From Utricularia gibba (Eukaryota > Streptophyta > Magnoliopsida > Lamiales > Lentibulariaceae), in assembly GCA_002189035.1 (NCBI GenBank), contig CM007991.1, forward strand, positions 4,960,001 through 5,024,000: DNA of 64,000 bases, in the 5' to 3' direction. The translations under genes were made by a program, and so were the position numbers. Numbering within the stretch: position 1 is the first letter of the stretch; each line of letters opens with the position of its first letter. A model generated the notes under the pieces. That model ran no database searches, was not told the DNA's origin, and saw only the letters and a program-made list of their open reading frames with translations. Below are positions 1 through 64,000 of this stretch, in pieces.

Positions 1-115
1 TTAGCATTTGGGGAGGTATGCCTTAGTCTTAGACTCTGACCTTTTTATTCTCTTATTCATTGTTTTTTTTCTTAGTTCAATGCATTGAATATTCATAATA
101 ATTTCCTATTCCTAG

Positions 116-2394
116 GTAATTCCTCAAGCCATATGCACTAGATACGGTCTTTCTGTTGGTGCTAACTTTGTGTGGCTTGTTCGCGTCCTGATGATCATTT
201 GTTATCCTATTTCTTATCCAATAGGCAAGGTAATCTATACAATTGAAAGCGAAGTAAAAACTTTGAATTTATGTCAATGTTGCTTAAACATATGTATATA
301 GATACTGGATTGTGCCCTTGGACATAATGAAGCACTGTTCAGGCGTGCACAGTTGAAAGCTCTCGTTTCTATCCATGGCCAGGAGGTAAATATTTCGACA
401 TTATTAGGAACTCATGGAAATCTATGTTTTTGTCGATCGCTTTTTAGACATCTAGGATATGCGCACTGGAGCCTCCCAAAAGTTTCACTCCTTGAGCAGC
501 TGAGTATATTTGTGGTTTTTAGGCTGGTAAAGGCGGTGAACTCACACATGATGAAACAACCATTATTAGTGGTGCCTTAGATCTGACAGAAAAGGTATTT
601 TTAACTACGCAGGTCTACTATATCGTTTCATTTTACAAATATATAGTAAATATTTTAAAGCTTTTGTATTATCCAAGACATGGCTTAGTTTTTCCGTGAA
701 GCCACTTAGGTTTCCTATCATGCTCCTAGGTTTGACTCAGCCTCCTAAGACTTTCCTTGTTATGAGGAACACCACCTGATTCATAGGGCATTTTTCATCT
801 TGGAACTTTAGTATTGCTTACAGCTTTGTGCAACTATATTATGTGATATTTAATAACAGATTCTGTTTCCTGAACTCCTAAGATGGCAATTAATTATCTA
901 GATTCTGCATTTCCCCTCACTTGTAAACCTCCATGTTCTAATAGACAGCTGAGGAAGCCATGACACCAATTGAGTCAACTTTTTCTCTTGACGTGAATTC
1001 AAAGTTAGATTGGTATGTGCATTTTCTTGAGATTTGAAGTTGTTCAGTCATTTTTTCTTTTTTTTATTAAACATTGCAAGTACAAATATAGTAGACTCAT
1101 GAGCCATTTTCTTTGCTAATTTCAGGGAAGCAATGGGTAAGATTTTGGCTCGTGGCCACAGCCGTGTTCCAGTCTATTCTGGAAATCCAAAGAACATAAT
1201 TGGTCTTTTATTGGTAAACTCTGTGAAATAGGATGCTGTGTCAAATAATCATTGTTGGTATTAAAACCTTAGATGAATGCTGCATACTAGGTAAAGAGCC
1301 TGCTCACTGTGAGGCCAGAAACTGAAACCCCAGTTAGTGCTGTATCTATACGAAGAATTCCACGGTATGGTGGTCATATTCCTCGTCAAATTTTGGATTT
1401 TGAAGGGCTTGATTACACTTTCAGTTCTCAGTGTTCCTGCAGATATGCCTCTCTACGACATCCTTAATGAGTTCCAAAAGGGTAGCAGCCATATGGCAGC
1501 TGTTGTAAAGGCCAAACGCCTGTATAAAATACATTCATATATTGAGGAGAAGGTTGAAGAGACCGAGGATGCGAATAGCAGTTCAGAATTGACTATTCCA
1601 TTGATATCCAAGGAAGTTCAGAATGCAGAAAGCATCATTGACGTCGAGAAGCCTGCAAGATCCCCTCCTAAAATTAGCTTGGCGTACAGTGATGCAGCCA
1701 TAAATGGATTGGCTGGGTTTGATGATTCTGAAGATGGTGAAGTTATTGGCATTATCACACTAGAGGATGTATTTGAAGAACTTTTGCAGGTAAAGCCTTA
1801 GTCCTAGTCCTAATAATAAACATATACGTGAACCCCTTTATTTTATTCGCTCAGTTGTCAATGTTTTGGTCTGCAAATCTTAAATCAGGAGGAAATTGTC
1901 GACGAAACAGATGAGTTTGTTGACGTGCACAAAAGGTACCTTAGATTTCGGTAGACCCTTTGAAATTTATATAAAGCGTATGGTGGAGTTTGTGAAAATT
2001 TTCTTTTATACTACAGGATACGGGTGGCAGCAGCTGCAGCTGCTTCATCTGTTGCCCGAGCTCCATCTCTACGGAGGTTATCTGGTCAGAAAGGAGCTGT
2101 AAGCAAAGTATTATTGAGAAAAAGGATCATTTTTTCCCCAGAATTTTTTCCCTTTAGATCTCATTTACCTTGACCTCTGGTCTTTATTGTTGCTTTGTGA
2201 TGAGAAAGAAGAAATGCCACTGCTGAGGATAATAAGCCTACTCTGATTTTTTTTTTCTTTTTTTTTTTGTGGCTGAAACCGCTCAGGGAGGACAGCACAA
2301 GCATGGTCTTCTGCCAAAGAAGCATGGGGACGATGACTCTGCTGCAAAATTGCGAAGCAATTATAGCAACGAGGTTTATGGAAACAAAAGATGA
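116..2394 (+). CDS. CNNM/DUF21 plus CBS-domain membrane protein, 3' part
   Basis: Ten exons can be read, all with GT-AG borders and joining phases: 116-229, 302-385, 523-594, 945-1012, 1126-1213, 1291-1364, 1432-1789, 1889-1935, 2017-2098, 2287-2394 (stop 2392-2394). They give 364 residues. The first exon is the end of the DUF21 transmembrane region ([19 protein letters not shown]). Next come the linker with the family motif [11 protein letters not shown] and a CBS pair ([20 protein letters not shown] ... [18 protein letters not shown]) split by an acidic insert. The tail is basic and Ala-rich. The family is related to CorC/CNNM metal transporters; plant members are multi-pass proteins of unproven transport role. 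The start and N-terminal membrane segments lie left of the window. A 154-codon open frame from 1337 is only exon 7 read through its flanking introns. Family assignment is strong, function inferred. Confidence 0.88.
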
Positions 2395-2862
2395 AGTAGC
2401 GGGTACTTGAAGCATTTAGCAGAACCTCCACCCTTCCAAATGAGTTGTGTGACATCTGTGAATGGCCAGTAGGAGTTTCTTTTCAAAATAAAATAAGTAG
2501 AGCGTTCTCTATTCTTCCACACAACAATCTGCATTGGGTCACTATGGTTTTCGAGAGAATTTGATCAAGTTCCCCAATGAGTGCCCTTAACTAATCCAGA
2601 CTTGCATGCAGAACTAAAGTGTTGGGCTGGGGTTTCTTGAGAGCAACACAATTTTGTGTGGCGCCAGATGAATATGTCTCGCTTGAGTCAGTAGGAGAGT
2701 GCAGCAGGCATTGCAGAGAACTCGTCTCTCTTCATTTCCATTGCCTGCATTTTTGGACTCAGGTGTTGGATAGGACACGACCAACTGTAAATTACAAAAC
2801 CTTCTAAAATCTCTCTGTCGGTTGGTACTTAATTCCCCGCACTGTCAAGACTTCCCCCATTC
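2395..2862. other. 3' UTR and intergenic sequence
   Basis: Follows the stop codon of the DUF21/CBS gene. Probably its 3' UTR for the first few hundred bases. No further coding signal was recognised. Confidence 0.5.
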
Positions 2863-3470
2863 CAAAAAATATTTATAAATTAAACAAGTGCTCTACATCA
2901 CATTCACATAGAAAATATATAGTAATCGCAAGTCCAAATTAGTCCATATGGATCAAACGATTTTCAGTTGTAAGTCTTACGTGTAAACAGGATTAAATAG
3001 GGGATTTTTGACATGAAGTATGTTTCTAATCAAAAGAAATTAGTAAAAATTCATAAGATGACTTCTACACTAAAAGCATACAATTAAATGAGTAGATCAA
3101 TATTTCTAGAAATTTAGAAGTAAATATTTCACTTAATCTGAAAATTAATCATGTTTAAAGGTGACTTAAATACTCTCATGTCACTATTCCGATTCATGCA
3201 TGAAAATAGTAAAGAAAATAACAAAGAAAGCAAGTTCAGGTAAAGCATACATTGCAATGAGTTAACATTCAAACATAAAATGGGAAAATGCAGAAAGTAA
3301 AAATGTTTGGTCAAGTCTCCAAGTTAGCCAAGACTCAACTTGACTATGGAAGGAGGGTTTAGTCTCAGGTGATCAATATTAGCCAAACATATTCTACTAA
3401 CATACTTTCTTGGAAAATGCAGAAAGTAAAAATTCAAAGTTAACTGACACTACGGAAGGAATAAGCTTAA
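2863..3470. mobile_element. Family-C LTR-like repeat, copy 1
   Basis: This block matches 5877-6260 and about 46250-46800. Shared landmarks are an atatttataaa tract near its left edge, the segment ACGATTTTCAGTTGYAAGTC, GACTTCTAYACTAAAA, GAGTAGATCA and ACTTAATYTGAAAATTAATCAT. No coding capacity. The left end resembles the U5-type end of the gypsy LTRs elsewhere in the window (a TCAAATAAATTTATAA-like tract), so it is probably an old gypsy LTR read on the minus strand. Ends are eroded and no target duplication was found. Confidence 0.5.
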
Positions 3471-3569
3471 TTGTTTGATAAGGGATTTTTCCATAGGCAA
3501 CACTTGCACTATGAATATCGATATCCTATCAGATCTAGTCGAATGCTGGTTGAATTCCTAATTGACCCT

Positions 3570-4839
3570 GAATGCTGGTCGAATTCCTCAGGTGCTAGTA
3601 GAGAAAAACGCCCCCTTGTGGATCAGTCTAAGAGAGCACGAAGACCTTGGAGCAGATCTCAAGATCTAAATCTTTTTGATAGATATATGGTAACATATCA
3701 AATCATATCTCCGTAAAGATCTTATCTTGTGGAGATATGTATATGTTCCAAATCTTATCTATATATGATCTTTTATTTTGAGTTTAATCAATATTAATCT
3801 CAAAATAACTCTCAATTTAATTTATCCACTTTACCAATTACATCTCATGTAATTGTGTCATTCTATATTATATCGTTGAGTGACTCCACTATTGTGTGTG
3901 ACCCTATAGGCTTCTTCAATCAAGTCCATAATAATGGATTTATTAATTAACTCTTAATTAATCAAATCCATCATTATCGATCATGAGTGATGTCTAGCAA
4001 CATATCATGATCCCCAAGATGTAAGAATAATCAGGTGAAATGATTGAGCCTTTCCATGACCAGCCACCATGCAATGAACAGCTTTCATCATACTTATATC
4101 TCATTCGATACTAGAACATGGGTGTGTGTCTAGCAACATATGCATTCAAGCACTAACACTCAATGACCTACTCAAACAATTCGAGTGTCATTACCCTGGG
4201 CCCAGGACTTACTGTTAGGCTTTGATGCAATTACTTGAGATATGATCTCATCGCTAACATGAGTGATGAATCCTTTATTGATCAGTCAACTATCTCCAAC
4301 CTTAAGAAGTCGCATCCCTACTCATCTATACTAGGCAAGCCATGGTTAGGCTCTCATTAGTAATGAGCGAAAATGTGAGCTTAAGATGAAGATAACTTTG
4401 TTGACTTCAAGTCTAAGCTTAATTGCACGGCTGTCATATTCGAGATCTTGCTACTGACACTTGGTTAGCTTCCCATAGTAGCATCTCGAAGATGAGTCAT
4501 CCAGTGAATCGATTCTCTAATCGAAACCCTCACATAGGTTCTAGTAATCTCATTACATCAATTGTGAGAACCATTGCCTAAACAATTTAGGGAACTCAAT
4601 GTGTGCCAGCTTATCCGTATTTGTGATATCCTCATTTCACAAATATTCTAGCTAGGGAGTTTTTAACTTGATCATGAGTGCTTGAAGAATCTCACATTAT
4701 GACCTCATCATAATTTCTATAGCACATAGATCAAGTAGAGGATTTTATCAATGATATAAATTTGATCACAATTCAAAGTAAATATCATAAGATAAGATTT
4801 GCCAATGAGTTGATTATCTCTATAACACATACACTAACA
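3570..4839 (+). mobile_element. Solo LTR-A, 5'-truncated copy
   Basis: Nearly identical to the internal and right part of the complete solo LTR at 11154-12635, ending in the same ...ACACATACACTAACA. The first ~210 bp of the full LTR are missing. Just upstream (3541-3559) an extra short copy of GAATGCTGGTYGAATTCCT suggests a rearranged left junction. It abuts the internal part of an LTR-B at 4840, so it probably landed in that LTR, whose first ~130 bp are not found. Confidence 0.75.
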
Positions 4840-5876
4840 TTAGTTGGGACTAAATCTGCGATTTAGTCCCAACCTTCTAATAGTTTCCTTCGAGCAATGC
4901 AGCACAGGTCGCAATACAAATCTCAAGAAGCCGAATATGAACAGTGTAGTGGCAGAGAAGGTGGCAGAAGTTTAAAAAAGAGTACACACAAAGTCCAAGG
5001 AGGTGAAAAATTGAGATTTTGGACAAAAAAGGAGGGAAGATCTCCCATTGGAAACTCAAGACAAGTTTCTCGAGATTTTTCTGGAGGAAGAAAAAGGAGG
5101 GGACGATGAACCAGAAGAACACAGCTTCTCTTGAGAAATTATTTTCGTTCTTCATGTTTACTGTTCCTAGCTAAGACTAGATTTGGATTTCATGTGTGAA
5201 CGAAGTGTCTTTCCTACTTCTGCTTTATATTGATCGTTGTTATTTAACATTTGTAGTCAGGATGTTGCTTAGGATATGCTATGAAAATGTTTTACTTTTC
5301 ATTGTTATGAGTAGCTAAGCACTTAGAGGGGGTGCCTTGGGGTGAAGAGGGGAGAAACATGCTAATCCATCCTTAGACCTAATAAATCATAAGTCACACT
5401 ACTTCCTTAGCAAACCAAGATAGATCCAAGAGGGGAAGATAGTGAAACCCAACTAACAACCCTAATTAGAGGTAGACCAAAGATTAGGGGGAAAACAAGA
5501 ATCCGGGTAGACCTAGATTTTTGTGTGTTAGTTATATGATTTATGGTTTGTGTAAGCTTGTTTAGTGATAAACATACATCCCCTAGGAGTCCCAAGGCAT
5601 CACCCATTTCATTCTAGAAACAACCGAGCTCCAAAACTTATTACTTTTCTTTACTGTATTTCGTTGTATTTCTGCCTTAGTCCTAATTAAGACCAATTCT
5701 ACCAAGGTGATACTGATTTCATGCATTAACTTTCACATAGCAAGCACCTAGCTCATTGTGTTCAACCCTTGTCCACTATGCTCATAATTGTTTTATGCTT
5801 GAAGGTGTATTAGGTTATAAATTTATTTGATAGGAAAATTTGCATTTAACGACGTTGCATAATTTTTCGTTTATCA
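4840..5876 (+). mobile_element. Gypsy LTR-B fragment
   Basis: Reverse-complement match to the complete LTR at 25616-26790. It begins inside the LTR with the 31-bp palindrome (4843-4873) and ends in ...TTTTTCGTTTATCA at 5876, the expected U5 end in plus orientation. Its outer end (TGATAACAC...) is missing where LTR-A joins. Right of it lies family-C sequence. Confidence 0.7.
4843..4873. repeat. 31-bp perfect stem-loop in LTR-B
   Basis: Arms GTTGGGACTAAATC and GATTTAGTCCCAAC are perfect 14-bp complements around a 3-base loop. The same structure occurs at 26633-26663 with a different loop, and in a mutated form at 50901-50931. Confidence 0.8.
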
Positions 5877-7100
5877 GGGAGTAAACGATTTTCAGTTGCA
5901 AGTCCTATATGTAAGAGGGATTAAATAAGGGTGTTTTTTTTTCGTCAAGTGGGTTTCTATTCTAAAGTAATTAGTAAAAAATTCATAAAATGACTTCTAT
6001 ACTAAAAACAAACAACAAAATGAGTAGATCAGCATTATTGGAAATTAAAAAGTGAACATTTCACTTAATTTGAAAATTAATCATTCTTATGGGTAACTTA
6101 AACACTCTCCGATTCATGCATGAAAGCAATAAAGAAAGCAAGTTCAGGCAAAGTAGACATTCCAATGAGGTAAATATTCAAAGAGAAAACGGGAAAAACA
6201 CTAGCATATTAAGCAAAGTGCAGATAGAAAATGTAGAAAGTACAAATGTGTGCTCAAGTCTCCAAGTCAATTCTATGCATCAGATGCCTGCTTCTTCTCC
6301 TGCAAATTGGTTGTTAAGCCTTTGCTGGGAAGGTTCCTAGTGTTCTGGTGTCATTCTTGGTGATGGAGGTGGTTCCAATGTCACTCTTGAACTGCTTCCT
6401 TTGTCTTCTTCTCAATGGATAGGTCTCTTTCTACAGAGCTGTGAGTGTTGGAGGTAAGTTCCACTATCATGTTGGAACTATTTCTCCTTTGTCTTCTTCG
6501 TGGAAGCTCGTTAAAACTCACCGGAAAATCCTCTTCCATTGTCTGAAATCTCCGTTCTCTCCCTACTCGATCATGTTTGTCCCCTGTTGTGTGCCTTGGG
6601 ATGGCTTTGTTGAGGTGGGTTGTATAAAAAGGCCCAATTTGAGACCATCATATGATGAATGTCTGAATGAGGATCCTCCGGGTACTACCTCGCCTAGAAT
6701 ATGGCACCCCACTATCTTCGATGCACTGTTCTATGAATCTACCAATCCATGTTGTCGCATTGATTGGCTGCGAGTGATGCCAGATGGGGCATCATTTGGT
6801 TTACGTTGTCACCTATCACATCTCAATGCTCTCTATAGAAAATCTGCCAGCTTCTTGTGCCTCGTTGACTGTGTTTGGATGATGCTGACTCGTTTACACG
6901 CTGGGTCAACCAGCGGCTGGAAGGGTGTGCATTCCCATTCACTCTCATCTCTTATTGGGTTAATGCTACTTCGGTACATATTAACCAATGTGGTCACAAC
7001 GTAGTATATCAAGGGCCCATTTCTTGGATTGATATGAAATTTATGAAAGGCCTGCATGTAATAAATCTATTTAAACCATATAAAAAAACGAAGTAACGGA
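5877..7100. mobile_element. Family-C LTR-like repeat, copy 2, and flanking unknown sequence
   Basis: 5877-6260 matches the repeat at 2941-3330. The rest to about 7100 has a TATAAAAAGGC box near 6626 and an open frame at 6441-7004 that matches no protein I recognise. I treat that frame as chance within retrotransposon sequence. The right boundary is uncertain. Confidence 0.4.
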
Positions 7101-10100
7101 TACCATATTTTTAGCTTCTGCACATGACGACAAAGGTAACCATCAATGTTCCAAATCCTGTAGGCACACTCTCCCGATATTTATGCTACAAAACTTGGAT
7201 TTTATCATGTATTTCTACGTTTTTGTGATTAGCGACAATGTGTCTTTTACTCTTAATTGGGACTAAATCTATGATTTATAGTAGATAAGATTTTCAAGTA
7301 GCGATCAATATGTTTGGATAGACTTAGTCCTATATATGTTGAAAATTGGTAGACTTAAATATAGGGTGATCTAGGAACTTAGGAAACCTAAAACCCAAAA
7401 ATTTCTAAAGGAAGGGAATCAGATAAACTTGTATACCTTTATAACTCTAAGTCATTACATTTGATATATTAGAGTTACTATTTGAATTATATTGTTTGTT
7501 ACTTTTTTACATTTGATACATTATTAGTTTTAACTGCCCCATAAGAATGAGGTAATGATTTAGATCTGAAGAAGGATCCCACTTCTAAACCTATTGAAAC
7601 TCAACTTTGTACTATTTTTTGACTTTTGTTGGATAAATATATTTCAGTTATAAAATTATTGACTCCAGAAATATAATAATGTGGAGAATACCAAAATGCT
7701 TCTCGAAAAATAATTGTCATCGAATTTTGGTAGCCCAGCCTCAATTGGTCCTCCGCTATCTACAACTTAAGATGCTTACCATATAATTCAAGACGAACAA
7801 ATTTATTTAAACTGGATTCTCGTAGAAAATTTAAAGAAGACTTTGTCCATTTTGGGTCTTCTTCTTACATGTCTATCAAGTTGGGAAAAAGGATGATAAA
7901 TAGAAAAAGTTTAATCCACAACACATGTACCCTTTTCTGGTTGTATCTACAACAATTTTCATATTGAATGCACAAACTTCTTTAAAACTTCAGCGTCACC
8001 GAGAACTTAAATCATACCATAATATATGAACATAAAGACCCAATAATGGTATGCAATGATTAGCAAAAAAAGGGGACAGAAGCAGTTTGCTAGACAAAAA
8101 AAAAAAAAAAAAAAACTTTCTATATTGAAAGATCTAACCAAGAATGCTACTTTCTAATATAAGGATTTCACATACCGATCACCAGAAATTTGGAATATAT
8201 TTGTACTAGAGTAAGAGTAACAACATTACTTTCAAATTACATTTGTAGAATTTTTATTTTTAAAAAACAATTTTCGAATAATCTGTAATTCATATTTCTA
8301 TATTATTTTTATTTATAAATTTGTCGTGTGAACTTTAAAAAATAAAATAAAATAATTCAAAAATAAAATTATAATAAATGTAAAATAAAGATTATTGTTG
8401 AAAGTGAATACTTAAATAAAAAATCAATGAGATTCCCTTATTTCTATAAATACAAGAAAATAATTATTAAGTTTTTATTAAATTTTTTTAAATAAAGTTT
8501 TTAGATTTATATGTGTAAAGAACAAAAGTTTGTTTATTTAGTTTTTAAACAAAATGAAATTTTTAATTTTATAGAAAAATCTAAAAAATGAAAAAGAGTA
8601 TTTGTTAAAAAACCAATATTATACCAACATTTGAGTAAAGTTTGATATTTTGCAAAATAAATATATGTTGCACACATAATTTCCCAATAGAGCTATAACA
8701 ACGCACCCTGTGCACCAACGCACTCCCATGCAGACTGCTCCCGTGACTTGCGCTAACGTCCACGACATAGGGAGTTGCCGAGCGCTGGTCTCTGGGAGAC
8801 TAGACTTGGAACTCAACCTAACGCGCCCAAATTGTAACCTCTCAATTACAACATAGACAAGGTAAGGAAGGCGGTTACCTTGTAGCAATCTCCATGATGT
8901 CGAAGCTTTTTTGCTCTCCCGTCGTATTTCACCTTCCTTGTATAACTCACCTGGAGCATCTTCTCCTTCCAAAAATCCATGCCCTGTTGGCCCAATTGGG
9001 CCTTTCCCTCACTTCAATTCATACCAACCCACCCCTCCTCCTTCCACTTGGTTCAACCGCCGCTTGATCTAGGGTTTGATAGTTGTGGGATATTGAATTT
9101 TTTGAATCAAATAAATTTTTGAAATCCTAACACATGAATCTACAATCAAAAGAAAATGTATACTGGCTGGGGTTGAACTCAAGAAGCCTAGTACTTATTA
9201 TGTCTATTATGTACATGAATCTCATGACACACTATGATATACATGAACACAAAGTTATAATTTATGGATTTTTCATTGTTCAAAATCGTCAATAAATGAA
9301 GCAGAGATTTCTCCTGTAAAAAGAATCATCAAAATTCGAACACCTAGTAAAAGTTAGAAAATTTAGAAATTGAACTAAAAAGACAATTTCTAGAGCTTAA
9401 AAGATTTAAGAGGTTTGAAAGGAAAATTCATAACTTCTTGCTCCTATTTCCAAATCAGGAAACTCTTTTTGAAACGTAAGCAATCCTCAAAGAGGTGTAA
9501 AAATCATAGCCAATGAGGACATATAAATCATGAAACATATAGATTGTCATGTAAGCATAGATTTGTATGTAAAATATAAAGAACAAATTGAGAACCCATT
9601 GTCCTGCTTACTCTTGTCCAAATTGACTCCTTCCAAAACCAAAATCTTCGTATACGTCTCTGCTATAACCCTTTGAAATTTTATGATTTTGGCATCACTA
9701 AACAGCTTTTAGCAGATTAAACTCCACAATGGTGCAAATTGTTTACATAATTTCACTCTCAATAAGTTTCCCTTCGTTCCCTCACATTTTTCCTACTTCT
9801 GAATGCTTTTCTTTTACACATATTCTCTTTCAAACCAAAGAAATACATCTCAATCTAGTTAAAACACATGTACTTTTCCAATTGGCCATTGTTGCATTCT
9901 TGTTTTTTTTTTTGTTCTATTTTTTCTCTTTTTTTTTTTCTTTACTCCTCTTTTCCCCATATTTCAATCATAATGCTGAAAATGAGGTATCTCACGAATG
10001 AGACCCGATTAGATGCCAATGGATGTTTCTCAATTGATCAACTCCTATGTGCATTTTATCAACCTCCTCAAAGGGATTAGGTTCCTTTCCATTGCTTCAA

Positions 10101-10815
10101 TGAATTCAATGTCATCCTAAGTGAGTCTCTTCTTTTGGACGACTTTTGATTGAAAGCAACACGCGGAAAACTGTTCAAAATACAAAAGATTAGGAAAATG
10201 GTAAGGCTAAGAAAAAAAAACCTATTCCTATTGAATGCCTTGTTTCCAACTCACAACTTCTTTGCTAGTGCCTTCGTAGTTGCTACCACTGTGGACAAAT
10301 TTTGTTTGGCAATGGAGGTGGTCTTCACGAGGAAGTTCATCTTTTCGCCTAAAAACAAATGCCATAAACAATAGTCAATCTAAAAAAATCATGGGAGGTA
10401 TATTGTACCTTCGCTATGGGGTTGTGAAACCTTTAAGGTACAAGCTAGGAATATGAGGCATCAAAAGAGAATTTTCACTGGGGAATTGAGTTCTCGGAAC
10501 CATTATTGATCTTCAAGAGCCCTTGCTACAAAGCTGATCTTGATTGTATATCTCTATCAAGCTTTCATATTCACTACAACCATTCACTACCTTGAAGGCA
10601 ATGAAACATGAATGTAACCTCATCGAGCATCAATAAAAGAAATTTTTGGCAATTGATCAAGAAGGTCTGAATGAGACTTAGGACTTTTGAGATATTGAGT
10701 TGAGCATCCTTGATGAAGAAAGCATGAGAACCAATATTTCCATCTATTGGTTATATCTTCGTTATCTTTCTTGTTATCCATCAATAATATTAAACCCTAC
10801 CTAACAAGGTATACT
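7101..10815. other. AT-rich intergenic region without recognisable genes
   Basis: Contains a short LTR-B-like remnant around 7255-7290 (half of the palindrome), an A-run at about 8097-8117, a very AT-rich block 8220-8620, a less AT-rich block 8690-9060, and a pyrimidine-rich tract 9898-9962. Short open frames here are lineage-free and of biased composition. I see no supported gene. Confidence 0.5.
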
Positions 10816-12695
10816 TGTTGAGAAAGACCATCAGAGGAGTGAAGGTAGAAATATGGAGTGATAACGATAGGGGAGATAAGGTGGCTGATGTGATGTGTCT
10901 TAATGAGAGTGTCAAAGTCACCCAATAACCCAAGTCATCCAAACTCAAACATGGTATGGCTCAATCTCAATAGAAATTATGGGAATTAGTTATAACTTGT
11001 GAAGAACACATGGAAGGAATATGCATATGTGCATGGAAAGCTGGTCCACCACGAGAATTGCTACTACATGGATGGAATGATGCTGCTTACCGTAATTACT
11101 GTTTTTTATTTCTTTATAAGACCTTATAATGCATGAACAATGTATGGTGAATATGTTGGGTTTCTCGTAGACATCGTGTGTCTCAAAAGCAGCGGAATTT
11201 TAAAAATTTTGAGAAACCCCCAATGCAGATCTTGGAATACGGTATACATCAGACTAAGGTATGCTGAAATACCTTTCAGATGACTCCGTTGTTCACCAAC
11301 CGCCAATAGGAGACGGCCTCTATGGTATCCACACGTGGAGCACTCCGTCGATAACCTTCTCAAAGCTCTTGAATGCTGGTCGAATTCCTCAGGTGCTAGT
11401 AGAGAAAAATGCCCCCTTGTGGATCAGTCTAAGAGAGCACGAAGACCTTGGAGCAGATCTCAAGATCTAAATCTTTTTGATAGATATATGGTAACATATC
11501 AAATCATATCTCTGTAAAGATCTTATCTTGTTGAAATATGTATATGTTCCAAATCTTATCTATATATGATCTTTTATTTTGAGTTTAATCAATATTAATC
11601 TCAAAATAACTCTCAATTTAATTTATCCACTTTACCAATTACATCTCATGTAATTGTGTCATTCTATTTTATGTCGTTGAGTGACTCCACTATTGTGTGT
11701 GACCCTATAGTCTTTTTCAATCAAGGCCGTAATAATGGATTTATTAATTAACTCTTAATTAATCAAATCCATCATTATCGATCATGAGTGATGTCTAGCA
11801 ACATATCATGATCCCCAAGATTAAAGAATAATTAGGTGTACAGATTGAGCCTTTCCATGACCAGCCACCATGCAATGAACAGCTTTCATCATACTTATAT
11901 CTCATTCGATACTAGAACATGGGTGTGTGTCTAGCAACATATGCATTCAAGCACTAACACTCAATGACCTACTCAAACAATTCGAGTGTCATTACCCTGG
12001 GCCCAGGACTTACTTGAGATATGCAATTACTTGAGATATGATCTCATCGCTAACATGAGTGATGAATCCTTTATTGATCAGTCAACTATCTCCAACCTTA
12101 AGAAGTCACATCCCTACTCATCCATACTAGGCAAGCCATGGTTAGGCTCTCATTAGTAATGAGCGAAAATGTGAGCTTAAGATGAAGATAACTTTGTTGA
12201 CTTCAAGTCTAAGCTTAATTGCACGGCTGTCATATTCGAGATCTTGCTACTGACACTTGGTTAGCTTCCCATAGTAGCATCTCGAAGATGAGTCATCCAG
12301 TGAATCGATTCTCTAATCGAAACCCTCACATAGGTTCTAGTAATCTCATTACATCAATTGTGAGAACCATTGCCTAAACAATTTAGGGAACTCAATGTGT
12401 GCCAGCTTATCCGTATTTGTGATATCCTCATTTCACAAATATTATAGCTAGGGAGTTTTTAACTTGATCATGAGTGCTTGAAGAATCTCACATTATGATC
12501 TCATCATAATTTCTATAGCACATAGATCAAGTAGAGGATTTTATCAATGATATAAATTTGATCACAATTCAAAGTAAATATCATAAGATAAGATTTGCCA
12601 ATGAGTTGATTATCTCTATAACACATACACTAACAGAATATCTGTGATTTTCTCTCCCTACGTGCTGATTCTTCAGCCCTTTATTTTTTCCTACT
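10816..12695 (+). repeat. Copia-1 5' LTR, interrupted by solo LTR-A
   Basis: Begins TGTTGAGAAAGACCATC and ends ...TTTTTTCCTACT. Without the insert at 11154-12635 it is about 390 bp. Compared with the 3' LTR it has a ~60-bp extra segment around 10935-10995. The last base is shared with the primer-binding site. Confidence 0.85.
11154..12635 (+). mobile_element. Solo LTR-A, complete, 1482 bp
   Basis: Starts TGTTGGGTTTCTCG and ends ACACATACACTAACA. It is flanked by GAATA on both sides (11149-11153 and 12636-12640). The Copia-1 3' LTR (around 27580) carries the same sequence without this insert, so it acts as a natural empty site. No internal retrotransposon sequence is present, as expected after LTR-LTR recombination. 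Confidence 0.93.
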
Positions 12696-12703
12696 GGTAT
12701 CAG
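12695..12703 (+). promoter_or_regulatory. Copia-1 primer-binding site
   Basis: TGGTATCAG directly after the 5' LTR matches the initiator-Met tRNA primer site typical of plant copia elements. Only the first nine bases fit well. Confidence 0.75.
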
Positions 12704-12779
12704 TGTAGTTGTCTATCTTGCAGTTCCTCCTCCTTCCCTTGAAAGCTTCCGCATATTTTTGTCCTCACGTCCCTTCCCA

Positions 12780-13076
12780 ATGGCCACTTCCAGCAATATT
12801 AATGTGGGCAACTTCATTGCAATCAAGCTCACAAGTACGAATTATGAATTTTGGAGAGAGATGGTCATTGGTTTGACTGACAACCAAGGTCTCTACGAGC
12901 ACTTAACAGGAGAGGCACAACCACCACCACAGTTCAACCCACTTCTAGAAGGCAAGGATCTATCTACTCCTCTAAAACAATCTAAAGCCTTTAAAAAATG
13001 GCATACATTCGATCGACTTCTTCGCACCTGGATTGTTGGTACACTCTCTGACGAAACATGTCCACTGATTAATTAA
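12780..13076 (+). pseudogene. Copia-1 gag fragment
   Basis: About 98 codons from an ATG at 12780. The N-terminal copia gag motif is visible (NFIAIKLTSTNYEFWREMVIGL ... YEHLTGE) and the frame ends with WIVGTLSDE before a stop. In copia gag this is the start of the UBN2-type nucleocapsid precursor. The rest of gag (zinc knuckle) and the protease are missing; integrase sequence starts within a few bases, so an internal deletion joined them. Confidence 0.8.
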
Positions 13077-13090
13077 CTCTTAATTAATGG

Positions 13091-13732
13091 ATTTTTCAGT
13101 TTGAAGCATATATTGCTCGCCAATTCAACTCTTCAATTAAAATTCTTCAAACTGATAATGGTGGAGAGTTTGTTAATAACTCTTTAAAAACTCACTCTCT
13201 CAAGATAGGTATGATGCATTATTTTTCTTGTCCACATACTCATGAATAGATGGGAATGGTCGAGCGATGCCATCGAACTATTTGTGAACATGGAATGACC
13301 ATGTTGTTTCATAGTGAGCTACCCCTTTCCTTATGGGTTAAAGACTTTGCTACTGTCGTCTTTCTACAAAATCGCTTACCATCACCATCTACAAACAGGG
13401 AGTCTCCTTATTATGTTATTTTTGGTTCACAATCTCGTTACTCCACCCTTAGAGTATTTGGTTCAAAGTGTTTTCCATATTTGTGGGATACAAAACGTAT
13501 AAAGTTTTCATCAAAAACTACTTTATGTGTTTTTTTTGGGTTATAGCGATAGTCATAAAGGTTACTTGTCCTATGATCCTTCTAAAAAAAGGCTTCATGT
13601 TTCTCGTCATGTCATTTTTTATGAAACTTGCTTTCCCTTTAAATCCAAGCCTAATCTTTCATTCCCAAACTTTGTCCTAGTTACCAAGTTATTCAACATT
13701 TGGATTCCTTATAGGTTGGATGATGAGATTAG
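13091..13732 (+). pseudogene. Copia-1 integrase, C-terminal part
   Basis: Reads ARQFNSSIKILQTDNGGEF, then CPHTHE-stop-MGMVERCHRTICEHG, then LPLSLWVKDFATVVFLQNRLP and RVFGSKCFPYLWD. These are the second catalytic Asp and the Glu-containing region of copia integrases, followed by the usual linker (YDPSKKRLHVSRHVIFYE). A stop at about 13249 and a frameshift near 13545 break it. Reading stops at 13732, where Gypsy-E is inserted. Confidence 0.85.
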
Positions 13733-16046
13733 TGATAACACCATTTTTATTGTGTTTTTATATATGTTTTTAAGTGTGTTTTGTAGGGTTAAATGTTGCT
13801 TAGGGTGCTAAAATGTCTTCTTTTGCATATTTAGACTGTTGAAATATGTTTATTGTGAAAACAGGCTCAATTGGCAACAATTGAGCCGAAAACTCTAATA
13901 TTTCGTCTAGTTGATAAACGGAAATTTTCCTAATATCGTTGCAATAAAAATAGAAAATCCGTATCAAATAAATTTATAATCCCTAATCTACACAAAATAC
14001 AAATTTGGAAAACTTGTATAGTGGATGTCGGGGTTGATCACGAAGAGCTTGTGCTTGCTAAGTGTTTTAGTAAATGCATAATTCGAGATAACATGAAGTC
14101 TTAGTCTAAGCTCGGACCAATAGTGGTAAACAAGTTCGGTAAACAAGATAAGTAAACAATATTAGGTCTTAACGCTAAGGTAACAGGTACTGGTTCTAAC
14201 TCAGAATAATACTAAGGTGCCTTAAGGGTCTGCAGGTGGTGTAGTGTCAAAATCCCTAATTTAATCTACCATGTTCCCACACTCACAACTTCAAATAATC
14301 TAAGTCTACCCACACCATGTTTTCGGCTAAGCTAGTCCTCCATATCATCACCAACATTGCAATTAGGTCTACCCGCATGCAAAGCATATAGAACTAGGTC
14401 TACTCGGTTCTACTGGTTCCACCCCGGACTAACACCTATTGCTCACGTCTTGATTTATTGGTCTACCTCTAAATCAAGCATCTAAGTTATGAAGCTACTT
14501 GTTTCCCTCCTTAGGTCTACCCATGGTTTGATAAAAACAAGAACTAAGGAAGAATGGTAAATTTTATTAAAATTCCTAGACCCCCACAACCATGCTTCAC
14601 CTCAAGTCACTCCTAGGGTTTAGCTACTCATGCTTTGAAGGTAAAATATGATAACATTAACATAAAGCAACGAAAATGTCAAGAACATTGTGAAAGAGTT
14701 GGTTGTAGAAACTGAAAACATCAACAAACGAAAATAAAGCAATAAAAGTTCTGATTTCCGTCTGCTATTGTTCCCTAGCCGGAACAGTAGCGCTGGACTG
14801 GGCTCTTATGCTGTTCTTGAGGATGAAGATCTTCCTCTCCTCTCCTGGTTCAATACTCGTCGTGTTGGGGGAGAAGCCCCCTCCTTGGGTCTCTCTCCTA
14901 TCTTCTTCTCTTCTCTCCAAAAATATCTTCACATCTTTTTTCCATTTTTCAAAATCAGTCCACTATTTCTAACATTCGTAGTGTTCCTGGCCTGAACCTG
15001 CAGACTGTAGGCGGCTGAATATTAATCATGTCTCCTCCTTGTGTCTTGTGCCCCTTCTTCCAAATCTCCACATGCACGAAATTCATGTATCCTCCCTAAT
15101 TTTAGAACTTTGCTGCTGGATTAGAAAAATGTTAATAACATGCGATGGGCTAAATCAAACGAAAGCCCATTAACACATAAAATCGCATTATGTCCTAAAA
15201 TTTGGTGAAAATACTAAAAACTATAAGATAAACACTTAAAACATGATTCAAAAGTATAATTTTCTTACTCTAATAATAGGAAAATTCGTTTGTTATCACT
15301 AGTCTATGTTTTAAGTCTTATCAGGGTAAAAGCTAGTACTGTAGCAACGCACTTTCCGTGTTGACAAGTCAAAGGAGAGAGAACGTTGTTTCTTCGGCGA
15401 AAGTCTCCGGCGACCACCAGATCTGCGTGTCTACACCACCTTTTCGGCTAGAACTTCGATTTCCAGCAGATCTCCAGCCCACAGAAGCATCCTGCAACTT
15501 TTATTTGCGCACTTTCTGCTCTTTCATTTCTGCAAGAACCTGTTATTGTTACTATTTTCATTTCTAAGCTTTCTGCTGCTTTTCTGAACCTTGCTATGAA
15601 CGGGAAACTCGTTGTAGAACTTGCTTTAGTTTATAAACATGTCTCTGTTTAAGCTTTTCACATTTGCTTTTAAGCTTGATATGCCATTTACTGTTCCTGC
15701 GCACGCATACTCTGTTTTCGCACACTCTTACTCTATTTTTAAGCGTTCTTAAGCTGGGTTTAAGCCTATGGGCTCTCTTGAGTGACACAAGAGCCAGACC
15801 CTGGTGTAAAACCCATCCAAATTACTTTTATTTTATGTTTTCTGCATCTTTATGTTAATTTCAGTCCCTTTTCACCTTTGCAACCCGTTCCTTTCAGTCA
15901 CTGTTATTTTATATCTTACCCGCATTAGAACTAAATCCCAAAAAACCCCCATGTTTCAAGTAATTGTGTTGAACTTCAGAAAATTGCAACCATTTCCTGT
16001 GGATTCGACCCTTGCTTGCCACGCTACATTAATTCTTGTGATTTGT
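13733..16046 (+). repeat. Gypsy-E 5' LTR, interrupted and 3'-truncated
   Basis: 13733-13911 and 15299-16046 match the 3' LTR at 22618-23755. A 1387-bp solo LTR sits between them. Relative to the 3' LTR it lacks ~210 bp near 15376, and its last ~85 bp after GTGATTTGTG are lost. Confidence 0.85.
13912..15298 (-). mobile_element. Solo LTR, B-related subfamily, 1387 bp
   Basis: Runs from TGATAAACGG to GTTTGTTATCA and is flanked by CTAGT on both sides (13907-13911 and 15299-15303). The undisturbed Gypsy-E 3' LTR has CGTCTAGTCTATG at this position. Its left part resembles the U5 end of LTR-B (TCAAATAAATTTATAA, then a GAACACGAAGAG-like motif), so it lies in minus orientation. Confidence 0.92.
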
Positions 16047-17145
16047 GAAGAAGGCGTTTTTAAATCAATTTTTTCCTACCTCTAGAGCAGATGAAATTCG
16101 AAGCAAAATTGAGAATATTTTTCAGGATTATGATGAGCCTCTACATGAGTATTGGGACAGGTTCACATCTCTTCTTTCGAGCTATCCACACCATGTATTC
16201 AATAGATTAAAGCAAGTGAAATGTTTTTTGAAGGGCTTGACTGCTACCCAAAGAGATAAATTGGATTCTGTTGCACATGGTAATATGAGGACTCTTACCC
16301 CATCTAAAGGCTGGGAGAAAATTAAAGAAATGGTTGGACATTCAAGGCATTCTCAGTTTCGGTCTTGAGCTCAGCGACAAGTGCATGAAATGAGGATATT
16401 GAGAGAGGATGAAGCAGCAAGAAATGACAAGGATATTGCTGAATTGAAGGATATGGTGAAAGGTTTATTTCTTGTTCATGCAAAATCCATGCCTTGTGAA
16501 GTCTATGGAAGTCTGGGACATACGCCTGATCATTGCTCCATGAAAGGAAATCTAGAAGAACCACTTGAAGGAGTGAATGCAATGGGGTACATGAATAATA
16601 GAGCAGATTATTTCAAGCCCAAAAATGACCAGCGATTTGAGCCTATGAGGAATCATCCCAATTTTAGCTGGAGAAGCACCAACGTGGAGAATCCACAACA
16701 TCTGGGATTCACTCAACCGCAGCAGCAACCAGCTCCATCAATTTCATTTCAACAAGGACAGAGTGTTCAGCAGGGGAATAGGTATCAAAGCAGGCCTTAT
16801 CAATCCCCACATCAAAGAGTCGACCAGCCAAGCACTTCAGGTGTTAAACCACCTCCTTCCACTGAAGAAATGATGAAGATGATGCTGGAAAACATGGCCA
16901 GACGTGATGCTGAACAAGCAAAAAGGGATGTTGAACAGGCCAAAAGGGATGTTGAATCTGAGAAGAAGATGAAGAGTCTTGAGAGGAAAATTGGCCAACT
17001 TGCTACATAGCTCGCTGAACTGAAAGGAAACTCAGGGAAATTACCATCTCAGCCAAATGCCAATCCGAAAGTAAATATTTCTGCTATTGAACTTCGTGGG
17101 GGGAAGCAACTACCTGACCGGAAGGCCCCTGCAAGTCAAAGCAAA
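16047..17145 (+). pseudogene. Gypsy-E gag
   Basis: Starts abruptly at KAFLNQFFPTSRADEIRSKI, then the capsid motif YDEPLHEYWDRFTSLLSSYPHH and the FLKGLT helix typical of Athila/Tat gag. A CEVYGSLGHTPDHC stretch is a degenerate CCHC knuckle. The C-terminal part is Gln-rich, followed by an EQAKRDVE heptad-like coiled coil. In-frame stops occur at 16366 and 17008. The N-terminal portion is deleted with the end of the 5' LTR. Confidence 0.85.
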
Positions 17146-18138
17146 GTGGCTGAAGGTCCTGAAGTTAATTCGGAGGATAGGACACAAGGAAAAACAGCAG
17201 GGGAACCTACTGTTGAGATCAAGAGGACACCTCCTTTTCCTGGAAGATTACAAGCTCGAGCAAGGCAAGAAGAGAAAGACTCCATAATCTCAGCCTTAGA
17301 CTCTGCGATGATCACCATGAAGGCTGTAGATTATTTAAGGCAAGTGCCGAAAGGGATGAAAGTATTGAAAGACCTGTGTAGTTCGAAGAGAAAGAGCAAC
17401 GATGAAGAAGTGATCAAAGTCAGTGCTCAAGTCTCAGCCTACCTGACACAGCAAATGCCGGAAAAATGTCCAGACCCTGGAACATATTTTATTCCTATTC
17501 AGGTAGGAACTAAATTTATCAGCAGGGCAATGGGAGATCAAGGCGCTTCAATCAACATGATGCCTTATGAAGATTATTTGGCACTGGATTTGGAACCCCT
17601 CAGGCCAACCAACTTGAAATTACAACTTACAACCAGATCCGTGGCCATTCCGGAGGGTATTGCTGAAGATGTTCTTGTTAGAGTTTCTAACACCTGTTAT
17701 CCTTGCGATTGTGTTGTTGTTAAAATGCCTCCAGCTAGGGTGAATGATAATACTTTAGTTCTGGGATGCCCTTTCTTAGCTACTGCAAATGCTCAAATTC
17801 ATTGTAGGAAAGGAGCCATCACTATTGGCTATGCTGATGATATCTCCATCTTTAAGACCAATGAAGCTGAAAAATTCCCTGATGATTTTGCACCTGTGAT
17901 TGGAGTTGATGTCGTTGATGAGCTGGTGGAGGAAGTTTTTGATGAAGAGCAACATGATATTCTCGAAATCTTTAAACAAGAAGTCGAGCTTGATGAGGAC
18001 GAAGCTGAGCATGTAATTCTAGAATGTTTCATTGAAGATAAAGACTTGGTGAACCTTGGAGAGGTGACTAGTGTTGCATCACCAAAATTGAAACCCTCGC
18101 CTTCACAACTCAAGTATGCATTTATTGGTGACAATTGA
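17146..18138 (+). pseudogene. Gypsy-E aspartic protease region
   Basis: An open stretch of 330 codons. The retropepsin site appears as MGDQGASINMMP (usual form DxGAS), followed by the flap-like GIAEDVLVRV and the second conserved block LVLGCPFLATANAQIHC. In the family this enzyme cleaves the Gag-Pol precursor. The acidic C-terminal segment links to reverse transcriptase. A stop at 18136 separates it from the next domain. Confidence 0.85.
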
Positions 18139-19604
18139 AAGCCAGTGATTATTAGTGCTGATCTTTCTTGTGAAGAAGAGACGAAGTTGATGGACGTTCT
18201 CAAGGCTAACAGCAAGGCTATTGGCTGGACAATGGATGATATAACTGGAATTAGCTCTTCTGTCACAATGCATAGGATTTATCTTGAAGAGGGAGCAAAA
18301 CCGGTTAGACAACCTCAGAGAAGGCTTAATGCGACCCTCATGGAGGTTGTGAAGAAGGAAATCCAGAAGCTATTGAAAGCTGGAGTGATTTACTCGATTT
18401 CTGATAGTACGTGGGTAAGTCCTATCCACGTAGTCCCTAAAAAGACAGGAATTACAGTTGTTGAAGATGTTGATGGAAAGAAGATGGCGACGCGAGTTCA
18501 GAATGGCTGGAGGGTATGTATTGACTATAGAAAGCTGAATGAAGTCACAAGGAAGGATCACTACCCTTTACCCTTCATGGACCAAATGTTGGACAGGTTA
18601 AGTGGTAAGAGTTTTTATTGCTTTCTTGATGGGTACTCAGGGTATAACCAGGTTGCTATGGCACCGGATGATCAAGAAAAGATGACTTTTACCTGTCCCT
18701 TTGGCACTTATGCGTACAAGAAGATGCCATTTGGTCTCTGCAACGCCCCAGCGACTTTTCAAAGGTGTGTCACCAGCATTTTTTCAGATTATATTGATGA
18801 TTTCATTGAAGTATTCATGGACGACTTTACTGTGCATGGAACTAGTTTTGATGATTGTTTGAATCATTTAGAACTTGTTTTGAAACGTTGTGTTGAGAAA
18901 GATTTAGTTTTGAATTCTCAAAAATGCCATTTCATGGTACGCCAAGGAATTGTACTTGGGCATGTTGTTTCTGCATCTTATGGTAGATCCTACTAAGGTA
19001 AGTACTATTTCTGGTTTACCATATCCACGTGATGAAAGAGGAGTTCGTGCATTTTTAGGCCATGTCGGATTTTACAGGAGGTTTGTTAAAGGTTTTTCTC
19101 AAATTGCTCGACCACTAACCAATCGAGCAGAAGGATGCTGAGTTTAGTTTTTCAGATGAATGTAAGCATGCTTTTGAAACTCTCAAGGCAACCGTGACAT
19201 CAGCTCCTATCATACAAGCGCCCAATTGGAGTGAAGCATTCCATGTGATGACTGATGCATCCAACTATGCAGTAGGAGCTGTGTTGGGCCAGAAACTTGA
19301 TGGAAAAGACACTGTCATCAGCTATGCCTCCAAAACCTTGGATAATGCTCAAGAAAATTACACTACAACCGAGAAGGAGATGCTAGTTGTTGTATTTGCC
19401 TTGGAAAAGTTCAGAAGCTATTTGTTGGGTAACAAAGTGATTGTGCATACAGACCATGCCGCCATCAAACACCTCATGTCCAAGAAGGAGACCAAGTCGA
19501 GGCTTAGAAGGTGGGTCTTATTGCTGCAAGAGTTCAATGTGGAAATCAGGGATAAGCCTAGGAAGCTCAATGAAGTTGCAGATCATCTTAGCAGAATCGA
19601 GTAA
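18139..19604 (+). pseudogene. Gypsy-E reverse transcriptase and RNase H
   Basis: RT blocks are in order: WVSPIHVVPKKTG, WRVCIDYRKLN, HYPLPFMDQML, FLDGYSGYNQV, MPFGLCNAPATFQRC, and the active-site box EVFMDDFTVHG (FMDD in place of the canonical YVDD, usual for this clade). A one-base frameshift near 18970 moves reading to DPTKVSTISGLPYP. A second near 19130 precedes RNase H ([55 protein letters not shown]). Confidence 0.9.
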
Positions 19605-20990
19605 CCCGTGGATGGTGTTCCAATTGTTGAAGAATTTCCAGATGAACAACTCTGTGCAATTAAGGTTGATGCAGGTAAGACTAATGAACCATGGTATGCT
19701 GACATAGCCAATTATCTGTGCACTGGAGAGATGGCTTTGAACTTAAAGAGTTATGAGAAGCTGAAGTTGAAGAGTGAGAGTAAGCACTATTTCTGGGATG
19801 ACCCCTATCTGTGGAAAAATTGTGCTGATGGTGTTGTGCGACGCTACTTAACTGAAGATGATATTCAACAAGTGTTGGCATTCTATCATGTATCTCCTTG
19901 TGGAGAGCACCATGGTCCTAACCGTACTGCCAAGAAGGTGTTGGATTGTGGTTATTATTGGCCAACGGTTTTCAAAGATGCCAAGTCTTACTATAAGAGC
20001 TGCGAGAACTGCCAGAGAACAGGGAATATTTCCAACCGACACGAAATGCCAATGCAGTCAATTGTTGTTCCAGAAGTGTTCGACGTGTGGGGTATCGACT
20101 TCATGGGCCCCTTTCCAAACTCTGATGGCTACGAGTATATTCTGGTGGCAGTGGACTATGTTTCAAAGTGGATAAAGGCAATTCCCACCAAGTCACAAGA
20201 TACTCATTCAGTCATACGTTTCCTGAAGAATAACATCTTCATGAGGTTTGGAACACCTAAAGCCTTGATCAGTGATCGTGGAAGCCATTTCTTTAACAAG
20301 GCTATGGAGAGACTGTTGAAAAGCTATGGAGTCTGGTACAAGCCATCTAACTCTTACCATCCTCAGACCAATGGGTAGGCAGAAGTTTCCAATCGGGAGA
20401 TCAAGCAAATTCTGGAGAAGACTGTGACTTCTTCTCGCAAGGATTGGAACTCCAAGCTGAATGACACCTTGTGGGCAATTCGCACAGCCTTCAAAACCCC
20501 CATCAGTATGTCTCCTTTTCGTCTTGTATATGGTAAACATTGCCATTTGCCCATTGAATTAGAGCAGAAGGCACAATGGGCGATCCAGCGAGTGAACTTG
20601 GAGATTCAAGGCAGTGGTGATTTGAGAAAGCTCCAACTTTCAGAGCTTGATGAGCTAAGACATGAGGCCTACATGAATTCAAAAATCTTCAAGGAACGCA
20701 CGAAGCAGTTCCATGACCACCAGATCTTGAGAAAACACTTTGAACCTGGGCAAAATGTATTATTATTTCAATCTAAACTCAAACTTCACCTACGTAAACT
20801 GAAATCTCGTTGGAAAGGACGTTTTGTGATTAAACATGTGAATCCCAACGGTTCCATTGAGTTGTTTGATAGAGACATGCATAGCTCATTCACTGTGAAT
20901 GGGCACAGATTGAAAGTGTTCCATGAGCTTATGATAGATGAAGTGGGACACCCTGTGGATGCTGTGGCATTCACTGAACTTCCCCTCTAG
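19605..20990 (+). pseudogene. Gypsy-E integrase
   Basis: The zinc-binding HHCC region is visible (H in AFYHVSPCGEHHG; CENCQRTG), followed by the DDE core: [32 protein letters not shown] and EVSNREIKQILEK. A stop at 20376 interrupts SYHPQTNG-stop-AEVSN. After this comes the GKHCHLPIELE block and a C-terminal SH3-like part (SRWKGRFVIKHVNPNGSIEL). It ends at a TAG at 20988-20990 without a chromodomain. Confidence 0.88.
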
Positions 20991-22617
20991 GTGATTCTGC
21001 ACTTAAGTTTTACCCTAAAACTTATTCTAGGGTCCTCGCTGGGAGGTAACCAGTATTTTCTACTTTTATTTCCTTTGTGCATTTTTATTTTCTTTTTGCA
21101 CTTTTAGTTATGCATTCTGCTTTTGTGAGGTTGCAATCAGTTATCTTGTTGAATTTCTTTGTCCCACTGTTAGTTTCTGATGCAATGGCCCATATCCTAT
21201 GTAGTTGCAACTCTTTCTTTATTTTTAGTTACATAGGCCCAGTGGGTTCAATTTAAAAAGAGTGGGAAACCCTTCTTCCCAACAACTACTTTCTCTCTTG
21301 CGCGCATTCCTTCCTTTCTCAGAACGTTGCGACCCTTCCATGGAAAACTTTCTGCTACTCCTCCTCCATCGGAGTGCTTTACCCCTAGACCCCCACTCAC
21401 ACCAAACCTCATTTATGCGGATTTCCTTGAGGACCAAGAAATTTCAGAACCCCGGTGAGGGGTAGTCCCAAGAGTGCAGCCCCTACTGCTGCTTGAAGGA
21501 AATTCGTGAGTTGAGAAGAACTATAGGAACCCTGAAGATGTATTTGGAGACCCTGCTTGACTTACAGACATGTGTAAGTCCTACTGTTCCTCCTAAGCCT
21601 TGACTGACCTTTACCCTCTTTGTTTTGTAAATTTTGTTCTGTGTTTTATAAGTCTTTGCATGTGTTTTGTAGTTGTTTGTCTGTCTTTTGTTGCCTCGAG
21701 TACTGCTGAGCATGTTTAGGAATTTTGGTTCATTCTAGACATGTATGATACCTACCTCTTCGCTTCTGTGAGGATTCAGCCTTTTTAGTTCTTACCTGCG
21801 TAAGACTTATATGAGGGTAGCCAGATTTTGTAGAAAAGTGCATGCATGCGACCTGTGTTTTGCTCTATCTGCAATAGGACTTTCTTGTGAATAGCTTGTA
21901 TGTGGCCTACTAGTATGTGGATGTTTGAGGAGTGCTGAGTTAGACACATAGATCATGGCTGATGCACATAAAAAATTTTCAATGATAAAAGGCAAGCTCA
22001 AATCTAAAAAAAAAGCCGGGCTATATGTAAAAAAAAAAAAAGAGGCAGAGAGGTACAAAAGGCAAGCACACCGGAAAAGCCGTGCTGTAAAAAAATATAT
22101 CTTATACAAAATAAGAGTTTGAGGCTTAGACACTATGAACTCATCATTTTCCGTGAACATATTCAATGGTCTGGCAAACCACTCTAGGAGGAATAAGGAT
22201 GAACACGGGAGGGGAATGTGACTAAGTCGTAGTGGAAGAGTTCTCAAGTCTCTATGTTCTTGTTTAGTACCTCCATGTGCATCATTTTCATTTTCAGCCA
22301 TCATTCCTGTTACAAGTCGTATGTGTCTTGCAAGGTAAAACCCATACATGTCACTGTTAGTCTGCCACTGCCTGTTAGGATCAAGTTCGTGCCCGTGCAG
22401 ATGTGATTTTTGAACACTTGAAGCATGCGAGTAACTTCTACTATTTGTGCTTGAGTGACACTATTCTTACCCGCACTTGCTACCTCTTCTCTTCACTCCT
22501 TGCATGGATAGCATGAATCGAAACCTTTTCTTTCCCTTAGCAGACTCTATCTTTGATTTTCTGTTTTATTTTCTGTTTTAGACTTGAGGACAAGTCTAGA
22601 GTCGTTGTAGGATAGTG
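20991..22617 (+). other. Gypsy-E 3' non-coding region
   Basis: About 1.6 kb between integrase and the 3' LTR. No protein match was recognised on the sense strand. Near the end is CTTGAGGACAAG, a motif that commonly precedes the 3' LTR in Athila/Tat elements, but a clean polypurine tract is not obvious. A 180-codon antisense open frame (22349-21807) looks like chance. Confidence 0.6.
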
Positions 22618-23840
22618 TGATAACACCGTTTTTATTGTGTTTTTATATATGTTTTTAAGTGTGTTTTGTAGGGTTAAATGTTGCTTAGGGTGCTAAAATG
22701 TCTTCTTTTGCATATTTAGACTGTTGAAATATGTTTATTGTGAAAACAGGCTCAATTGGCAACAATTGAGCCGAAAACTCTAATATTTCGTCTAGTCTAT
22801 GTTTTAAGTCTTACCAGGGAAAGAGCTAGTACTATAGCAGCGCACTTTCCGCGTTGACAAGTCAAAGGAGACAGAAAAGCTGTACAAAAGTCACTTTCCG
22901 CCAAAAGTAGCTGCCCTTCTAAAAAGATAAGATTTGGAGCAGAGATCTCCCTTCTAGAAGACTGAGGAAAGGACAATGCTACCCTTAATTTTGGTCTGCA
23001 AAAGGGAAAGGGAAGGGAGAGAAGAAAGAGAGTACACTGTGCACGCAGAGGCACAGACAGCGAACAGGAGCAAGCGGGAGCGAGGAGAACGTTGTTTCTC
23101 TGGCGAAAGTCTCCAGCAACCTCCAGATCTCCATGTCTACACTACCTTTTCGGATAGAACTTCGATTTCCAGTAGATCTCCAGCCCATAGAAGCATCCTG
23201 CAACTTTTATTTGCGCATTTTCTGCTCTTCCATTTCTGCGAGAACCTGTTATTGTTACTATTTTCATTTCTAAGCTTTCTGCTGCTTTTCGGAACCTTGA
23301 TGTGAACGGGAAACTCGTTGTAGAACTTGCTTTAGTTTATAAACATGTCTATGTTTAAGCTTTTCACATTTGCTTTTAAGCTTGATATGCCATTTACTGT
23401 TCCTGCGCACGCATACTCTGTTTTCGCACACTCTTTCTCTGTTTTTAAGCATTCTTAAGCTGGGTTTAAGCCTATGGGCTCTCTTGAGTGACACAAGAGC
23501 CAGACCCTGGTGTAAAACCCATCCAAATTACTTTTATTTTATGTTTTCTGCATCTTTATGTTAATTTCAATCACTTTTCACCCTTGCAACCCGTTCCTTT
23601 CAGTCACTGTTATTTTAGATCTTACCCGCATTAGAACTAAATCCCAGAAAACCCCCCTGTTTCAAGTAATTGTGTTGAACTTCAGAAAATTGCAACCATT
23701 CCCTGTGGATTCGACCCTTGCTTGCCACGCTACATTAATTCTTGTGATTTGTGTAGTAGAATAGCTCGGTTTATAAATTTCTTTTGATGCGTTGAATGTG
23801 CTAAACCACAACATTTAGCAACCCATTTAAACGTTCATCA
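22618..23840 (+). repeat. Gypsy-E 3' LTR, 1223 bp
   Basis: Begins TGATAACACCG and ends CGTTCATCA. It matches the 5' LTR over nearly all the preserved length and contains the ~210-bp segment (about 22872-23085) missing there. Confidence 0.8.
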
Positions 23841-25610
23841 ATTACGCCTCAAGTTGAGTTCGCACGTGAGTTTCTTGGAGACCCTAGGGACATGCTAACT
23901 CCACCAGAACTCAATGCCGATACACAAATTCCTGAACCATCGATTACACCCATGGACGTTCACTCTATCACAAGTAGCGATGGTTCAACAAAATCAGTCT
24001 TGGATGATGGTGTCACTATGAAAATTATGGAGCACACCTTGGAGACATCAGTCGATGACCAACCACCAGCAAGCCCTTGTGTTGACACAATTATACGTGA
24101 CTTCTTGACACCTACATCCACAACATATACCACTATTCATGCTGTTTGCGAAGATATCATGGACTTGGCACTCATATCATCAATCCCTGCAGCTTCTAGC
24201 ATTGTAGCCGTAATCCACAACATCATACATCGGATGTGGAGGATGCTCAAGCACTATCAACCGGAGTTGTTTCCCCTTCTCCACTCCTTCCTCTCTCTCA
24301 ACCATTAATGTGGTGTTACCACTCATGGCAGGAGTTGCTTCCTCTCCTCCACTACTTCCTACCTCTAATGATGACACCATGCTCATTCATGTGAAAAACC
24401 CATCTTTAGAACCCTCCGGTCCGATTGATTATGACCCCTCAAGTATCGATCCTACTCTTCCTAATCCATGTGTCTCTTGTCCTGTGTAATGTACCCATAT
24501 ATCGCCACTCGATCCAAGCATGGAATCGTGAAACCAAATCACAAACATGCTCTTCAAGTGGCTCAATACCATGCCATACCTATAGAACCCCGTAGTGTCA
24601 AAGAGGCACTTCATCACTCAGGCTGGAAACAGGCAATGTGTGAAGAGGTGGATGCACTTAGCCACAACAACACTTGGACGCTTATACCACATCAGGAGAC
24701 AAAACACATCATTGAGTGTAAATGGGTGTTCAAAATCAAGCTTAAGCCTGATGGATCCCTTGATCGACTAAAAGCTCGATTGGTAGCAAAGGGGTATGAT
24801 TCAGTGGATGTAATTAATTACACAGAAACCTTCTTGCCACTAATTCGCCCAAGTACCATCCGCCTTATCCTTTCCATTGCCCTTACTAATAATTAGGATA
24901 TTCGACAACTTGATGTGAAAAATGCATTCCTTCATGGTGAAATCACTAAGGATATCTACATGGAACAACCCCCAAGAATGCGAGGTGAGACACTTCCCTC
25001 ACATGTGTGTAAGTTGAATCGGGCTTTATATGGACTAAAACAAGCACCCAAAGCATTATTTGATCGATTTAGCTCCTTTCTCTTGTTCATAGGTTTTTTC
25101 TATAGCCTTGTTGATCCCTCCTTATTTATTGTACACTAGGGCCAAGATACTCTAATCTTGCTTCTTTATGTGGATGATATTATTGTAATAGGGACTACAA
25201 CAAAATTGATACAACAATTGATCGACAAGCTATACTTGGAATTCGCAATGAAGGATCTTGGAGTCTTGCATCATTTCCTTGGAGTGCAAGTGCACAAAAC
25301 TCCAGAAGGAATTCATCTATCTCAAACACATTATGATTTATCTTTTTTGGACAAGTTTGGCCTTTGGGATTGCAAAATGGCAGCAACACCACAATTCTCA
25401 AAGCTAAACTTTACACAAAAGTCTAAAGCTCAAGAAGATCCAACACCCTTCAGAGCGTTAGTTGGAGGGCTCCAATATCTCACTTTTACAAGACCTGACA
25501 TCACTTACAATGAGAACTATGTCTCATAGTTCATGCACTCTCTAACTGTCTATCATCATACTCTTGCTACTTGGATCTTGAAGTATATCAAGGGTAATTT
25601 ACCTCTCGGA
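23841..25610 (+). pseudogene. Copia-1 reverse transcriptase and upstream linker
   Basis: After the gypsy insertion the copia linker resumes (EFLGDPRDMLTPPELN..., Ser/Thr/Pro-rich). The RT follows: RSKHGIVKPNHKHALQ, PRSVKEALHHSGWKQAM, NNTWTLIPHQE, KWVFKIKLKPDGS, RLVAKGY, DIRQLDVKNAFLHGEI, LNRALYGLKQAPKALFDRF, and the active site LLLYVDDIIVIG at about 25161. Later comes MKDLGVLHHFLGVQV and LVGGLQYLTFTRPDI. Stops at 24894, 25137 and 25527 and shifts near 24305-24485 disable it. It ends at the LTR-B insertion. Confidence 0.9.
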
Positions 25611-25615
25611 CTCTC

Positions 25616-26790
25616 TGATAAACGAAAAATTACGCAATGTCGTTAAATTGTGAATTTCTCCTATCAAATAAATTTATAACCTAATACACATTCAAGCATA
25701 AAACAATTATGAGCATAGTGATTAGGGTCGAACACGAAGAGCAGGTGCTTCCTATGTGAAAGTTAATGCATGAAATCAATGTCACGTCGGTAAAATTGGT
25801 CTTAACGAGGACTAAAGCAGAACTAAAACGAAATACAGTAAAGAAAAGTAATAAGTTCTAGAGTTCGGTTGTTTCTGGAATGGAATGGGTGATGCCTTGG
25901 GACTCCTAGGGGATGTATGCTCATCACTAAACAAACTCACACAAACTACAAATCATACAACTAACTCACAAGATCTAGGTCTCCCCGGATTCTTGTTTTT
26001 CCCCCTAATCTTTGGTCTACCTCTAATTAGGGTTGTTAAGTTGGGTTTCACTACTTCCCCCTCCTAGATCTATCCTGGTTTGTTAAGGAAGTGGCGTGAC
26101 TCATGGGTGTTTAGATCTAAAGGTTGATTAACATGTTTCTGCCCTTTTTACCCCAAGGCACCCCCCTAAGTACTTAGCCACTCATGCTTAAGGTAAACGA
26201 AAGTGGAAAAGAAAACATCACCCACAGTGTGCTCATTTCACAGTCAAATACCAGAAAGCAAATAAGCAAGTAATGTGAAGTGTCAACAAAAACTGAAAAA
26301 CGTCACTAGCTACTCTTAGCTAGGAGTAATATTCTTCGAAGACAGAAAATAATCTTGAACTTCAACTTCGTTCCTGTCTGTCTTCCTTCTTCTTACTTCC
26401 CAGAAAACCTTCTCCCCAGAAAATGTGTTCATGAGTCTCCAAGGGGAGATCTACTTCTCTCTCCACCTTTCCTCCCTTTTTGTCCAAAATCTTCCTTTCT
26501 CCCCTCCTTGGACTTTGTCTGTACTCTTCTTCAGACTTCTGTCACCTTTCCTGCCACCACACTGTTCATACTCGGCTCCTTGGGATTTGTGTTGCGACCC
26601 ATGCTGCATTGCTCGAAAGGAACTGTTAGAAGGTTGGGACTAAATCACGGATTTAGTCCCAACTAAGACTAAAGGTGCACTCCTACAATACTTATGTGCA
26701 AAAATATAGAAACAGACAATTAAGCTTAATTTTTGTAGCATAAAATGTGTAAATTCCATGCATTGAGCCACTCAAAAATATGTGTTATCA
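25616..26790 (-). mobile_element. Solo LTR-B, complete, 1175 bp
   Basis: Spans TGATAAACGAAAAATTACGC to ATATGTGTTATCA with CTCTC duplicated at 25611-25615 and 26791-26795. It separates copia RT from RNase H. Orientation is set by the related LTR at 49865-51058, which adjoins a primer site. Contains the 31-bp palindrome at 26633-26663. Confidence 0.92.
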
Positions 26791-26795
26791 CTCTC

Positions 26796-27301
26796 ATATC
26801 GCAAGAACTCGCCAATGCAATTGGAAGCCCACTCAGACACGGATTGGGTTGCTTGCCTTTTACATGACGATCAGTAACAGGATATTGTATCCTATTAGGA
26901 TGAAACCCTATCTCTTGGAGTTCGAAGAAACAACAAACTGTATAAAGATCAAGTACAAAGGTGAAGTATATAGCTATGGCACATATAACATCTAAAATAA
27001 CCTGGCTACAATTCCTTCTCAAGGACATACGAGTTATTCTACACAAGACACCAATCCTATACTATGATAACCTCAGTGCCTTACACCTCTCCATAAATCC
27101 GGTCCTTCACTCTCGGAGAAAGCATATTGAGATTGCCTATCACTTTGTTTGAGAGAGGGTGGCTCTAGGTTATTTGGTGACTCAACATGTCTCTTCTCAA
27201 CATCAACTAGCAAATCTTTTCACAAAACGAATGACAAGTGAGAGACTGATATATTTTAGAAGCAAACTTAGCCTCAAACCGCGATTAAGTTTGAGAGAGG
27301 G
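26796..27301 (+). pseudogene. Copia-1 RNase H and polypurine tract
   Basis: Past a decayed part, the frame reads KYIAMAHITSKITWLQFLLKDIRV, then YYDNLSALHLSINPVLHSRRKHIEIAYHFV-stop-ERVALGYLVTQHVSSQHQLANLFTKRM, the standard end of copia pol. A purine-rich stretch GAGAGAGGG sits immediately before the 3' LTR. Confidence 0.85.
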
Positions 27302-27641
27302 TATTGAGAAAGACCATCAGAGGAGTGATAAGATAGAAATATGAAGTGATAATGATAGGGGAGATAAGGTGGCTGATGTGTCTTAATGAGAGTATCAAAG
27401 TCACCCGATAGCCTAAGTCAGCCAAACTTGTGAAGAACACATGGAAGGAATATGCGTATGTGCATGGAAAGTTGGTCCATCACGAGAATTGCTACTACAC
27501 GGATGGAATGATGCTGCTTTTCATAATTACTGTTTTTTATTTCTTTACAAGACCTTGTAATGCATGAACAATGTGTGGTGAATAACAGAGTCATTTTCTC
27601 TCCCTGCATGCTAATTCTTTAGCCCTTTATTTTTTCCTACT
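27302..27641 (+). repeat. Copia-1 3' LTR
   Basis: Starts TATTGAGAAAGACCATC (TG changed to TA) and ends TTTTTCCTACT. It is the uninterrupted partner of the 5' LTR, and shows the empty site GGTGAATAACAG where LTR-A is inserted in the other. Confidence 0.85.
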
Positions 27642-28279
27642 ATACTTTGTCAAGGGCCTACTCCACAAGGATTAGAGATGAAGAAACTATGGTGCACCTT
27701 CTAGGGGAGAAGCAAGCGCCCCTCTAGCATGTGCTTGACAAGGTGCTTACTATCTCTTGCTTCTAGATCAACTAAAGATTATCCTGAAAATAGAGATGCC
27801 TATCACCGCATTGCAAAAAAGGGAAACATGTCATCAACCACCATGACTTGGTAAACTTGTTGTGATATGACCACCTCCAGATTTCTTTGTTTTCTGGATT
27901 ATTATTGTTTTTCAAAAACCATGAGCCGTTGAATATTATGAGGATCCTCCTAAAATACTAAAAATCTCATAACCCTGTAGCATATTGGATGAGTGGAGTG
28001 ACCATCTATGTAGCCCAACTACAATTCATCCTCCGGTGCCTTGTTGGTAGAGCCCAAGAACAAATATTAATAACTTGAAGCACAGCCCACAACGAGTGAT
28101 TTCCGTGTCTCCACCGTGCCTTGCTTATTTGTGCCGCCGTGGCTTCCGGACGGAGGACCATATTGTCTGAAAGTAAGACCGTATTGGCATCTCCTTTCCA
28201 ATTCAAGGATTGCACTGCAAAACCTAAAGGTGAGAGATATATTTTTTTTTTGAGATACAATCTGCCGGCGTTTGCAGAA
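27642..28279. other. Intergenic and upstream region of the NDUFAF4-like gene
   Basis: No gene recognised. It should hold the promoter and 5' UTR of the downstream gene. There is a T-run at 28232-28241 shortly before the ATG. Confidence 0.4.
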
Positions 28280-29314
28280 ATGGGCCAGGCATTTCGTCGA
28301 GCGACTGGCAGGATCGCCAGCTCCACGGTAGAGACAACGTCTCAATTGAGTAAGCCGATTGAACGGCAGGTTACCAAACAGCCGCCGCCTGGAGCTTATG
28401 TTGAAAAGCCTCCGATCCGAGAAGTTCCTTCCGGTTTGTGCTTGCGTACCCATGATTCTGCGCTGTAATTTAGGAAACATACATGCGTCCTCTTTCGTCT
28501 GGTCAAGTGCCCAATTGGTCTTGTGCTGGGTCTGTGTCAAATATATCTGTGCTAATTTTGGACTGTTGATTTGTGGCTACAACTGGAATATCAATCTTGG
28601 AACCATAGAAAATGGTGTGAGTTGCCTTTGTGAAAGACCTAGCCAGACAGAGCTCATTTTGGATGCTAAAACCCTTGTAAATCATGGTTTCGTTGATTTT
28701 GACGTTGCACGCCCGAGATTCTGTCTAATTGTATTGAACTAAGACGATATGACTTGCTGTTTGTGGTCGTAACTCTCGGATGATATGCATTTTTGGACCT
28801 GTAGTTGAAGAGCACATGCCAAGAGTGAACCTGGAGAATGTACTGGAGGTGCGTGATCCACAATATGATATCATGCTGAGCCATATGGCGGGCAGAATTC
28901 GTGCCAAACCTGGAAGCAGGCTCGAGATGGGCGAGGTGAGACACTGCTGTTCTACTGTCTGCTTTCCGTGAAAACCTCCCCAACGTTGGGTTTGCGTACA
29001 TTATTACATATGGTTGTATTTTGCAGGCAGCGGTAGTGGACAAGTACAAGAGGCCGCTGCCCAAACTGAGGAATACGAGGCCAGGCTCCGACAGGTACGA
29101 GGAGAGGCCTGCGCCCCCAGGCACCCTTAACGTGAAGCAGGTCCGTGAAGTCATTCTTCTGTTCCAAGGGAGGTCAGATGAGCACCGAGGCCCCATGGGC
29201 GTCACTCAGATAGCCCAGCGCTTTCAAGTCGACGTTGCGCAAGTTGAGAGTATTGTCAACTTCGTAGCTTTACCCCAGCCCCAGGAACACCATAACACCA
29301 AGGGACAAGCGTGA
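28280..29314 (+). CDS. Probable NDUFAF4-like mitochondrial complex I assembly factor
   Basis: Three exons with GT-AG borders: 28280-28433, 28805-28935, 29027-29314, coding 190 residues. The protein starts MGQAFRRATGRIASS, a short basic N-terminus. A central block (ENVLEVRDPQYDIMLSHM) is followed by RPLPKLRNTRP and a C-terminal helical module (GTLNVKQVREVILLFQGR ... MGVTQIAQRFQVDVAQVESIVNFV). The spacing and the last block (gene-product region that selects helices ending in a VxxLLKYF-like motif in animals) resemble NDUFAF4/HRPAP20, a membrane-arm assembly factor of complex I. That link is from memory of the family and moderate. The ATG is favoured because it opens the conserved N-terminus. 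The next gene is convergent, 269 bp away. Confidence 0.72.
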
Positions 29315-29460
29315 CCTTGATACATGTTTTGAATAAGACTTTTTCTCCATCTAGACTTGGATTGGAGTTGCTTTTACATCAAGAATGCCAAGTTAGAGTT
29401 CATACGTGATCAACCACTAAATAGCCTTAGTATTCATGTATGATGTCCCATTGTAAGAAC

Positions 29461-29485
29461 AAACGCCACGCCACGCCACGCCACG
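29461..29485. repeat. CCACG microsatellite between convergent genes
   Basis: Four to five CCACG units lie in the 269-bp gap between the stop codons of the NDUFAF4-like gene and the xylosyltransferase gene. Confidence 0.7.
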
Positions 29486-29583
29486 TTATGAATCAAGCAA
29501 GCAACTGAATAGAAGGAGAAGAGTTGTACACGGAATCAGCCATTCATTCGTATTCATGTATCATCATCACACTGGCAGCAACG

Positions 29584-30906
29584 CTACAATTTGATGGGCA
29601 GGGAGTGCATCGTCTGGTTCCCTGTTCTCATCACGCGTCTGCTTGAAAGTGTCTTGTGTGTGAATCCGTACATTTGCAGAATCTGGTTGTCCCCGAAGTT
29701 GAAGGCACGTTCCATCTGTTTCAGGCATCTCTCAACCGGGTAATCTCCAAATCTCCCACAAGGCTTGCACCCAACAAAATGAGTCACCAGAGGCCACCGA
29801 TGATCACCCAACCCAGGATGGAACTTCTCCATCATTTCCTCGTACCTATCTACCAAAACTCCCCAATACCCATGAAGATAGTATGAATTTTCGAGATAAA
29901 CCTTGTCTCCCCACTTTTCCCTCTGTGTCGCCAGTATGTACACCATTGCAGACTGATCATCAGCTTCGAAAACAGGCCTATCCTTCAGCTCCCTTGTCAA
30001 AAGCTTACCAGCTTCCTCTCTCATCTTTCCCTTAGCTCCCATTGGTGCCAACGCATCAACAATATCCAATGACCACTGACAATTTCTCAACAGAAAACTT
30101 CCTGTGTTTAAACCAAGCCAACTCTTCTCATCATAGACCAACTCATTCCATCCATGCATCACAAGATTGTGATTCTTATATCTCTCCCATGGCACCTCAA
30201 AGGCCATGTCAGTGAACATAGCATCACTATCCATCCACCACAAAAACTCTACTTCCGGGTGCAACAACAGAAGCTTCCGAATCAAGGGCAACTTAGCCCA
30301 AAAACCAGACATTTCGGCTTCTAGCAAAGCCATATTATAGAAAATATTGAATCCATGAAGCCTACAATAATCAATCTTGTTCTTAAGGGACTTGAGCAGG
30401 TAATGATCACCCACCGGATTTTCACATGGTTTGGGTGAGGAACCAGTAACCAATAACACCCTGGGCTTACCCGGTGCAATATAATTTCGAAAATTTGGAT
30501 TCTTTTTAAGCCATTCGCCCCTTTGCTCATCCCAATTGGATATTTCATGGGCAATAGTAGCATGCTGTTGAGCCTCCGATTCATGCCTCTGAAAATCCTC
30601 ATCCTCGTCATCTTCATCCACAAAGAATTTTGATGCATCAAATTCAGCATAGTTATTGCCCCCAGGTTCTTGAGCACCAACTAATGCTGCCTTAAACATA
30701 TGCCGCGACTCCGTCCGACGGCGAATGTAGGAAAAAGTTTGTCGGATGTCCTCGAGATCTTGCTCCGGCGTCCCAAATTTACCGCCCCCGAGATATCCAC
30801 GAAACATTAACAAGGTAAGGAATAGACAGAAGAAGGTCAGCCTACAGTTGCGTAGAAGGCGCCGAAGCTGTCGGACTCGTCGAGGGCCAAGCAGCCGGTC
30901 CAGCAT
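29584..30906 (-). CDS. XXT2: Xyloglucan 6-xylosyltransferase (GT34), XXT1/XXT2 type
   Basis: An intronless frame of 440 residues. It is a Golgi type II membrane protein: short basic cytoplasmic tail, one membrane segment at about residues 21-39 (CRLTFFCLFLTLLMFRGYLG), an acidic stem (about 95-105), then the GT34 domain. Seen in the domain are PRVLLVTGSSPKPCENPVGD, the metal-binding DxD motif in WWMDSDAMF (Asp226 and Asp228), GLNTGSFLLRN, FEADDQSAMVY, LHGYWG and HFVGCKPCGRFGDYPVERC. The family transfers xylose from UDP-xylose to the glucan backbone of xyloglucan. The KFGTPEQDLEDIRQ stem motif points to XXT1/XXT2 rather than XXT3-5; which of the two is not decided. The C-terminus ends about 20 residues earlier than Arabidopsis XXT1. 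Confidence 0.93.
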   Translation of the reverse strand: MLDRLLGPRRVRQLRRLLRNCRLTFFCLFLTLLMFRGYLGGGKFGTPEQDLEDIRQTFSYIRRRTESRHMFKAALVGAQEPGGNNYAEFDASKFFVDEDDEDEDFQRHESEAQQHATIAHEISNWDEQRGEWLKKNPNFRNYIAPGKPRVLLVTGSSPKPCENPVGDHYLLKSLKNKIDYCRLHGFNIFYNMALLEAEMSGFWAKLPLIRKLLLLHPEVEFLWWMDSDAMFTDMAFEVPWERYKNHNLVMHGWNELVYDEKSWLGLNTGSFLLRNCQWSLDIVDALAPMGAKGKMREEAGKLLTRELKDRPVFEADDQSAMVYILATQREKWGDKVYLENSYYLHGYWGVLVDRYEEMMEKFHPGLGDHRWPLVTHFVGCKPCGRFGDYPVERCLKQMERAFNFGDNQILQMYGFTHKTLSSRRVMRTGNQTMHSLPIKL

Positions 30907-31424
30907 TGTTGTGTCCAGATCTCCAGTGTGGATGAAAAATGGAAAGGGCGAGCGAATTCGAGAATTGCGGGCTTCAAGGACAGCAATGGGCTTAGTGAAT
31001 CACATCAACAAACTGGAGACAGGGAGCTTGGAATCGAATGATTAACTGAAGGTGGGTCACCGCGGAAGACATGTGTCGGTGGAGGGTGGATTGTGCGACG
31101 TTGGAAGACGATCGGACAAGAAAACAATCGCCAGAGCAAGAACAACATTTAAGTTAATAAAATCATTTGCATTTCAAAGGAGTTTCAGTGGCAGTTGGGC
31201 TGGACGGCCCACAACATTGGTTTGGTTTGGTAAAGCCCCGGAAGATTGGCAGTTGGCACAGAGGCCGATGAGACGCTTTCCACAATCAAATGATTTAATT
31301 GATCACCAGCACCCATTTCTATGCGAGCATTCAGATAGAGAGAGAGACAGAGCCTCCGGAGCTCACTCATATAATTAGGCGGGCCGGCCGGCCGGCCTTC
31401 CTTATTCTCTGCTCTACTCATGTA
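30907..31424. promoter_or_regulatory. Divergent promoter region between XXT and ESD4-like genes
   Basis: The start codons of the two genes face away from each other across 518 bp, so 5' UTRs and both promoters must share this stretch. It holds a GGCCGGCCGGCCGGCC palindrome at about 31382-31397, close to the protease start. No clear TATA box was assigned to either side. Confidence 0.55.
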
Positions 31425-32392
31425 ATGGGGAACTGTCAGGGGAGCTGTCTCGGATTTTGGCCAAGGAAGGGTCTTGCAATCGCAGATCAATCCGCCGTTT
31501 TGCTTGATGCTTCTGATGGCAAGGACAAGCATGGTTGTTCAGTATTGGATGAGTTTGTTATCGAACAATCCTTTGGCAGTTCAGGTCTTAAGGACAAGGA
31601 GTTGCTAATTGCTGCCTGGAGCAACCCTGTTGGGTACTACTACCTTTAAGAAATAAGGTCAACGTGGTATCTCTTGCTTCCTAATTCTCCCTGATCCACT
31701 CGAAATCTTCTTGCAGGGAACAAGTTCTGGTGACTCATGCCAATTCCTGTTGGACGGTGATGTTGAAACTGAGAAAAATCAGAAGCACCAGGGACCTGAG
31801 GCAGAAGAGCGTGAGCCGAAGGGAAACGATGCGAGGGAGGAAAACTATCGCAGAAAGTCCATCACCAGAAATCAGAGGTAAAATGCAGACACTGGACTTA
31901 TTGTTATGGGCCCAATAAACAGTATACCAGGTCATATATGCAAGCAGAAGTTCGTTGAGCCCTGCAATGTCCCAAGCCCAATCCAGTAGAGAGCATCCTC
32001 TCCCACGAGATGACCGTTCTGCTGAAGGAGAACAGAAACAGAAATTCTCAGAGGATAAGATATCGCGAATCACACAGCCTAACGGCTATTTTTCTGTTCT
32101 ATAAATATGGCTTCGTTGTAAAGGAGAAAAATGCTATTTTTGTAGCTGAAAAACCTCAATACAATATCCAAATCTCCAACAACATCCATTCTCAAACAGC
32201 AACATCAGCAAAATTATCCTGTCAACCCTCATTACCACATTGGAAATCATCTATTCTACCACTGACCTTATTCAGACTTCCAATAATTCCAACATTGACA
32301 TTACCGCAGACGCATTGCGGTGCTTGATGCCAGGACAATGGCTTGGTGATGAGGTAAGGGATTTTGGTATATTCGTTTCATTGATCCCACAC

Positions 32393-32432
<40 letters not shown>

Positions 32433-33691
32433 GGGGTAGAAGCTAATGCTGGAGCGTTGTTGAGGTGCAGGTGATAAATGTATACCTTTCATTGTTGAAA
32501 GAAAGAGAAGAAAGGGAGCCTCACAAATTCCTCAGATGCCATTTCTTTAACACCTTCTTCTATAAGAAGGTCGCCGCTCACTGTCGTTGATTATCATCAT
32601 TTTAAATTAGATGATAATGAAGGTTCTTATGTTGGCAACTTTTCATCTCCCTTCACAATTCATCTACCTTGTTTTCCCTCTTCTTCGTGTTTTGTTGATG
32701 TTTTGGTTTTTGTATGGTTCAGTAATGCCTGTTGAATGGTCTTTGTTTTCAGCTTGTCGGGAATGGAATCTATAACTACCAATCCGTTAAAAGATGGACC
32801 ACCAAGCTTGGATATAACCCCCTTTTAGACTGTCATAAGGTAATTATTTAGTAACGCTCTGGACACACCAGTTGTGGATATACAAAAAAAGCTTCATTTT
32901 TCTACAATGCCATGACCAGGGTTAGTTTTGAACGGGGCGGGCTTCTTTGAAATGTTGTTATTTATTTCGTCACATATCGACCAGATTTTTATCCCCGTGC
33001 ATCGTGGATGCCATTGGTCTCTGGCCATCATAAACAACGACGATAGAAAGTTTCAGTATTTAGATTCACTCCACGGAAGTGATGGTGGGGTGCTGAATGC
33101 ACTGGTACGCTTGCTTTTTCATGTTTAATTTTGTTCCAAGGATTAGATTTAGTGCGACATCGCACAAGGAGACGAGAGAGGCCTGTTATCCTGGTGATTT
33201 GCTACCTGGAAATGCCTGTTTTCCGCGGCAGAACATTTCCCCTAGAGACTCTGATCTGTTTGCTGTCAATCCCTTAGTCTTTCTCACGAATCCAGGCCCG
33301 TTACTACGTTGATGAGGCAAGGGATAAGAATGTTCTCAAAGAAATCGATGTCAGTACATGGATTAAAGAAGTCGTGAAAAGCATTCCGGCCCAGGAAAAC
33401 GGGTTAGTGCTTGCTGTGGGTTCACTATAATTCGTAGGTCTTGTGTTTAGATGATCCCTGTTGTTGGTCAGGTATGACTGCGGCATGTTCATGATAAAAT
33501 ATGTTGATACCTCCTGTCGCAGATCTTCGAGGTTTTGGTTCACACAGGTCATCTTCTCTTCCAGAGATCCTTTTTTTTTTTTTTTTTTCCCGTAGCATGA
33601 TGACTTGTTTCGTTTTGCTTGGCTGCAGCGGCAGATTCCATACTTGAGGGACAAGACGGCTCTGGAGATCCTAAAACTAAAAGCTGAATGA
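31425..33691 (+). CDS. Ulp1/ESD4-like SUMO protease (C48), exon 2 split by an LTR
   Basis: Exons 31425-31633, 31717-31747 plus 32291-32353, 32471-32569, 32753-32839, 32985-33104, 33296-33402, 33472-33547 and 33629-33691. All introns are GT-AG. Leaving out the LTR gives 284 residues. The C48 domain shows NIDITADALRCL-MPGQWLGDEVINVYLSLLKERE, CHFFNTFFYKK, GCHWSLAIIN (catalytic His173), YLDS (Asp190) and NGYDCGMFMIKY (Cys242), ending LRDKTALEILKLKAE as in ESD4. The family removes SUMO from proteins in the nucleus. The ~70-residue N-terminus (MGNCQGSC...) is much shorter than ESD4's, and its assignment to this gene is inferred. The LTR adds an in-frame stop at about 31914, so this allele probably cannot make the full enzyme. 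Confidence 0.82.
31748..32285 (+). mobile_element. 538-bp solo LTR inside a protease exon
   Basis: Starts TGTTGGACGG and ends CTTCCAATA (near-inverted TGTTGG/CCAATA). It is flanked by ATTCC at 31743-31747 and 32286-32290. A TATAAATA box at about 32100 fits an LTR promoter in plus orientation. Skipping it plus one ATTCC joins THANS directly to NIDIT, exactly where ESD4-type proteins are continuous. Confidence 0.88.
32394..32440 (+). repeat. GGTATG microsatellite in protease intron
   Basis: About six TATGGG units in a row followed by a TAGGGG variant, within the intron between 32354 and 32470. Confidence 0.85.
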
Positions 33692-36600
33692 GGGAGACGG
33701 TGGAATTGCCAAAATTGCAGGATGTAGTTTCTTTGGGTTCCATCATGTAGATAATAATATATTTTTTTCATGTAGTCGGCCATTGAAGTGATCTTGTAGG
33801 ATTGCGTTGTCTTGGTAGAGACTAGAGACGGAGGAGGAATGATTATCTCCTTGATATCCTCGCTGGAAATATGGATTAGAAGTATTTTTCATTGTTTTGA
33901 GACGAAGCCATATGCTGTAGATGTGGAACGTCAATCTGATCAGCTTAGACTACTCCATGGTCAGTTTGAGACTTCAAACTTGTTGTGTTATATATTTCCT
34001 GAAAACAATAATCATTTCTCTTTTGTTATTTTCTTAACAGCCATCAAATCACCAATTTATATCCTTTTTCATGCAAATTGTGTATGTGTTGAATTAGGAT
34101 GCATAATTTTTACCTTATGATGTTGGGTTCCCATTATGCTCCACGGATGATGTGTGTGTGTTGTATGTGCTAATGGATGATGAATTTAAGGGTCGATTTT
34201 GTGATGGATAAAGAGAAACAATAAGCAAAGTGAACAATGCCAAAAAGATTATCGAGACAATGCATTTAGTCGGAGCTGAGGCAAGAAACAAACCCACAAT
34301 CTCTTTTAACAAGTGTTGAGAAAATATTTGGAATAAGCACACGCGTGAAGTGGAACTGAGGTTTATGCAAGTTGTGGTGTTGACTTCAAAATTCACAAAC
34401 ACTCATTGGAACTTACTTGAACATGAATACAATACTAGCCCAAGAGAGCCATGGGATGAAAGGATTGTTGTATTTTAAATTTATGCAAAAGTTGTCAATG
34501 CATTAAATTTGTGTACAAGTTGTCCATGACCTAAATTAAATAGATAGTATCATTGCATACAACTAATAGAGTTCTATAGCCGCTTGGTAAACTAGACTTC
34601 TCAAAATATGAGTGTGTAAACTAGTTAAATTGTGCAAATATTTATATAATAATCTTCTTTATTATTAGTGGTTACAATGGGAAATCGAAATACGGTAAAT
34701 CAGAGAATTAGTGGTTTTGATCTATCGATCTCACACAAGCATTAGATTCGACAAATAAAAGTGGCTGAATGGTGGAGCTCAAAATCGACAAATGCTCCTT
34801 TGAGGCAGGTGAGGAGGAGGCTTACAAGTCGTTGGGTAGATAAATAACGAAATAGGCTCATTATAAACTAAACTAGTCGATGCAAGGGCATTTAATGTAG
34901 TATTGAAAAGCTGCTTCGATAAGTGTCATAAATTAGCAAGAACAACCGTTCTGACAGATTGAAAAGTAGTTGACACTTGCAGTACTACGGATACTACTGG
35001 ACTAACTTCCTCTACAAATACAATAAAATCTGAAGAGGGTGGGGGTTGGACTCTGGATATTCCATTTGTATTCCTCCCATCTCCTTTCTTAGTGAGACAT
35101 TCTTTTCGGCAAGCCTTATCAGTTTCATGGTTTTTCCCTTATCTGGGGTTTTCACGCTAAATTCCCAATCTCCTCCACTTTTTCTTATCTATATTAGGAC
35201 CGAAAGAACCCTAACACCTTAAGTCAGCCGCCAGCGGTCTAGCCCCATAACTTGGAAATCGCTCTCCCTCGACTCAACTGATTTTGGACTACAACACTTG
35301 TTGTATAAAAACTTTATCATATTAAATATAATATTTTATTTTATAACAATTATATTTTTGAAATACAATATGTATTAAAAATATAAATTTCAAAAGAAAT
35401 ATAATTAACATTATTAATATTTTTATATAATTTAATTACGTATAATAAGTCATAATAAAAGTAATTAATTATATCATATATTTAGAAAGATATATAATTA
35501 TTTGCATATATAATATTATACATACAGATATAGTTAATTTTATTAAAAAAAACTTTACATTTATATTAAATTTATATAACATAATGCAAATATGGTGAGG
35601 TGGGAAATCAATTATTGGTGTGGATTAATCGTAACCTATACCTATATGCGATTCTAAGGACATGATTTATGGCATAACTCATGCTCATGTGTGAAGTGGA
35701 GGGATATAAGAAATATCATATGGGCATGGGTTAGTCTTAACCAATGTTTGTGTGTGATCATTATGGACGTTAGTTACGTGATAACCCACGTTTGTATATG
35801 ATAGGTATTTGGCAATCATTCATAATTAAAATAAATACATGTAATCTATTTCTTAAGTAAATAGATTTTTTTTTATGTGATGTATCATAATGATAATTAA
35901 AAAAAATTAGAACAATGGTAATTAAAATTAAATTAATTTAATTTTTAAAATAATTAACAAAAATCATTATTTCACCCGCCTACCGTATAACTTAATGCCA
36001 TTTGACCGTCACTTTCACCTATTTGTTGTTGTCGTCGCGAATGTTGTTGTCACCGTTGCCACCATCACAGTCTTCGCTGCCACAAATTCTACCCATTTCT
36101 TTTGCAACCAAGGTATGACTTTATGCAAAAATGATTTTTTTCTTTCATTTAGCTTTTGTAGATTATTTTTTATATTGATATTCATTGAGATTTAGTGTTA
36201 AGATTTAAAATGATTTAAAGTTTAATAAAAAAATCTTCTTAAACTTAAGGTTTTAGATGTTTAGGATTAGATTTATTTTTATTTAAATAAATATTTTCTA
36301 TGAAAATAATATTCTTTGATTACAAAAAATATTTTTTCAGATTAAATAAAGAAGTTTTTTTACATTCAAGAAAAATATTCTTTAAAAGAATAATATATTA
36401 TTATAAGAAATGATATTTTTATTTAGTTAATTTTCATTAAATATAAAATATTCATTATTTATTTAATATCATTTTTTTGTTTAAAAAAGATGAATTTTTA
36501 TTCATGCAAATTATCATCATGATTTATATTTAATTACTTAACTAATTATCATTCATATTTGTTTGTAATGCGACATAAGAATGACTATTGTCGATAATGT

Positions 36601-36808
36601 AAAGTAAAAGTATTATATTCATGAAGTTTAGATGTTATTTATGTCAAAGTCATGAGAGAATATTCACAATAAGCCACCAATTAAAGTATGTGCTATTGGA
36701 TTCCCAGTTGCCTTGAGCCATATAGAATGCGATGGTACTGCAAGCTATGTGAGTGTCTCTCACCCATATGACTCCCCAATCGGTATGGATGATGAAGTCA
36801 TTTATCAT
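33692..36808. other. 3' UTR of the protease gene, then AT-rich intergenic DNA
   Basis: The first few hundred bases are probably 3' UTR. Beyond that, 34400-35250 is ordinary intergenic sequence, and 35280-35600 and 36180-36560 are very AT-rich. I recognise no gene, RNA or element end here. Confidence 0.5.
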
Positions 36809-37353
36809 TGTTGTGGTGGAAAATCAATCCCAAGGGGTTGAGCTGATTTTCAGGTTGCAAAAGGGGTTTGAAAGGATCCGATTTAGAGAGTAGTAACTTG
36901 GGGGTTAGAATCAAAGATGAAAGAAATTAAATGATATGAAGATTTTTACGTGAAAACCACCGGGGGACAAAAAAACTACAAAGCTGTTGGGGTTTGCCGG
37001 GAAAATTATTTCACTAAAATGAGGGGAGGGGAGGAATGTTGATACAATTTGGTATGCAGAGAGCTCAACCCCTTCTTCTTCGAAATCTCATCTATTTATA
37101 AGAAATGCCGTCCCAACTGAATTCTATAGGTTTCGGCTGCTTTAGGCGCCTGGTAGCCGTACTGTGGTCCGGCTAACAGATAATCGTCAATCGCTCTAAC
37201 ATTCTGGTAGATTCGGCTACTTTTCTGCCAAACTAGCCACCGCTACGCAATTATTATACTTTTCGGTTTGTCGGTCTATAGCAGGTTGTCAGGAGGCTTT
37301 TGGGACCCTTTCCAACTAATTTCGCTTGGAAAGAACTAATTTGCTTATCCATC
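36809..37353 (+). mobile_element. Possible solo LTR, about 545 bp
   Basis: A block with LTR-like traits: begins TGTTGTGGTGG, has the ACGTGAAAACCACC phrase, a TATTTATAAG box near 37095, and is bounded by ATCAT on both sides (36804-36808 and 37354-37358). The right end reads TATCC and not CA, so the boundary or the call may be wrong. Confidence 0.35.
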
Positions 37354-37859
37354 ATCCACAGGTTCGTATCTCAATGTGGCGCATGCCGATTCAAGGCCCA
37401 TCAATCATGATATGTGAGGAAGAGGATGTGCTATATGATTTGTGTATCTTCTATTTGATTGTAAAGCTCATTACTCTATGTGATGGCCAGTTCTCAATAC
37501 GACCATTCAAGAGATTGAGTATCCACTTTGGGGTCGTTTGGTATATGGGTATTTATCGGATATAGATTGGGTTTAAAAATAAACCTTCGTTTGATTAACT
37601 ACTTTTCTTTTCTCATGACCTGCTTCTGAAATCCCGGTTTTGTTATTAAACCTGGGTTTTGGGTATTTTTGTAAACCCATCAAGAAGAAGTGTTTTGTAA
37701 AAGTAAATAATAATTGTCTATTTTACCCTTCTACTCAATCATAACTTTTACACGCAGGTAAAGATAATTCTCCTCTTTCCAAAACCCTAGCTACCAGGTA
37801 AACTTGCGAAACTCCTCGTATTCATCTTCTTCAAACAACTTGCTTGTGTTTTCAATAGG

Positions 37860-38683
37860 ATGGAGATAGAGGGAGGTAGTAAAGGGAGGCATAGGTGTTG
37901 GTCCATTCACGACAAGAAAATGCTAATCATCGCTTTGAAAGAAATCTCTTTTACTGGTTGGAAGTTGGAGAATGGCATCAAGACAGGGTATTTGACTGAG
38001 TTAGAAAAAATTCTGAAACGACAGATTCCAGGAACGGATTTGAGGTCGAAGCCACATATAGAATCAAAAGTTCATGTTTGGAGAGCTGTGAATGCAACAC
38101 TGTCTACAATTCTATCCAGATCCGGTACTGGTTGGAATGACTCTAGTCATCAAGTTGATGCTTCTGTTGAAATGTCGGATGAGTTAGAAAAGGTAAGAAT
38201 TCTGTCAATGTGCTTCTTGTACTTGTTTTTTTTTTTTTTATTTCAACAGAGATTTTTTTGCATTGTACACTATTGCAAATGCAGGGAAAGTGAGGGGTAA
38301 TCTTTTGCATTTTACTTAGATTGGTTGGATATTTTCGAAAAAGATCAAGCCACCTGAGAAAAGGGGATGGACTACCACACTTCTACGGAAGTCATGGTAG
38401 CTTCATCAAACACATCTGATTTCAATAATTTTATTGGTGAAGATCTGATATTACCGGATGAACCAATTTCTGGGTTAGTTTGTAAAATATCGAGTGCACA
38501 ATGTGTAAAATAAAAAGTCATTTAATTAGTCCAATGAAGATGCTCCAAATGTCGTTGATGGAGTATCATGACGTAACAAAAGTAATTATAGAGGATCATA
38601 GATCGCTGAAATTTTTTCTTAGTCTGAAAGAACCTGAAAGGATCACATTCGTGGAAGAAATTTTAACAAAACTACGTGTTTGA
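37860..38683 (+). pseudogene. Harbinger Myb/SANT-like DNA-binding protein
   Basis: Exon 1 (37860-38192, GT donor) codes RHRCWSIHDKKMLIIALKEI ... GWKLENGIKTGYLTELEKIL ... GTDLRSKPHIESKVHVWRAV, the Myb_DNA-bind_3 fold seen in the second gene of PIF/Harbinger elements. In active relatives this protein is needed with the transposase and binds element ends. A further piece from 38367 (MDYHTSTEVMVASSNTSDFN...EDLILPDEP) and an end around 38570-38683 (HRSLKFFLSLKEPERITFV) fit later exons. The segment between is out of frame or deleted, and the conserved link that normally follows GWND is not found. Confidence 0.75.
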
Positions 38684-39234
38684 TTTCCCTTGTATTCACT
38701 AAAGTAATTATGGAGGATCATAGACTCATTCCCTTGCTTGGTTCACTGTTTTGATCAATGATACCCAACAAACTTTGTTTTTGGAGTTACATTTTGTTAT
38801 TTTGCTTCCTGACGATGGTCTGGACTTTGGTATTGATCTAACTCTGATGGTTTGTGAAATCAGGTTCATGAAAGTGGTTTTCTCCTAATACCATGCTTGT
38901 TGATGATTCGTGTGTTTTAATGCACTCTGTGATTATTATTCATTTTCACTTGATTCTGTGATAGTGTTTTTTAATCAGTGGGCAGCGTTTTGTTTCTATT
39001 AATAAGGAGAGCCAGTTGAATGCATTTGTCACTGTGGGTCTCATTGTTTTTATTGCTTTTCTCTCCATTTCCTGGCTCCCCAAACTTGAGTGGTGTGAAA
39101 TTGTAAACTCCATCTCCTTTCGGGTAGCATCTTTGAGCATCCACCACCATTGTTTTGTGGTTGCTACTTGGCATAATTGTTCCATGCTTTTTTATTGTAA
39201 AAATTATATTATATGCATTTTTTAGATACAAAAA

Positions 39235-39520
39235 ATAAATATAATTATAAATGATAAAATATATAAGAATGTAAAGACTATATTATAGAAATATAAAATA
39301 TAATTACAAATTATATAAAAGATATCATAATGTAAAAACTATAACAATTAAGTATAAAATATAATTACAAATGATAAAAGATATTAAAATTTAAATACTA
39401 TATTATAGAAGTATAATATATAATTACAAATGAAAAAATATACTAGAATTTAAATACTATATTATAGAAGTATAAAATATAATTACAAATGATAAAAGAT
39501 ACTAGAATATAAAAATGATA
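39235..39520. repeat. AT-rich minisatellite, ~60-bp unit, nearly five copies
   Basis: Each unit contains ATAAAATATAATTACAAATG and ends near ACTATATTATAGAAGT. Units differ by small substitutions. It lies within the Harbinger element between its two genes. Confidence 0.8.
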
Positions 39521-40118
39521 TTATATAATTTTTTTAGATAACAATTTATAGATGATCATTTTTTCTCCATTGATCATTTCAAAAGTTCTACTAAAACTCT
39601 CCCCTAGCTCTTCCAAGATTTTCAAAGGTAACTACTTTGCATGTTTATAAAATGAAGTCTTTTAAGTGTTGAATTTCATGGAAGTGTATTACATTAAAGA
39701 GGTGATCCATATGGAAAGCAAGTAAACTCATGGAGTACTTGGTTAACGACATCAAACACTCTAATGTCAAAAGGCATTAATGAAGCTACTTTTGATCGGC
39801 GCATGAAATAGAAAAACTAAAAATGTGGAAACCATTTAAATCATGAAGTATGGCACTAAAAGCTGCCTTCCTCCTAGTGAATGCATTTGTTTTATCTGAT
39901 AATCAGAAAATAGCATCAGGAAGGGTTGAACATTAAAATAAAAAAATAAAAGGCTGAGTTAACAAACAGTTATACATCACCATCGAATTGAAATACATAA
40001 TGATCATAAATGAAGTCTGTTGCAAGCAAACTATGAAGGAGCATTGATGTTACCCTAGACATGAACAATAGACTATTATACTAGACATGGAGATAATCCT
40101 AGAAATTAAGACATTACT

Positions 40119-41519
40119 TCACTGATGCCATTGATTGTACCAAGTCATTGCCAATGAAGCATGCCACTGCATCCAAGCATTACTTGACTCTAATGTATCT
40201 ATATAGTCATCATCTTTTTGTAATGTGTTGTCTACATAACTTTGTTGCAATAAACTTTCAAGAGGATCATCCGGATCAGCGATTTGAATAAAATTATGGA
40301 GAAGTACACAGGCCAAAATAATAAAACTGAGTATATCCACATTGTAAAAGCAACTATCTCGTAGAATCCTCCAACGTATTTTCAGTAAACCAAAAGTTCT
40401 CTCAATTATATTTCTCGCTTTGGAGTGTCTCAAGTTGAATAATTCTCTTGAATTTTGAGGTGTCAAGTTAACGTTGCCCCATTTTTTCAAGTGATATCAA
40501 ACTCCACAATAGGGTGTAAGAAATCCTTCACAATTTATATAACCATTATCATATAGATAATAATTTCCTGAAATAATTTGATAAACCAATTAAAAAATTA
40601 AATGAAGCTATTATGATCTCAATGGGCTGAAAATACTCCATATAATAACAATGAACAAAAATATACCTCGAGGAACACGAAATCCATTGTTCCTTGGTAG
40701 AGTATCTCGTAAAACTCTGCTATCTGCAGCTGGTCCTTCCCATCCAGATAACACGTATACAAATCTCATGTGTATATCACACACTCCAAGTACGTTTAAA
40801 TAAGTGTATCCTTTTCTACTACAATATCAGTCTTGTTCATCGACACGCACTTTTGCCGGAATGTATGTTCCATCCAAGCTCCAAGACAACCCTACCATTA
40901 AGAAAAAAAATGAAGAACCATATATAATTCAAATAAAAACACCTGGATGCTAACCACAAAATATTTCCAAGGAGTTTCTTCAAAATTTGATGTCACTCGT
41001 GTAGGTTTCACGAGTAGGATGGGGTGTAGCTTTATTATAGTCCTCAAAACCTCATGAAAGTATTTATGTATTGTATGCCTCGATCTAATGAAATCATGAG
41101 ATTGAATACGTACCTTCTTATGATGAGATAAAACTCCCAACAAATAGATACTTTCTCAGGTATAGACACATTCCTTAAATTCATTAAACCACCAGCATTT
41201 TCCAACAAACTACACAATCTACCGAAGGCATTTCTAGTCATTCGTAAATTATCCAAGCAAACAAAATCACTATAACCAATAAGATGCTGAAGATGCCAAG
41301 ATTGCATATTCATTCTACCAATCGTGGAGTACTTTCGTTTTTACTTTTCTGATTTTGTTCATCTTTCTCTAGCCAAAAAGCAAGTAATAGGCACAACCAA
41401 ATGAACCGGGAAAAAATGGTTTGTTGAAGAACAAGGAACATCACAAATTCGGAAAACTCATCCATCCTACAACAAAAGCTCATTAAAATACAGAATATGG
41501 GTAGAAAATAAAAAAACAT
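40119..41519 (-). pseudogene. Harbinger DDE transposase (HARBI1/ALP1-like)
   Basis: On the minus strand the N-terminal part reads CLDNLRMTRNAFGRLCSLL (about 41250), then after a one-base shift VLSHHKKVRIQSHDFIRSRHTIHKYFHEVL. The DDE core is at about 40890-40690 (SLDGTYIPAKV, RKGYTYLNVLGVCD, FVYVLSGWEGPAADSRVL), interrupted by a stop. After an intron-like gap the core continues with NGYINCEGFLTPY, and the last exon (40490-40119) has SRELFNLRHSKARNIIERTFGLL and FIILACVLLHNF. Order and motifs fit DDE_Tnp_4. The stop and frameshift indicate loss of function. Confidence 0.85.
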
Positions 41520-41676
41520 TTCATGCTTGAATTACCCACATAACATTGAAATGAAATCACAAGTAAGAACTCACCAGGAGCGTTGGGACTTGAACCGTAA
41601 AGAACTCGAGCAGTTTTCTTGCTAGAAAATTCAACTTGAAATCACAAGCAAGAACTCATCAGGAGCGTTGGGAGAT

Positions 41677-43159
41677 TGTTAGTGTATGTGTTCTAGAGAT
41701 AATCAACTCATTGGCAAATCTTATCTTTTAATATTTACCTTGAACTGTGATCAAGTTTACAACATTGATAAAATCCTTTACTTGATCTATGTGCTATAGA
41801 AATTATGATGAGATCATAATGTGAGATTCTACAAGCATTTATATTTAAGTTAAAAAAACTCACTGGCTAGAGTATTTTTGAAATGAAGATATCACAAATA
41901 CGGATAAGCTGGCACACATTGAGTTCCCTAAACTGTTTAGACAATGGTTCTCACAATTAATGTAATGAGATTACTAGAACCTATTAGTGGGTGTCAATTA
42001 GAGAATCGATTCACTGGATGACTCATCTTCGAATATTAGTAGCAACTATGGAAAGCTAACCAAGTATTAGTAGCAAGATCTCGAATATGATAGCCGTGCA
42101 AGTAAGCTTAGACTTGAGGTCGACAAAGTTATCTTGATCTTAAGCTCACATTTTCACTCATTACTAATGGGAGACTAACCATGACTTGCCTATTGTGGAT
42201 GAGTAGAGATGTGACTCCTTAAAATTGGAGATAGTTGATTGATCAATAAAGGATTCATTACTCATGTGAGCGATGAGATCATATCTCAAGTAATTGCATT
42301 AAAGCCTAACAGTAAGTCTTGGGCCCAGGGTAATGACACTCGAATTGTTTGAGTAGTTTATTGAGTGTTAGTGCTTGAATGTAATTATAAGTTCGATACA
42401 TCAGAAAGACACACACCCATGTTCTAGTATCGAATGAGATATAAGTGTGATGAAAGCTGTTCATTGCATGGTGGCTGGCCATGGAAAGGCTCAATCAGTT
42501 CACCTGATTAATTAATCTTGGGGATCATGATATGTTGCTAGACATCACTCATGATCGATAATGATGGATTTGATTGATTTAGAAAGAATTAATAAATCCA
42601 TTATTACGGCCTTGATTGAAGAAGCCTATAGGGTCACACACAATAGTGGAGTCACTCGTCGATATAAAATAGAATGGCACAATTACATGAGATGTAATTG
42701 GTAAAGTGGATAAATTAAATAGATAACTATTTTGAGATTAATATTGATTAAACTCAAAATAGATCTTTATAAAGATTAATATTGATTAAAGATCTCATAT
42801 AGATATGATTTTATATGTCATTAAATATCTATCCAAAAGATTTAGATCTTGAGATCTGCTCCAAGGTCTTCGTGCTCTCTGAGACTGATCCACAAGGAGG
42901 CATTTTTCTCTACTAGCACCTGAGAAATTCGACCACCATTCAAGAGACTTGAGAATGTTATCGATGGAGTGCTCCACATATGGATACCATAGAGGCCGTC
43001 TGCTATTGGCGGTTGGTGAACAATGGAGTCCTTTGAAAGGTATTTTCAGCATCCCTTTGTCTGATATATAACGTATTCCAAGATCTACGTTAGGGATTTC
43101 TCAAAATTTTTAAAATTCTGCTGCTTTTGAGACATACGATGTCTACGAGAAACCCAACA
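41677..43159 (-). mobile_element. Solo LTR-A in inverted orientation, 1483 bp
   Basis: Reverse complement of the LTR at 11154-12635, with TGTTAGTGTATGTG at the left and GAGAAACCCAACA at the right. It sits beside the transposase gene inside the Harbinger element. No target duplication is visible: GAGAT left, GTTTT right. The left flank contains a ~90-bp near-duplication. Confidence 0.88.
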
Positions 43160-43485
43160 GTTTTTTTGCTAGAAAATTCAACTTGAATAGCATTTTAGGG
43201 GAATTTCAATGGCGCTAGTCTACATAAAGGGAATAGCATTTTTCTCTCCATGAACACAAGACTTTATGATGGGATTTTGGGAAATGTAATTATGTCAGTT
43301 AATAAGGCTGTAATGGTAAAATCTCATTAAAACCAGATTTTTAATATACCCAACCAAACACACCTCTTATTATCCCTTATAAAATAAACTATCATACCAA
43401 ACTAATTAAACCCACCCATTTGAAGGTTTTATTTTCTTTAGTTTCTAAAGGTACTCTAATACTAAACATCATACCAAACGAGCCC

Positions 43486-43926
43486 TTTGGGTTATCCCAA
43501 TAATTCAGGTCATGGTGGTGCAATTTTGTTTGGGTATGACCACCTTCAGGAGATGTGTACCCATAACTCAACCCTTTTGTTATACCTGTAATTTTAGTTT
43601 TGTAAGTTAATTGTCCTTTTCAAATTCCTAGATTTATCCTTCAATATCGAAAAAAGATATTCAAACAGTTTAAGATTTGATTCCTACTTTAAACAAACTA
43701 AAATCTAGCCACTCATATGGAAGTAAGAAATCATAATAGCATAAATTGAAGCCAACTAAACATTCACTATCATATTTGAAAGCAAACACAAAACTTAAAA
43801 CATTTTAGAGTACATAAAAATAAACAAGTCTTAGTCTAGTTATCTTTCAACTACTATTCCTAATTTGGAAAAATAGTATAAAATTGGGTTCAGTATTGTA
43901 AGATTTCTAAGTTGAAGTATCCTATT
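43486..43926. other. Flank of the Harbinger element
   Basis: Right of the element end. A short open stretch, GYPNNSGHGGAILFGYDHL, follows directly and may be old exon sequence. No gene is supported. Confidence 0.3.
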
Positions 43927-44245
43927 GAACTGCCTTATTTCTCTCTCTCTTGAGGTTTTAGTATTTTGCATGCTTTCTCCTTTGAAATGATATCTTCACT
44001 CTTTTCTTTCCTTTCATTCTTCAAAATATGTTGGTGTTATGGAATATGTTCTACTACTAGGCTAAAGTTAGAGTTATGGATGATTGAACTGCTTTATTTC
44101 TCTCTCTCTTGAGGTTTTAGTATTTTGCATGCTTTCTCCTTTGAAATGATATCTTCACTCTTTTCTTTCCTTTCATTCTTCAAAATATGTTGGTGTTATG
44201 GAATATGTTCTACTACTAGGCTAAAGTTAGAGTTATGGATGATTG
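43927..44245. repeat. Near-perfect tandem duplication, 159-bp unit, two copies
   Basis: 43927-44085 is repeated at 44086-44245. The copies start GAACTGCYTTATTTCTCTC and differ at a single noticed base. Probably a recent slippage or unequal exchange. Confidence 0.95.
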
Positions 44246-45070
44246 TAATGATCTTTTATGTTACCTCTCATAGAACATACTCCATTACTTGGAACATCGA
44301 AATCAAATTTGATTTGTTCTCTAATTCTACTATTAACTCTTAACAAATATTAATAAACACAAGGTAGATTAAATAAATGGATTTAGTTTACTTTTGCACA
44401 TATAATTACCAAAAACATAAATTTCACTATAATATTCAAAATCACACATAAAATACCTAAATTGAAACAAAAAAGTATTTTTATATCATAAAAAAATTTG
44501 CAAAATGTGTCATCATGATTGAAACTATCAATATACCTTGATATATTTCTAATGGAGTAACGATTTGAGCAATTTTGAAACATACTCCATATGAACTTTT
44601 TTTTTATAAAACTCCTAATATGTTTCATTTACATATTTATGGTTGTAATCGCTATGGTACAAAAATTTGAGAGGAACATCTAATCCAATAATTAGAAAAA
44701 GTTTATTTGTTGGATATTTAAATTTAGGATTGTAATGAGTATGTACATATTAAATTTATTGAATGCTCTTCCTTACATGATTCTGCTTTCTAAAAATCAT
44801 GAAAATTTCATTGATCCTGAATTTGAAAATCTACATGCTGTAGATAGTGATGCTGTTCCATTTTATATGCCTCTCAAATGTGAGTCAATGTCTAGCATTG
44901 TGATACTTTGAGAACTAGATTGTGATACTTAACCTAAGATGCCCACTTGTTTGGATAATAAAACAATACTTTTGATCTAGAAAATGATCCTTTGAGAACT
45001 AGAAAATTTTATAGCAATTTTTTTAAGTCTAGTGCCTTTATTTATACTTTAGAACTGACTAATGTGAAGA
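44246..45070. other. AT-rich sequence, no gene recognised
   Basis: Lies between the tandem duplication and Copia-2. Only short chance frames are seen. Confidence 0.4.
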
Positions 45071-45386
45071 AGGATTCTGCTATCCCGTGTTGAGCTACTT
45101 TTTGTGGTCATGATAGATATGTGGCTACTAACGGGTTACGAAAGATGTTTCCTTTGTCTGTTAGTTAGTTACTTATAAGTATGCACTTCGTGATGTTTCT
45201 AGGTAAGACTTTTGTACAATTTTGAATCATAGTTCTCGTTCTCCTTTCCACACATCATTGATCGAATCATCTCCATTGCAAAGTACATTCCGATCAATTT
45301 CATCTATGTTTTCAACTTGTTTATAGTGCGGTGAGCATGGATGAATCTCACCCTCATTTTTCTCCAGAAAGTCAGACGTCCTCTAC

Positions 45387-46250
45387 ATGGAGGAGAGGCG
45401 AAGAATTGATTTGATAATCATTCCGATTGTCACCACAATAGATGATACAAGTCTACTATGGCAATGTAGACTTGGCCATGTATCAGACTCAAAATCCAAA
45501 CATATCCCCTTTCTTTATGGGTTGAATGGTATGCCCCATGACATTTGTGAATTTGTTAAGTTTCATAATCTTCCATTTTTGCTGAAAACGTCCCAAGCAC
45601 CCCACATTCTCTATTTTTTACACTGCGATCTATGGGGATCTTACAAGCATAATAATATTAATGGGGCGAGATACTTCCTTATCATCATAGATGATCATTC
45701 AAGGGCCACATTGACCTTGTTGTTTAAGGAGAAAAGTGTGGTGCATGAATACTTAACAGCTTTCCTAACCTACAATCAAAATCACTTTGGTCATACAACT
45801 AAGCATATTCAATCTGATAAGGGGGAGAGTACTTCAATTCAAAATTCAAGGTTTTGTGTGCAAGGAAAGGAAAACTCCACTAGTTTTCTTGCACTAAGAA
45901 ACCATAGGAAAGTACTTAGTTTCAGAAGAAACACAACCACCTACTAGAGGTAACCAGAGCCTTGATGTTTGAGGCAAGGTTACCTCAGGAATTTTAAGGT
46001 GAGGTTGTACTGACATCAACTTACACTATTAATAGGTTGCCATCTGCTATTTTAAACTAGAAAACAGCTTTCAAAATTCTGATGCATTGGGCCCCCATTC
46101 TTGATCATGAAAATGTGTGTTTCGAGTTTATCCTATGGATCACAAAAGTTATAAGTTGTATGATCTAAATACCAGGAAAACCTTTATTTCTAGAGATGTC
46201 AAGTTCTATGAGTATGTTGATGGAAGGAAAAATTTAAAGATGACGTATTC
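45387..46250 (+). pseudogene. Copia-2 pre-integrase and integrase
   Basis: LLWQCRLGHVSDSK is the GAG_pre-integrase motif, followed by CEFVKFHNLPF, YFLHCDLWGSYKHNN (first catalytic Asp region), YFLIIIDDHSRATLTLLFKEKS and IQSDKGES (second Asp). After a gap with stops, YTINRLPSAILN and HKSYKLYDLNTRKTFISRDVKFYEYV show the C-terminal region. It ends where family-C sequence begins. Confidence 0.82.
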
Positions 46251-46900
46251 CTAAAGATTTCCCAATCAAAAGATATTTATAAAACTGAATAAGTATTCTA
46301 TATCACATTCAAAAAGAAAATAATATAATAGTGGCAAATCCAAGTTGATTCATAGGGAGCAAATTCTTTTCAGCTGTAAGTCCTAAGAGCAAACGAGATT
46401 AAACAAGGGATTTTGATTGGGAAGTGGGTTTCTACTCTAAAAAAATTAATAAAAATTCAGAAAATGGCTTCTACACTAGAGAAAAACAACATAATATGTA
46501 AATCACTCTTTCTAGTAGTTTTAAAAGTAACCATTATACTTAATACAAAAATTAACCATGCTTAAAAGATAACCTAAACAAGTTGCACTTATTGTTTCGA
46601 TTCACGTGTGAAAATAGTAAAGAGCACGACAAAGAAACCATGCTAAGTTGAAAACACTCAAACAAGATGGATGATAAGCAAGAAATCTTAATTGAACTAG
46701 CAGGTTGCGAAAATGCAGAAATAAAAGATAGAAAATAAAAAGTTCGTTCGGTTCTCCAAATCCTTTCTTAGACTGCATCAGTTTTTTTATTCTCTTCAGG
46801 CTGGTTGTAAAGCTTTAGAGAGTCCTATTGGCCATGCTGGTCGCTAATCTACCATTTCTGATTTTGGTGACCAATTGCTTTGAAGAAGTACTCACATATG
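46251..46900. mobile_element. Family-C LTR-like repeat, copy 3
   Basis: Matches 2863-3330 in the same orientation, including the TATTTATAAA tract, AGCAAATTCTTTTCAGCTG and GACTTTCTACACTA-like segments, with the same order and spacing. It interrupts Copia-2 between integrase and reverse transcriptase. The right edge is approximate. Confidence 0.55.
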
Positions 46901-46929
46901 CTCTCCTCCACCGTAATTGCACTATTACT

Positions 46930-47945
46930 ACACCAATCAGATTGATGTTATTACATCAGAAGAGCCCTTCTTACTATGCGAACCTAGAAACTACAAGGAG
47001 GCATTGAAGTATGCTTCTTAGACAGAGTCAATGTAGTAGGAGCTACATGCCTTTCAACAAAATCACACCTGGGATGTGGTGATTTTGCTACCCTGTAGAC
47101 ATGGAATCGGATGCAAGTGGGTCTATAAGATTAAGCGACCTCCAAATGGGCAACTTGATACGTATAAGGTGCACTTGGTGGCCTAGGGGTACACTTAGAT
47201 TGAGGGTGCTGACTTTCATGGCAGTTTCGCCCCTATCACTAAGGCAATGACCATTAGATTTCTATTAGCCCTAGTAGTACAATATTGTTGGCATTTACAT
47301 CAAGTTGATGTCAATAACGTGTTTATCTATGGTTTCCTAAATGAGGAAATATATATGACACCTCTTGAAGAGTACTACTTTAAGTCTAGCGAAGTATATC
47401 TCTTTTCAAGTCCTTATATGGGTTGAAACAAGCCCCATGTCAATGGAATTTTGAAATCATCGAGTCCTTGCAACAATTACACTTTGTTTAGGCATCCTCC
47501 GATGTATGCTTATTCGTGCACCATGGTCATGGTTTTTTATTGGCTCTGTTGGTATATGTTGATGATATACTTATTGTGGGCTCTTCCTTAGAGGAAATCA
47601 GTCATTTCAAGGTGATTTTACACTCTAAATGTACAATGAAGGATCTCCATGAAGCTACATTTTTCTTAGGTATTGAATTATCTCAATCCTTTGAGGGGAC
47701 TTATCTTTCCCATAGTCTTGATCATTCTCTCTCTTGGACAATCCCAATGCCCCTATCATGCAAGTTTCGCTTTTCTAATGAACCATATGAGTCCAATGAA
47801 CCATCTGAGTCCAAACATCTCTTTTACTCTGCACTTGCTTTCTCAATTTGTACATAATCAAGAACTGACCTTACACCATTTGATTAGCTACCTTTATACT
47901 ACCTCTTCTTTTGGTCTCTTTTATCCATTTGCTGCTCCTTTAGGT
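46930..47945 (+). pseudogene. Copia-2 reverse transcriptase
   Basis: Reads PRNYKEALKYAS, NHTWDVV, GCKWVYKIKRPPNGQLDTYKV, GADFHGSFAPITKAMTIRFLLAL, HLHQVDVNNVFIYGFLNEEIYM and the active site LLVYVDDILIVGSS at about 47545. Then TMKDLHEATFFLGIELS and, after a shift, LSQFVHNQELTLHH. Multiple stops. It is cut off where the truncated gypsy begins. Confidence 0.85.
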
Positions 47946-48574
47946 ATCCCGACTTCATTCAATTTCCTATAGTCTATGCATACCCTCCACCCATTTTGAA
48001 TTCTTTGAGGCACCAGCTCTCCCTTCTCGTTCTCCACAACTGTCATACTAGTCTTCTTGGGCACAACATGGATTGGACTCACCCATTCGTTGTTTGCAAT
48101 GGAATAGATAATACATGCATCATGAAGTTTGACAATTTCTTTCTTTACCACTTCCATCATATTTGGGTTGAGGTGCCTTTGTGGTTGGCGAACAGGTTTT
48201 GCTCCATCTTCTAATAGAATCATGTGCATACATATGGAAGGAGAGATGCCTTCAATATCTGCAAGAGTCCAGCCAATCGCCTTCTTGTTCCTGATCAGCA
48301 CGTCCAGCAGTCGTGACTCTTGATCTAAGCTAAGACTATTTGAGATGATAACAGGGTTGTTCATTTCTTCATCCAAGAATGCATACTTCAGGTGTGTAAG
48401 CAGTGGCTTTAAGTCAGCTGTCCTCTCCTCCAGGGTCTTGATTTGCATAGCATTCACCTGTTCTGACCCTTTTTCAGCTTCCACTCTTCCGAAAAATGAT
48501 TCCTCATGCTCTTCTTCCTTCTCTTGAATGGCCTTCTCAAAATGCTCCTCAACCAGTTTATCCATCGCGTCCAC
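47946..48574 (-). pseudogene. Gypsy reverse transcriptase, N-terminal part (minus strand)
   Basis: Contains IGWTLADIEGISPSICMH, the tether GAKPVRQPQRHLNPNMMEVV, WVSPIHVVPKKTSMTVVE and WRVCIDYRKLNEV, then leaves the family. The catalytic FMDD box is missing through truncation. Confidence 0.85.
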
Positions 48575-48586
48575 TGAGCATACACT

Positions 48587-49066
48587 CTAAAAATCGCTGG
48601 GATAATTGTTCACATCCTTCATGTTCAGTGTGATCCTTTCTTCATCAAAGGATAGTTCAATTGCGCCCATCTTCACGTTAATTATGGCATTAGAGGTGCT
48701 CAAGAATGGCCTTCCAAGGATAATTGGTATATCCCATGAACTTCCAGCAGGCATGTTCACTACATAGAAGTCAGCTTGAAACACTAGCTGCTCAATCTTC
48801 ACTAGAACATCTTCAACCAAGCCTTTTGGAGAAATAACTCTTTGGCCAGCAAGTTCAATTTGCACTCTTGAGGCTTGTAGAGGCCCTAACCTGAGAGTCT
48901 CATACACAGAAAATGACATCACGTTTATGGAGGCTCCCAGGTCAGACATGGCTCTCCTGATGTTCAAGTCATTTATTTTGCAAGGAACAAAAAATGTTTC
49001 AGGGTCCTTGCGTTTTTCAAGTAGCTTCCAAGTCAAAAGGGCTGAACAACTTTCACTCAACTTCAC
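48587..49066 (-). pseudogene. Gypsy aspartic protease (minus strand)
   Basis: The active site reads MSDLGASINVMSFSVYE (retropepsin DxGAS), followed by GLVEDVLVKIEQLVF and IILGRPFLSTSNAIINV. 159 codons are open. Confidence 0.88.
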
Positions 49067-49159
49067 CTTCCCTTTTTCCTATAGTTTTGGCTTTGACATA
49101 GAGAGCTGCTTTAGGTACTTCAAGCTTTTGGGTACCAAGTCAATATACTCCAGTAATGT

Positions 49160-49860
49160 CTAATTTAATTGGGTATTTCCCAAGGCTCTCAACATTTTTT
49201 CTTTCCCCTTTTTGTCCTCTCTCGCCTTCAGCCTTCCTGGAAATGGTGGTGAGGTTACTTTTACCACAAGAGGCTCAGTAGCAATCTCCACCTCCTGTTC
49301 TTCAGCATCTCCTTCCACCTCAACTTCATACTCCTCTCTTGCCACTAAATTACTCTCAGTTTGGACTAATTCTCTTCCAGGTTTTTCATTCCTGCTTCTC
49401 AATGTCATTGCGCTAATATTTTGTCCTCCCCAGAGTTGCGATTCTGTTTTGCTTGTGACGGTAGGCTTCCTTTTTGCTTCAGTTCCCCAACCTCTATTGC
49501 TAGCTGAGTTACTTGAATTTCCAGATTCTTTATAGCTTGCTGATTCTCAGCTTGGTTCTTGATAGATTGGGTCATAAAAGTCTTCAGAATATCTTCCAAT
49601 GAACCTAATACACAGCCCTCTGTACGTGTGGTCAGCTGTATCAAGCTCTTTCAGAGTCTTCTCTTGTTCTGCCATGATAAAATGAGCTTGAGTAACAGTA
49701 GGGAGTCTGCTCAATCTTGCTGCTTCTCTTACTCTTCTGCGGTTCTTGCAGATCGCTCTCTCGATTACTGGGTAGAAAACAAGATCACCTGCATTAGAAG
49801 AACGCAAATGCATCAACCAAATCACAAAACAATTAAACACCACTCCTCGGCAATGGCCCC
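49160..49860 (-). pseudogene. Gypsy gag, internally deleted (minus strand)
   Basis: The start reads MAEQEKTLKELDTADHTYRGLCI, the usual opening of Athila/Tat gag. It jumps soon afterwards to LEDILKTFMTQSIKNQAENQQAIKNLEIQVTQLA, the C-terminal coiled coil. The capsid core and zinc knuckle between them are absent. The last part (KVTSPPFPGRLKARED) leads to the protease. Confidence 0.8.
49843..49860 (-). promoter_or_regulatory. Gypsy primer-binding site (minus strand)
   Basis: On the minus strand GGGGCCATTGCCGAGGAG lies four bases from the LTR end. It resembles the GGCGCCGTTGCCGGGGA type primer site known from Athila/Tat elements. Confidence 0.7.
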
Positions 49861-49864
49861 AATT

Positions 49865-51058
49865 TGATAAACGAGAAATTTGTGCAAAGTCGTTAATTTG
49901 CAAATTTCTCCTATCAAATAAAATTTATAAACCTAATTCGCCTCAAATCATATGGAAAATATGAGCATAGTGGACTAGAGTTGAACACAATGAGCTAGGT
50001 GCTTACTATGTGAAAGTTAATGCATGAAATCAGAATCACCTTGGTAGAATAGGTCTTAACTAGGACTAAGGCAGAATTACAACGGAATACAGTAAAGAAA
50101 TGTAATAAGTTTTGGAGCTCGGTTGTTTCTATAATGAAATGGGTGATGCCTTGGGACTCCTAGGGGATGTATGTTTATCAATAAACATACTCACACAAAC
50201 AATAAATCATATAACTAACACACAAATATCTAGGTCTACTCGGATTCTTGTTTTTCCCTTAATCTTTAGTCTACCTCTAATTAGGGTTGTTAAGTTGGGT
50301 TTCACTACTTCCCCCTCTTGGATCTATCGTGGTTTGTTAAGAAAGTGGTGTGACTTATGGCTGATTAGGTCTATAGATTGATTAGCATGTTTCTTCCCCT
50401 TTTACCCCAAGGCACCTCCTAATTACTTAGTCACTCATACTTGAGATAAACGAAAATAGAAAAGAAAACATCATCCACAATGTACTCATGTCTCAGTCGA
50501 CTACCAAAAAATAAACAAGTAGGAAATTTAAAAGTTCAACAAAAAGCGGGAAATGTCACTAGCTATTATTAGCTAAGAGTAATGATCTTTGCAAACAGAA
50601 AGTAGTCTTGAAATTTCAGCTTCGTTTCTGTTCGTCTTCCTCCTTCTTCCTCTCCCTCCCCTCCCCCCCAGAAAACCTCCTTTAGAAAGAATGTTTTGAG
50701 TCTCCAATGGGGGAGATCTTTCTTCTCTCTTCATTTTTCCCCCTTTTTTGTCCAAAATCCTACTTTTTCCTTCCTTTAATTTTGTGTGTACCCCTTTTCA
50801 GACTTTGGCCCCATCTTCTGCCACTACACTGTTCATATACGGCTCCTTGGGATTTGTGTTATCGACATGTGCTGCATTGCTCGGAGGAAACTATTAGAAG
50901 GTTGGGATTAAGTCATAGATTTAGTCCCAACTAAGACTAAAATGATACAACTATGATACTTATGTGCAAAAATATAGAACTAGGCAATAAAACATATTTT
51001 TTGTAGCACAATATGAGTAATTTTCATGTATTCAATCATTCAAAAATATGTGTTATCA
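49865..51058 (-). repeat. LTR-B, 5' LTR of the truncated gypsy, 1194 bp
   Basis: From TGATAAACGAGAAATT to ATGTGTTATCA. Homologous over its whole length to the solo LTR at 25616-26790, and it fixes the orientation of the family because the primer site adjoins its left end. Confidence 0.9.
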
Positions 51059-51389
51059 AGCATGTTTGCTACAACTGCCAAACTTTGATGGATTTCTTTT
51101 TCATTACAAGACCTTCGATAGTTGCTATCTCTTCCTGTTCTTCATTGTGTTACTATCAATCTGCGATTCACATCACTGTCAATCAGGTTTTTCATGAGCA
51201 AGCATATCGATATCAACTATCATGTGGTGAGGGATCACTTCAAGTTTGGTTTTTTATCTCCTTGCTATGTGCCATCCACACAACAGCTCGAAGATATTTT
51301 AACCAAAGCATTGGATTCCCCTTCATTTCATTCCATTATTGTCAAGTTTGATTTGCATCCCGCCTCCCTGCTTGAGGAGTGGGTAAAGA
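51059..51389 (+). pseudogene. Copia-2 RNase H, C-terminal part
   Basis: WISFSLQDL, then RFFMSKHIDINYHVVRDHFKFGFLSPCYVPSTQQLEDILTKAL, the standard copia ending, followed by GGAGTGGGTAAAGA, a likely polypurine tract just before the 3' LTR. Confidence 0.85.
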
Positions 51390-51648
51390 TGGATCCTACT
51401 ATCCCATTTTGAGGTACTTCTTGTAGTCGTGATAGGCACGTGGCTACTAGTTGGTTACGGAAGATATTTTCCTCTGTCTACTAGTTAATTACTTATAACT
51501 ATGCACTCCGTAATGTTTCTAGCTAAGACTTTTGTACAATTTTGAATCATAATTCTCATATTCCTTTCCATACATCATCGATTGGATCATCTCAATTGTA
51601 GAGTATGTTCTGTTAAGTTTGATCTTTTTTTTCTACTTGTTTACAATG
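51390..51648 (+). repeat. Copia-2 3' LTR
   Basis: Starts TGGATCCTACTATCCC. Partner of 45071-45340. End approximate. Confidence 0.65.
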
Positions 51649-51889
51649 TAAGGAAATATCATAAAGATTTAGCTTGTACTAATTGAAAGCAAGAAGACTT
51701 ACTACACTTTAAAAAAATTAAGATAGGACTAAAGAGATATTAACTCAATACAAAAATACTTACTACAATTTGATTTAGTTCCAGTTCCTAAAAGCCAATA
51801 AGTTATTGGACTAAAAGATATTTATTAACAAATTAGCTTCTAAGGTACATTCTTACATAAAAAAACAAGTGTAGATTGGCTGCATAAGG

Positions 51890-52300
51890 GTATACATTAG
51901 AAATGAACATTGATAATGAGGAAACTTTTGCTTTGGTAACTAGAATGAAATCAATTTAAATGTTTTTAGCTTTTGGTACTTTTCAGAAATTTAAATTATA
52001 TCAATTAGATGTAAAATTTGCATTTTAAAATGGTTATATTAACTGTTCTTTTAAAGCAACTCTAGTTGTTAAGGTCCAAAATTTTTCGATTATGTATGTA
52101 AATTGAACATTTAAATACTTATTTGACTAATAATGGATTTAGGAGGGATGCTATTGGTAACACATTAGTTACATAAAAAATAAAAATTTTGCTTGTTCAA
52201 GTATATAGTGATGATATTATTTTCAGCAACAGTTTTGCTTGTTCATGGCTGATGAATTTGAAATGAGTCAACTTGGAGAACTTAAATAGTGATGATATTT
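51890..52300 (+). pseudogene. Relic of a third copia reverse transcriptase
   Basis: Fragments of RT can be read through stops and shifts: MFLAFGTFQKFKLYQLDVKFAF then NGYIN, and farther LVQVYSDDIIFSN (the YVDD box as YSDD) and MADEFEMSQLGELK. The order and spacing are those of copia RT with a central deletion. No LTRs were found. Confidence 0.7.
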
Positions 52301-52934
52301 GATCTTAAATATTGAAGGAGAAGTGATTAATCAAATATCATTGTTATGATAAATTTAACCTAATTTATTTATTAAAGTATGAGGTATAGGGATTATAATT
52401 AAAGTTTAAAATATATGAGTTATCTTGATTGTGATGGCATGAGATTCTAAGATCTTAATAAAAAATATGCAATATTATAATAATTATTGAGTAATAATAT
52501 TTTAAAATAATAATCCCAAAACACATACAATTAAATAAGTTTTTGAGATTTATGGGCATATAGAAGGGCAGACTTTTATATCATTGGAAACTTGATCCAA
52601 ATTCATTATTTTTCATAATTTTACTCCATTATTTTCTTCATATTGTCATTTTTTTGTATTTTTTTAATAAAATTAAAATTCATTAAGATTTTTGTGCAGA
52701 ATTATCATTAAAATTAACCAATTTTACTTGCAAATATAAAAAAAAATACCAAAGATTTATATAAGACAAGTATTTGCACAAGGGGTATTTTAAAACTTAT
52801 TTATAATATGTCAAAAATACACTTATTTATTTATCTCACTCAATACTCTTCAAAAATATTCGAAAAATACTTTTGTAATGAAGGAGATTTAGCAAATGGG
52901 TGTTTTGAGGTGGTCGCCGAAGCTGTGCGGCCCT
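52301..52934. other. AT-rich sequence, no gene recognised
   Basis: Between the copia relic and the inverted-repeat element. Nothing supported. Confidence 0.4.
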
Positions 52935-54142
52935 GAGTTAATTGGCTATGTAGCCCTCTGCAAAAAACTTCTTTGCTAAATGGCCCTATTTGGTACACCT
53001 TAGCTAAATGGCCCTACTTTATGTAGGTATTAGGTAAATAGCCCTATTTTTATTATAAATTAAAAAATAAAATAATTATTATTTACGAAAAATACAATCA
53101 ATGTATATATAATTCTATATTAATTAATGTTATGATTTTATATTTTTATTTCTACTCAAATTATATATATTTAATGATTTAATTTTAAAAATATAATATA
53201 AATATTAATATGAATATTTAGTAGTTCTATTAAAATGTTTTCATAATAAATTAATATAAAAAAGATATGAAAATATTTATACAAAATTATTATAGTAAAT
53301 GCTTTTAACTTAATTTATTTAACCCAAAAATATGTTATGGTACGTTGCCTAATGATATAATTAATACAAAATAGTATTTCTCAATATTTTTTTAAAAAAT
53401 TAAATGTGAAAAATCTATTAATCAATATTTTTATCTATTTAGTATAATATTCGATCTTATACCTAATTTATTAAGTTATTTGACTAGTATATTTTCATAT
53501 TTAGTTTTTTTAAAAAATTAAAAATATTATTATGTATTAATTACATTATTAGATGATGTATCAAAACATATTTTTGGATTAAATAAATTCAATTTAAACA
53601 TTTGATACAATAATTTTTTATAAATATTTCCATTCTTTTTGAAATACTAATGAAACTAAGAATACTAAAAAAACTAATATTATCATGAAATTACCTAAAA
53701 TATAAAAAAAATTCATGATAATTATGCAAATTAATCAGTGAATTATAACAACAATCAATATCACAAAAAAGTTTCATTAGATTATGAAAACATTCTTAGT
53801 ATAATCACAAAATAGTCATATTGATATATATGTTATATTTTTACAATTAAATAATTAAATATATCTAATTTTAATAGAAATAAAAATATAAATCGAAATA
53901 TTAATTATAAAAAATTATATATATACACATGTAATGTATATTTAATATTATTTTATTATTTTTCGTAATAACAATTATTTTATTCTTTATTTATGATAAA
54001 AGTAGGGCTATTTACCTAATACCTACAAAAAATAGGGCCATTTAGCTAATGTCTACCAAATAGGGTCATTTAGCTAATGTCTACCAAATAGGGCCATTTA
54101 GCCAAGAGTTTTTTTGCAGAGGGCTATATAGCCAATTCACCC
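52935..54142. mobile_element. Non-autonomous inverted-repeat DNA element, Mutator-like, 1208 bp
   Basis: The left end (GAGTTAATTGGCTATGTAGCCC) and the reverse complement of the right end (GGGTGAATTGGCTATATAGCCC) match for well over 100 bp with small gaps. GTGCGGCCCT occurs on both sides (52925-52934 and 54143-54152). Long inverted repeats with a 9-10 bp duplication fit the Mutator superfamily. The AT-rich middle has no coding frame. Confidence 0.85.
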
Positions 54143-54632
54143 GTGCGGCCCTTTGACTCGGCGAAATGAAGAAATGACAGCAATGATGATGATGACTGCA
54201 CAGATGCCATGCCATGCCTTGGGGACCCCTGCACATGCCCATGCCAACCGGTAGCCACTTTACATCGAATCACAATTTTCCCATCTCCTCTTTTTTTGTT
54301 TCTGCGCTGTAGCCAACCCAAAGATGGATTGATTGTAACAACCAGAAGGAAGAGGCGAAATATACAGCGTCTTGAGGTGTGCAGCCTGCAGGGATCCTCT
54401 TCTCTTATTCGCAACATGACTGATTCCTTTCACAGTATAAACCAGTCTCCAACTGCTGTAGCAACCCAAACCAGCAACAATAACATGAATTCAAGGCAGA
54501 CGTAGAGCAAGATGATACATACAAAGGAGGTAGGGCGAGGCGAACAGCAGCACAATAACTGTAAAATATTAATTTCTTATCAAAATTTGTAGCTTGCCTT
54601 CGTATACTTTCGCTTTTCTTTCTTTTTTTGTT

Positions 54633-55682
54633 TCAGCTCGGAGTTGCAAAATACAAAGGAGGAATTGCAGACAAACTCGGAGTTGAGCTCTTACTGGATT
54701 TTCTACCAGAGGGAGGCCTACCGGAGCCTCTCATTGGACTTGCAAACACCCAGCCCCAACTTCTACTCCTCGAATGAGAATGGGAATAGGAATGGGAAGT
54801 AGGTTTCCCCATAGATGATGATACTGACTTCCGGCTCCCTTGTAAAGATGATGCAACTCGATATGATGAAGATGAGGACGAGGAGGAGGAGGAAGTCATC
54901 ATGAATCCACTCAATATCCCACCGTGCACGACTCTTTCATTGATGCCCTCGAGCCTGTTACCTGTGCTTGAGCCATTCTCGTAGAGTTCGTTTTGCACTT
55001 TTGGCTGCCGCTTTGCTTCTTTCTGAGACGCTACTCGGCGTAGAGACCATTCTCCAAATCCCGTCGATAATCTATCAAATATATCACCTGACAAGTTCCT
55101 GCTGCCGCATCCCATGGATCTGGATCTTGAAATCTTGGGGTCAGGTGAAGCAGAAGCCTCATCGTCATTATGTTCTTCATCGACGTCTCCTTTATTTTCG
55201 GATCCTTTCTTCACGATGCGTGTTGTGAAGTTGAGATCTTTATGAAGTCCACTAGCTTTCTTTTGCCTGTAATGAAGAAATGACCAGATACCTTTCCGGC
55301 AGGGGCTGTCTGAAGTGCCATCCCCATCGAGGAAATGCTGCGTGCTTCTAATGCCGGTGAAATCAGAAACTTTGACCCCGGTGTTCATCATCCTCTTGTG
55401 GTGGTTGTGGGAGGCAACACTAGGGGGTCGCTTACCACTAGTATCCATGTACCGGCTGCTGCTTCGTGATTCGGGTACAAAAACATCAGATCTGGAAGGG
55501 GAGGAAGAAGAAGAGGAGGGGAAAACAGCCTCAGGAAAAGAGGATGAAATGAGGTTTCTGAGCTTCTCCTGAAGACAAAAAGCACAGATCCCACCCCCAC
55601 CCGGGGCGGTGGTGGTGGTGTTTCTGAATGGATGATTTGCACAGGAAACGGTGCCCTCATTCATAGCACCACCCATAACCAT
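54633..55682 (-). CDS. OCTOPUS-like / DUF740 protein
   Basis: An intronless frame of 349 residues starting at an ATG at 55682. Near the N-terminus Cys14-x2-His17 and Cys33-x2-Cys36 (SCANHPF ... GICAFCLQEKL) form the Cys/His motif at the head of OCTOPUS/DUF740 proteins. A conserved central block reads SRSRSMGCGSRNLSGDIFDRL. The rest is Ser/Arg-rich and probably disordered, with a polyserine run (MTSSSSSSSSSSS) and a His/Ser repeat (SHSYSHSHSRSRSWG). There is no membrane segment. OCTOPUS itself is a polar membrane-associated protein in phloem precursors. That this relative shares the role is not shown; it is much shorter. Confidence 0.8.
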   Translation of the reverse strand: MVMGGAMNEGTVSCANHPFRNTTTTAPGGGGICAFCLQEKLRNLISSSFPEAVFPSSSSSSPSRSDVFVPESRSSSRYMDTSGKRPPSVASHNHHKRMMNTGVKVSDFTGIRSTQHFLDGDGTSDSPCRKGIWSFLHYRQKKASGLHKDLNFTTRIVKKGSENKGDVDEEHNDDEASASPDPKISRSRSMGCGSRNLSGDIFDRLSTGFGEWSLRRVASQKEAKRQPKVQNELYENGSSTGNRLEGINERVVHGGILSGFMMTSSSSSSSSSSYRVASSLQGSRKSVSSSMGKPTSHSYSHSHSRSRSWGWVFASPMRGSGRPPSGRKSSKSSTPSLSAIPPLYFATPS

Positions 55683-56542
55683 CTTGGAAGCGAAAAAATG
55701 TTGGTTGCTGATGAAAAGGAATCAGATCCGTTTGTGTTGTTGGGGCTGGTGCTTCAGGCTCAGGCTCAGCTCCAGCTTGTGGAGATAAAAGAGTGGTCAA
55801 AGATGAATGCGAAAACACGGAGAAGGTGGGGATGGGGCGAATGATTCGAGCAGTCCTTGAGCAAGTTCAGCACGTGTATAAGAAAGAATAGGAACATGAG
55901 AGACAGGAAATGAGAAGAGACAACGTTCACCGTGCACGAGGGAATGAGTCCCGGTGGGCCATCTGTGGCGGCCCAACTGTGGGCAAAGCAGGGGAAGGGG
56001 GAATTGACTCACCATCTGCCTCCTCTTGAATGGCACCGGCACCGGCACCGGCCACTGCCAATTATTAATTAATCCCATGTACAGTAACTAGCCTTTTTGG
56101 CTTGGAAACCCGATCCAGATCCAGATCCAATATTGCACAGTCCCAGCCCCAGATGAGCCGAAGTCGAGACGACAAAAACAATCTCCAAGTGAAGGAAGGC
56201 GGTGGCTTTGGCCCTGGACACGAGGCCCTTAGTTTATTTGCTTTCAGCAAATGTATCTACTAATACTATATTCAAAACAAAAAGTGTTTGATAAACTAGA
56301 TATTGGATTCAAAAGAATCAATCTTTCAAAAAAAATAAGTTGTCCTTCAAGGAATAAAAATACTTGTAATCCAAACTATGAAATGGTAGAAAGAAATTGG
56401 AGAGTAATAAATCACACTAGATATCACAAACAAAATTTAATAAGTATAAAGTTTTACAATACTCAAAAATAACATTGCTTTCAAAAGTCATTATAATCAA
56501 GGTTATCTTTAAACAATAATAAAGTTCTTCTTATATAGGTAG
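55683..56542. other. Upstream region of the DUF740-like gene
   Basis: The first ~200 bp are GC-rich and CT-rich on the minus strand and probably contain the 5' UTR and core promoter. A short GGCACC microsatellite lies at about 56033-56051. AT-rich sequence follows from about 56250. No other gene. Confidence 0.45.
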
Positions 56543-57854
56543 TGTTGCATGTCGTTTCCTCAAAAATTTTTAAATATTTATAAAACGTAAAACACAAAAA
56601 GCGTAATACGAGTATCGATCTCAGTAAGTTGTTTTTCGTGAAAAGTGTTTGTAAGAAACTTTCACAAAATGGCACGGTTTTGCAAAAGGGGGGTTTTTAA
56701 GATGTAGAAATAAACGTTACAACCTAAATAATGAGCCTTGACTACGGTATGCAGTTCCTGGGAATAAGATTCCATTTCCTTCCTATGTCTATCCTCGCCT
56801 CGGTTTTCACTGGTTTCTTTCGAATAGTTGGTTATACGAACAAGTAATAGCCTACTCTCCCTTACACTCTGATTGACAAGGAGGCACGGGAATAGTCTCA
56901 TGTGATTCCCCCTTAGACGATTAGGAAGACAAGAGGATTGCCTTCGATTGCCTTCATAACCGAATTGCGCGCGCATGCTGAATTGTTGCCAATGGCCAGT
57001 GGCAGGTCCGAGGTCACAACCTGTCCACTGTCGCGGTATCTAGGCTATAAACAATCCACTACTTCCCTCGAACCGGCAGGTTTGGAGTTGGTGCTCTTCA
57101 CCTTGATCTTCACCAAAATCCGCGAGGAATGGCCTGCTACTCATGGACCTTTACTAGGAGTCGTTATAGAAAGACCGCAACAATACGCGTGGAAGTATGC
57201 AGAATCCGAATTGAGTTCAGTGAAGAACCGAATGTATTGCTCAAGACTTGAAAGAAAATTTCATCTACTTCCAGAAACTAAAGGGTTTTAGCCACAAAAG
57301 GCCATGAAAACAGAAATGAAATCGGAAACTAAGTGTTCTTCCTCCTTGAAGGGGAGGAAGAACTCAAAAGTTCTAAGTCTCAAAACAAAGGTTCTAAAGT
57401 CCGAAACTAAGTGCTCCAAGTAGTTTTTATTTCACTCTCCACGTGTATTAACTCATTTGGATCCCCTTCCCATCATTCCTTCTCTCTTGTGTGCACCAGC
57501 AACCTTCCTTTACGTGCAAGTTAGCGCCCAATCATTACTGCAGACTCTGACATGCCATAAGTCAGGGGCCTTGAACAGTGTCAGTCTTCCGCCCACAATC
57601 GTTCCAAGTCGCGTACAAGACACGAAAAGTCAGACTCTGACCATCTGCAATACTCCTGCAACACTACACGACAATCTCCTGACATGTCTCAGTCAAATTG
57701 TGAGAAAAGAGACAGGAAATATATACAAAATAGGAAAATAAAGATTTTCAAATAAAAATCAAATACTTAATAATAAGACTCCTAATTTGGACGACTTAAT
57801 ACTAGATTAACATCTAATAATACCTAATAAATAACTAGAAAATGACACTTAACA
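56543..57854 (-). repeat. Gypsy-D 3' LTR, about 1312 bp
   Basis: Bounded by TGTTGCATGTCG at the left and ATGACACTTAACA at the right. Just outside the right end the minus strand has AGTGTGAAGGAATA preceded by CTTGACGACAAA, the arrangement seen before 3' LTRs in this group. The partner LTR is not in the window, so the ends are inferred. Confidence 0.6.
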
Positions 57855-58450
57855 TATTCCTTCACACTTAAATCATGTTTGTCGTCAAGTATGAAAATCA
57901 TAGTAGTCCACGAAAAAGGACAGAATCCAAGTCATGATGCATTACTAAGGTACATTCATCCTACAGCAGGCATTTACTCCAACTCTTTTCCTATCCTTCA
58001 ATCAAATTAAGGCAAGCCACTCAAGTTCGCATGCATCAGAATAAGACTTAACCAATGACTAGTTATACACTAACATCATCAAGGTAAAACATCAAGAGAA
58101 CATACACTATAGTGACTCAAGACCTTTTTCTCTCTTTTGTTTTTTTTTTTTCAGATAGAGGTCTCCGCTTTGGGGAAGAATGCTTGGATTACGAAACCTC
58201 ATGTGTGGTGATTGCCACGGTTTCGCCAAACATCCTTACCTTTGGCACCCCTTTTTTTTCTCTCCTTTTTTTTTTATCTCGGTCTGGTCACTATAGGAGC
58301 AACAAAAATTTATTCACAACATAATATATACAAGGAATGAAAATGTAATCATAGCCACGGTATGGTCTTTCCTAAATCATGCAACAAAAGCTTGATATCT
58401 AGAAAGAAAAATAATTGAAGTATTTTCTTAGTAGCAAGGAATTCATGAAC
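57855..58450 (-). other. Gypsy-D 3' non-coding region
   Basis: Between the extra ORF and the 3' LTR. Contains two T-rich tracts (58140-58153, 58250-58277). No coding signal. Confidence 0.5.
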
Positions 58451-60180
58451 CTAAGCATGATCAACCTTAAAAATTCTAGCCTTATTCATGGAAGCAAATG
58501 TACTGAAGGAGCATAGTGGGGATTTTTCACAAACAAAAACAAAAGGAAAACAAAACATGAGGGTGCAGTGCTCAAAGGGACGTCTGTTGGTGCACCGTAA
58601 GGATTCACAATGGAGGGGGGGCATAGAAGTGATGGTACTCTTGGTAACCGCTTGAACAAAAACAGCCTTCCCCTGAACCTCCTTTAGGTAGCTGCAAGAA
58701 AACAAGTCATCTAAATCTAGATAACGGAAATGATTATCTACCTGAGGGGTCTGTTTGTCAAGGTTCACTTTGAGATGTTGGGCGAGCTTTGTGATGAGGG
58801 AAGCAAAGGGTAGGACCCTTTCATTCTTGGGAGTGATGGAGTGCATTTAAGTGGAAATCCACCATCCCTGATTTATTGGAAGCTTCTTCATCATTGCCCA
58901 CAAGAAGAACACGATCACCTTGGCAATGATGCTGGTGCCTTGTCGGGTTGTGCTGTAACAGCCTCCCAAATACCTGTTCAACACTAAAAGAGCAGAGGCC
59001 CTCAAGTAATGGGCCTTGAGTTTGCGTACAGAATACGAGGGCTCACAGACAGACATGGAATATAGGCATTCAACACATTAAAATGCTCAAGATAATCACA
59101 AAAGGCTTTGAGGTAACGTGTAGTGGCTAAATGAAATTCAGAAACAAACCCTAAAGCCAAATTAAAATCATTTATGGACATACGAAAGTTTTTGCCTCCA
59201 AGGTGGAAAGAAATCAAGTCCTCAGCAAGGTGATTTCCAACCACATCCTCAAACACAAATGTAGTGTAAAATTCAAAAACAAGTTTGGGATAAATAGAAA
59301 GACTAATTTCAGAAAATCTACGCCACCAAGGGAAGCATCAAATAAATGGTTAATATCAGCAAGCAAGTTCAGATGCACCAAAGTAGGCGTATGCAACTTG
59401 AAATCAAACAAAATTCTGCACGAGGTTAAGAGATTAAACAAGAGTTGGGCGTTCTTATCTGAAAATCTCACGGTGTTTTTCAGTTGGGTCCAAGCAGAGG
59501 ACTCCAAGGCTCGATCTTGCCAGAATTTGTGCGACCACATTGCCCTTTTCCTCGCTGTGTGGGCTGAGTAGCTTCATCTACATCCTGTTCTTCGGAAAGG
59601 AACTCTAGGCATGGCCCTTCATTAGCGGCACGCTTCATTTCAAAAATCCAGAGATCAACCTCCTCATCGATGGTGATCTCTTCAGTAGCATCTTCGTCCT
59701 ATACTGGAGAAGGGGATGAGTGAAAAATAGGAATTGCTGGTTCTTTACCCTTTTCTCTAGCAATTTCCTCCGGTTGTGGGGGCTGCGGGCTCTCGAGAGC
59801 AGAAATTGCTGCTGGGGAATTTGGCACTGAAGATTCCGGCTTGTCTACAGCAATAGTAGCAGTAGCAGGGACTGGGTACCACTCCAGATATAGCACCGGC
59901 AACACTATAGTCAGAGGCATGGACTCAATCGGAATAGACTCCGCCGCGACGCCTAGAGATGGCTCATGCTCAGTGGGCACAGAAGCTTCTGCTGGGTTGG
60001 TGCGACAATGTTGGGTCCATTGGGATGGTCCAGTAGTAGCAGGTTGGCGCTTTCGAGTTGCTGCCTTTGCAGCACTTGCGCTTCAGGTAATCGGAGATGT
60101 GGGGCATCCAGACATGGTGAGCAGAAAATTCAGAGAATCGAAGAATTTCACGCGAGAGAAGGAGAGGAATTGAAACGCAA
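58451..60180 (-). pseudogene. Gypsy-D extra ORF downstream of integrase
   Basis: Translation in pieces on the minus strand: an Ala/Arg/Pro-rich start (AAKAATRKRQPATTGPSQW), a Pro/Glu-rich spacer, then FEDVVGNHLAEDLISFHLGGKNFRM and DFNLALGF, LRASALLVLNRYLGGCYSTTRQGTSIIAKVIVFFLWAMM, LPFASLITKLAQHLKVNLDK. This resembles the domain annotated as putative plant transposon protein, found in plant gypsy elements and in many predicted plant proteins. Several stops and shifts are present between 59580 and 59200. Function unknown. An env-like role has been suggested for ORFs at this position, but no membrane segment or cleavage signal is convincing here. Confidence 0.6.
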
Positions 60181-60449
60181 GTCACAACAGCAAAGTGGGG
60201 TAACGGTCAGCATAATGGAATTCCAAAAGATAAAAGGGAGATTGAGTGTAGAAATGGTTGAGGGAGTAAGTGGTGGCATGAGGTAGGTGAAAGTAAAGTT
60301 ACTTGAAGTAGTGGGTGATAAAAACGAGGAAAGAGTAACGGTTACGAAATTAAAGTCATGGGTTGCCTCCCATGCAGCGCCAATTTATAGTCTTTGGCTG
60401 ACTGTGACACTTGTTAATGGCCTTCGACTAGCAGTAAGCTGCACACACT

Positions 60450-61500
60450 GTGTGACTTAAATTTCTCATAAAATGGCTTCAGTTGGTGTCCATTCACTTT
60501 GATGCTTTTCCCTGTCTCAAATGAATGAATAATAACAGCACCAGAGGGAAAAACATTCACAACTTCATAAGGTCCAAGTCACTTAGAACGCAATTTACCG
60601 GGAAAGAGTTTCAAGGTGGTATCAAATAAGAGAACTTTTTGATCTACTAAAAATTGCTTCCCATGCAACTTAGCATCATGGAAGCATTTTACCTTTTCTT
60701 TGTGTAGGAGCTAGTTAGTGTAGGCATTGAGGCGAATTTCCTCCAGCTCATTTAGGTCTAAAAGTCTACTCTCCCCAGCTTGATCACTAGTCAGGTTGCA
60801 TGACTTGACGGCCCAGTATGCCCTGTGATGTAATTCAAAGGGAAGATGACATGCCTTACCATAGATCATTCGATATGGAGACATTCTTATAGGATTCTTG
60901 TAGGCAGTACGGTATGCCCAAAGTGCATCATTGAGCCTTAAGCTCCAATCTCGCTTATTTGGGTTAACGGTGCGCTCCAAGATCCTTTTCACCTCTCTAT
61001 TTGATACTTCTGCCATTCCATTTGTTTGAGGATGTCTAGCTGTGGACAGGTGGTGGTTGACTCCATATTTGGAAAGAGCACTCTTTATCGCATGATTCAC
61101 AAAATGGGTGCTACGATTTGAAATTATAATCTTCGGATGTCCAAACCTAGGAAACAAAATGTTAGTCAAGAAATTACTCAGGGTTTTGGCATCATCCTTT
61201 CATAAACAATGGCCTCCACCCATTTAGAAACATAATCAATAGCAAGAAGGATGTAGAGCTTCCCTTGAGAAGGGGGAAATGGTCCCATGAAGTCAATGCC
61301 CCATGCATAAAAAATCTCACAGATGATAATGGCTTGAAGGGGCATTTGATCCTTGTATCCCAAATTTTCTCTTCTTTGACAATTTGGGTAGGCATCCTTG
61401 AATATTGTAGGCCAATAAAATCCAGCCTCTAGGACCTTCTTTGCAGTAACTTTTGCACCAAAGTGTCCACCGCAAGGTAGCTCATGACAATGTGAAAGAA
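60450..61500 (-). pseudogene. Gypsy-D integrase
   Basis: From right to left: [31 protein letters not shown] (zinc-binding region), [17 protein letters not shown] and [13 protein letters not shown] (first Asp), [20 protein letters not shown] (the second Asp is Asn, where D is expected), then [20 protein letters not shown] (Glu), and [18 protein letters not shown]. The tail (LGPYEVVNVFPSGAVII ... VNGHQLKPFYE) runs to about 60450. Stops and a frameshift near 61170 are present. Confidence 0.85.
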
Positions 61501-63057
61501 TAGAGTGTACTTCATCTTGGGGGATGCATCTCCTAATAATCTAATCAATTCCGATTTTTTAGAGATATGGATCGTCTCAGATGAAATTCAAGCTGTCAAT
61601 CCTCAATTTCTCCTTCTGGTAGTGCTGGAAATATGCAGGAAACTGTCCAGTCACTAAAAAATTTACGATGTCAGCGTACCAGGGACTCTCGTCATGGATC
61701 ATGAATAAACGTTCGTCCGGGAAGCTGTCATCAATAAAACTTGATTTTTCTCTAGAAGTGATGCGGCTGAGATGGTCTGCAACTAAATTCTCACATCCTT
61801 TCTTGTCCTTGATCTCCAAGACGAATTCTTGAAGCAATAAAATTCATCTAGTGAGTCTAGGCTTCAAATCCTTCTTGGTGAGGAGATATCTCAAGACGGC
61901 ATGGTCCGAATAGACTATCACTTTGGCTCCCAGCAAATAAGAGCGAAATTTCTCCAGGGCAAACACAATGGCCAGCGACTCCTTTTCTGTAGTGGTGTAA
62001 CTCTTTTGGTCATCATCAAGGCACTTGGACGCATAGTGTGTAACATGGGATTGTTTCTCCACTTTTTGTCCCAAAACCGCACCTAGAGCTACATCACTTG
62101 CATCACAAATTAGTTCAAAGGGTAGACTCCAATTTGGAGCCTGAATAATGGGAGCTGAAACAAGCTTTCCTTTCAAAACATCAAAGGCGTTCATGCATTT
62201 TTCATCAAAATAAAACTCAACATCCTTATGCAATAAGGCACATAGAGGAGATGCAATTTTTGAATAATCTTGAATAAATCTATGATACAATCCAGCATGT
62301 CCAAGGAAAGAACGTACATCTCTTACACAAGTGGGATAAGGTAATTTTTGTATTTTCAATCTTGGCTTTGTCAACTTCAATTCCCTTTTGGGAAACATGT
62401 CCTAAAATGATACCTTGTTCTACCATGAAATGACATTTCTCATAATTCAAAACAAAGTTAGTCTCAACACAACGCTTCAAAATCAATGACAAATTAGCAA
62501 GGCATTCATCAAAGCTATTTCCATAAACCGTAAAGTCATCCATAAAAACCTCCATAATATTTTCAACATATTCAGAAAAAATACTAACCATGCATCTTTG
62601 AAATGTTGGTGGTGCATTGCAAAGTCCAAAAGGCATTTTATGGTAAGCAAAAGTTCCAAAGCGGCAAACGAAAACAACCTTAGATTGGTCCTCAAGAGCC
62701 ACGGGTATTTGATAGAAACTAGAGTATCCATCCAAGCAGCAGTAATGGCTCCTTCCAGCAAGTCTTTCCAACATTTGATCAATGAATGGAAGTGGGTAGT
62801 GTTCTTTCTTGGTGGCTGCGTTCAGTTTTTGGTAATCTACGCACATTCGCTAGGCATTTTGCACTCTGGTAGGCAGGAGTTCCCCTTGGTCATTGGCCAT
62901 GACTGTGATACCTGTTTTCTTCGGGACAACCTGCACAGGGCTAACCCACTCACTATCAGAAATAGGATAGATTATACCTGTGGCCAATAACTTCAGAATC
63001 TCCTTTTTGACCACTTCAATTATAGGTGGATTCAATCTCCTCTATGGTTGGCGAATT
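61501..63057 (-). pseudogene. Gypsy-D reverse transcriptase and RNase H
   Basis: RT motifs are WVSPVQVVPKKTG, RMCVDYQKLNAATKKEHYPLPFIDQML, CLDGYSSFYQIPVALED, MPFGLCNAPPTFQRC and EVFMDDFTVYGNS (catalytic Asp pair intact). After a frameshift near 62340 comes [18 protein letters not shown]. RNase H motifs are [51 protein letters not shown] and [12 protein letters not shown]. Confidence 0.9.
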
Positions 63058-63469
63058 GGCTTTGTTCCCTCCTCCAAATAAATGCGATGAGTACATATGG
63101 AGGGGCTTAATCCTTTTATATCTGCCAACGTCCACCCAATTGCCTGTTTGTGCTCTTGGAGCACGCTCCTGTGTTTTTCTTCCTGTTCTAGGGTTAGTGT
63201 ACTTGAGATAATAACAAGTAAAGTCTCATTTTTGCCCAAAAATAAATATTTCAAATTTTCAGGCAGTGTTTTTAACTCTAGTAATGGCGCATGAATAACG
63301 GAAGGAATCAACAATTTGTCAGGCATTTCTAAACTCAGAAAAGCAATGTCTGAAAATTTAGGTTTTATAGAAAAATAATCAAGATAACTTAAAAGTTCGG
63401 AATCAGAAAAAGAAATATGATCAGAATCAATGTTTTCAGTAAGGCATTTGAGCAATGGATCTTGCTCAT
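63058..63469 (-). pseudogene. Gypsy-D protease-RT linker
   Basis: Contains PLLELKTLPENLKYLFLGKNETLLVIISSTL, EHKQAIGWTLADIKGLSPSICTHRIYLEEGTKPIRQP, the conserved lead-in to RT. The frame continues to the LTR-B edge at 63470. The few residues read into the LTR are accidental. Confidence 0.8.
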
Positions 63470-64000
63470 TGATAAACAAAAAATTTACACGTCGTAAATG
63501 TAAATCTTCCTATCAAATAAATTTATAACCTAATACACATTTTAGTATAAAATAATTATGAGCATAGTGATTAGGTCGAACACGAAGAGTAGGTGCTTGC
63601 TATGTGAAAGTTAATGCATGAAATCAGTGTCACGTTGGTAAAATTGTTCTTAGCTAGGACTAAGGCAGAACTAAAATGAATTGCATTAAAGAAAAGTAAT
63701 AAGTTCTGGAGCTCGGTTGTTTTTGGAATGAAATGGGTGATGCCTTGGGACTCCTAGGGGGATGTATGCTCATCACTAAACAAGTTCATACAAACCACAA
63801 ATCATACAACTAACTCACAAGATCTAGGCCTACCCGGATTCTTGTTTTTCCTCCTAATCTTTGGTCCACCTCTAATTAGGGTTGTTAAGTTGGGTTTCAC
63901 TACTTCCCCCTCCTAGATCTATCCTGATTTGTTAAGGAAGTGGTGTGATTTATGGTTTATTAGGTCTAAGGATGGATTAGAATATTGTCCCCTTTTCACC
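63470..64000 (-). mobile_element. LTR-B inserted in Gypsy-D, cut by the window edge
   Basis: Begins TGATAAACAAAAAATTTAC and follows the LTR-B copy at 25616 closely, including GGTGATGCCTTGGGACTCCTAGGG. The right end, and hence its target duplication, lies outside the window. Confidence 0.82.

Follow-up and report, generated by a model that had tools for sequence, protein, structure and literature searches.

In a 64 kb stretch of the Utricularia gibba genome (G000:C3:4960001-5024000; hereafter the window, by which we mean the whole stretch of DNA analysed), the gene for a putative SUMO protease of the ESD4 class is interrupted in its second exon by a 538 bp solo LTR of a Ty1-copia family. We consider it highly probable that a copia element inserted into exon 2, was reduced to a solo LTR and left a null allele of the protease; this would be a new example of an ordinary kind of mutation, with an inferred knockout. 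The locus offers a clean natural candidate knockout of a putative SUMO protease, and it shows members of a young Ty1-copia family inserting into the bodies of host genes within a very small genome, the long-read genome of U. gibba being put at 101 Mb in PMC6265445. A literature search, with most subscription journals outside its reach, found no paper on this locus. The gene comprises eight exons on the + strand (31425–33691), all seven introns being GT...AG, and is laid out as follows.

31425–31633, + strand: exon 1 of the ESD4-like SUMO protease gene, MGNCQGSCLGFW...SNPVG, with an MGNC start and a frame open to the GT donor
31717–31747, + strand: exon 2 upstream of the LTR (EQVLVTHANS), ending in the left ATTCC
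31743–31747, no strand: left copy of the target-site duplication ATTCC, identical with the last 5 bases of the preceding feature
31748–32285 (538 bp), + strand, sense to the protease gene: solo LTR of a Ty1-copia family, from the family copies and the TATA position
32286–32290, no strand: right copy of the target-site duplication ATTCC, abutting the LTR end
32286–32353, + strand: exon 2 downstream of the LTR (NIDITADALRCLMPGQWLGDE from 32291), joined to the pre-LTR part in the paralogues C413 and C4
32471–32569, + strand: exon 3, with the same intron position in the paralogues
32753–32839, + strand: exon 4, from the reading frame and the paralogue comparison
32985–33104, + strand: exon 5, with the catalytic His and Asp (PVHRGCHWSL, FQYLDS), from the reading frame and the SENP2/SENP1 alignment
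33296–33402, + strand: exon 6, ending PAQENG, with the catalytic Gln, from the reading frame and the SENP2/SENP1 alignment
33472–33547, + strand: exon 7, with the catalytic Cys (YDCGMF), from the reading frame and the SENP2/SENP1 alignment
33629–33691, + strand: exon 8 and stop, from the reading frame

The initial annotation had described a 538 bp block, TGTTGG...CCAATA, between two copies of ATTCC, and direct reading of the sequence gives exactly these coordinates: the LTR starts TGTTGGACGG (TGTTGG), finishes ACTTCCAATA (CCAATA) and has ATTCC flush at both ends. Allowing up to 3 mismatches, the left duplication together with the LTR start has a single occurrence in the window, and it was seen in none of 100 shuffles. 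No further LTR copies were found in the 64 kb window, where there were just three matches of 15–20 bases, and Rfam and tRNA scans of the window gave no match. In the 100.09 Mb assembly (516 contigs), moreover, the 5′ portion of the locus (31100–31760) had neither a duplicate nor an empty allele.

A search of the same assembly with the LTR as query, in which the copy counts are lower bounds, returned at least 14 matches, ten of them at 91–100% identity with the window copy counted and four at 74–85%. Beyond the window there are at least nine LTRs at 91–99% identity, four from two full-length Ty1-copia elements (C1:317410-322939 and C1:6949757-6955310, two LTRs apiece) and five solos, the window copy being a sixth; because of these relatives elsewhere in the assembly, the block at 31748–32285 is to be read as a solo LTR and not as an intron. 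One of the full-length relatives, read in four pieces, matched copia gag, gag-pre-integrase, integrase core and RVT_2, its integrase preceding the reverse transcriptase in the copia order, and both full-length elements keep a single uninterrupted frame (1536 and 1529 codons). A perfect 5 bp target-site duplication was found at seven of the eight insertions, namely at five solos by exact match and at both full-length elements (TGACC and ACTCC), and the eighth, the solo at C1:629927, has 4 of 5 bases as judged by eye. These copies, domains and duplications show that the block is a solo LTR, as had been proposed from its letters alone. The copies end in CCAATA in nine of ten cases and in CCATTA in one, and so do not have the canonical TG...CA ends. 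LTRs usually end in TG...CA, and non-canonical ends occur in plant LTR elements, so that TG...CA is usual for Ty1-copia and not defining; paper searches found no literature source for non-canonical plant LTR ends. Two older relatives, at 74–85% identity, were also seen at G000:C317:1220161-1225147 and C505:2657593-2658524, one of them apparently a full-length pair.

The nearest relative of the window LTR is the 3′ LTR of C1:6949757-6955310, from which it differs at 4 of 538 positions, and the changes private to the window copy number 3 in 538. The LTR pairs within the two full-length relatives differ at 6/533 and 5/509 positions. Plant substitution rates run from 7e-9 to 1.3e-8 per site per year. 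At such general plant rates, uncalibrated for this plant, the window copy and both LTR pairs point to about 0.4–0.8 million years, and by this measure the insertion is young, which supports the recent origin suggested for it at the outset.

The identity of the host gene was assessed from its translated exons. The His, Asp, Gln and Cys of the window protease line up with those of SENP2 and SENP1, in agreement with the catalytic residues first reported for it, and the Peptidase_C48 profile matches over exon 5 above the cut-off. Where the 98 homologues recovered carry specific names, these are ESD4, ULP1A, ULP1B, Ulp1 peptidase or sentrin-specific protease; none of the 98, many of which are nameless, was named as coming from Utricularia, and the best match is 63% identical. 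In a tree of 44 rows (41 of the 98 homologues, the window protein and C413 and C4, two ESD4-class proteins of the same genome), the window protein groups with plant ESD4/ULP1A/B proteins and pairs with Genlisea P0071 (SH-aLRT 86), near Erythranthe P0001, its deeper placement being weak. The deep tree is unreliable because C413 and C4 group beside a Senna protein (89) and not with Lamiales. These data show the window gene to be a putative ESD4-class (C48) SUMO protease.

The MGNC start of window exon 1 is shared with Erythranthe P0001 and P0002. Among the 84 homologues that start with M, 15 short ESD4-like plant proteases begin MGxxxS, and the eight of these 15 with a named source are all from monocots; this start, which we take to resemble an N-myristoylation signal, could mark a membrane-bound protease class. 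In the window and Erythranthe proteins, which start with MGNC, residue 6 is G, unlike in MGxxxS. Immediately upstream, ATGTAATG at 31420–31427 contains a start-stop ATGTAA that overlaps the presumed start codon of the protease and could be a minimal upstream ORF, provided that it lies within the transcript. Intron 2 carries a GGTATG hexamer array of 7.7 copies (32393–32438) shortly past the exon 2 donor, and 29584–30906 of the window holds an open gene for a xyloglucan 6-xylosyltransferase, which has a single exon and is oriented divergently from the protease; the best among the matches listed for this transferase are Lamiales proteins.

When the block is removed together with one ATTCC, the flanks join as EQVLVTHANS-NIDITADALRCL, just as the initial annotation had stated, and the frame is open over the eight exons for 284 residues plus stop. 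The exon that was hit is indeed a conserved one: the insertion point lies inside a single contiguous exon in both C413 and C4, the homologues agree, and the other intron positions in these two genes match those of the window gene. An intron exactly at the site, looked for at the DNA level in these two paralogues, was absent from both. Comparison of the catalytic codons with those of C413 gave 48, 45 and 107 differences at codon positions 1, 2 and 3 respectively (dN 0.29, dS saturated), as would fit a coding sequence kept for long under purifying selection.

We suggest that a Ty1-copia retrotransposon, of which the LTR, target duplication and family can be read directly, inserted in sense orientation into exon 2 of an ESD4-class SUMO protease gene that would until then have worked, or nearly so, and that ATTCC was duplicated in the process. 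Recombination between two LTRs is the standard route to a solo LTR, and the solo structure suggests that the two LTRs of this element recombined in the same way, with deletion of the internal region and one LTR left behind. A message reading through the retained LTR would gain 56 extra codons and then meet an in-frame stop, and the allele is most likely null because this stop precedes every catalytic residue; the transcript would probably be degraded or ended within the LTR. Loss of the protease may have been tolerable because two other ESD4-class genes remain with open catalytic exons, from which we infer redundancy.

Insertions of the same family elsewhere give some view of how such events proceed. 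The full-length element at C1:6949757-6955310 (L058/L059) runs antisense to its host, a copy of a cytochrome b561/DOMON gene, and interrupts one of its coding exons; DUF568 is matched in one flank, Genlisea and Erythranthe proteins match both sides, and the best among the matches listed for the DOMON protein is from Genlisea. Two paralogues on the same contig with approximately 94% DNA identity, L061 and L062, both have the site empty, so the insertion mechanism is visible here, the flank alignments overlapping by as many bases as the target duplication has (5 bp) in L062 and by 1 bp in L061. The L061 exon is contiguous across the site, as in the Genlisea and Erythranthe proteins, and its junction G run is one longer than in L062 or the joined element copy. 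Because the joined site, like L062, is one base short relative to L061, the element-bearing copy may have been frameshifted before the insertion, or the missing base may be an assembly error, and we would take this site as a good picture of the insertion mechanism and not as a clean second knockout. A frame of 390 codons across the joined flanks was rejected, as it crosses the upstream intron in a shifted frame. The other full-length element, C1:317410-322939 (L056/L057), has a seed-maturation-protein open frame on either side of it, both of them on the opposite strand, and is probably in an intron of that gene because no joined frame of at least 60 codons crosses it on the seed-maturation-protein strand. 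For the flanks we scanned 20 chosen frames, drawn from up to six frames of at least 80 codons per flank. One other solo is nested in a copia element whose gag and Pol_BBD frames abut it, and two more have a reverse-transcriptase remnant nearby, at approximately 0.9 and 1.2 kb respectively, the remnant at 1.2 kb falling just under the Pfam cut-off. The solos at C402 and C1:629927 had no match in the flank frames scanned, and NCBIfam gave none on four flank frames.

The alternative that survives best is that this protease copy was already decaying when the LTR landed, the LTR being a passenger and not the cause of the loss, and we regard this as unlikely. It bears on the original description of an otherwise intact gene with a single lesion, which stands as far as the other exons, free of stops and frameshifts, and their GT...AG splice sites are concerned, but has to be tempered by a changed motif and a fast branch. 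The end branch of the window protein is 0.46, compared with 0.096 for C413 and 0.099 for C4; however, that of Genlisea P0071 is longer still at 0.9, so the fast evolution looks lineage-wide. The window protein reads WLGDE where 71 of the 98 homologues have WLNDE (WLNDD in three, WLDDQ in one, WLGDE in one and absent from 22), yet this is no proof of decay because the sole other WLGDE, that of Rosa protein P0054, occurs in the same set. The short, weakly conserved exon 1 and the possible earlier frameshift in the DOMON copy also fit prior decay, whereas the third-position excess in the comparison with C413 argues against it.

We next consider removal of the LTR as a newborn intron, in which its terminal CAG and a cryptic donor in the exon or the LTR would leave a working protease altered by only a few residues at the margin of its catalytic domain; we judge such an outcome to be very unlikely. 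A splice scan using approximate weight tables found 17 GT-AG pairs that keep the frame open. The exonic donor at 31730 (CTG|GTGACT) with the acceptor at 32275 (CAG|ACT), near the LTR end, yields EQVL-TSNNS-NIDIT and a protein with one residue fewer than that of the empty site, and the donor at 31757 with the same acceptor adds 8 residues. The scores of both sites lie inside the range spanned by the splice sites of the gene itself. When the LTR was shuffled 400 times with its dinucleotides preserved, 11 shuffles matched or beat the near-clean pair 31730/32275, and 123 of the 400 had no near-clean pair at all. Any in-frame pair equalling the overall best was seen in 3 of 400, the overall best being 31878/32333, which deletes the start of the catalytic domain. 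These results are suggestive and no evidence of splicing; a near-clean in-frame splice can be drawn on paper, but a spliced, working gene is unlikely. The 31730 donor lies in coding sequence, the scores are middling, the acceptor is simply LTR sequence present in eight of ten copies, and the window copy has gained a donor at 31878 and lost one at 32055, which has the look of neutral turnover. We dropped the idea that selection had favoured the private G-to-T change at 31879 for making a new donor: with all three private sites set to the letter of the other copies, the best LTR donor scores 8.31, against 8.17 in the window, and the private change at 32055 removes an equally good donor.

A sense LTR might also act as a promoter for a short transcript of the catalytic exons, and TATAAATA, a TATA box at 32100, is in sense orientation and lies 186 bp before exon 2 resumes. 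Against this, following the open frame from the final stop of the LTR into exon 2 meets no ATG until the Met of LMPGQWL, and the catalytic domain alone of ESD4 and of ELS1 did not work in vitro, according to a review (PMC6759571); such a promoter role appears highly improbable. A reading of the block as an assembly error or a normal intron, with end repeats that arose by chance, is practically refuted, since its ends match a retrotransposon family and C413 and C4 are contiguous at the site, even if GT...AG pairs can be found inside it.

The locus can be set beside three known systems. Compared with the class I SUMO proteases ESD4, ELS1 and ELS2 (C48), the window gene has the same catalytic domain and residues, and intron positions shared with the plant's own ESD4-class genes, but it is broken by the LTR, has a short MGNC N-terminus as in Erythranthe and carries WLGDE in place of WLNDE. 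Like the sister insertion in the DOMON gene, it involves the same LTR family inside a coding exon with empty paralogous sites, whereas the sister element is full-length, antisense and in one of three near-identical gene copies. As with plant Ty1-copia solo LTRs in general, there is a 5 bp target duplication, the internal region is gone and copia gag, integrase and RVT_2 are present, in copia order, in a full-length relative; unlike them, the window family, placed in Ty1-copia without a finer lineage, ends TG...TA and not TG...CA.
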